Shown here: piece by piece, positions 1 to 40,461 of the stretch
How positions within the stretch are numbered: position 1 is the first letter of the stretch
Layout of the letters: each line of letters begins with the position of its first letter
Assembly: GCA_029259935.1 (NCBI GenBank)
Contig: JAJDEH010000417.1
Coordinates: 1 to 40,461 of the forward strand
Direction: 5' to 3'
Length of the DNA stretch: 40,461 nt
DNA from: Planctomycetota bacterium
Lineage (GTDB): Bacteria; Planctomycetota; Planctomycetia; Pirellulales; Pirellulaceae
Program-made: the position numbers and the translations under genes
The notes under the pieces: model-generated
What the model was told of the DNA's origin: nothing
Database searches by the model: none
Seen by the model: the letters and a program-made list of their open reading frames with translations, nothing else

Positions 1-71
1 GCGACCCTCTACACCGGAGGGCTTCCAATGGTAAACTCCTTTCTCCACTGCTCCGATTGCTACCGGCTGGA

Positions 72-162
72 GCGACCAGCTGCCGGGTGGGAATCGCACC
101 CACTGAAAACCGCCGTCTTTGCACGGCGCACTGAATAATCCAGGCTGAATGCTCTCAACGTG
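72..162 (-). pseudogene. tRNA-like remnant, possibly a decayed tRNA-Cys
   Basis: On the minus strand there is a convincing T-arm: a 5-bp GTGGG/CCCAC stem around the 7-nt loop TGCGATT, one base away from the usual TTCGATT. Before it lies a hairpin CGCCG/CGGCG around TGCAAAGA, which contains a GCA (Cys) triplet. The anticodon loop has one base too many, the D-arm region is too short, and no proper 7-bp acceptor stem forms (the 3' side CCGGCAG finds only an imperfect partner). This fits a degenerate tRNA better than a working one. The boundaries are approximate. The rest of 1-274 holds no gene that I can see. Confidence 0.3.
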
Positions 163-274
163 ATCGAGCGTCGTAGTTGAGGTAGCACCGTAAGATCAGT
201 GCGATCACGCAAACCAAGATCTCGCTGCGAATAACCCCTTCTAACTCCGCCCAGCGCAGGCGAGCATCAAACCG

Positions 275-910
275 TTAGGCTTCCTCGTGTTGATGGCTGA
301 TTTGGTACACGGCCTGCAACAGTGCCTCGACGTCTTTGAACTTTTTCTTGGACTCCAGCGATTTGTCCAGCAAGCGGCGGGCTTCCGATTCGCCGTGGCC
401 CAAGGTGCAGAGTACTTGAAACGTCTCCTGCACCACGTCGCGTTCGACGTCGGCTTGACGATCGGTCTTGTTGACCACCAGCAGGGCGAACTTGGGCATC
501 TTGCGGCGCAGCTTGGCGATGATTCGGTCCGACGTGGCGGGGCCGATGCCGGGTAATGTCGAGAGGGCCTTGGCGTCTTGTTCCTCGATCGAGGTGGCCA
601 CGTCTTGCACGGGCCGCACCATCGCTCGCAGCGCTTTGCGCACGCCAACTCCGTCGACCGAGCAAAACAACTCGAAAAACTCGCGTTCGATTTCGCTGAC
701 GAAGCCGACCAGTCGCGGCATCAGGCGGCCTTGCTGAGGGTTGCCGTCCAAGTAATGGATCGTGTGCAACTGAACTTCCTCGCCCAGATGCGATTGCAAT
801 TGGCGGCGGGTAAACTCGGGAATCAAGACCTGATATTCAAATGCCGCCACGGCCAAGGTCGCTTCGTCGATGCCGACCGAGAGCAACTTGCCGGTGATTT
901 TCGTAATCAA
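275..910 (-). CDS. ruvA: Holliday junction branch migration protein RuvA
   Basis: RuvA binds four-way DNA junctions as a tetramer and loads the RuvB motor, so that RuvAB drives branch migration during recombinational repair. The 211-residue product begins ITKITGKL, the usual OB-fold start of the family. It has a helix-hairpin-helix segment [19 protein letters not shown] near residue 110 and a C-terminal helical domain that would contact RuvB. I chose the TTG start at 910 because the protein then begins exactly at the conserved motif and the gene overlaps the ruvC stop by four bases (TTGA), a sign of translational coupling. A longer open frame upstream lies antiparallel to nothing useful and is simply the wrong frame across ruvC. 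ruvB is not in the window. Confidence 0.93.
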
Positions 911-1416
911 GAGATGCCTGCTTCCGTTTTGCTTAGATAGTAATGACAAAGGGCGATCGCCAGCGCGTCGGCCACATCGGGCGGGTCGGGCGGAGCGCTC
1001 AAACGAAACTCGCGCTGCACCGCCAGTTGCATTTGCGTCTTCGGAGCGCGGCCGTTGCCGGTCAGTATCTTTTTGACTTGCGTGGCTGCATAGTGGATGA
1101 CCGGAATTCCGACTTGGGCGGCCGCCAAGCAAATCACGCCGCGGGCATGTCCCATCAAGATCGCGGTTCGGGGCCGGTCGTAATGAGAATAAAGTTCTTC
1201 GATCGCCATGCACGTCGGCTGAAAAGACTCCACCACCTCGGCAATGCCCTCGTGGATCTGCTTCACGCGATGGACAAGCGACGTGCCGGACGTTCCGCGC
1301 ACGACACCGGCTTCGATGAGGGTCAGGCTTTGTCCTTGCGGCGACATCTCGACAACACCATAGCCGGTGATGTTCAGGCCGGGGTCGACACCAAGAATGC
1401 GTTGCGGTTTGTCCAC
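907..1416 (-). CDS. ruvC: Crossover junction endodeoxyribonuclease RuvC
   Basis: RuvC is the RNase H-fold resolvase that cuts Holliday junctions symmetrically with RuvAB. At 169 residues it has normal family length. The acidic catalytic set is visible: Asp11 in [12 protein letters not shown], Glu73 in AIEELY, and Asp147 and Asp150 in [10 protein letters not shown]. The start is GTG at 1416, seven bases after the stop of the YHS gene, and the end overlaps the ruvA start. The gene order YHS-ruvC-ruvA suggests a short operon read on the minus strand. Nothing appears truncated or substituted. Confidence 0.95.
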
Positions 1417-1423
1417 GGCGTGA

Positions 1424-2068
1424 TTATTCCGGCGCGTTGGCGGGCTCCAATACAGCCGTCTCTAGGCGTCTTTGCTCTCCAACTTCGCTCATTGGCGTAA
1501 AACTTGTCAGCTTCCGCTGCTTTGCCAACCGCGCCCGACTGGGTTTCACGTGAGCGGCGTACTCGTCCGGTGACGTAGAAAACCTCGCCAATGAATCTTC
1601 GTCGGCAAACAGATAGACGCCACGATTAAACGTCAACCCGTGGCCTCGTTGCCCTTCGACAAGTTCACCCTTATCGACATACCGTACGATATCCAAACAG
1701 GAAAATACCGGGGCGTACTGCTCGGGATTCTCCATGAATTGATCCATCTTCTCGCGGGTGAGCATGTAATACTCACGGCCGTCATGCATGACTTTCCATT
1801 GCTCATCCCCACGCTGCCATGCTTGCCGAGCATCTTTGTGGTCGGCCAGCGTGACGGGACAGTATCCGTCCATCGCCAGAGGTTTGGGAAACTCTCCCCT
1901 TTCCAACTTCAAAGCAATCGCGCGGTCTTCCAGTTTACGGGTCTGTTGCTTTAGCTTGTCGATTTGTTGCTGCACATTTTGCAACTCGTCGCCCGCCGTG
2001 TCCGATTCGTCGGCGGCAAGGCCCGCGCCAATCAGAATGAGAATACCGAGGGTCAGCAGTCGATTCAT
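1424..2068 (-). CDS. Secreted protein with YHS-like domains
   Basis: This 214-residue protein starts with a signal peptide (LLTLGILILIGAGLAA) and continues into a short coiled coil at about residues 27-58 (LQNVQQQIDKLKQQTRKLED). Two YHS-like segments follow. The first starts at about residue 66 (DGYCPVTL) and includes a tyrosine/phenylalanine-rich stretch ending FMENPEQYAPVFSCLDIV. The second, around residues 140-175, has RGVYLFADEDSLARFSTSPDEY. YHS domains often bind metals in periplasmic or membrane proteins. The function here is unknown, and whether it is an envelope metal-handling protein is only inferred. A strong AAGGAGG lies five bases before the ATG. It is the first gene of the ruvC-ruvA run, and I see no functional link with recombination. 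Confidence 0.7.
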   Translation of the reverse strand: MNRLLTLGILILIGAGLAADESDTAGDELQNVQQQIDKLKQQTRKLEDRAIALKLERGEFPKPLAMDGYCPVTLADHKDARQAWQRGDEQWKVMHDGREYYMLTREKMDQFMENPEQYAPVFSCLDIVRYVDKGELVEGQRGHGLTFNRGVYLFADEDSLARFSTSPDEYAAHVKPSRARLAKQRKLTSFTPMSEVGEQRRLETAVLEPANAPE

Positions 2069-2115
2069 GTTCGCCTCCTTGTCGGTGGTAAATTAGGTCC
2101 GTCCGCATGGGCTGC

Positions 2116-3738
2116 TTATCCAATCCGCCAGCCCGTGCCCTCTTTGCGATCTTCCAGCGTCACACCGGCGGCGGTCAGGTCGTCGCGAATCTTGTCGGCG
2201 GTGGAAAAATCCTTGTTTTGCCGGGCTGCCGCTCGCAGCTCGATTAACAACTGCATGACGTTGTCCATGGCCTGGTTGTCGCCGCCCACTTTCGGCGCGG
2301 GTTTCAGAAACAGTCCCAGGATGGCGCTCAGTTCGCGCAGTGTCTCGACCCCGCGCAAAAACGAAGACAATTCATCGGTGGAACGCTTCTTGGCATCCTC
2401 AAGGTTCTTCTGATCAGCAAACTTGTTGAGCGTGGTCAGCAGTTGAAACAGATCGCTCATCGCCGCGCCGGAATTGAAATCGTCGTCCATCTTTTGCAGA
2501 AAGCCATCGCGAAATTTCCCTACTTCGGCTAACAAGGTGTCATCGCTCGCGTCGATATCTCCGTCCGTTCGGCGAGCAATCAGCTTGCGATCTTCTTTTC
2601 CGGGATCGGGGTTCAAATAGAATGGTCGGCCGGCGATCCGCTCGTATCTTTCAAAGAATACATAGAACTTATCGAGTGCCGTTCCCGCTTCGGCGACCGC
2701 TTCATCGCTAAATACTACCGTACTCCGGTAATGGGTCCGCAGAAGGAAGAATCGAATTCGTTCGCCGCCCAGACGTGCAATCAAACCTCGCAAGCCGCCC
2801 GCACCGTCCGAACGGCTCATCTTCTTCTTGGTCGCGGATTCCTCAGCAGTATCGCTCGCTTCCGCGCTCTCGCGGTCGGAACGGCCTCCCAGCTTGCCCG
2901 CATCTTCTTTGCCGAGCAATCCGTTGTGCATCCAGTATTTGGCCATCGGCTTGCCGTGGCAGCACTCGCTTTGAGCGATTTCGTTCTCGTGATGTGGGAA
3001 CACCAAGTCCAAGCCGCCGCCGTGAATGTCGAAGGTCTCACCCAAAATGCGGCGGCCCATCGCCGAGCACTCGATGTGCCAACCCGGCCGGCCCGCTCCC
3101 CAAGGGCTGTCCCACGACGGCTCACCCGGTTTGGCCGATTTCCATAAGGCGAAATCGCTAGGCGAACGCTTCTTCGCGGCCGCTCCGCCGCCTTCACCCT
3201 GCTGTTCGTCCGAACGGCGATTGCTGAGCTTTCCGTAGTCGTTGTCCTTGAGCACATCGAAAAACACATCGCCCTCGACGGCGTAAGCGAAGTCCTTTGT
3301 GATCAGGTCGCCGATGAACGAAATAATCTCGTCCATATGTTCGGTGGCCCGCGGCATGAGCGAAATCTGATCGACTCCCACGGCCAACAGATTCGCGCAG
3401 TAGTCCATGGTCATCTCGGTCGCCACTTGCGCCATCGGAATACCGCGCTCTTGCGATTGGGCGATCAGCTTGTCGTCGACATCCGTAATGTTGACGACCC
3501 AATTCACTTCATAGCCACAGTACGTGAGATACCGCTTGATGCAATCGAATATGACGGGCCCCACCAGATGGCCGATGTGAGCTTCTTTATACACGGTCGG
3601 ACCGCACAAATAGATCCCGACCTTGCCCGGCGTGACGGTCTCGAACGGTTCTTTCTTCCCCGTGAGGGTATTGTAAATGCGAATCGTCATCGGGTCAGTT
3701 TCCGTGCTTTGAGAGAGAGGCTCAAGTGTGGTTGACAT
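2116..3738 (-). CDS. cysS: Cysteinyl-tRNA synthetase with insertion before KMSKS
   Basis: The enzyme charges tRNA-Cys with cysteine in the cytoplasm. It is a class I synthetase: YLCGPTVY, then HIGH at residues 54-57, and KMSRS at 306-310. Zinc ligands of the family are present as Cys45, Cys224 (HIECSAM) and the HHENE segment at 249-253. At 540 residues it is about 80 longer than the E. coli enzyme. Much of the excess is a hydrophilic insertion at about 275-305, between MHNG and KMSRS, plus a Gly/Ala/Lys-rich stretch at 178-192. The C-terminal helical domain ([12 protein letters not shown]) is intact. The first ATG gives a 16-residue leader; Met17 (MTIRIYNTL) at 3690 is an equally plausible start, since neither has a good ribosome binding site. 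Confidence 0.93.
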
Positions 3739-3886
3739 GTTGTTGGGTTGAAAAATAGAGGAACCGCGTAATCGCGAGGGGAGGTTTCACTACAGGGCCT
3801 TGGCCGGAATTATAGTGAAAGCCCCAAAAAGCGACAACGCGAAGGCGGCGGCTGACGCCACGCTCCCGTCCTGGGCCCGCCCGTGA

Positions 3887-6800
3887 TTACTCTTCCAGCC
3901 GAGAGCGAATGTAATCGGCGGCGCGGTCGTAATCAAACAACGCATAAGAAGCGAGTTGCTTGCGTTTGCGTTCCAATTCATCCCGCTCTTGATTCGTGGC
4001 GGCTTTGTCGATGCGATCGTCGAATTGGTTCGCGGTCTCGCGGGACTGGGCAACGCCTTCCATGAAGATCTTGCGGGCCTGTTCGCCGCGATCCGTGACG
4101 TTCGCATTCAGCAAAGCCACATCGTCGGCGAGTTCGCCATTTTCGTCCACTTGAAAGGCAAAGGATCCCATCTTTCCGGCCAGTTGCAGCAGGTGCTTTT
4201 CGTAGGCGTGATAGCCCTTTTCAGGATCCGGATCGGGCATCGCGGCCACCAACAGAGCCAGGTCGTCCAGGCCCTTCTTATACAGCCGCTTTTGAAAATA
4301 CTGCCAGGCCAGCCCGTGATACGGCACCAATCGCTTGGGATGCGAGGCACGCATTGCCTCGAATGTACTCAGCGATTGAGTCGTCCGGCCGAGTTTCAAT
4401 GAGACCAGGGCGTAGGCGATTGACACATCGGGCTCTTTGGGTTGCGAGCGGCGGCCCGCTTGATATTCGGCGGTAATTCTGGAATCGAAGCCGCTGGCGC
4501 GGAGGTTTCCCAACATATCGTCGACTGCGTCAATCGTGGCCTTCGTCAATCGGGGCGGGTTGGCATCGGGAAGGAAACGAAAGCAAGTTTGCCGCAGTCC
4601 CACCTCGCCGCTGCGCTCGGACACCTTCGACAGTAAATAGCTGAACAACTCGTCGGGCGTCGTGTGGTGGTCGGTGTCGCGATCCGCCCCGCCGCCGACG
4701 GCGGAAACGAACGAACTGGCGAAAATTCCCTTGTTGTCGATATTCAGCCCATGCTCTTCGTCGCTGCAACTGGTGACCACGGTGACCGATGACGACACCG
4801 GCTTGGTGGGCCCGCCTTTTAGCGTCGACACCAACCGAGCGGCGGAAGGTTGAATTTTCAAATCGTCCTTCTTGCCTGAGTGGCACGAATCGAGCAGCAA
4901 GATTTTTTCGGTGGCCGTCGCCTTTTCAACTTCGGCGATCAGCCATCGAAGTGGTACGCCGGCGGCTTGCATATTACTGAGATTAAATTCCTTGGGAGCC
5001 AGCAGCGGGACGCCTGCCTCGGTCAAGAAGGCGTGGCCGCCGTAGTAGACCAGCAGTTGTCGCGCTTGTGCCATCCGAGCAATAAAATTTGGAATCTCTT
5101 GTTCCATCGTCCGCCGTGAAGCACCTTCCAAGAACAGCAGATGATCGGGCTGCATTCGATACAGCGTCAGCAGACTGTCCCGCATCGCCTCGGCATCCGT
5201 ACCGATATGGGGCAACGCGGATAGTCGATTGTCGTCATAGGTCGGGTGAACGATGACGATGGCCCACCGCGCGGCGTTCTTCTTGAGCGTGACCGAGATC
5301 GCGCGGGCTTCCGGATTCTTAAGGTCTGCCGACATGTGCGAAATGACGACGGAATCGCCGCTTTGCAGGCGCGGCAAATCCACGAACGCCCCCGAATCGC
5401 CTAGCTTTATTTCGCAATTGGGTGCCAGCGTGAATTCCACGGGCCGCGTGCGATTCTTCAGCCGCACTACCATGCGCCGTTGAGGGACTTCCAAGCTCTC
5501 CACTGCACCGACCGCGGTAAATTCACGATGAGCATCAACCCGCAATACTTCGGCATCGTGATCAATCGTGATCCGATCCTCGGCCTTGAGGTGAGACAGT
5601 GTGACGACTTTCCCTTCATCCAGCACTCGCAAGTCATTCAGCAGAAACTCGCAGTTTGGCGATACGGGAAACGTCTTTGTCTCGGCCGTGGTATCCAGGC
5701 CGTTTCGATAAGTGATTTCCTTCCGGCTTGTATTGACGCTGACCAAGTAGCCGCTATCGGACACGGTCCGCAAGGCCACCAACGAACTGGCGACTTCTCC
5801 GTCTTCCGTGGCGGCGTGTTCTATCGCCACTCGGTCACTCGCTTTCAGGTCGGCCACGCGCGCATCTCGCTTGCCGATCCTTGAGGAACCATTGAGAATA
5901 ATTTCCACCGTCGACGGCACGTAAACCTCCAGCGGATTGCCTTCGCTGTCGCGGGTGGAGAGCGTGAGTACGGCGCGGCTCTGATCAATCGAGACAATTG
6001 TTGTCGTCAGGCCCTTGGAAAGTTGGCGCGAAGCTTCGATATCCCGGAATTCCTTTCCGTCGGCCGTTTTCAAACGGCGAATCGTCAGTCGATCGCCGGG
6101 CTTCAAGTCCAGCATCGTGACTTTCAGGTCGTTGACCAGAAAGCGGTCGGTTTCCGGGTCGACTTCAATGCCCACGCTGGTTCCATCGGCCAACTCGATT
6201 TCGATCAGATTGCGATCGGGATAAAGGCTAACAAGCTTTCCTTGGCTGGGGCCCTGGACTTGCTCTTGGGCGTCGGGATCGGGGCCGCTCGATAGCAAGC
6301 GTTCGCCAAACAGCAAACCCAAGCTCATCAGCATGCTGGCCGCGAACGCGCCGATAATCAGGACCCGTTTTCGCTTGGCCTGCTTTTCCACTTGCTCGGC
6401 GGCGACCTTTTCTTCATCGGTCAGCGCCTCTTCGCCGCCCTCGCCACCCGCTCGCAATTCCAAGATGGCTTTTTCCGCGTTCTTGTAGCGCTGGGCGGGA
6501 TCCTTCTCGATCATCTTCTCGATGACATGCGCCAGATCTTCCGGCACGCCTTGCAGCACGCGCGAGATCTCGGGCAGACGGCGGTCGACGGCGGAGTGCC
6601 ACATCATCCAGGCGATCTGCTGATCGCGGCCGAACATGTTCAGGCCGGGAAACAAAGTATCAAAGTGGCTGCCGGCCATCAGTTCGTAGGCCGAAAATCC
6701 CAGTGAATAAATGTCGCTGGGCGGTCCCACCGGGCCGAATTGATCGGAGACGACTTCCGGCGCCATGTACTTCGTCGTCCCCTTGACGACACTGCCATCG

Positions 6801-7261
6801 TCGCCCGCCATGCGCCGCGCAATGCCAAAGTCGCCCAACTTGACCCGGTGATTTTTGTCCAGCAACAAGTTGCCTGGCTTGACGTCGCCGTGAATGATGT
6901 TGTTTTGGTGGAGAAAGTGAAGCGCGTGCAGGATGTAGGTCAGAGTTAGCCGCAGGTCTTCCAGGTCGATCGGATTCCCATCCAGCTTTTGCTGCAAACT
7001 GCCCTGCATCAGTTCCAAAATCAGCCAGCCGCGTTCCCGGACGATGTCGTAGATCGTCATGATATACGGGTGTTCCAAGCTGGCCAGAAACTGCGCTTCC
7101 TGCCAATACCGATCGAGTTGCTTGGGGTCGGCCAGATACTGCTGGTGAATCTGCTTGATGGCTACCTCGCGGCCCAGTTCGTTGTCCTTGGCGCGAAACA
7201 CGGTCGCGTAGTCGCCCTGAGCGATTGTCTCGATAATCTGGTAACGAATGTGCGGTTCCAT
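3887..7261 (-). CDS. Transmembrane Ser/Thr protein kinase fused to caspase-like (C14) protease
   Basis: The product has 1124 residues. Residues 7-270 form a Hanks-type kinase: Lys36 in VAIKQI, the catalytic loop HGDVKPGN at 124-131 with Asp126 (HGD instead of the usual HRD), DFG with Asp144, and YMAPEV. A basic segment leads into one membrane helix at about 299-318. Next come four imperfect repeats of some 65-75 residues (about 341-398, 417-485, 503-568, 584-645), each ending in a pattern like LKxxDRxTI. Residues 664-880 form a caspase-fold domain with the probable dyad His743 (YYGGHAF) and Cys793 (LLLDSCHSG). The C-terminus (about 900-1124) is helical and partly TPR-like. The kinase should face the cytoplasm, with the repeats and protease on the other side. 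Substrates are unknown. Confidence 0.88.
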   Translation of the reverse strand: MEPHIRYQIIETIAQGDYATVFRAKDNELGREVAIKQIHQQYLADPKQLDRYWQEAQFLASLEHPYIMTIYDIVRERGWLILELMQGSLQQKLDGNPIDLEDLRLTLTYILHALHFLHQNNIIHGDVKPGNLLLDKNHRVKLGDFGIARRMAGDDGSVVKGTTKYMAPEVVSDQFGPVGPPSDIYSLGFSAYELMAGSHFDTLFPGLNMFGRDQQIAWMMWHSAVDRRLPEISRVLQGVPEDLAHVIEKMIEKDPAQRYKNAEKAILELRAGGEGGEEALTDEEKVAAEQVEKQAKRKRVLIIGAFAASMLMSLGLLFGERLLSSGPDPDAQEQVQGPSQGKLVSLYPDRNLIEIELADGTSVGIEVDPETDRFLVNDLKVTMLDLKPGDRLTIRRLKTADGKEFRDIEASRQLSKGLTTTIVSIDQSRAVLTLSTRDSEGNPLEVYVPSTVEIILNGSSRIGKRDARVADLKASDRVAIEHAATEDGEVASSLVALRTVSDSGYLVSVNTSRKEITYRNGLDTTAETKTFPVSPNCEFLLNDLRVLDEGKVVTLSHLKAEDRITIDHDAEVLRVDAHREFTAVGAVESLEVPQRRMVVRLKNRTRPVEFTLAPNCEIKLGDSGAFVDLPRLQSGDSVVISHMSADLKNPEARAISVTLKKNAARWAIVIVHPTYDDNRLSALPHIGTDAEAMRDSLLTLYRMQPDHLLFLEGASRRTMEQEIPNFIARMAQARQLLVYYGGHAFLTEAGVPLLAPKEFNLSNMQAAGVPLRWLIAEVEKATATEKILLLDSCHSGKKDDLKIQPSAARLVSTLKGGPTKPVSSSVTVVTSCSDEEHGLNIDNKGIFASSFVSAVGGGADRDTDHHTTPDELFSYLLSKVSERSGEVGLRQTCFRFLPDANPPRLTKATIDAVDDMLGNLRASGFDSRITAEYQAGRRSQPKEPDVSIAYALVSLKLGRTTQSLSTFEAMRASHPKRLVPYHGLAWQYFQKRLYKKGLDDLALLVAAMPDPDPEKGYHAYEKHLLQLAGKMGSFAFQVDENGELADDVALLNANVTDRGEQARKIFMEGVAQSRETANQFDDRIDKAATNQERDELERKRKQLASYALFDYDRAADYIRSRLEE

Positions 7262-7429
7262 CAGCGGCCTTCAGAATTGAATCCGTACAAAGAGGTTTCC
7301 CAATTTTACCGCCACCCAAGATTCAAAGCGAGGGTTGGACCTAGAATGCTGGCGAGCAAGCAAGGAATCGGCGGAAATGTCGCGAGGCAGGGGACTGTCC
7401 CATCCTTAGTGTCCTATTCCCACACTTTG

Positions 7430-10369
<2,940 letters not shown>

Positions 10370-10521
10370 TGCGTCCGGCGCGACGAACGAAAAGACCGAG
10401 ATAGACTTCAAGCATCTGAGGCCGGCGTGTAGTCCCATCCTCTATCTTGCCGACGACTCCTGATACAATATCAGTTTGTCGCATTGCAGATCACCTCGCA
10501 ACTGGCTCGAAGGACTTGCCC

Positions 10522-11841
10522 ATGGCTCGGTTCTTTGTTTCCTATCGTCGCGCCGACAGCGCCTATCCAGCACAGTTTATCGCCCAACATGTCGATCAGC
10601 ACTTTGGCAAAGGTACGGCTTTTATCGATGTCAAGGGCATCCCGATCGGCGCCGATTTTCGTCGTTATCTGGTCACGGCCCTGGAATCGGCCGATGCTCT
10701 GCTTGTGGTGATTGGCAATTGGTGGTTGGCCGAGCAAGACGGTCGGCGGCGGCTTGACGATCCCAACGACTACGTTCGGCTGGAAATCATGACCGCGATG
10801 TCGGCAAAGATTCCGATCATTCCGGTGGTCGTGGAGGACGCCAAGATGCCTGGTGAGGCCGACTTGCCGCCCGCATTGCGCGAGCTGTCGTACTTGAATT
10901 GTGCCGAAGTACGGTCCGGCCGCGACTCGGAACAGCACATTAGTCGACTGGTGACCGTGCTGGAAGAACTTCTGGAGAGATCGGAGAGCAATCGTTTTGG
11001 CATCAAGCGCCGTCGCCTTGACGAAACGGACCGCCCTCAGCCGGAGAGTCCAAGGCGGCTGGAAATTCCGGCAACAACCTTGCCACGGATCACCAACTCC
11101 ATCGGTATGGAGTTTGTCAAAGTGCCAATTGGAGAGTTCTGGATGGGCTCGCCGCAAGCGGATCAAGAAGCGGATGACGATGAAAAGCCGCGTCATCCAG
11201 TTGAGATAACCACGGAGTTTTTTCTAGGAGCCTGTCCATGCACGCAAATCGAGTATGAACTTGTGTGCGGGCAATTTTCTCATTCGACGGCCAATAGCGG
11301 TCGACACCCGGTCTCGAATGTCTCTTGGTTCGACGCGATTGATTTCTGCAACGCGCTTAGCAAGCAGGAAGGGCTTCAGCCTTACTATCTAGTCGAAGGC
11401 GAGCAGGTGTCGGTTGCCGGCGGCGCGGGGTACCGCTTGCCAACCGAGGCTGAATGGGAATATACCTGCCGGGCTGAAACCACGACGAAGTGGAGTTTCG
11501 GCGATGATCACGGAATGATCAACGACCATGCATGGTGCAATGCCGGATCGTGCCAACCGGTGGGAATGAAGGCCCGAAATGCATGGGGATTCGCCGACAT
11601 GCACGGAAACGTATGGGAGTGGTGCTGGGACTGGTACCGGCCTTATGCAGATCTACTGCTCACTGGGGCGGGAGCCAGTCATCCATCGCCAGACAACGGC
11701 GAAGACCGTGTCATTCGCGGTGGATCTTTTTTCTTCCAAGCTTGGAATGCGCGATCCGCGTATCGGATCGGTGAACGGCCGACAACTCGGAACGATAATA
11801 TCGGCTTCCGAGTCGCAAGGGATGTTCCAGCGGACCGCTAG
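10522..11841 (+). CDS. TIR domain fused to FGE/SUMF1-like C-type-lectin-fold domain
   Basis: The 439-residue protein begins with a TIR domain (1-150): FFVSYRRADSA, then FIDVKGIPIGADF, and the helix DYVRLEI, whose Glu88 is the likely NAD-cleaving residue if the domain is active. A linker leads to an FGE-sulfatase domain (about 188-435) with GMEFVKVPIGEFWMGS, RLPTEAEWEY, MHGNVWEWCWDWY and RVIRGGS. Real formylglycine-generating enzymes carry two cysteines just after the RGGS motif. Here the stretch is SFFFQAWNARSAYR, without cysteine, so the oxidase activity is probably absent and the domain may bind ligand. The start at 10522 is set by AAGGA seven bases before the ATG; the longer frame from 10447 lacks this. 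The gene is divergent from the hybrid kinase. An immune or signalling role is inferred from similar TIR fusions. Confidence 0.88.
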   Translation: MARFFVSYRRADSAYPAQFIAQHVDQHFGKGTAFIDVKGIPIGADFRRYLVTALESADALLVVIGNWWLAEQDGRRRLDDPNDYVRLEIMTAMSAKIPIIPVVVEDAKMPGEADLPPALRELSYLNCAEVRSGRDSEQHISRLVTVLEELLERSESNRFGIKRRRLDETDRPQPESPRRLEIPATTLPRITNSIGMEFVKVPIGEFWMGSPQADQEADDDEKPRHPVEITTEFFLGACPCTQIEYELVCGQFSHSTANSGRHPVSNVSWFDAIDFCNALSKQEGLQPYYLVEGEQVSVAGGAGYRLPTEAEWEYTCRAETTTKWSFGDDHGMINDHAWCNAGSCQPVGMKARNAWGFADMHGNVWEWCWDWYRPYADLLLTGAGASHPSPDNGEDRVIRGGSFFFQAWNARSAYRIGERPTTRNDNIGFRVARDVPADR

Positions 11842-11906
11842 TCTCTACTTGCAGACGGCCTGGTGGGTCGAGCAGGCGGCAAGGATTCAGAGCAAGCCTG
11901 CCGAAT

Positions 11907-12224
11907 TCAAAAAATGCCGAGGTGGTCGCGGGCTTCGTCGGTCATCTTGTCGGGAGTCCACGGCGGATCCATCACGACTTTGATTTCGACTTCGCCGATG
12001 TCTTCCAACTGGCCCACCACTTGCTTGCTGTTGGCGATTAACTGCGGACCGGCGGGGCACATGGGACTGGTCATTGTCATGTCGATTTGCACGTCCGTTT
12101 TGCCTTCGTCGGTTTCCGTGAGATTCACGACGTAGATCAAGCCCAGGTCGACAATGTTCACGAACAACTCGGGGTCGATGACCTTCTTTAGTTCTTCGCG
12201 AACGTGATCTTCAGTGATGGGCAT
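11907..12224 (-). CDS. sufT: SufT-like DUF59/MIP18 iron-sulfur maturation protein
   Basis: This small cytoplasmic protein (105 residues) belongs to the DUF59/MIP18 family, which helps deliver iron-sulfur clusters to target proteins. The family core is visible: KKVIDPELFVNIVDLGLIY at about 10-30 and the conserved cysteine in TSPMCPAGPQL. The open frame extends 36 residues further upstream, but the ATG at 12224 is preceded by GGGAG at a good distance and yields the standard family N-terminus, so I use it. It is the last gene of the minus-strand suf locus, 117 bases after the Rieske gene. The exact client proteins cannot be told from sequence. Confidence 0.88.
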   Translation of the reverse strand: MPITEDHVREELKKVIDPELFVNIVDLGLIYVVNLTETDEGKTDVQIDMTMTSPMCPAGPQLIANSKQVVGQLEDIGEVEIKVVMDPPWTPDKMTDEARDHLGIF

Positions 12225-12341
12225 TGAATGGTCTCCCGTGGATTGTCGTGGTTCGCTACGCGAACCAAACGTTGTATTGCATGGGTTCACTCCATGGAAA
12301 TCTCGCACCCGCTTTGATCGCGGAGCGATCAACGACTTATG

Positions 12342-12662
12342 CTAATCTTCCTCGTTGATCTTGACCATGACATTGTCGCCTTCGACTTTGACTTGGTGAA
12401 CGACGGTCGCCTCCGTGGCCGGCATGGTGAGGGCCCGGCCATCGCGGATGTCGAATTTCGCGCCGTGTCGCGGGCAGGCAATGGTATGTTCGTCTAGCTG
12501 GCCCTCGCCAAGCGGTCCGTCGTCGTGAGTGCACACATCGTCCAAACAAAAGAATTCACCCGCGACGTGAAACAGCACCACGAGCCGGTCGTCGACTTCA
12601 AACAATTGCTTGCCCGGGTCCGGGATGGCGGCGGCTTTCGCGACGGGGATAAATTCACTCAT
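12342..12662 (-). CDS. Rieske-type [2Fe-2S] ferredoxin
   Basis: The 106-residue protein is a complete small Rieske ferredoxin. The cluster ligands are Cys and His in the two classic boxes: CTHDDGPLGEG at about residue 44 and CPRHGAKFDIRDG at about residue 63. It lacks a signal peptide or membrane anchor, so it is a soluble cytoplasmic electron carrier, as in the ferredoxins of dioxygenase systems. It sits 24 bases after sufU and before sufT. Small Rieske proteins are often found next to suf genes, where they may supply electrons or act as an intermediate, but that role is not proven here. Confidence 0.92.
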   Translation of the reverse strand: MSEFIPVAKAAAIPDPGKQLFEVDDRLVVLFHVAGEFFCLDDVCTHDDGPLGEGQLDEHTIACPRHGAKFDIRDGRALTMPATEATVVHQVKVEGDNVMVKINEED

Positions 12663-12686
12663 CGTTTGGCTAGTTCTTGATGTGGG

Positions 12687-13145
12687 TCAACGGACCCCGG
12701 TTGTTGCCTGGTAGTTCTGCAGGATTTCGTCCAGCGCGGCCCAGGGCAACCAAGCGCATTTGACGCGAGCCGGGTATTTAGACAGGCCCTGTAAGCAGAC
12801 CAAATCGCCAATTTCGTTGGCATCTGCAATAGGCTTGCCTCGTAACATGGATCGAAAACTGGCCAGCAAGTAGTTTGCTCGATCGAGCGGCTGCCCTTCA
12901 ATTTCCTGCGCCAACATGGAAGCCGATCCTCGAGAGATTTCGCAGGACTCACTCGAAGAATTAAACCGCGCCTCAACAACCTGATTGGCTCCCGAGAACC
13001 GCAAAAACAACTCAATATCGTCCCCGCATATCGGACTATGAGCCTCTGCGCTGTGCGGAGTGTTTTCAATCGTTCCCCGATGCGAGCGACTCATGGCATG
13101 ATCGAGCAACGTGTCGCTATAGACTTCTTCCAGGTCACCGAACAT
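12687..13145 (-). CDS. sufU: SufU-type zinc-dependent sulfur transfer protein
   Basis: SufU accepts sulfur from the cysteine desulfurase SufS and passes it to the SufBCD assembly. The 152-residue product starts MFGDLEEVYSDTLLDH. It has the family zinc/sulfur residues: Cys40 followed by Asp42 (ICGDD), Cys68 (SESCEIS) and Cys130 (VKCAWLPW). The ATG overlaps the sufD stop by one base (TAATG), so translation is probably coupled. A longer frame runs upstream through sufD, but it is only a shadow. No sufS gene lies beside it, although SufU normally works with SufS, so SufS must be encoded elsewhere. Confidence 0.92.
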   Translation of the reverse strand: MFGDLEEVYSDTLLDHAMSRSHRGTIENTPHSAEAHSPICGDDIELFLRFSGANQVVEARFNSSSESCEISRGSASMLAQEIEGQPLDRANYLLASFRSMLRGKPIADANEIGDLVCLQGLSKYPARVKCAWLPWAALDEILQNYQATTGVR

Positions 13146-14458
13146 TATTCGTATTCCCGGACACGACGCGCGATGGCCAGGCTTAGCGCATCGCGAACGC
13201 TTTCGATCGTGACGCGGTCGAAGATCTGTTGAAAGAACCCTGTGACAATCGCGCGGGTGGCTTCTTGACGCGTAAAACCTCGGCATTGGCAGTAGAAGAT
13301 CAATTCCTCGTCGACGCGGCCGCTGGTCGAGCCATGCGTGCAGCGGACGTCGTCCGCTTCGATTTCCAAGCCGGGAATGGAGTCCGCGCGGGCCTTGGCC
13401 GACAGCAGCAAATTGTCGTTGCGTTGATAGCCGTCGGTTTGTTGGGCTTGCGGATCGACCTTGATCATGCCCCGCCACACGGTTCGCGAGCGGTCTTGCA
13501 AAGCCGCTTTGTAGAGGAAGTCGCTGCGGCAAGCGGCCGCTTGGTGATGTTGCAACGTGTGATACGACAAGTGTTGCTTGCCTTCGGTGAACAGGACTCC
13601 GTTTACCTGAACATTGGCTCCCTTGCCGACCAGGGAAACATGTTGATTCACCTTCGCCAGCCGTGAACCCAATGCGCCGATTGTCCATTGCAGCGAAGCA
13701 TCACGGCCAACCACCGCGTTTTGCTGGCCAAAATGCCAAGCGCCTTGGCCCCAGTTCTGCAGATTGACATAACGCAAATTCGAGCCCGGCGCGAGGATCA
13801 GTTCGATCCCGCCGCAATGAAAACCGCCGTCGCTTTCCGTAAAGCTGGCTGCTTCGCTGAGCAGCGTGGCTTCGGCGCCTTCCTCGAGAATGACCAAGGT
13901 ATGTCCGAAGTCGATGCCGCCGTCGGCCATCGCGGACAACTCGTGAAGCGGTTCGTCGAGGACCACCCCGCGTGGGACGTACAGCAAGGTGCCACCCGAC
14001 CAGCACGCGGCGTGCAGCGCCGCGAAGCGGTCGAAATTTGGATCGAAGCCGCGCGTCATCAGGTGTTCTTGGATCAGTTCGCCATGCTCTTGCACCAGGT
14101 GGCTCAAGCTGCCGAACAAAACCCCTCGGCTTTTCCATTTTTCAGCCAGCCGCGATTCCAGCGAACGGCTATCGAGCGAAACCGAATTGCCACCAAGCTC
14201 GACGCCCTGACTGAGCAGCGGCTCCGGAGCACTCGCGGCGGCGTCCAACTCGCCGGGTAAACTGAAGTTCCCGAGCTTGAACAGGCGGATGTCGGTTCGC
14301 ATCCATTCTTCTTCGCGGCGGCTGGGCCACTCCATTTCGGTGAACGACTGCCAAGCCTTGCGGCGCATGTCGACCAGCCAGCCGGGTTCCTCGCGAGATT
14401 GTAGAAAAGCGTCGAAGCCAGCTTCTGAAAAATCAAGCTGCGCGATGGTTTCCGCCAT
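13145..14458 (-). CDS. sufD: Fe-S cluster assembly protein SufD
   Basis: SufD pairs with SufB on the SufC dimer to form the scaffold on which iron-sulfur clusters are built. The 437-residue product has an N-terminal helical part (SREEPGWLVDMRRKAW, WPSRREEEWMRTD) and a C-terminal beta-helix. The histidine-bearing motif of the family is visible in DVRCTHGSTSGRVDEELIFY, followed by the helix RGFTRQEATRAIVTGFFQ. It overlaps both neighbours by one base in a TAATG arrangement (sufB stop/sufD start and sufD stop/sufU start). SufD is usually less conserved than SufB, and the two share the C-terminal half. Confidence 0.94.
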   Translation of the reverse strand: MAETIAQLDFSEAGFDAFLQSREEPGWLVDMRRKAWQSFTEMEWPSRREEEWMRTDIRLFKLGNFSLPGELDAAASAPEPLLSQGVELGGNSVSLDSRSLESRLAEKWKSRGVLFGSLSHLVQEHGELIQEHLMTRGFDPNFDRFAALHAACWSGGTLLYVPRGVVLDEPLHELSAMADGGIDFGHTLVILEEGAEATLLSEAASFTESDGGFHCGGIELILAPGSNLRYVNLQNWGQGAWHFGQQNAVVGRDASLQWTIGALGSRLAKVNQHVSLVGKGANVQVNGVLFTEGKQHLSYHTLQHHQAAACRSDFLYKAALQDRSRTVWRGMIKVDPQAQQTDGYQRNDNLLLSAKARADSIPGLEIEADDVRCTHGSTSGRVDEELIFYCQCRGFTRQEATRAIVTGFFQQIFDRVTIESVRDALSLAIARRVREYE

Positions 14459-15870
14459 TACCCAACCGATCCTTCCATTTGGAGTTGAATGAGCCGATTC
14501 ATTTCCACGGCGTATTCCATCGGCAATTCCTTAATCAACGGCTCGACAAAACCATTGACGATCATCGTGCTGGCTTCGGCTTCGCTGAGGCCGCGGCTGG
14601 TCAAGTAGAAAAGTTGCTCTTCACCAATTCGCGAAACACTGGCCTCGTGGCCGATCGAAACATCTTGTTCGTCGATTTCGATGTAGGGGTAGGTGTCACT
14701 GCGGCTTTGCGGATCGAGGATCAAGGCGTCGCAAACCACGTTGCACTTGGTGTTCGTGGCACCCTTTTCCGCTTTCACGAGACCGCGATAGCTGCTGCGG
14801 CCACCGTTCTTGGAAATCGACTTGGAGATGATTTGTCCGGTGGTGTTGGGAGCACAGTGCACTAGCTTGGCGCCGGCGTCCTGATGTTGTCCCGCGCTGG
14901 AAAAGGCGATCGATAAAATTTCACCTCGGGCACCCGGTTCGAGCATGTAGACCGCCGGATATTTCATCGTCAGCTTGCTGCCCAGATTGCCGTCGACCCA
15001 TTCCATCGTTGCGTCTCGATAGGCGACAGCTCGCTTGGTGACCAAGTTGTAAATGTTATTGGCCCAGTTTTGAATCGTCGTGTAGCGGCAACGGGCTCCC
15101 TTCTTGACGACCACTTCGACCACCGCCGAGTGCAGGCTTTCGGTCGTATACATCGGAGCCGTACAGCCTTCGACGTAATGTATTTGCGACCCTTCGTCGG
15201 CAATGATCAAGGTCCGCTCAAATTGGCCCATCGATTCGGCGTTGATACGGAAGTAAGCCTGCAACGGGAATTCGATTTTCACTCCGGGCGGAATGTAGAT
15301 AAACGAGCCGCCTGACCAAACCGCGGAGTTCAAGGCCGCGAACTTGTTGTCTTCCGGGGGAATGATCGTGGAAAAATATTCCTTGACCAGTTCGGGATGT
15401 TCACGCACGGCCGTGTCGGTATCGGTAAAGATAACGCCCTGCTCGCCCAGTTCTTCTTTCAGCGAACCGTAAACCACTTCGCTTTCGAACTGTGCTTTGA
15501 CGCCCGCCAGAAACTTCTTTTCCGCTTCCGGGATGCCCAGCTTGTCAAAAGTTTCCTTGATCTCCTGGGGCACATCGTCCCAAGTCTTGCCTTGGTGATC
15601 GGTCGGCTTGAGGTAATAAAAGATGTCTTGAAAGTCGATGTCGATATTGCCACCCCATTTGGGCATCGGCTTCGACTCGAAAATCTCCAGCGAACGCAAA
15701 CGGAATTCTCGCATCCAGTCGGGTTCGTCTTTCAGATCCGAAATCTGATTGACGATTTCGGCGTCAACACCCTTGCGGGCCTTGAATACCGCTTCGCTTT
15801 CGGTGCGAAAGTTGTATTTGTTGATCTCGCCGATTTGCTCGGCGGGAGGAGTCGTGATATCGGTAGACAT
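14458..15870 (-). CDS. sufB: Fe-S cluster assembly protein SufB
   Basis: SufB is the main scaffold subunit of the SufBCD complex. The product has 470 residues, normal for the family. Recognisable parts are [18 protein letters not shown] near residue 75, the segment [19 protein letters not shown], the beta-helix with [19 protein letters not shown], the cysteine region [16 protein letters not shown], and the C-terminal [19 protein letters not shown]. It lies 12 bases after sufC and overlaps sufD by one base. The order C-B-D-U is typical for bacteria that use a Suf system. No truncation is seen. Confidence 0.96.
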
Positions 15871-15882
15871 CCGTTTTATACC

Positions 15883-16704
15883 CTAAGCAGGTTGTGGTTC
15901 TTCTTGTTCCAACATGGCCCGGTTGTCCGCTTCGGCGTCCGGGTAGTCTTTGCGAATTCGGTCGTAACCTTGGGTGTGAAGTTCGTTGGCGAGTTCAATG
16001 CCGCCGGTTTCCACGATCCGCCCGCCGAGGATCACATGCGTGAAATCGGGAGGGTTGTGGACAAGCAGTTTGTCGTGGTGCGTGATGATCAGCAGGCCCA
16101 TCTTTTCGCGGCCGATCTCGGCGATACTCTGACTAGCCAAGCGAACCGCGTCGGCGTCCAGCCCGCTGTCCGTTTCGTCAAGGATGGCGAACTTGGGCTG
16201 CAGCATGGCGAGTTGCAGAATCTCGGCTCGCTTCATTTCGCCTCCGGAAAAGCCGTCGTTGACATAACGCCGCGCAAACTCGGGATCCATCCGCAATTGC
16301 TCCATCTTTTCACGGATCTCTTTGCGGAACTCGCGCATCGGAATAAGTTCTTCGCCTTCCTTACGGTCCGGGTTGCGAACATTGGTGGTCGCGTGCCGCA
16401 GGAAGTCGGCCATCTTGACGCCGGGAATGGCGATCGGCCGCTGGAAGGCCATGAACAATCCGGCCCGCGCCCGTTCGTCGGGTGCCATGGCCAAGACATC
16501 TTCGCCGTTCAGTTCGATGGAACCGCCCGTCACTTCGTAGTTCGGATGCCCCATGATGACCAATCCCAACGTGCTCTTTCCCGAACCGTTGGGCCCCATC
16601 AGGGCATGTGTCGTGCCGCGTTGAATCTCCAGATCGACGCCCCGCAAGATTTCCTTGCCGGCGACCGAAACGTGAAGATCGGCGATTTTGAGAACGTCCG
16701 TCAT
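15883..16704 (-). CDS. sufC: Fe-S cluster assembly ATPase SufC
   Basis: SufC is the soluble ABC-type ATPase of SufBCD. The 273-residue product has Walker A at 37-45 (GPNGSGKST), a Q-loop region, the signature FSGGEMKRAEI, Walker B with its glutamate-aspartate in FAILDETDSGLDADAV, and the switch histidine in LLIITHHDKLL. The open frame extends 32 residues upstream, but that stretch has no family similarity, and the ATG at 16704 gives the normal start MTDVLKIADLHVSV. It follows nuoB by 135 bases. It is the first of the compact, overlapping suf genes, so a separate promoter in that gap is possible. Confidence 0.96.
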   Translation of the reverse strand: MTDVLKIADLHVSVAGKEILRGVDLEIQRGTTHALMGPNGSGKSTLGLVIMGHPNYEVTGGSIELNGEDVLAMAPDERARAGLFMAFQRPIAIPGVKMADFLRHATTNVRNPDRKEGEELIPMREFRKEIREKMEQLRMDPEFARRYVNDGFSGGEMKRAEILQLAMLQPKFAILDETDSGLDADAVRLASQSIAEIGREKMGLLIITHHDKLLVHNPPDFTHVILGGRIVETGGIELANELHTQGYDRIRKDYPDAEADNRAMLEQEEPQPA

Positions 16705-16839
16705 GTGCTTGCTCTGATTTCTGTTATCCAGTTGTGCGACGGCCCATGCGGCCATCGAAACGTCGTCAGTCGTATCGACGAACTCTTTGGCCCGTCGCAC
16801 CGTTGAGGTCGTCCTGCCTTGAGGGCTTCGTAATCCTAA

Positions 16840-17463
16840 TTATCCGGTGATTTTCTGGTGGTCGGTGAGGGGGTCGTTGTCGGCGGGAGCCTCGACGAAT
16901 CCAGAGTGGTGTGGCACGGGCAGTTCGTCGTCGACTTTAATTCCCTTGCCAAACATCGTGCCATTCTCTGATTTTCGCTTGGCGATCTTGTGGCCCTTGA
17001 TTTTGTCTTGAATCCGCATCAGCCCTTCTAGCAAGGCTTCTGGGCGGGGAGGGCAACCGGGAACATAAACGTCGACGGGCACGACCAAATCGACGCCCTT
17101 GCAGACGTGATAACCCCACTTGAAGTAAGGTCCGCCGCCCACGGTGCAGGCACCCATCGCGATAACAAACTTGGGATCGGGCATCATGTTGTACAAACGC
17201 CGAACCCGACTGGCCATTTTGTAGGTGACGGTACCCGCCACAATCATGAGGTCGGCTTGTCGTGGAGTGGCCCGAAACGCTCCCGCGCCGAAGCGATCCA
17301 TGTCGTAGCGACTCGCGCCGGCGGCCATCATTTCGATGGCACAGCAGGCCAAGCCAAACGTCATTGGCCAGACACTGGACTGCCGAGCCCAATTGATCGC
17401 CTGCTCGATCGTGGTCGTCACCACGTTCTCTTCCATCCGCGCTTCAATCCAAGGTTGTGTCAT
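16840..17463 (-). CDS. nuoB: NADH-quinone oxidoreductase subunit B (NuoB)
   Basis: NuoB carries the terminal [4Fe-4S] cluster N2 of respiratory complex I, next to the quinone site. All four cysteine ligands are seen: the tandem pair in LACCAIEMM, one in [10 protein letters not shown] and one in [12 protein letters not shown]. The 207-residue protein has a C-terminal extension of some 35 residues ([19 protein letters not shown] and beyond) typical of many longer NuoB proteins. No other nuo gene is present on either side. It lies alone between sufR and sufC. It could be the only complex I copy or one of two; that cannot be judged from this window. Confidence 0.93.
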
Positions 17464-17564
17464 TTACTTCCTCAACGCTCGCTCAACAAGTTCGCGATCT
17501 TCTAAAATTGCCTGAAAACCCGACTAAAACTGCCAGTCATGTTAACAACAAGACCGTAGTTGTA

Positions 17565-17600
17565 TCCAGCGGCCATGTTTCGTCCAGCGGCGTGTTTCGT
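17565..17600. repeat. Short tandem direct repeat between sufR and nuoB
   Basis: Two adjacent copies of a 17-18 bp unit, TCCAGCGGCcATGTTTCG at 17565-17582 and TCCAGCGGCgTGTTTCG at 17583-17599, are followed by a partial third start (TCC). They lie in the 160-base gap between sufR and nuoB. This could be a slippage repeat or a tandem operator site. No palindromy is seen within a unit. Confidence 0.5.
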
Positions 17601-17623
17601 CCCGCAGCCACGCACGGCCGCCG

Positions 17624-18253
17624 CTAGCCGCCATCCCGGGTTTCAAACGTGCAGCACGAATCTCCATCCAGCCGACATTTGCTCAAACGGACGCTCTCGC
17701 CCAATAACTCCGAAAACAGGCTTTTCTCCATGGCACAAATGCTTCGATCCTGCTCCGCCAAATCTGGATAGGGGCACGCCAGGGCAGTTAGGACCGGCAA
17801 ATCTCCCTCGTTACTCACTGAAAAAGGTACTTGTCGCTCGGCAAACAGTTCCACAAGCGAATGCATCTTTTCTTCGATCGTGTTGCCGCTGACGCGATCA
17901 GAATACAATTCGGCCAGTCGTCTCGCTACACGTTGCAGCAGGCCATGTCGAACCTCGGGGTCCTTAACCGCTCGAATTTCTTCCCACAATGCGATGGCCA
18001 AATCGGCAAAGTTGGCTCCGGTTTTGCGGCGGCCTTCTTTCGTCAACTGATAGCGATGGCTGGGACGGCCACGCGTCGCCTTGGTCACCTTGCGATCGAT
18101 ATAGCCCTGGGCCATCAATCGATTCAGCCGCTGGCGAACGGCGGTCGCCGTCACCTGTAAGCAATCGGCTAGATCCGACACACTCAGGGACTCACGCTTC
18201 CTAAGCAAATCGAGAATCGCCACATCGGATGACACGATATCTTCATTCATCAT
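17624..18253 (-). CDS. sufR: SufR-type iron-sulfur-sensing transcriptional regulator
   Basis: SufR is a winged-helix repressor that holds an iron-sulfur cluster and shuts off suf genes when clusters are plentiful. The 209-residue protein has an N-terminal winged helix (LSVSDLADCLQVTATAVRQR) and a wing with RGRPSHRYQLTKEG. The C-terminal cysteine region contains Cys160-x12-Cys173, then Cys193, Cys200 and Cys201. The first Cys-x12-Cys spacing is the one I recall for cyanobacterial SufR; the later spacings differ. It heads the suf locus on the minus strand, with nuoB between it and sufC. A strong promoter with an overlapping palindrome lies just upstream, consistent with self-control. Binding of a cluster is inferred, not shown. 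Confidence 0.85.
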   Translation of the reverse strand: MMNEDIVSSDVAILDLLRKRESLSVSDLADCLQVTATAVRQRLNRLMAQGYIDRKVTKATRGRPSHRYQLTKEGRRKTGANFADLAIALWEEIRAVKDPEVRHGLLQRVARRLAELYSDRVSGNTIEEKMHSLVELFAERQVPFSVSNEGDLPVLTALACPYPDLAEQDRSICAMEKSLFSELLGESVRLSKCRLDGDSCCTFETRDGG

Positions 18254-18314
18254 TTATCTTCTGTCATCCAGATTAAACGTCACGGGGACGGGGTGAAAGC
18301 ACTCGCGATAAAAA

Positions 18315-18343
18315 ACTATATCCATTTATCACATTTTTGACAA
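18315..18343 (-). promoter_or_regulatory. Sigma-70-type promoter for sufR
   Basis: On the minus strand TTGTCA (18338-18343) and TATAGT (18315-18320) are separated by exactly 17 bases. Each matches the housekeeping consensus at five of six positions. Transcription should start near 18308, giving a leader of about 55 bases before sufR. Confidence 0.65.
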
Positions 18344-18358
18344 CTATATGTTTGTTAA
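18337..18358. promoter_or_regulatory. Candidate SufR operator (imperfect palindrome)
   Basis: TTGACAA-N8-TTGTTAA is a palindrome with six of seven arm positions matching. It overlaps the -35 box of the sufR promoter. It also contains CAAC-N6-TTTG, one base from the CAAC-N6-GTTG site that I recall for cyanobacterial SufR. Position and form both fit a self-repression site. Confidence 0.45.
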
Positions 18359-18518
18359 ATTTTGAGAATTCTCCGATCCGCCCCCGCATGCAACTCCTAA
18401 AGCCTTGACTTGTAACGGGTTATAGTAGATGATTCTTCCAGTCGCGTTGCCATGGGCGGATGGGTCAGCCCGATTCAGCTTTTTCAAGCCGGCGCGAACT
18501 GAAATCGAAGGGAAATTG

Positions 18519-20720
18519 ATGATGCTCCATATCGCGCGACTCCCCCGAGTTTTAGGGATTGCGGCCTTGTTTTTCAGCGTGCTGGCTATCTCTTCCATTG
18601 GGATGAGCGACGTCGCATTTGGGCAAACGGGAAGTGGTAGTTCCAGCGATTCCAGCTCGGCGCCCAATAACGCAAGCGAGATAAAAACTGTCGAGTTGGA
18701 TGAAGCCGAGGCAACCCCGAAAGTGATGGAGCGGGTGGACTGGGTTTTCGGAAAAATGGTCAAATTCCTCGCCGATTGGTTGTTCTTCGGCGTGGGGTCA
18801 CACGAACAGCAATACATCCAATTCGACCACGAGGAATATTACGTTCGTGACCGAGGAAGCAGTGGGCCATTTCAGCGGCTGAATGCCGGCGGGACGGACC
18901 AGCCGGAATCCATCTCGGAACTCGAGGCGAAGGCACTGCTTGCTCGGGGCGAGTTGGTACCTGGTTTGGACGAGAATTCGGCGGAACGCCCGTTTCGGCT
19001 CGGAAAAGTCGACGACAAGTTGGTCGAATACTTGACCATTGTGATCGACAAGTCGTCGAAGTACATCCGAGTTGAGGGCGATCCGGTCGTCTTTCGAAAA
19101 CAAACGGCCATGCGGGGGCTGTTGAGCGAAGAAGCGGACGACGCTTTGTCCGAGAGTGAAGCTGAGCAATTACATAAGCAAGGCCGGTTGCTGACAACGC
19201 CGACCAAAACGGGCACGACTTACATTCTCAGCAGCAAGGTTGGGGGTATGCCGGTCGTGGTCCTGTGGCTGGCTTTTGGATCGGTCGTCTTCACGTTGTA
19301 CATGCGGGGCGTGAATGTCTGGGCCTTTCGCCACGCCATCGAAATTGTGCGGGGAAAATTTGATAATCCCAAGGAGCCTGGAGAAGTCACGCACTTTCAA
19401 GCGCTCTCGTCCGCCCTCTCGGCGACCGTCGGATTGGGGAACATCGCCGGCGTGACCGTTGCCATGACCATGGGCGGTCCGGGGGCGTTTTTCTGGATGC
19501 TGGCTTGTGGCGTGTTTGGAATGACCAGCAAGTTCGTGGAATGCACACTCGGGCAAAAGTATCGCCAAGTCAGGCCGGACGGCACGATCTTGGGCGGTCC
19601 CATGCAGTATCTCGATGTCGGTCTGCGGGAGATCGGCCTGGGACCTCTTGGCAAGGTATTGGCGGTCGTATTCGCGGTGATGTGCATTATGGCCAGCTTT
19701 GGCGGCGGCAACATGTTCCAGGCGAATCAGTCCGGCTCGGCAATGCTCAAGTTAGTTCAGACGTCAGACCTGAATACCTTGGAGAAACTGAATGACCAAG
19801 TGAAGGAAGCGGCCGAGAAGAGCGACTTCGAACAGCTTGCCGCCCTGCAAACCGAGCGTAACACGGTTCAAGCCAAGATGGATCGCACCAAGTCGATCTT
19901 CTTGCCCGTCTTCGGAATCATCTTCGCGCTGTCGGTGGGAATGGTCATTATCGGCGGAATCAAACGAATTGCCGCCGCCGCGGAGAAGATCGTTCCGACG
20001 ATGTGCCTGCTCTATATCGCGGCCTGCTTGTGGATCATCGCGGGTCACATTGTCGATGTACCTGGCCTCGTTGCCACTATCTTCCAAGAAGCATTTTCGG
20101 GCCAAGCCCTGGCCGGCGGATTCGTGGGCGTGCTGGTGATTGGTGTGCAAAGGGCCGCGTTTAGCAACGAAGCGGGGGTCGGCAGCGCCGCGATCGCCCA
20201 CAGTGCCGCCAAGACCGAAGAACCGGTCCGGGAAGGAGCGGTCGCTCTGCTGGGTCCGTTCATCGACACCATCGTGGTATGTTCGATGACCGCCCTGGTC
20301 ATCCTGATCACGGGTGCGTGGAACAACGAGTCCTGGATTGTCGGCCAAGGCCTGAGCGGCTCGGCGCTCACTTCCCGTGCTTTCGAGGCCGAAATCTCGT
20401 GGTTTCCTTACGTGCTGAGCGTGGCGATCCTCCTGTTTGCCTATTCGACCATAATTTCCTGGAGTTACTACGGCGAGAAGTGCTGGGAACGGCTGTTCGG
20501 TCGCCGCAGCACGATTATCTACAAAGCGATCTATGTGTTTGCCGTTTTTGTGGGGGCAATCGTAAATTTAGGCGCGGTTTTGGACTTTTCGGATATGATG
20601 ATTTTATCGATGGCGTTTCCGAACATCCTGGGCCTGCTGCTGTTGTCGCCCAAAGTGCGACGGGATCTGCTGGACTACTGGTCACGCTACAAGGCGGGAA
20701 AATTCAAGACATTTAAATAG
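18519..20720 (+). CDS. Sodium:alanine/glycine symporter family (AGCS/AlsT) with extended N-terminus
   Basis: This is a multi-pass inner-membrane amino-acid:sodium symporter, probably for alanine or glycine. The core from about residue 220 carries the family motifs: QALSSALSATVGLGNIAGV, TMGGPGAFFWM and, later, FSNEAGVGSAAIAHSAAKT. At 733 residues it is far longer than the usual 450-550. The N-terminus has a signal-like hydrophobic segment (VLGIAALFFSVLAI) and then some 170 residues of charged sequence before the first core helix. A second insertion with coiled-coil character (SDLNTLEKLNDQVKEAAEK and onwards, about 45 residues) interrupts the transport core. The start at 18519 is set by GAAGGGA about seven bases before a double ATG. 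It is divergent from sufR. Confidence 0.9.
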   Translation: MMLHIARLPRVLGIAALFFSVLAISSIGMSDVAFGQTGSGSSSDSSSAPNNASEIKTVELDEAEATPKVMERVDWVFGKMVKFLADWLFFGVGSHEQQYIQFDHEEYYVRDRGSSGPFQRLNAGGTDQPESISELEAKALLARGELVPGLDENSAERPFRLGKVDDKLVEYLTIVIDKSSKYIRVEGDPVVFRKQTAMRGLLSEEADDALSESEAEQLHKQGRLLTTPTKTGTTYILSSKVGGMPVVVLWLAFGSVVFTLYMRGVNVWAFRHAIEIVRGKFDNPKEPGEVTHFQALSSALSATVGLGNIAGVTVAMTMGGPGAFFWMLACGVFGMTSKFVECTLGQKYRQVRPDGTILGGPMQYLDVGLREIGLGPLGKVLAVVFAVMCIMASFGGGNMFQANQSGSAMLKLVQTSDLNTLEKLNDQVKEAAEKSDFEQLAALQTERNTVQAKMDRTKSIFLPVFGIIFALSVGMVIIGGIKRIAAAAEKIVPTMCLLYIAACLWIIAGHIVDVPGLVATIFQEAFSGQALAGGFVGVLVIGVQRAAFSNEAGVGSAAIAHSAAKTEEPVREGAVALLGPFIDTIVVCSMTALVILITGAWNNESWIVGQGLSGSALTSRAFEAEISWFPYVLSVAILLFAYSTIISWSYYGEKCWERLFGRRSTIIYKAIYVFAVFVGAIVNLGAVLDFSDMMILSMAFPNILGLLLLSPKVRRDLLDYWSRYKAGKFKTFK

Positions 20721-20787
20721 TTGCGTTTCTCAATAACAGGCCACTGGCGACGAATTACTGATGTTACAATCTAGGAGATCGTAAATA

Positions 20788-21402
20788 ATGAATCATCGCC
20801 CTTATTCCAGTGAACCCATCTATATTGGCCCCGATCCTCCGCGTCGTTCGCCCAACGGCTGGGGAATTTCCGGGTTTGTTATTTCTCTGCTATCGCTGGT
20901 CTTCACCCTGGGCCTGCTGTGCCCGCTGGGATTGCTGATCAGCCTAGTTGGCATGCTGCGCGCCCCACGTGGCTTTGCACTGGCCGGGACGATGCTGGGA
21001 TTGCTGGGAACGCTGTTCTGGGCCGCCATCGGGTTTGGCGTCTATTCGAGCGTCAAGCATGAAGAACAACTCGTTCGCCATCGGCACGAGACCCAACAGA
21101 CGCTGGCTCAATTCACCGCGGTTGAGCAAAAACTCGCTGAGTACCGTATCGAGCAAGGTCGCCTGCCTAAGGAGATGGAAGGGGCACGTATCGCGGTCCG
21201 CTTCAAAGACGGTTGGGATCGTCCCTTGCGCTACGAAGTTCGGAAGAGCCGTATCATCATTCGAAGCGGCGGACCGGATGGAAACTTTGAAACGCGCGAC
21301 GACATGGTGCGCGTCATCAGCGCCAACCGACGCGAGGTCGAGCAAGTTGCGGTCGGCGATTCCTCCAGCGAATCGTCCAGGATCGAAATCGACAGCCCGT
21401 AA
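20788..21402 (+). CDS. Small membrane protein, DUF4190-like with pseudopilin-like tail
   Basis: The 204-residue protein is of unknown function. Residues 24-85 hold two or three membrane helices (GFVISLLSLVFTLGLLCPLG, then GTMLGLLGTLFWAAIGFGVY) separated by a short RAPRG loop, resembling DUF4190 proteins. The remainder is soluble. Its part IEQGRLPKEM...DGWDRPLRYEV...SGGPDGNFETRDDMV resembles the C-terminal region of type II pseudopilins (GspG), where such motifs form the calcium loop and end strand. AGGAG lies ten bases before the ATG. It follows the symporter by 67 bases, probably in the same transcript. Confidence 0.65.
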   Translation: MNHRPYSSEPIYIGPDPPRRSPNGWGISGFVISLLSLVFTLGLLCPLGLLISLVGMLRAPRGFALAGTMLGLLGTLFWAAIGFGVYSSVKHEEQLVRHRHETQQTLAQFTAVEQKLAEYRIEQGRLPKEMEGARIAVRFKDGWDRPLRYEVRKSRIIIRSGGPDGNFETRDDMVRVISANRREVEQVAVGDSSSESSRIEIDSP

Positions 21403-21687
21403 CGGGGTTAGTTTAAGCGATCGCAAGACTGGCCGCGCTAACCGGCACTTCGCGCATCTCACTCATACCCGCGCCCTAAAAATCGGCCAACTCGGCGAAA
21501 TCAGATCGCATTGGTTGTGTTGATACCAAGCATCTGCAAGAGACCTGTTTTACGGGTTCTTGCGGATTCAGCTTGTGTAACTCCGCCGGGAAATACGTTG
21601 TCTGGGAGTCGCGGGCGGCACCGATATGTCAGAAGTGGATCGCCAACCGGTCGCCGAAACCGCAACTTGAACCAGGAACCTCATCTT

Positions 21688-22011
21688 ATGGCCAAGAAAT
21701 CATTTCGTGTTGTCACGCGCGCTGCCGATGGCTCGTTACGGATCAAGGATTATCCTTCGTCCGATGGAGTCCTGAAAATGCATACTCAAATCGGCATCGA
21801 CGACTGCAGCACGGACTTGACGCTTCGCGGGCTGCCGGTGTTTCGCGGATTGGTGGGACCGATGCCCGACGGCAAAGGCGTGGTTCGCTACGAATCACCC
21901 GAAGTGTTTGAATCGTTGACCAAGGAATGGATCGCCGCCAAGTCGCCGCGCCGCCGAAGACGAAAGCCGCACGAAATCGAAGCCGCCGCGGCCGAAACAA
22001 CCTCGACTTGA
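21688..22011 (+). CDS. Hypothetical protein, 107 residues
   Basis: I do not recognise this family. The protein begins AKKSFRVVTRAADGSLRIKD and appears mainly beta-stranded up to residue 75. It then has a helix (SPEVFESLTKEWIAAK) and a very basic tail with a run of arginines followed by an Ala/Glu-rich end. No signal peptide or membrane helix is seen. The ATG at 21688 is preceded by AGGA; the open frame extends upstream to 21511, but that part has no clear start signal. It ends 20 bases before the convergent gene on the other strand. The 285 bases before it (21403-21687) contain nothing I can name. Confidence 0.6.
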   Translation: MAKKSFRVVTRAADGSLRIKDYPSSDGVLKMHTQIGIDDCSTDLTLRGLPVFRGLVGPMPDGKGVVRYESPEVFESLTKEWIAAKSPRRRRRKPHEIEAAAAETTST

Positions 22012-22031
22012 AAACAGTGCCGGCAGCACCA

Positions 22032-23099
22032 CTAGTAGCCGAAACCAAATCTCAACATGACCGTGTCGTTGGGTTTGATTTCTTCCGCCGTGTTGCTGTA
22101 CTCCAAAGACCGTCCAAACACATACGCAACCTCGAACTTCAGATCGAGGCCGTCTTGGACCAGTCCTTCCCATCCGAGCAGCAAGCGAAAGTCGCGCAGC
22201 GTGATGGTGTCTTCAGTTCCATTCAAGCGCTGAACGGCCCATGAACCGCCGCCAAATTCGCTTACGATATAGAACCAATGTTCACGGCAGTCCAGGAGAT
22301 GGTTTTGCGTGAACGCTCGCCAAGCAATTCGCGGGCGGGGAAACAGCAACTCGATCTTGAGATCCTCGTGAGGCTTCCAGACGACACCGCCTAGAGGTAA
22401 GAAGTTGACGTCTTCACGATCCAGAAAGAGTACGCCCAAATAGAAATCGTGCCACGGACTCCACTGATATCGCAAACCCAGATGTCCCGGTATGCGGAAC
22501 GCCTCGCTGGTTTCCGATTGTAAATCGCCGTAGAGGCCAGGGCTGACGGAGATTTCATAGCCCAGCTTGTCCGTTACCAGGCCGCGAAATTGCACTTGTG
22601 TCGAAGCGCGATACAGGTTGGACGGCGCGTCGAGCGTGATTGGGCCCGTGAGGTTTGTCCATTCAAATCCGGGGCTGATGAGGAACATCGACAATGGAAG
22701 CGGACCAGGCAAGCCAAGCGAAATCTCGGCGTTCAGGTTGAGGAGGCCGTAGTCATCTCCGTCGCCCGGCAGATAGGTCGATTCAAAGATGGCGGCTTGC
22801 AAGAATTGGTTGCGTACTCCTTCCGGCAATTCCGTGGACGGGTTCGATCCAACTTCGTCCAGCAGGCCCAACTCCGCGCGGCTGGCATAGGGATCGAACG
22901 GGGGCAGCCTACGGATCCGGCTGTCGATGGTTTGTGGCGGTTGCGCAGCGGCCAGCGTGGGTAACCACAGCAAGAAAGCCCCGATGACCGCGAACCAGTG
23001 TCGTGGGAATCGCGATGTCGTCCCGAGACCTGCGACAATGTCGGGCAATATTGGCTCTTGGGTTTGTCTCGGCAACAGCGACCTCCACTTCCACCTCAT
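22032..23099 (-). CDS. Probable outer-membrane beta-barrel protein
   Basis: The 355-residue product has a late signal sequence (residues 35-52, WFAVIGAFLLWLPTLAAAQ). The mature part is rich in alternating aromatic/hydrophobic strands such as [13 protein letters not shown] and LRDFRLLLGWEGL, and it ends with the aromatic pattern MLRFGFGY, as barrel proteins do. It has no enzymatic motif. Its start overlaps the stop of the upstream lipoprotein gene by four bases (ATGA), so the pair is probably co-translated and may work together in the envelope. The long N-terminal stretch before the signal is odd; a start further in may be the true one. Confidence 0.6.
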   Translation of the reverse strand: MRWKWRSLLPRQTQEPILPDIVAGLGTTSRFPRHWFAVIGAFLLWLPTLAAAQPPQTIDSRIRRLPPFDPYASRAELGLLDEVGSNPSTELPEGVRNQFLQAAIFESTYLPGDGDDYGLLNLNAEISLGLPGPLPLSMFLISPGFEWTNLTGPITLDAPSNLYRASTQVQFRGLVTDKLGYEISVSPGLYGDLQSETSEAFRIPGHLGLRYQWSPWHDFYLGVLFLDREDVNFLPLGGVVWKPHEDLKIELLFPRPRIAWRAFTQNHLLDCREHWFYIVSEFGGGSWAVQRLNGTEDTITLRDFRLLLGWEGLVQDGLDLKFEVAYVFGRSLEYSNTAEEIKPNDTVMLRFGFGY

Positions 23100-23317
23100 C
23101 TAGAGGAAGAACCGCTCCTGCCCGTCGGGGCGTTTGAATTGGAAGTCGACTCACCTTCGTCTTCGGCCGAGTCCGAGGGTTGGCCAGTAATGCTGGTGGG
23201 TGTTGCGTCATTTGACGAACCGGCCTCGGACGTACCGTCCGCGCAACCGACCATAAGGGCTGCTAGAAGAACGCCGATTGCAAGAACGAATCGCGGTAGC
23301 CACTGTTTGATTTTCAC
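23096..23317 (-). CDS. Small lipoprotein ending in SGSSSR
   Basis: This 73-residue protein is an apparent lipoprotein. A signal helix (FVLAIGVLLAALMVGC) ends in a lipobox with the acylated cysteine at about residue 25. The mature part is short, low-complexity and rich in Ser, Thr, Glu and Asp, and it ends RSGSSSR. The start codon is GTG, supported by TAGGAGG six bases upstream. It overlaps the barrel gene by four bases. Its C-terminus resembles those of two other lipoproteins in this window. Function unknown. Confidence 0.65.
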   Translation of the reverse strand: MKIKQWLPRFVLAIGVLLAALMVGCADGTSEAGSSNDATPTSITGQPSDSAEDEGESTSNSNAPTGRSGSSSR

Positions 23318-23553
23318 GCCAACCTCCTAAATGCTTTGCCAGAGTTATGATCCGGCGCCGGGACTGTATCGAATTTCACTCGGGAAGAATACCGATATTG
23401 GCGTTCTTCTACCGTGAAGAGCGATACATTGGTCAAATTTTCCCAGCGGCACTTTCCGCGACTCTGTATTGTGTGTCACAGTGTCACAGTGCTGGCGCGA
23501 GTTGACGCGGTTTCGGCGACGTCTAGCTAGCGTGTGGAGAGATTGGCCAACGG

Positions 23554-23811
23554 CTATCGAGAGCCGGATCCTTGCATCGCCGGCCTCGTTCCCGAGCCGT
23601 TCGAAGATTGGGTTGGCTGGGAATAGGGCGCGTTCGAATAGGCCGGTTCAGAATAGGCCGGTTCAGAATAGGCAGGAGCGGGATAATTCGTGGGTGAGGA
23701 GCATCGCGACCCACAATTGCGGTCGCGGCAGCCACGGTCCGCCGAGCAGCCGGCCGTGATCAAACACAATACAGCCAATCCCAGTCCCGAAATCTTCAAC
23801 AGCGCTCTCAT
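23554..23811 (-). CDS. Small cysteine-rich lipoprotein ending in QGSGSR
   Basis: An 85-residue lipoprotein: signal helix LLKISGLGLAVLCLITAGC with the lipobox cysteine at residue 22, a cysteine-rich stretch (DRGCRDRNCGSRC), then tandem Ala-Tyr-Ser-Glu-Pro repeats (AYSEPAYSEPAYS) and a tail ending AMQGSGSR. GAAGGGAA precedes the ATG. It is transcribed away from the flavoprotein fusion gene at 24152, with 340 bases between them. Role unknown; the Pro/Tyr repeats suggest an extended, perhaps wall- or membrane-contacting, segment. Confidence 0.65.
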   Translation of the reverse strand: MRALLKISGLGLAVLCLITAGCSADRGCRDRNCGSRCSSPTNYPAPAYSEPAYSEPAYSNAPYSQPTQSSNGSGTRPAMQGSGSR

Positions 23812-24047
23812 AGTGATTCCCTTCTTGTAGTTTTCCAGGTCCCTTCTTGCTGTGCATCAGGTCAGTTATCGGCCCGTCAAGACGCCGCCCAATGTAAAGC
23901 AGTTCACCGTAAGGAAGATTTGCCCGGCCGCCCTGAAGTTTGGCGACGGACTGCATCAACGGTAACGATCGCCCTGAGATGGACGACCTGGCTGCTGTTC
24001 ACGTGTCGTGCAAGGGTGCTTGGCTATTACATCTTTCGCCTGGGGTG

Positions 24048-24073
24048 AGCAACTTCACAGACGTCAAGTTGCT
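24048..24073. promoter_or_regulatory. Perfect 8-bp inverted repeat upstream of flavoprotein-ferredoxin gene
   Basis: AGCAACTT (24048-24055) and AAGTTGCT (24066-24073) form a perfect inverted repeat with a 10-base spacer, about 80 bases before the ATG at 24152. It may be an operator for a dimeric regulator or a hairpin in the leader. The rest of the gap 23812-24151 shows nothing else I can identify. Confidence 0.35.
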
Positions 24074-24151
24074 AAACACTGATAATTCGCCCGTTAGGCC
24101 GGCAGTCGGCAAATGCCAGGAAGGCATTTCACGTCAATACAGGGAAGTAAC

Positions 24152-26572
24152 ATGGCCTCGCCCGCTAGCACAGCTCCAGCACCTCGTCGCGGTTTCTTTG
24201 CCACCGTACCGCCGCAGGAAATCCTGCCCATCGTCAACGGCCGCTTCGAATCAAGCGTGCGCGGAATCTACGTGATCGGCGATGTGACCGGGATGCCGCT
24301 GGTCAAAATCGCGGCCAACCAAGGGGTGGATGTCGTCACGCGAATGGAGTCCGACGGAGTTTTCACGCGCGGTAATCATGATGATGCGCGGCTAGACCTC
24401 GTCATCATCGGTGCCGGTCCCGCAGGCTTGTCCGCCGCCATCGAGGCCGCCAAGCGGGGGCTCAAATATGTGGTCCTCGAACGTCACAAGATCGCCAGCA
24501 CCGTCCGCAGCTTTCCGCCCGGAAAGAAGGTGTATGCCGAACCGCAATTCGTTGAGAACACCAGCGAATTGGATTTCAACCAGGATATGGACAAGGACGA
24601 ATTCCTGGCGCATGTGGACGGCTTGGTTAAAGACAAGCAGCTACACATCAAACAAGAGACCGAAGTTGCCCAGGTGAGGAAATTGGGAGAATCGCGGTTT
24701 GAAGTGGAAACCGCCACCGGCCATTCGTTTCCCGCGCGCCACGTGTTGGTTGCGATCGGTCGCCAGGGTCAGCCCCGGTTGCTCGAATGCCCCGGTGCCG
24801 ACAATGCGACGAAAGTCACTTATCGCTTACATTCACCAGACGACTATCAGAGCAAAGACGTGCTGATCGTCGGCGGCGGCAATTCGGCACTGGAAGCCGC
24901 TTTGCTGCTGGCACCTCACAATCGGGTCACGCTTTCTTATCGCGGCGAAGATTTATTCCGAGCCAAGCAGGAAAACCGTCAACGGATCGAAGCGGCCGAG
25001 CGCGACGGGAAAATCAAGATTCTGTACCGCAGCAAGGTCACGTCCATCCGCGAGAACGAAGTCGACATCCAAGTTGCGGACAAGCCGCTGACACTGCCCA
25101 ACGACAACGTCATCGTTCAAATTGGTACGCTGCCGCCGGTCGAGTTTCTCATGGACATGGGGCTTGAGCTAGACGGTGTGTGGACGAAAAAGCGATTCAT
25201 GATGGCGATGGTGGGCCTCTGTGTGGGCGTCTTCATCTATTTTTTCTCCAAGTACTTGGTGCTAACGCCCGATGCCGCCGGCGACGGAAAGCTGTTGTTA
25301 CCCGGATTGCAATGGCTGGCGGAATCTCCGCTGCTTGGGGGTTTGGCGTTTCTTGGGGGAACGGTCCTGCCGGTCGCCTGGTTGGCTTTGCTGGCGGTGA
25401 AGTTGCTGAATGGCAACCTAGAGTCACGAGGCCGCGCGGCGTTGGTACGGTTGTGGCATCCCAAAGCGCTTCTGATCGGTGGTGCCCTGGCTTATGGAAT
25501 GGCGCTGGTCGCGCCCAACATGGTCACGGTTGATCCGGCACAAGCTGGCGGAGGGCCTTACTATGTGCCCGGGTTTGCTTGGATGTTTCACGTCGTTCCA
25601 AACTACTTTGCCAATGCGTATGGCATGTACTACCTGGCCTATTTTGTGGCCATCGCCGGGTTTGGCTTGTACTGGGCTTTTCGCTCGAATCACCCGCTGA
25701 TTTGGCGACGCAATCTGACGATCATTGCCTCGCAATGGACTCTGTGGTGGGGCATTCCAACGTTCATGGCCGTGTTCCTGGGGCGTAACGCCTGGACGCC
25801 GCTGATCACCCGCAGTCTGAATGCCTGGCCGCTGAACATGGGGGCGTTCAAGTTGGACCCCGTTGTCGGGCCAGGCGATCCGGCATGGTGGCACACCGTG
25901 GCCGTGGTGGGAGTCGCGTGGGCGGCGGTGTTGACCTTCATCGTGATTCCGTTGATGACAATTCGCTGGGGCAAGATCTATTGTTCTTATGTTTGTTCGT
26001 GCGGCGCGCTCGCCGAAACCGTGGGAAACAGCTTTCGCCATCGCGGTCCGAAAGGAGACGTGCCAAGAAAGTTGGAACGTCTCGGTTTCGTGTTCATCGT
26101 TCTGGCTAGCGCCGCGACGATCGCCGATCTGTACGGATTTCAGGGTCCTTTGGGCCTCTACAACATGTGGGTTGGTACCGCGTTGGCGGGAGCGGTAGCG
26201 ATCGGCTTGTACCCCTTCCTTGGTCAACGCGTTTGGTGCCGGATGTGGTGCCCGTTGGCCTTTTGGATGAACTTTTGGGGGCGCTGGTCGAAGTTCAAAA
26301 TCACGCCCGAGAAAGGCAAGTGCATCGACTGCAACGTCTGTAATCAGTATTGCCAAATGGGGATCGATATCAAATCGAGGGCATTGCAAGGCAGGCCCGT
26401 CACGTTAGTCGATTCGCCCTGCGTCGGTTGCGCCGAGTGTGTCGTGCGGTGTCCGATGGAGATCCTCCATTTGGGCGACGCTCCGGAACGGCGGCAGGCC
26501 AGCGGACCGTCGCTGCCGATCATTGATCCGCCTGACGAAAAACGCGATCCGGGCAAACGCCGGGTCGCCTAG
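24152..26572 (+). CDS. FAD/NAD(P) oxidoreductase fused to membrane polyferredoxin (NapH/NosR-like)
   Basis: The 806-residue protein joins a flavoprotein to a membrane iron-sulfur module. Residues 83-105 have the FAD motif DLVIIGAGPAG and 237-253 the NAD(P) motif DVLIVGGGNSALEAA. The FAD-closing motif GIYVIGDVTG, normally at the end of such enzymes, lies near the N-terminus at 38-47, as if the domain were circularly permuted. No CxxC redox pair like that of thioredoxin reductase is seen. From about 350 several membrane helices follow, with cysteine groups at 611/615/617 (YCSYVCSCG) and 696/700 (WCRMWCP). Two [4Fe-4S] sets of type CxxCxxCxxxC close the protein (724-734 and 757-767). It likely passes electrons from NAD(P)H across or into the membrane; the acceptor is unknown. 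CAGGGA precedes the ATG. Confidence 0.85.
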   Translation: MASPASTAPAPRRGFFATVPPQEILPIVNGRFESSVRGIYVIGDVTGMPLVKIAANQGVDVVTRMESDGVFTRGNHDDARLDLVIIGAGPAGLSAAIEAAKRGLKYVVLERHKIASTVRSFPPGKKVYAEPQFVENTSELDFNQDMDKDEFLAHVDGLVKDKQLHIKQETEVAQVRKLGESRFEVETATGHSFPARHVLVAIGRQGQPRLLECPGADNATKVTYRLHSPDDYQSKDVLIVGGGNSALEAALLLAPHNRVTLSYRGEDLFRAKQENRQRIEAAERDGKIKILYRSKVTSIRENEVDIQVADKPLTLPNDNVIVQIGTLPPVEFLMDMGLELDGVWTKKRFMMAMVGLCVGVFIYFFSKYLVLTPDAAGDGKLLLPGLQWLAESPLLGGLAFLGGTVLPVAWLALLAVKLLNGNLESRGRAALVRLWHPKALLIGGALAYGMALVAPNMVTVDPAQAGGGPYYVPGFAWMFHVVPNYFANAYGMYYLAYFVAIAGFGLYWAFRSNHPLIWRRNLTIIASQWTLWWGIPTFMAVFLGRNAWTPLITRSLNAWPLNMGAFKLDPVVGPGDPAWWHTVAVVGVAWAAVLTFIVIPLMTIRWGKIYCSYVCSCGALAETVGNSFRHRGPKGDVPRKLERLGFVFIVLASAATIADLYGFQGPLGLYNMWVGTALAGAVAIGLYPFLGQRVWCRMWCPLAFWMNFWGRWSKFKITPEKGKCIDCNVCNQYCQMGIDIKSRALQGRPVTLVDSPCVGCAECVVRCPMEILHLGDAPERRQASGPSLPIIDPPDEKRDPGKRRVA

Positions 26573-26602
26573 GTCGCACATCTAATAAGAGGTCAATTGA
26601 CA

Positions 26603-27505
26603 ATGTCAGAAAAAAAAACAAGCTACTACGGTCCGTTTTTTGGGCTGGCCATTATTTCCTTTATCGTCCCCTTGGTCGTCGCGGCGAAGGCTTTTCAGGA
26701 AGTTCAGGTTACGACAAAACCGACTCCCCACCCCGATGTTTCCGGCGTGGATCATCAGCTCTGGGACTACCTGCTGAAGACGTATGTCGAGCATGGGCTG
26801 GTCGACTACGATGGCATGGCCCGCGACCACCTGTTTCGTACCTATCTGCGGCAGCTCTCCGAAGCGGATCTCAACAAGCTAACGGACTCGGGCGACCAAC
26901 TGGCCCTGCTCTGTAACGCCTACAACGCGTTTGTCATTAACGGCGTCATCACGCATAAGATTCAAGAATCCGTGATGGACCATCAGGTTGACGGAAAAGA
27001 GTTCTTCGACTTGGAAGAACACATCCTCTGCGGCCGCACGATCAGCCTCAACTTTCTTGAGCACGAGCTGATCCGCAAGCATTTCAAAGAGCCGCGAGTG
27101 CATGTCGCTTTGGTCTGCGCCGCCAAGAGCTGTCCGTCGATTCGCCCCGAAGCCTACGCGGGCCAACGAGTGGGCGGGCAGTTGGAAGATCAAAGCATTC
27201 AGTTCGCCAACAATCCGAAGTACGTCGTCCACGACCCGGCCAACAACGTGCTGCGGCTCAGCCCGATCCTTAATTGGTACGGCGCGGACTGGGACCCGGT
27301 GGGCGGTTATCTCTCGTGGCTCAGCCAGCGCGTTCGCGACCCCGCACTGCGGCAGGCAATCGAACGGGCCCTGCGCGGCGAAACGAAAGTCGAATTTCTG
27401 GAATACGACTGGTCGCTCAACTCCCAAGCGCCGGCCACCGCCACTGGAACCGCGAAACCCAAGAAGAGCGCGGAATTCGGGTCAGGCTCGATTCCCAACG
27501 GGTAA
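26603..27505 (+). CDS. DUF547 domain protein
   Basis: A 300-residue protein with an N-terminal hydrophobic signal or anchor (YYGPFFGLAIISFIVPLVVAA) and a DUF547 domain from about residue 50. Recognisable parts are HGLVDYDGMARD, LLCNAYNAFVINGVI, and VHVALVCAAKSCPSIRPEAY, with the cysteine in SCPSIR. The function of DUF547 is not established; in bacteria it is often found near redox or membrane genes, as here after the flavoprotein-ferredoxin fusion, 30 bases away. AAGAGG lies before the ATG at 26603; a TTG two codons earlier is less likely. A run of adenines encodes the Lys-rich start. Confidence 0.85.
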   Translation: MSEKKTSYYGPFFGLAIISFIVPLVVAAKAFQEVQVTTKPTPHPDVSGVDHQLWDYLLKTYVEHGLVDYDGMARDHLFRTYLRQLSEADLNKLTDSGDQLALLCNAYNAFVINGVITHKIQESVMDHQVDGKEFFDLEEHILCGRTISLNFLEHELIRKHFKEPRVHVALVCAAKSCPSIRPEAYAGQRVGGQLEDQSIQFANNPKYVVHDPANNVLRLSPILNWYGADWDPVGGYLSWLSQRVRDPALRQAIERALRGETKVEFLEYDWSLNSQAPATATGTAKPKKSAEFGSGSIPNG

Positions 27506-27548
27506 CCGTAAGGAAGACATTCTTCGATCGAATGGTGAAAGGTAAAAC

Positions 27549-27818
27549 ATGCAGAAAATTCTCTGGTCATTGTTCCCCTTGGGTCTGATTTCGCTGGCTG
27601 TTGGCATTGGCTGCCGGCAGCCGCCAACGCCACCGGCTTACCGGCCGGGGACGTACATCCCTCCCCCAGGCCAATCCGCCGATGTCCCGGTATATGAAGA
27701 CCGAACGACCACTCAGCCGTCCACGACTTCGAGTGGTTCGGGGATGCGTAGCCGGCCGGCCAATTCTGGTTCCGGCTCACGCAGTACGCCGTCGTACCAA
27801 GGATCCGGATCTCGGTAA
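27549..27818 (+). CDS. Small proline-rich lipoprotein ending in QGSGSR
   Basis: The 89-residue protein has a lipoprotein signal (LFPLGLISLAVGIGC) with the lipobox cysteine at residue 22. A proline-rich part follows (PPTPPAYRPGTYIPPPGQ), then a Ser/Thr/Gly-rich tail with two GSGSR elements, the last being the very end (SYQGSGSR). AAAGG precedes the ATG. It sits between the DUF547 gene and a glycosyltransferase on the plus strand. The ending matches that of the lipoprotein at 23554-23811, although the rest of the two sequences differs. Function unknown. Confidence 0.65.
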   Translation: MQKILWSLFPLGLISLAVGIGCRQPPTPPAYRPGTYIPPPGQSADVPVYEDRTTTQPSTTSSGSGMRSRPANSGSGSRSTPSYQGSGSR

Positions 27819-27883
27819 TCCAATCCAAAATGGCTTGATATGGCTCCCGCCGAGCCCGCCGAAACTTGAATAGGAGTCCGGTT

Positions 27884-28729
27884 ATGAAAAGTGGAATGGT
27901 CACGCCCGATGAGCCCTGCTTGCGGAGTAACGCAACCGCGGAGATGAACACGCTAGACGCCAAGCTGGCCGCCGACGTCGTGGTCGTGATTCCCGCGCTG
28001 AACGAGGAGCGGTCACTGCCATTGGTTCTGAAAGCCTTGCCAGAAGTTGCCAACGTGATTGTCGTGAATAACGGCTCGACCGACCGAACCGTGGAAGTGG
28101 CCCGGCAATGCGGGGCCGATGTCGTTCACGAGCAGCAACGTGGCTATGGAGCGGCTTGCCTGCGTGGATTGGCGACCATTGCCGAGAGAATCAGAATGGG
28201 TCAAGCCGCCCCACAAGTCGTGGTGTTTCTTGACGCCGACTTCAGCGATCATCCGGAACTGCTGCCAAAATTAGTCGAACCGATCTTCTCGGGCGACGCC
28301 GATTTCGTTTTGGGTTCGCGTTTGCTTGGAAAGCGCGAGCCGGGCGCGATGCCGCCGCAGAGCGTGTATGGGAATAAGCTGGCCTGCTTTCTGATGCGTC
28401 GGCTGTTCGGGATTCGCTACACCGACCTTGGGCCGTTTCGCGCCGTCAGCTATCCTCAACTGGTCAGCCTGAAGATGGCGGATGAGAACTTTGGTTGGAC
28501 GATCGAGATGCAAATCAAAGCCGGCCGGGCGGGACTGCGACATTTGGAAGTGCCAGCGCCCTATCGCAATCGCGTTGGCAAGAGCAAGATTAGCGGAACG
28601 ATCAGTGGCACGATCAAGGCGGGTACCAAAATTCTGTATACGATTGCCAAGTACGGTCTGCAAAAGCGTCTGCCATCGGTGCGTCGTGACTACATCCAAC
28701 CTAAACAAAAGCACCGAGCGGCGGCGTGA
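27884..28729 (+). CDS. Family 2 glycosyltransferase (polyprenyl-phosphate mannosyltransferase-like)
   Basis: The 281-residue enzyme is a GT-A fold transferase. It has the nucleotide-binding start VVVVIPALNEERSLPLVLKAL, VVNNGSTDRT, and the metal-binding acidic motif VVFLDADFSDHPELL. It is closest in style to dolichyl- or polyprenyl-phosphate sugar synthases, which make lipid-linked mannose or glucose for membrane glycosyltransferases. It has no membrane helix. AGGAG stands eight bases before the ATG at 27884; the frame opens earlier at a TTG without support. The next gene starts inside its stop (GTGA), so the two are coupled and probably form a donor/acceptor pair. Confidence 0.87.
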   Translation: MKSGMVTPDEPCLRSNATAEMNTLDAKLAADVVVVIPALNEERSLPLVLKALPEVANVIVVNNGSTDRTVEVARQCGADVVHEQQRGYGAACLRGLATIAERIRMGQAAPQVVVFLDADFSDHPELLPKLVEPIFSGDADFVLGSRLLGKREPGAMPPQSVYGNKLACFLMRRLFGIRYTDLGPFRAVSYPQLVSLKMADENFGWTIEMQIKAGRAGLRHLEVPAPYRNRVGKSKISGTISGTIKAGTKILYTIAKYGLQKRLPSVRRDYIQPKQKHRAAA

Positions 28730-30510
28730 GCGACCCGGCCAACCAAGGCGAACAGAGTGAAAAATCCTCCCTCTGGGCGTTGGCTGGATTGGCCGTTCTT
28801 TCGACTCTCCTCTATGCAGCCATTGCTCTTTTGAGTTGGCAGTTTGATTACGATAACCCCGGGGCGAATCGCCCCATCATCGTGGTGCTGCTGCTGTTCG
28901 CGGTGGCGTTTGCCGGCTATCTGCTCGCGATTCGTCTGGCGACGCGAGCACCAAAAAGCAGACGCGTCTTGGCTGTCATCTTTTGGGGAGCGATATTGTT
29001 TCGGCTCGTGCTGTTGTTCTCCGTGCCGATTCAAGAGATCGACATTTATCGCTATGTGTGGGACGGCGCGGTTTCGTCTTCCGGGGTGAGCCCTTTTCGT
29101 TACAGCCCGGAACAAGTGCGTCTGTCTTACGTCGCTTCCACCGAAGACAAGGATCTTCGGGCCCTGGTGGAAATGCGCGACCGCGATCCCGCGCTGGCCA
29201 AGGTTCTAAGCCGCGTTCACTTCGCCGAGCTGCCGACCATCTATCCGCCCACCAGCCAAGTTGTGTTTGCGGCCGCGAACCTAACGACGCCCACCAAAAC
29301 AAACGTCGGCGGCCGCTTGATCATCATGAAGGCGTGGTTTTGTGCATTCGATTTAGGCACGTTGGTACTCGTCGTGCGTCTGCTGAAGCTGGCCGAGAAA
29401 CCGGTTGGTCTGTGCATCATCCACGCCTGGTGTCCGCTGTTGTTGAAGGAATTTGCCAACAGCGGCCACTTGGATGCGATTGCCGTTTTTCTAGCCGTGT
29501 TGGCCGTTTTCCTTGCCGCTCTGCTGCTAAAGCAGAACAAGGAGCAGCACGGGTGGTTTCGCGCATCGGCTCTCGGATCACTGGCCGCCGTCGTGCTGGC
29601 CCTAGCCGTTGGAGCAAAGCTGTATCCAGTGGTGATCGCGCCGCTGATCTTCCTAGTACTCGTTAAAAAGGTCGGATGGCGGCCCATGATCGTACCGGCG
29701 CTGATATTCATTGGAACAACGATCGCGGTTTTGTTCCCCATGCTGCCTCGTAAAACAGTCGTGCAAGCGGGCTCCGAGGAAGTTGCTCCCGAGAACCCAA
29801 GTGACGTTTCCTTGCCGCCACCGCCCGCCGAGACACCGCCCAGCGACGCGTCCACGAGCGACCCCATTCTGGGCGTCAAGACGTTCCTACGTCGCTGGGA
29901 AATGAACGACTTCATTTTCTTGCTGTTGATCGAAAATCTAAAGCCGGCGGCGGATCTCCCCCAGGATCGCCAAGCATGGTTCTCCGTGCTGCCAGAACCG
30001 TTTCGCCAGCGGACGGCGACAAATGTTGCTTCGTGGTTGGACGTCGATCCGATTGAATCCCCATTCTTAACCTCGCGCGCGTTGACATCCGCGGTATTTC
30101 TGTTGGTCGCCATGCTGCTCGCTTGGCGGGCCGCCCGCGCGCCGAGCGTGACAACCTTTTGCGAAGCGGGCTTCCTCACCTTGGCCTGGTTCTGGTTGCT
30201 CTGCCCGACCCAAAATCCTTGGTACTGGACATGGGCCGTACCGCTGTTGCCGTTCGCCAGGGGCCGAGCATGGCTGGCGATGAGCGGACTGGTGCTGCTT
30301 TACTATTTACGATTCTGGCTCAACTACCACTGGCCCGAGACGCCGGTAGCGGGCACGAACTACATTGGCTATGTCTTTTTTGACTTCATCGTGACATGGA
30401 TCGAGTTCGCGCCTTGGTTCCTTTGGTTAATCATCGAGGCCGCCAGTAGAACCGTGGCCCAGCGTTCTTCACTAGACAAACAAATGGTGGCGACAGCCGA
30501 GCCTGGGTGA
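28726..30510 (+). CDS. Multi-pass membrane glycosyltransferase (GT87/DUF2029-like)
   Basis: A 594-residue integral membrane protein with about ten or more hydrophobic helices. The first large loop carries the acidic motif IQEIDIYRYVWDGAVSSSG, typical of lipid-sugar-dependent mannosyltransferases of the GT-C type, where the Asp/Glu in this loop is catalytic. An external Pro/Ser-rich insertion (SLPPPPAETPPSDAS) lies near residue 365. The start is GTG, overlapping the GT2 stop by four bases. Together the two genes suggest transfer of a lipid-linked sugar to an envelope polymer or protein. The acceptor cannot be deduced. Confidence 0.75.
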   Translation: MSDPANQGEQSEKSSLWALAGLAVLSTLLYAAIALLSWQFDYDNPGANRPIIVVLLLFAVAFAGYLLAIRLATRAPKSRRVLAVIFWGAILFRLVLLFSVPIQEIDIYRYVWDGAVSSSGVSPFRYSPEQVRLSYVASTEDKDLRALVEMRDRDPALAKVLSRVHFAELPTIYPPTSQVVFAAANLTTPTKTNVGGRLIIMKAWFCAFDLGTLVLVVRLLKLAEKPVGLCIIHAWCPLLLKEFANSGHLDAIAVFLAVLAVFLAALLLKQNKEQHGWFRASALGSLAAVVLALAVGAKLYPVVIAPLIFLVLVKKVGWRPMIVPALIFIGTTIAVLFPMLPRKTVVQAGSEEVAPENPSDVSLPPPPAETPPSDASTSDPILGVKTFLRRWEMNDFIFLLLIENLKPAADLPQDRQAWFSVLPEPFRQRTATNVASWLDVDPIESPFLTSRALTSAVFLLVAMLLAWRAARAPSVTTFCEAGFLTLAWFWLLCPTQNPWYWTWAVPLLPFARGRAWLAMSGLVLLYYLRFWLNYHWPETPVAGTNYIGYVFFDFIVTWIEFAPWFLWLIIEAASRTVAQRSSLDKQMVATAEPG

Positions 30511-30527
30511 TGGGCGAGTCGAAGCAA

Positions 30528-31229
30528 TTACTCCGTTCGCAGGCAGCCTTCCTTGTCGGCCTGCCACGTTTGGCCCGTTTCAACATTGAACGCCGTCAAC
30601 CAGCCGCCGCCGAAAATGTACGTGTCGATTCCCAGCATGTGGTCGAGGTCTAGAACTTCACCGGTGGCTTGGGGAGTGTGCCCGACGACGACCGTTTTTC
30701 CGGACTGGTGCCGGGCCGGAATGTGTCGCGTGATGTGTTCCCAGAATACGAGGTAATCGGGTTGCTCGTTGAGCGGGAGTTCCGCGGCGTAGTTGGCATG
30801 CAAGAAAATGTGTTCCGCCGTTTCATGGTAGCGGCGACATTGTTTCAAGAACGCAATGTGCTCTTCGGGGATTTGACCAATGTCTCCGCCGTAACTATTG
30901 AGCGTTTGTTCGCCGCCGCAGGAAAGCCACATCTGCAGGTCGACGGACATCATTCCCGCCAGATCCAGAACCTGCAAAAACATGATCTCGTGATTGCCCA
31001 ACAGCGGTACGAGCTGGCAGCGATCTTGCAGCGCGATCAACTGATCAATCACGCCACGGCTGTCCGGTCCGCGGTCGATGTAGTCGCCCAGCGTGACAAT
31101 CATGTCGCGCGGAGTGGGTTCAATCGCGTCAATTAGTGCCGCCAATGCCAACGAGCAACCATGAATATCGCCAATGGCGATGATACGGGCGGGAGAGACA
31201 GGAGAACGATTCGCGGACTCGGGTTTCAT
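30528..31229 (-). CDS. PPP-family metallophosphoesterase (Ser/Thr phosphatase type)
   Basis: The 233-residue protein has the full metal-binding set of PPP phosphatases: GDIHG at 20-24 (Asp21, His23), GDYIDRG at 48-54 (Asp49), GNHE at 78-81 (Asn79, His80) and the later histidine in VVGHTPQ. Such bacterial enzymes act on phosphoproteins or on nucleotides such as Ap4A; sequence alone does not tell which. It is soluble. It could counter protein kinases such as the one at 3887-7261, but no link is shown. It converges with the membrane glycosyltransferase gene, 17 bases away. Confidence 0.88.
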   Translation of the reverse strand: MKPESANRSPVSPARIIAIGDIHGCSLALAALIDAIEPTPRDMIVTLGDYIDRGPDSRGVIDQLIALQDRCQLVPLLGNHEIMFLQVLDLAGMMSVDLQMWLSCGGEQTLNSYGGDIGQIPEEHIAFLKQCRRYHETAEHIFLHANYAAELPLNEQPDYLVFWEHITRHIPARHQSGKTVVVGHTPQATGEVLDLDHMLGIDTYIFGGGWLTAFNVETGQTWQADKEGCLRTE

Positions 31230-31277
31230 TAATATATCGTAGGTAACGGCCAGCAGGGAAGGAATACCACTTGGCGC

Positions 31278-31844
31278 TTACCGCTCGTTCTCTCCCTCGA
31301 TTGTCAGCGATCTCAGCGTACGAGCGAAGGCGTCGTAGGTTTCCTCGCCAAAAAGTACAAACCGCACGAGGTTTGGCTTGCCTTGTTCCATCAGAAAATC
31401 GCTCACGGCGCGCAGCGCCACGTCGCTCGCCTGCCGGAGTGGATATCCATAAACGCCACAGCTAATCGCGGGGAAGGCGATGCTCTCACACTGCCGCGCG
31501 ACGGCAAGTTCCAGGCAGCGGCGATACGCGCCGGCCAGTTGCGTGGGTTCCCCTTCCGCTCCGCCGTGCCACACGGGACCCACGGGACCCACGGCGTGGA
31601 TTACGTACTTGGCCGACAATTCGCCAGCCCCGGAAATCACGGCCGAACCGGTAGGGCAGCCGTCGGCATACTTTTCATTGGTTTCCGCCATGATTCGCGG
31701 GCCCGCGCTCCGATGGATCGCGCCATCCACTCCGCCGCCCCCCGCCAATCGCGAGTTGGCCGCGTTGACGATGGCGTCCACTTCCTGCCGCGTGATGTCG
31801 CCCACGACCAACTCTAACGTCTGCTTGTTGACGGAGACTTGCAT
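31278..31844 (-). CDS. Macrodomain protein (MacroD/YmdB-type ADP-ribosyl hydrolase)
   Basis: The 188-residue product is a single macrodomain. It shows VVGDITRQEVDAIVNAAN at 13-30, the glycine-rich AGGGGVDGAIHRSAG at 34-48, and the substrate loop ISCGVYGYP. These are marks of the MacroD subgroup, which removes O-acetyl from ADP-ribose or ADP-ribose from acidic protein residues. The catalytic-region Asp in GVDGAIH and the Asn in NAAN are present. It is soluble. It sits between STAS and phosphatase genes on the same strand, 48 bases from the phosphatase. A role in reversing ADP-ribosylation is known for the family but not tested here. Confidence 0.9.
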   Translation of the reverse strand: MQVSVNKQTLELVVGDITRQEVDAIVNAANSRLAGGGGVDGAIHRSAGPRIMAETNEKYADGCPTGSAVISGAGELSAKYVIHAVGPVGPVWHGGAEGEPTQLAGAYRRCLELAVARQCESIAFPAISCGVYGYPLRQASDVALRAVSDFLMEQGKPNLVRFVLFGEETYDAFARTLRSLTIEGENER

Positions 31845-31983
31845 GGCGTACCGTGCGGAGGTCGTGATTCGCTCGGCGAACTACTCGAAAAGCCATGACC
31901 GCGAAAGCATCACCGTGAGTCACGGGGCGGTCGCGAAGCCATCGCGCGCGATTCGCAAGACGGCGAAGGCAACGTTGACGGGC

Positions 31984-32349
31984 CTACCCAAACCAACTCT
32001 TCTTTTCAAACGAGGTCAGTGCCTTTTCCTCGTCCTTTTGGATGTCGAGTACCTTGTTCAGCTTCATCAGCTTGAACACTTCCATCACATTGTCTGAGAT
32101 GTTGCACAGCTTGAATTTGACATCGCTGGCCTTGCATTTCTTGTTCAACAGAATGATCTTGCCTATCATCGCCGACGACATGAAGGATACGTTGTCGAAA
32201 TTCAGCAACAGCTTGTTGGCGGGCGTTGAGCCCATCTTTTCGGTGAGTTCGGTGTGGATCTGCTGAATCTTCGATTCATCGAGGATCTTGTTGTCATTGA
32301 AATAGACAACCAGAACATCCCCATTTTCTTCGGATCGGACGCTGGACAC
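31984..32349 (-). CDS. STAS-domain protein (anti-anti-sigma factor-like)
   Basis: A 121-residue STAS domain. Proteins of this type bind anti-sigma factor kinases and are switched by phosphorylation of a conserved serine. The serine region here is NVSFMSSAMIGKIILLNK, matching the usual F-x-S-S-A helix start. The long open frame begins at 32469, but the chosen GTG at 32349 has AAGGGG about ten bases upstream and gives a domain-length product. The partner kinase or phosphatase is not in the window; the STAS domain could also act in another partner-switching system. Confidence 0.82.
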   Translation of the reverse strand: MSSVRSEENGDVLVVYFNDNKILDESKIQQIHTELTEKMGSTPANKLLLNFDNVSFMSSAMIGKIILLNKKCKASDVKFKLCNISDNVMEVFKLMKLNKVLDIQKDEEKALTSFEKKSWFG

Positions 32350-32518
32350 TGTGGCGGTCCCCTTCGGTAATGTGCTGGGACAAGTAGCTCTGAGGGAGTG
32401 ATTATAACACGCGGGAGGTAGCTGAACAGCTACGGGATCTCCACAAAAATGGTTCGGAAAAACGCCCACCGGCCAGCAATTTTGTCCGTCCCTGATTCAA
32501 TCTTTGCGTGTTGTCATC

Positions 32519-33874
32519 TTACAACGTCTTCAGGTACTCCAACAACCGTCGTTTTTCCGATTCGGGCAATTTAGCCGGAAAGTCATGGCCACCGGCACCC
32601 TTGCCGAACAGTCGTGTATTAAAGTACTCGCGGCGTTCTTGCGCAGCGCGGACCGCGGCCGGCACGCGCTCCGAAGTGGTTACGTCGAGCCCCACCAACT
32701 CCTGATCATACGAGCCATCCGCCTGTCGCCACACGTGTGGCCGCTGGTCGGGCCTCAGTACATGCCACAGCGTAGGGACGCTGCCGTTGTGAAAGTAAGG
32801 GGCCGAGGCCCAAATGCCGTCCAGCGGCGGAGCGAGATAGCCATCGGGCTGGTCGATCGTCTCTTGCCCGCCATGATAGGCAAACCAACTCTGTCCGTAG
32901 CCTTTTCGATGATCCGTCGACAAGGCATCCAGCCGCACGCGATCGGTGGCGATCTCGTCGATCGGAACGATACGCTCGGGATACGTTTCGTTCTTGCCAT
33001 AGGTCCCGTGGCATTCCGCGCAATTCTTGATGAATATTTGCTCGCCCTCCGACGCCAGTTGACGGTCGATTTCGAACGGATAGGCGGGCGGCTGCAGCGA
33101 AGTCAGATAGGCGGCGATGTCGCGAAAGTCGTCTTCCCACTGAGGAAATTTTTCGGGCCCATTTTCCTTAACCATCAAAAAGGGCATCAACGCGCGGTGC
33201 CCTTTTTCGACGAAGCCATCGCTGTAGAGGCGAGTCTTCTTCCGGAAGTGCCACCAGGGCGGCGCGTCCATGTCGTGATGCACTAGTTTTGGCTTGGGCC
33301 GATCGAGGACGATGTTGAGGTCGTCGTCGCGAAACGCCTTCAAGGCCACGCCGAACATGACGGCATTGGTCGTGCCGCGGGAACCGCCCAGCGGAAAGAA
33401 GAGGCTGGTCAACTCCTTGCCCCATGGTTTCTGACCCATCAATCGCTTGGTGGCCCGCGTCTCCGCATACAACGTTTGCATCGCATACCGCGCGTTGGGC
33501 ACGCCCGGAACCACTTGCCCGGCAACCTCGCCGCCGTGGCACGAAAAGCAATTCATCGTCCAATTGCCTTCTTCGTCGACGACGTATTGTAGCGGCTTGC
33601 CAGAATCGTCGGACGGACGGACCGTGAGCCCGTATCGGACAAAGGCCATGCGCCGCCGTTCGGACGGTGTGGCTGTTTCGGCCCGCGCGCGAAGCGGTTC
33701 GGGCCATACTTGCCAAGTGTTTTCAAACGTTCGCTCGTCGAATTCCGGGGGCAGGAAAGCCTTCCCCAAAAGCAACTCATATCCACGTTGGGCGTTCCCT
33801 TCCGACGCAATCAAACCGCTGGTCGGGGCGAGCCCTCCAACAACGAACCAAACGAAAATAAGATTTCGCATCAT
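32519..33874 (-). CDS. Secreted two-haem cytochrome c
   Basis: The 451-residue protein has a signal peptide (LIFVWFVVGGLAPTSG) and two haem c binding motifs: CFSCH at 109-113 and CAECH at 285-289. Between and after them are DAPPWWHFRKKTRLYSDG and the segment APYFHNGSVPTLWHVL, which are seen in periplasmic two-haem cytochromes loosely related to rubber oxygenase RoxA and to MauG-like proteins. Function is not clear; candidates are peroxidase, oxygenase or electron transfer. The start is taken at the double ATG (33874), where GGAATA lies upstream; an earlier ATG at 33898 has no such signal. It is divergent from the thioredoxin-like UGA gene. Confidence 0.82.
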   Translation of the reverse strand: MMRNLIFVWFVVGGLAPTSGLIASEGNAQRGYELLLGKAFLPPEFDERTFENTWQVWPEPLRARAETATPSERRRMAFVRYGLTVRPSDDSGKPLQYVVDEEGNWTMNCFSCHGGEVAGQVVPGVPNARYAMQTLYAETRATKRLMGQKPWGKELTSLFFPLGGSRGTTNAVMFGVALKAFRDDDLNIVLDRPKPKLVHHDMDAPPWWHFRKKTRLYSDGFVEKGHRALMPFLMVKENGPEKFPQWEDDFRDIAAYLTSLQPPAYPFEIDRQLASEGEQIFIKNCAECHGTYGKNETYPERIVPIDEIATDRVRLDALSTDHRKGYGQSWFAYHGGQETIDQPDGYLAPPLDGIWASAPYFHNGSVPTLWHVLRPDQRPHVWRQADGSYDQELVGLDVTTSERVPAAVRAAQERREYFNTRLFGKGAGGHDFPAKLPESEKRRLLEYLKTL

Positions 33875-34019
33875 GACTATTCCAACCGTCGTCAACAAAG
33901 TCTTGTAACCGGCGAAGGTTGGTCCTTTCCCCTAAAAATTCACGCCGCAGTGGTAAGACAAGTGAAATCAGGAAAAATGGTTCGGTGCATGCATCGTGAA
34001 ACGAGTGTGGCACTAGCAA

Positions 34020-34330
34020 ATCTATAACCTACAGACTCCAGCAGCAAGCCTACCGTGGGAGGCCCAGGGTATCACTCCTATTCCCCTGGTGCATGGGAGC
34101 GGACTGATGTCGAGCCCCGAGGTGCCAACCGGTTCGCTGGCATTCGTGGAGGTTAAACGCACCTTCAGGCTGCGCAGAGGGGCAATCCTTCCAACTGCTA
34201 CGACCCAATCCGCCGGGCGGCCGATACCGGAGATTTCTCTCGCCGCCCAAGGTCCTCTCCCGCCCGCGACTTACGTTTGTGTAAGCGAATCTCGGCCGCT
34301 TGTTGCCCCGCGTTCCCGCGGCCGAACGAA
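34020..34330 (+). ncRNA. Possible structured leader or RNA in the 463-base gap before the UGA gene
   Basis: The gap 33899-34361 has no convincing gene, but its GC-rich middle contains several perfect stems: CCAGGG/CCCTGG around 14 bases, TGCCA/TGGCA inside GCCCC/GGGGC, CTTAC/GTAAG at 34270-34285, and TCGGCCGC/GCGGCCGA at 34292-34299 and 34318-34325. The last ends 36 bases before the ATG at 34362. I could not match it to a known RNA family. The strand is a guess from its position; in GC-rich DNA some stems arise by chance. Confidence 0.25.
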
Positions 34331-34361
34331 CACGTTTCAAGCTGACGAGAATGAATAAATC

Positions 34362-34745
34362 ATGAACGGCCCAAAATTAGCATTGGTGTTGCTGGTGGCC
34401 TTCTGCCTGCCGGTGGCGGTGGCCATGCTTCAATACCGTGAAGAGATTCAAAAGCGGTTTGAAGTCAATCCTCGGACGTCCAAAGGAAGACTGCTGTATT
34501 TTACGCTGCCGTCAGGCTGAGGCCCCTGCAGCCGTAGCAAGCCGGCGGTCGCCGCGCTTCGTAAGAAAGGCTTCGACATCCAAACCATTGACGTACGCCA
34601 TTGTCGCGAGCTTGCGGAAGACTACGGTGTGAACCGTGTCCCGACCTACATCTACAAATTGAATGGCAAGGAAGTTCGACGATCGGCGGGACTGGAATCC
34701 GAAACGGCAATTCGATGGATGTTCCGGCCACCACTGTTTCAGTAG
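34362..34745 (+). CDS. Probable selenocysteine-containing thioredoxin-like protein (in-frame UGA at 34518)
   Basis: Read through one UGA, the frame from ATG at 34362 to TAG at 34743 encodes 127 residues. Residues 5-24 form a membrane anchor (KLALVLLVAFCLPVAVAML). A thioredoxin fold follows: strand RLLYFTLPSG, then UGA at codon 53 directly before Gly-Pro-Cys, so the active site is U-G-P-C in place of C-G-P-C. Proline 61 lies five residues after Cys56, as in thioredoxin. The cis-proline motif is present (RVPTYIYKLNGK) and a C-terminal helix closes the fold. Nothing else interrupts the frame. The UGA falls exactly where the attacking cysteine belongs, which points to selenocysteine rather than random decay. 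A pseudogene or sequencing error remains possible. It should act in the periplasm or at the membrane. It is flanked by a divergent cytochrome gene and a convergent exporter. Confidence 0.82.
34540..34558 (+). promoter_or_regulatory. Candidate bacterial SECIS stem-loop after UGA
   Basis: Nineteen bases after the UGA at 34518-34520, AGC-CGGC pairs with GCCG-(C)-GCT around the loop GGTC (34547-34550), giving seven pairs with one bulged C. A G stands at the top of the loop, 26 bases from the UGA, in the range known for bacterial SECIS elements. GGUC also occurs in the E. coli fdhF SECIS loop, as I recall. It lies inside the coding region, as bacterial SECIS elements do. Confidence 0.5.
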
Positions 34746-34812
34746 TCACGAGTTTCAGGTCGGGACTTGCGAACTGGCGGCTCTTTGAAACGGGCTACCC
34801 ATTCTTCTTGCA

Positions 34813-37404
34813 TCAAGCGGAAGCTGTAACTTCCTCGATTGGCTCGACGACTTCGTCGGATTTTTTTCGCGGCCTGAACAACCGGCCCGCTGGTCCCGCC
34901 AACAGCGCCGGCAGGAAAATCAGGTCACCGGCCAAGGCCAGGAATAGCAATGCGAACATCATTTGCGCGAAACGTCGCGTCGGAACAAAGCCACTCAAGG
35001 CGAGAATCAGCAAGCCGATGCCGCAAATGGCCGTCGTTTGGAACATCGCTTTCGCGCAGTGCCCAAAGCTTTTGGCCACCGCGATTCGAGGCGAGTGCCC
35101 GTTATCCAATTCTCGGCGAAACCAAGTCAGAAAATGCAATGTATCATCGACCGCGATTCCCAACGCGACACTAGCCGTCATTACCGTTCCGATATCAACC
35201 GCCTGACCAAACCATCCCATTCCGCCAAACAAAACGAGCGCGGGAAAAACGTTAGGGAACATGACGACCAAGGCACCCACTGGATTTCGCAAGACTGCGG
35301 TCATCACCAGCCACACCAATAAGGTCGCGGTGAAAAAGCTCTTCAATAAATCTTCCAGCAGCGCCTTTTGCGCCGCCTCGACCACCGGGGTGAGTCCCGT
35401 GTAGGTTGCACTGACCCCTTCGATTTCTCTTTCCGCCAGCAAATCCTCGACGCGCAGCTCCAAGCGTTTGAGGTACTGGCCGTAATCAATCTTCTGCATT
35501 ACGGGCGCACGCGTGGTAATGCGCCACAAGAGGCCGTCGTCGTAAGTCGGCCTGTCCTCGGTTGTTTCGTCGTCAGTGTCGACCGCCTCCAACTTTTCGT
35601 TGGTAGGGGGGAGATCCTCGCCTAGATCCGCGACCAATCCTGCTTGGATGAAAGCGGGGACTTGCCGTTCCACGCTGTTCTTGAGAACTCGACGATAAAT
35701 CGCCTGTCGGACTCCCCTACCGTGAGGAATGGATGGCACAAACGTCGCTACGGAGAGCGTCGGCGTTAATTGACGAGCAAAGGTGTAGGTTTTTGTTTCG
35801 CCGCGCCGGTTGCGGACCTCGATGCGAGTTGTCTTTCTGCCGCCGTCATCTTCTGTGCTTGCTCGCAAGATTTCGTCGCCGGGTTGCAAAATGCCTGCTT
35901 CGGCTGCCGACCCGCCGGGAACGATTTTTGTAATCAGGGGCTCCCCGTCATCGCGTGATTTGGCAATGATGCCCAGGTCGTCTTTGATGCGATTCTCCAG
36001 ATCCTTGATCAATTCGATCTGCTCGAGAACGGTCATGGGACAATCGGGATCAACGCGAACCAACACTTCGATCGGAATCAGCGGGCCGATGTTCTCCTCG
36101 GTCCATCGGTAGTCTTGAAGGATCTTGCTGTCGGTGTCGAACAGATCGGTGACGTTAACCGAAGTCTTCACATTGAACAGTCCCCACGCCGAAGCGGCCA
36201 TGATGACGACAAATCCCACCACGACCGGGGCCCACCACTTGCTGAATAGGCCGGCCAAAGTCGAAGACAAACCACCCACTTCGCCCGAGTCGGCTGAGCG
36301 TCTTCCTTGGGCCGCTGAATCCTTGGCGCGCCGTCCCACAAACTGCATCACGCCGGGAAGCGCCAGCAGCAGCAAGATCAAGGTGGTGATCACACCAATC
36401 ATCGATAACATGCCGAACTGAAAAACCGGCGCGATAATGCTGACCATCAACGAACCCAGGCCGACCGCCGTGGTCACGGCGGCCAAGGTGCAGGGCAGCC
36501 AACCCATCGCCAAGGCTCGTCCCGCGGCGCCCTGCCGGCCGCCTCGGCGCACCGCGTCGTAGTAGTAGTTCACCAAGTGAACACTGGCCGACACGGTCAG
36601 CACGAAGACCAGCGGAGCCATCACCATTAACACGGCGTTCATCCGGGCCCCGATGGCATAGACCAGAGCAAGCACCAAGGCGGCACCGAAGGCACCGATA
36701 AATCCCGTCACTGCGGTAAACGAAACAGACCGTAGGAACAAACAGCAAACGATGACCGACACAATCATGGACGGAATGGCATAATTCAGCGAACGCGCCG
36801 TCTCCATGTCGATCGCCGCGCCTTCGACCGGCGACCCGGTGATGCGCAACTGCTCGCGGGGCAGTCCCACGACTTTGACGGCCGCGTCGAGCACCGTATC
36901 CACCGTCGCTTGGTCTTCCTCGGAACCCAGGCGTGTGATGACCACCAGCGCGCCAGTTGTCTGTTCGTCGGGTCCGACTAAGGTTCCCTGCATGCTGCGT
37001 ATGATCTGCTTGCGGATTTTCCACTGCGGCTTATCCTCTCGCTCGGCGGCCAGTCCGTCGATGAGGGTATCGATCGTGACCACGTCTTTGATGTAGTCGG
37101 CGTAGACCACCCCGGACGGCGAACGGCCGTCCGATTTGAGTTCGGCCGCCAATCGGCTCAGCCGTTCATCTTCCAACTTGCATCCGGGCCAAGTCAGGAA
37201 CAGCGATTGCAACGTATGAAACTCTCGCTCGCAGATCCCATAGTCCATCCGCGGCTTATAATCCTCTGGCAACCACAAGATGGGGGCGTTGTCGGTGTTT
37301 TGCAGGCTCTTTCCAGCTCCCCACAAAATCAGCGCGAACAAGGGCAACATCATCGCGATTGTGACGAGTGACCGGCGAGTGTATGCTGGGCTATCCGTGT
37401 TCAT
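34813..37404 (-). CDS. RND/MMPL-family exporter with inserted PDZ domain
   Basis: The 863-residue membrane protein has two halves, each with a periplasmic loop and a bundle of helices, as in the MMPL/RND superfamily (hopanoid, lipid or solute exporters). The first bundle spans about 208-355 (YAIPSMIVSVIVCCLFL, MAPLVFVLTVSASVHLVNYYYD); the second covers the last 200 residues, with VALGIAVDDTLHFLTWFRRE near the end. A segment at about 486-545 reads as a PDZ domain: LITKIVPGGSAAEAGILQPGDEIL. It is inserted in the second periplasmic loop. The cargo is unknown. The gene converges with the UGA thioredoxin gene, 67 bases away. Confidence 0.85.
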   Translation of the reverse strand: MNTDSPAYTRRSLVTIAMMLPLFALILWGAGKSLQNTDNAPILWLPEDYKPRMDYGICEREFHTLQSLFLTWPGCKLEDERLSRLAAELKSDGRSPSGVVYADYIKDVVTIDTLIDGLAAEREDKPQWKIRKQIIRSMQGTLVGPDEQTTGALVVITRLGSEEDQATVDTVLDAAVKVVGLPREQLRITGSPVEGAAIDMETARSLNYAIPSMIVSVIVCCLFLRSVSFTAVTGFIGAFGAALVLALVYAIGARMNAVLMVMAPLVFVLTVSASVHLVNYYYDAVRRGGRQGAAGRALAMGWLPCTLAAVTTAVGLGSLMVSIIAPVFQFGMLSMIGVITTLILLLLALPGVMQFVGRRAKDSAAQGRRSADSGEVGGLSSTLAGLFSKWWAPVVVGFVVIMAASAWGLFNVKTSVNVTDLFDTDSKILQDYRWTEENIGPLIPIEVLVRVDPDCPMTVLEQIELIKDLENRIKDDLGIIAKSRDDGEPLITKIVPGGSAAEAGILQPGDEILRASTEDDGGRKTTRIEVRNRRGETKTYTFARQLTPTLSVATFVPSIPHGRGVRQAIYRRVLKNSVERQVPAFIQAGLVADLGEDLPPTNEKLEAVDTDDETTEDRPTYDDGLLWRITTRAPVMQKIDYGQYLKRLELRVEDLLAEREIEGVSATYTGLTPVVEAAQKALLEDLLKSFFTATLLVWLVMTAVLRNPVGALVVMFPNVFPALVLFGGMGWFGQAVDIGTVMTASVALGIAVDDTLHFLTWFRRELDNGHSPRIAVAKSFGHCAKAMFQTTAICGIGLLILALSGFVPTRRFAQMMFALLFLALAGDLIFLPALLAGPAGRLFRPRKKSDEVVEPIEEVTASA

Positions 37405-37514
37405 TGCGGTTGATTTTAGCAGGCCCGCCCATTATTTAGTATCGCACCTGCCCTGCATCCACCGTGCCATTTGCACGCGCGTTTCTCCTCAACTTGCCTG
37501 ATAGATCAAGCATT

Positions 37515-37907
37515 ATGAAAAGTTCGCTCGACTTTGTTTGGATAGCGGCCAACATTTGCGCCCATACCGGTGCGGCCGTGCTGTGGAAGTTCGCGGCCGA
37601 TTCGGACCATCTTTCGGTTCGCCAAATCGTCCTCTTCATTCTGGGCAACCTATTTGGGCTGACGGCCACGGTCTTCTTGACTATCGCGTTGAAAGACAAC
37701 AATCCCGTTTTGATCTACGCCATTCTCGCCGGTTTCGGCGCGATCTCCGTCTACTTCGCGCTGTGGATGATCTTCCGCCCGCCGATGTCAGCTTGGCAAT
37801 GGGTGGCCATCGGACTCATCGTCGTGGGAGCTGGGCTTCTTCATGTGTGGTCGCCCTCATCGTCGAGCGAAGCAGAGCGGCCCGGCGAAACGGAACCGTC
37901 GAACTAG
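37515..37907 (+). CDS. Small four-helix transporter-like protein (SMR/EamA type)
   Basis: The 130-residue protein is nearly all membrane: four hydrophobic helices (FVWIAANICAHTGAAVLWKF, VLFILGNLFGLTATVFLTIAL, PVLIYAILAGFGAISVYFAL, WVAIGLIVVGAGLLHVW) and a polar tail. The layout and the LIYAILAGFGAI motif resemble small multidrug resistance or half-EamA proteins, which work as dimers. The conserved glutamate of true SMR pumps in helix 1 is not seen, so the substrate is uncertain. I take the ATG at 37515 because the frame before it (to 37464) is not hydrophobic; the ribosome site is weak in both cases. Confidence 0.65.
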   Translation: MKSSLDFVWIAANICAHTGAAVLWKFAADSDHLSVRQIVLFILGNLFGLTATVFLTIALKDNNPVLIYAILAGFGAISVYFALWMIFRPPMSAWQWVAIGLIVVGAGLLHVWSPSSSSEAERPGETEPSN

Positions 37908-38188
37908 GTTCCGAATCGGGATTCCAGCCAGGCTACGTCATGGCTCTGTTGATTTGGGCGTTAGCACGGCATCGGTGAGTTCGCTGATGGGCTGGACGCC
38001 ACGAGCAAATGCCGGCTCGTTTTTCATGCGCATCTCGGCGGAGGCTGCTTGTTGGTCCGCCGGCGACGGGCTCGTATCACCGTGAACCTGCAGTCAAGCC
38101 TTGGGTTCATGAGCTAGACTTGTTCATGGGCTCCGCTTTTTTCTGATTTGAAGGCATGCGCGAAATATAAGACGATCGGCAACCAAAG

Positions 38189-38623
38189 ATGTCACAACTC
38201 ATTTTGGCTCCGAGCCTCTTTTGTCATCAATGTGGTGCTGCGTGCGAAGGTGATGATAACTTTTGTCGCCGCTGCGGGATTCCGGTACGAGACCAGGAAG
38301 AAAAGGCCGTCGCGGGCCAAGCCGCTGCGGTGGTGATTCCGGAGGCCAACCAAATTGCGGCCGCTCCGGTTCACCCGATTTCGTCCGCCCGCCAACTGCT
38401 CGACAACCGGCTGTTTGTTGTCACGCTGTTATTGATCGTCGGGCCGCTGGGATTGCCGGCGCTGTGGTTCAATCGCCGCTTTTCTTCGCTCACCAAGATT
38501 TTCACGACCGTCGTTTACTTCTTGCTGACCGCCGTGTTGCCGTTGGCCTTGGCCTGGTACTGGCTTGAGATCGCCGTCCGGCCGCTGGTCGATTCGTTTA
38601 GTGAAGTAAACGGCGCGCGATGA
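38189..38623 (+). CDS. Zinc-ribbon membrane protein
   Basis: A 144-residue protein with an N-terminal zinc ribbon, Cys12-x2-Cys15 (CHQCG) and Cys26-x2-Cys29 (CRRCG). A spacer follows and then two membrane helices: LFVVTLLLIVGPLGLPALWF, and a second around residues 107-125 (VVYFLLTAVLPLALAWYW). Such small zinc-ribbon membrane proteins are common and mostly uncharacterised. The segment GPLGLPALWFNRRFS recurs in similar planctomycete proteins, as I recall. Neighbours give no clue. The 281 bases before it (37908-38188) hold no recognisable feature. Confidence 0.7.
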   Translation: MSQLILAPSLFCHQCGAACEGDDNFCRRCGIPVRDQEEKAVAGQAAAVVIPEANQIAAAPVHPISSARQLLDNRLFVVTLLLIVGPLGLPALWFNRRFSSLTKIFTTVVYFLLTAVLPLALAWYWLEIAVRPLVDSFSEVNGAR

Positions 38624-38854
38624 CCGAGTTCCCTGGCGGCATAATGCGGTACAAACAAACGCCGCATGTGATTGGGAATCATCGGACAGCTATTTGCAAG
38701 CCAGCGGGCAAGATTCAGCGCCGCATTCTGGCCGTGACGCCGTAACCCTTTGGCAACGTTGGCGTGGTTTGCGTCAAACGCCCATCGAATTCGCTAGACA
38801 ACGAGTCCTCAAAAAACTACCCTGGATTTCCCTCTCCTTCCAAGGACCCGATTC

Positions 38855-40339
38855 ATGAAACGCACTCTTCTCGCGCTGCTCGCTGCTTCGGGCGCGGTCA
38901 TATTTTGCGCCCCTGCCGCTTGGTGCGCCGAGCGACCCAATGTCATCTTGTTCATCGCCGATGATGTTTCTGATGAAGACCTGGGCTGCTACGGCCATCC
39001 GACGGTAAAGACGCCGAACATCGATCACCTGGCGGGCGGTGGATTGCGATTCACCAATGCTTATCTGACGACCAGCAGTTGCAGCCCCAGTCGGTGTAGC
39101 CTGATCACGGGCCGCTATCCCCACAACACCGGCGCGCCGGAACTGCACACCCGGCTGCCCGATGAGCAGATCCGTTTCCCCGAATTGCTGCGGCAAGCCG
39201 GCTACCATACGGCTCTTTCGGGAAAGAATCACATGTTCGGCAACAAAGACCGCGCTTTCGACGTCATCTCCAGAGGGAAAGGCCCCGGTAGGGAAGAGGA
39301 TTGGGTGCAGTTGGTTCGAGAGCGGCCGAAGGATCAGCCCTTCTTCTTTTGGTTTGCCTCGACGGATGCCCATCGAGGGTGGCAACAAGACGACTCCGCT
39401 CCGACTTACTCAGCCAAGGACGCAGTCGTGCCGCCCTATCTGGTCGACGGCGAGACGACTCGGCGCGACCTGGCCGATTACTACCACGAGGTCAGCCGCT
39501 TCGACCGCTACATCGGCGACGTGGTTGCCGAACTGAAAGCCCAAGACGTCTTAGAAGAAACCTTGATCATCGTCATGGCCGACAATGGGCGGCCGTTTCC
39601 GCGTTGTAAGACGCGACTCTACAACGACGGCATTCGCACACCGTTCGTGCTGCACTATCCGGCGCAAATCAAAACGCCGGCGGTTTGCGGCAGCTTGATC
39701 AGCAGCATCGACGTCGCCGCCACGATTCTTGACGTGACCGGCACGCCCCAGGCCAAAACGGTTCAAGGTGTCAGCCTAACGCCACTGTTTGGCGATCCCA
39801 GCGCCGTGGTGCGCGATGTCGTGTTCGCGGAACATAACTGGCACGTGTACAAGAGTCACGAGCGGATGGTTCGCGTCGGCGACCTGTTGTACATCAAAAA
39901 TAACTTTCCCTATCAGCAAAATCTGTGCGTCGAGGCTTACAACTTTGGCGCCGGCGAAGCACTGTGGCAGGCCCACGCCGCCGGCAAAACAACGCCCGGC
40001 CAGCGGTTGCTGTTCGCCAATCCGCGGCGGGCGGAAGAACTGTATCGAGTTTCCTTGGACGGCGACCAACTGACGAACCTGGCCAGCGATCCCAAGTTTT
40101 CCAACCAGTTGAAAATGATGCGCCGCCTGCTGCAAGATTGGACGCAACAGACGGCCGACACCGTTCCGGCTGATCCGACTCGAGACCGCGACCTTCCGCC
40201 AAGAATTGAAAACGGCAAACTCATCCCACCCGCCGGCAAACGCAAAGGCTGGTCGCATCGAGAAATGCCCGGAGCCAGCGCGGGGGCTGAGAGCATCAAT
40301 CATTCCGGACCGGTTCGACGGAACAAAGCGTCGAAGTGA
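38855..40339 (+). CDS. Secreted sulfatase (Cys-type, formylglycine-dependent)
   Basis: This is a 494-residue type I sulfatase that hydrolyses sulfate esters, probably from polysaccharides. A signal peptide (LLALLAASGAVIFCAPAAWC) leads to the metal motif NVILFIADD (Asp36, Asp37). The active-site signature Cys76-Ser-Pro-Ser-Arg80 (SSCSPSRCSLITG) has the cysteine that a formylglycine-generating enzyme converts. Further conserved parts are GKNHMFG, STDAHRGW and VMADNGRPFPR with the calcium Asp/Asn. AAGGA precedes the ATG. Planctomycetes carry many such genes. The FGE-like domain in the TIR protein of this window lacks the needed cysteines, so the activating enzyme is elsewhere. The substrate is unknown. 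Confidence 0.92.
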   Translation: MKRTLLALLAASGAVIFCAPAAWCAERPNVILFIADDVSDEDLGCYGHPTVKTPNIDHLAGGGLRFTNAYLTTSSCSPSRCSLITGRYPHNTGAPELHTRLPDEQIRFPELLRQAGYHTALSGKNHMFGNKDRAFDVISRGKGPGREEDWVQLVRERPKDQPFFFWFASTDAHRGWQQDDSAPTYSAKDAVVPPYLVDGETTRRDLADYYHEVSRFDRYIGDVVAELKAQDVLEETLIIVMADNGRPFPRCKTRLYNDGIRTPFVLHYPAQIKTPAVCGSLISSIDVAATILDVTGTPQAKTVQGVSLTPLFGDPSAVVRDVVFAEHNWHVYKSHERMVRVGDLLYIKNNFPYQQNLCVEAYNFGAGEALWQAHAAGKTTPGQRLLFANPRRAEELYRVSLDGDQLTNLASDPKFSNQLKMMRRLLQDWTQQTADTVPADPTRDRDLPPRIENGKLIPPAGKRKGWSHREMPGASAGAESINHSGPVRRNKASK

Positions 40340-40352
40340 GCCATGTTTCAGG

Positions 40353-40373
40353 TTCCACAAACCAATTGTGGAA
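40353..40373 (+). terminator. Hairpin after the sulfatase gene
   Basis: TTCCACAA and TTGTGGAA form a perfect 8-bp stem with a 5-base loop, 13 bases after the sulfatase stop. No run of T follows, so it is either a weak or Rho-assisted terminator or an mRNA-end stabiliser. The remaining bases to 40461 hold no gene that I can see. Confidence 0.4.
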
Positions 40374-40461
40374 AGATCCCCGGCGTCGTGCTTACCTTTC
40401 GGAAAACTACTTGCGAGGATAAATCCAGATCGCGCCTTTACGCGCACCATCCTTCGCGCCC

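Follow-up and report, generated by a model that had tools for sequence, protein, structure and literature searches.

Thioredoxins that carry selenocysteine (Sec) in the active site are already known. Early finds in metagenomes and genomes were described in PMC1088965, where the protein was found in Sargasso Sea data, and in PMC1794560 and PMC1242214, as far as the available parts of these papers go, and the available part of PMC13188914 lists Sec thioredoxin (Trx, PF00085, UxxC) as experimentally verified. The gene described here shares with the Sec thioredoxin of that list a PF00085 match above the cut-off, a predicted Sec at the first position of CxxC, the existence of Cys homologues and a SECIS-like hairpin within the coding frame. 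It differs in its N-terminal membrane anchor, a feature compared on the side of the window protein only, and in belonging to a subfamily seen in one Planctomycetota family only, two members of which lack the resolving Cys. It also differs in its score with the thioredoxin equivalog model TIGR01068, which was 33.5 bits against a cut-off of 96.8. This match, far below the cut-off, was the only NCBIfam match of the window protein at E 0.01, and the best of six tested family members (63.2 bits) fell below the cut-off as well. SaoT and HUIPC, which appear in a table of PMC13188914, are thioredoxin-like with UxxC, as is the window protein; their models NF040730 and NF047660 were not among its matches at E 0.01.

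Cys-type proteins named 'thioredoxin family protein' in Bremerella and Blastopirellula (P0003, P0005, P0024, P0028) resemble the window protein in length, anchor and domain, with 32-35% identity, but carry CxxC in place of UxxC and a Trp ahead of the first Cys. Among planctomycetes, the available part of PMC4807772 reports Sec genes for the isolates P1 and P2 as well as for two others, and a member of the window's subfamily may be among the selenoproteins of that paper. A search of the literature on selenoproteins of planctomycetes or Pirellula, in which few subscription journals were covered, found no title on the subfamily, and selenium use is little described for Pirellulaceae in the literature covered. 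Sec thioredoxins as such are thus already known; the window gene belongs to a membrane-anchored subfamily that is restricted to one lineage and fits none of the NCBIfam models.

A thioredoxin frame with an in-frame UGA

The window, that is the whole stretch of 40,461 nucleotides that was analysed, contains on its forward strand a frame that starts with an ATG at 34362 and ends with a TAG at 34743-34745. The translation of 34362-34745 (+) is MNGPKLALVLLVAFCLPVAVAMLQYREEIQKRFEVNPRTSKGRLLYFTLPSG-(TGA)-GPCSRSKPAVAALRKKGFDIQTIDVRHCRELAEDYGVNRVPTYIYKLNGKEVRRSAGLESETAIRWMFRPPLFQ, and sequence and translation together place the TGA (34518-34520) at codon 53. The first-pass annotation had described a thioredoxin frame broken only by this UGA, at the first CxxC position, and sequence, translation and PF00085 all agree with that description; the landmarks it had named past the UGA (GPC, a Pro five residues beyond the Cys, RVPTY and the final helix) could likewise be read in the translation. 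We are highly confident that the gene would encode a membrane-anchored thiol/selenol oxidoreductase of the thioredoxin family, with UGA codon 53 read as Sec. Its features are as follows:

34362..34745, + strand: whole gene, from the ATG to the TAG, of a predicted membrane-anchored selenothioredoxin of 127 residues, the TGA of codon 53 being taken as Sec (sequence, PF00085, AlphaFold model)
34377..34433, + strand: hydrophobic stretch, residues 6-24, predicted membrane anchor (mean hydropathy 2.57; model helix 3-32)
34518..34520, + strand: in-frame TGA, predicted selenocysteine 53, first residue of U-G-P-C (TGA or Cys at the site in relatives)
34527..34529, + strand: Cys56, putative resolving Cys of U-G-P-C (invariant in the 18 rows of alignment A1; lost in the relatives L224 and L225)
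34539..34559, + strand: SECIS-like hairpin of 8 pairs with one bulged C and the loop GGUC at 34547-34550, 26 nt past the UGA (folding; covariation in relatives)
34641..34643, + strand: Pro94, in the RVPTY motif (unchanged across the 18 rows of alignment A1)

Pro94 presumably serves as the cis-proline in the thioredoxin fold. Read with Cys for U, the protein matched the Pfam family Thioredoxin (PF00085) with 30.6 bits against a cut-off of 23.5 (E 3.6e-7). The 74 codons past the TGA, searched alone, gave 24.6 bits (E 2.7e-5) with the same family, and the 52 residues ahead of it, also searched alone, matched no Pfam family. The nearest solved structures by sequence are thioredoxins (2vim, E 5.1e-9). 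An AlphaFold model built from 47 aligned sequences with Cys in place of Sec (mean pLDDT 93.7, pTM 0.76) consists of a helix at residues 3-32 followed by a thioredoxin fold, in which residue 53 lies directly ahead of the helix 54-68. The best PDB matches of this model in Foldseek are thioredoxins, and the 50 matches listed are, judged by title, thioredoxins or complexes or domains of thioredoxin fold.

Of 32 family members, 28 have one or more Lys or Arg residues ahead of the hydrophobic stretch, and 27 have a net charge of zero or below past it. Taken across the family, these flank charges suggest that the domain would lie outside the cytoplasm; those of the window protein itself, +1 on the N-terminal flank and +1 on the C-terminal flank, are ambiguous for the membrane side.

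TGA and Cys forms in related genomes

A search of the protein database with the read-through protein gave no relative (none of its 48 candidates reached E 0.01), and the 70 stretches that a pattern scan picked out of genome contigs likewise included none. As far as tested, the gene had thus been overlooked, as the first-pass annotation had claimed: gene finders read UGA as a stop, and the selenoprotein is therefore missed. Since direct searches gave no relative, SufB was used to reach related Pirellulaceae genomes. The window protein was used to scan 396 genomes of the order, and an alignment to scan 241 genomes of one family, which we infer to be the Pirellulaceae. These scans gave one small protein of about 114-130 residues, in which a hydrophobic helix at the N-terminus is joined to a thioredoxin domain and which occurs in two forms. 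An in-frame TGA at or beside the site was found in 11 of the 241 family genomes (G307, G429, G359, G002, G431, G433, G414, G413, G439, G468 and G415) and a full-length CxxC form in 14, longer frames that matched over the thioredoxin part only being excluded from both counts. A draw of 392 genomes across the phylum gave the TGA form again in G307 only. With the window gene added to the 11 relatives, the intact TGA set comprises 12 genes, and the Cys form is represented in the tree by 20 genes, the 14 full-length ones from inside the family and 6 from outside.

The TGA lies exactly at the first CxxC position in 10 of the 11 intact relatives and one codon on in L211. The motif is UGPC in 5 of the 12 intact TGA genes, the window gene included, and otherwise URPC, UGGC, URGC, UPGC, UGC (L211, with Sec one residue nearer), URGP (L224, 2336-2713 +) or URGT (L225, 3910-4251 -). 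In the last two the resolving Cys is replaced, and these proteins would, to judge by their sequences, need one-selenol action or another partner. In the tree, 11 of the 12 TGA forms group together with weak support (85/61), the long branch L215 lying outside, and a single origin of the TGA form is therefore neither shown nor excluded.

These relatives bear on the possibility that the window gene is a Cys-type thioredoxin broken by one base, through nonsense mutation or sequencing error, and a pseudogene in the making. One relative resembles such a case: L163 (G346) has two in-frame TGAs and no clear start and looks like a decaying copy, its GGUC hairpin being still present. The other 11 of the 12 TGA relatives, however, remain intact ahead of the UGA and past it, with the TGA at the site or one codon beside it and the frame otherwise open. 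They are only 26-45% identical to the window protein and yet share the TGA, which argues against a sequencing error or a fresh mutation. The preceding residue is Gly in 5 of the 12 TGA forms and Trp in none of them, as against Trp ahead of the first Cys in 19 of the 20 extracted Cys forms, indicating that the TGA forms are not fresh mutants of TGG-TGC. In addition, the codons past the UGA are under selection, as described below. The TGA being shared by relatives, mutation or error is refuted as a general account, and we regard it as very improbable. Two points raised by the first-pass annotation are borne out here: the placement of the UGA goes beyond chance, and homologues show either Cys or UGA at this codon, apart from the shift by one codon in L211.

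For the TGA pair L207/L208, dN/dS downstream of the UGA was about 0.22 (0.268/1.244), dS being saturated upstream. In all six pairs tested, the third codon position was the least conserved, downstream as well as upstream of the UGA, and amino-acid identity downstream was equal to or higher than upstream. This coding-type evolution past the UGA leads us to infer that ribosomes go through. A true stop would leave a 52-residue membrane peptide, followed by a second half that is silent or starts by itself. Standard translation of the frame does give an ORF of 52 aa, and two database proteins of 70 aa (P0059, P0062) start past the active site of the family. These entries, however, begin within the domain's first helix, and the first strand of the domain and the active site would be missing from them; from their sequences they are probably UGA genes cut by gene prediction. 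Together with the conservation of the residues past the UGA in the six pairs, this makes a true stop extremely improbable, and a UGA read as Sec remains by far our preferred reading.

A conserved hairpin behind the UGA

The SECIS model in the available part of PMC13188914 has a loop of 3-9 nt with G in the first two positions and a stem of 4-16 bp, located 16-37 nt past the UGA, with an energy of at most -7.5. The window hairpin fits this description, with the loop GGUC at 26 nt and -16.1 kcal/mol. All five TGA genes first tested fit it, and 2 of 18 Cys genes. As 72-111 of 150 synonymous reshuffles of TGA genes also passed, this generic model is permissive; it was therefore given little weight, and covariation was weighed higher. 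Considered alone, the window hairpin does not surpass shuffled sequences (z -0.75 to 0.50), and 5.9% of synonymous reshuffles of the window gene give a GGUC loop with 4 pairs. With its protein kept fixed, a given gene would show a GGUC loop with 4 or more pairs by chance in 0-6.4% of cases.

Across the TGA genes, GGTC was present at a common Val codon, 23-29 nt past the UGA, in 12 of 13 (L163 included), the exception being L225 with GCTC. None of the 18 Cys genes tested, a set outside which L206 and L212 lie, has GGTC in the SECIS range, which further separates the Cys type from the window gene. Three or more contiguous pairs close the GGUC loop in 9 of the 13 TGA genes, and four or more do so in 7. 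The GGUC idea was drawn from the first five TGA genes; among the eight examined afterwards, the loop was closed by at least 3 pairs in five. No plain GGUC hairpin was seen in L207 and L208, which have GUU loops with 5 and 7 pairs respectively, in L225 (GCUC loop, 5 pairs) or in L211, where the second pair is a mismatch.

Covariation was tested on 11 of the 13 TGA genes in a common register, with an alignment anchored on the motif and 500 shuffles. The covariation score reached 0.412 (mean of the shuffles 0.203), and 80.3% of the cells were paired (66.4% in shuffles); none of the 500 shuffles was as high for either measure, and both were best at slide 0. Cells changed on both sides numbered 11, compared with 5.9 in shuffles (6/500). 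The two remaining measures of the five were unremarkable, with 4 both-side-changed pairs against 3.2 and 8 further pair types against 7.2 (171 and 202 of 500 shuffles, respectively). Counted from the loop, the second position pairs as GC, AU, GU or UA and fails to pair in one gene, and the third is paired in every gene, as GC or AU; at the two outer positions pairing is missing in 6 and 4 of the 11 genes. On these sequence comparisons we consider that the hairpin, with its compensatory changes, is probably a SECIS; the first-pass annotation had not noticed it. Its loop is probably similar to that of E. coli fdhF.

The loop Val and its two flanking codons read Ala-Val-Ala in most genes, Thr-Val-Val in L210 and Ser-Val-Asp in the decayed L163. 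Possibly, though we lean slightly against it, the flanking codons change in step so that the stem is kept paired, a coupled amino-acid change that comes from two genes only. We also suggest, tentatively and without calling it probable, that this is an old, vertically kept Pirellulaceae subfamily in which the SelB-recruiting hairpin helps to dictate the protein, and in which the URGP and URGT members are one-selenol enzymes. If so, these members would represent a change of mechanism within one subfamily.

A second Sec thioredoxin was observed in the Pirellulaceae. It is of TrxA type with U-P-P-C, and was found in G006 (L103) and G005 (L104) at about 1490-1760 on the - strand. Like the window gene, it has a TGA at the same active-site position, comes from the same family and has a hairpin, here GACUG-GGUC-CAGUC at 18 nt past the UGA. 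Unlike the window gene, it shows no membrane anchor in the frame read, and it is a separate gene with TrxA-like sequence.

Selenocysteine machinery and genomic context

By SufD identity (62-67%, 80 loci), the nearest genomes are G001, G003, G002, G008, G005, G006, G004 and G007; L011 and L014 were left out of this ranking as no SufD stands beside SufB there. A tRNA-Sec match of at least 65.8 bits, identified by ARAGORN as SeC with anticodon TCA, was found in all eight, as was selA, and selB was above the cut-off in seven, G002 being without. The whole SufB-derived set (15 genomes) has tRNA-Sec in 9 and selB in 8; the Rfam matches that G014 and G015 have above the cut-off are tRNA-Ser, and the second G013 match lies outside that check. 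A further set of 22 genomes gave 8 Rfam matches above cut-off, of which those of G075, G028 and G066 are tRNA-Ser, and SelB in 4 genomes. Within the window itself there were no tRNA or Rfam matches.

In the family scan, with thresholds of E <=1e-10 for tRNA-Sec and E <=1e-60 for SelB, 113 of the 241 genomes had tRNA-Sec and 114 had SelB (113 above the curated cut-off), 121 having either and 106 both. Among the 11 TGA-form genomes, tRNA-Sec was found in 10 (G414 without) and SelB in 10 (G002 without), so that 9 have both and all 11 have at least one; ARAGORN identified all 10 of their tRNA-Sec matches as SeC with anticodon TCA. The check for tRNA-Sec(UCA) and selB that the first-pass annotation had suggested thus came out in its favour on relatives. 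Neither marker was found in any of the 14 Cys-form genomes inside the family. Fisher's test of either marker against TGA or Cys form gave 2.2e-7, a value uncorrected for kinship and, the genomes being related, not strictly a probability. The missing tRNA-Sec and SelB matches may in part be assembly gaps.

Outside the family, G058 has the Cys form despite tRNA-Sec, SelA and SelB. SelA was above the cut-off (267.9 bits) in 15 of 36 genomes tested, which fall into two groups. Twelve genomes reach at least 527 bits (G307, G359, G002, G058, G001, G003-G008 and G013), and the Cys-form genomes G106, G091 and G030 have SelA-type proteins of 274-280 bits; tRNA-Sec and SelB are absent from these three, and the proteins are perhaps a SelA paralogue with another role. 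G346, home of the decayed L163, has tRNA-Sec and selB and no selA match.

The machinery also bears on the idea that the UGA is read as Trp, Gly or Cys, through a changed code or a suppressor tRNA and with no selenium involved. All 12 intact members do keep the frame open across the TGA. However, TGA terminates 6 of the 24 listed window genes and is thus an ordinary stop codon in the window, and in the 12 intact members in-frame TGA occurs only at the Cys site or one codon beside it. The TGA genomes moreover carry tRNA-Sec and/or SelB, and no role in decoding of this sort is known for the conserved hairpin past the UGA. We give recoding of this kind almost no credence.

Decoding as Sec would proceed as follows, judging from the relatives and the known bacterial mechanism. 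SelB with Sec-tRNA-Sec(UCA) would bind the GGUC hairpin 26 nt past the UGA, and the hairpin-bound SelB would deliver the Sec-tRNA to the UGA, as the covariation and the machinery in relatives suggest. The N-terminal helix would tether the domain to the membrane, probably to the outer face, if the window protein behaves as its family. In thioredoxin chemistry, the active site provides a nucleophile and a resolving Cys. By analogy, Sec53 would attack a disulfide or peroxide of the substrate, and Cys56 would resolve the selenenyl-sulfide.

The gene adds a selenoprotein that standard annotation would split in two, and with tRNA-Sec or SelB present in 121 of the 241 family genomes, other genes have probably been cut short too. 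SelB recognition and Sec/Cys exchange could readily be tested on the 12 intact UGA forms, most of which have a GGUC hairpin, and the 20 Cys forms, and the UGA forms that lack the resolving Cys are open to comparison in vitro.

The gene seems to stand alone. Its upstream neighbour is a cytochrome c gene (RoxA-like) and its downstream neighbour an MMPL transporter gene that ends 68 bases downstream without overlap, both on the opposite strand, and no promoter-like site was found for the gene. When neighbourhoods were compared with those of near relatives, only kinase or regulator domains resembled the tested window genes. One protein group, which includes the window sulfatase at 38855, recurs in 5 compared loci at varying distances; no neighbour is constant across loci, and we therefore propose no functional partner. 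Elsewhere in the window, the gene at 10447-11841 (+) encodes a TIR domain (PF13676) fused to a domain like that of the formylglycine-generating enzyme (PF03781), and the one at 3887-7261 (-) a protein of 1124 aa that combines a Ser/Thr protein kinase domain with a caspase-like domain (PF00656).
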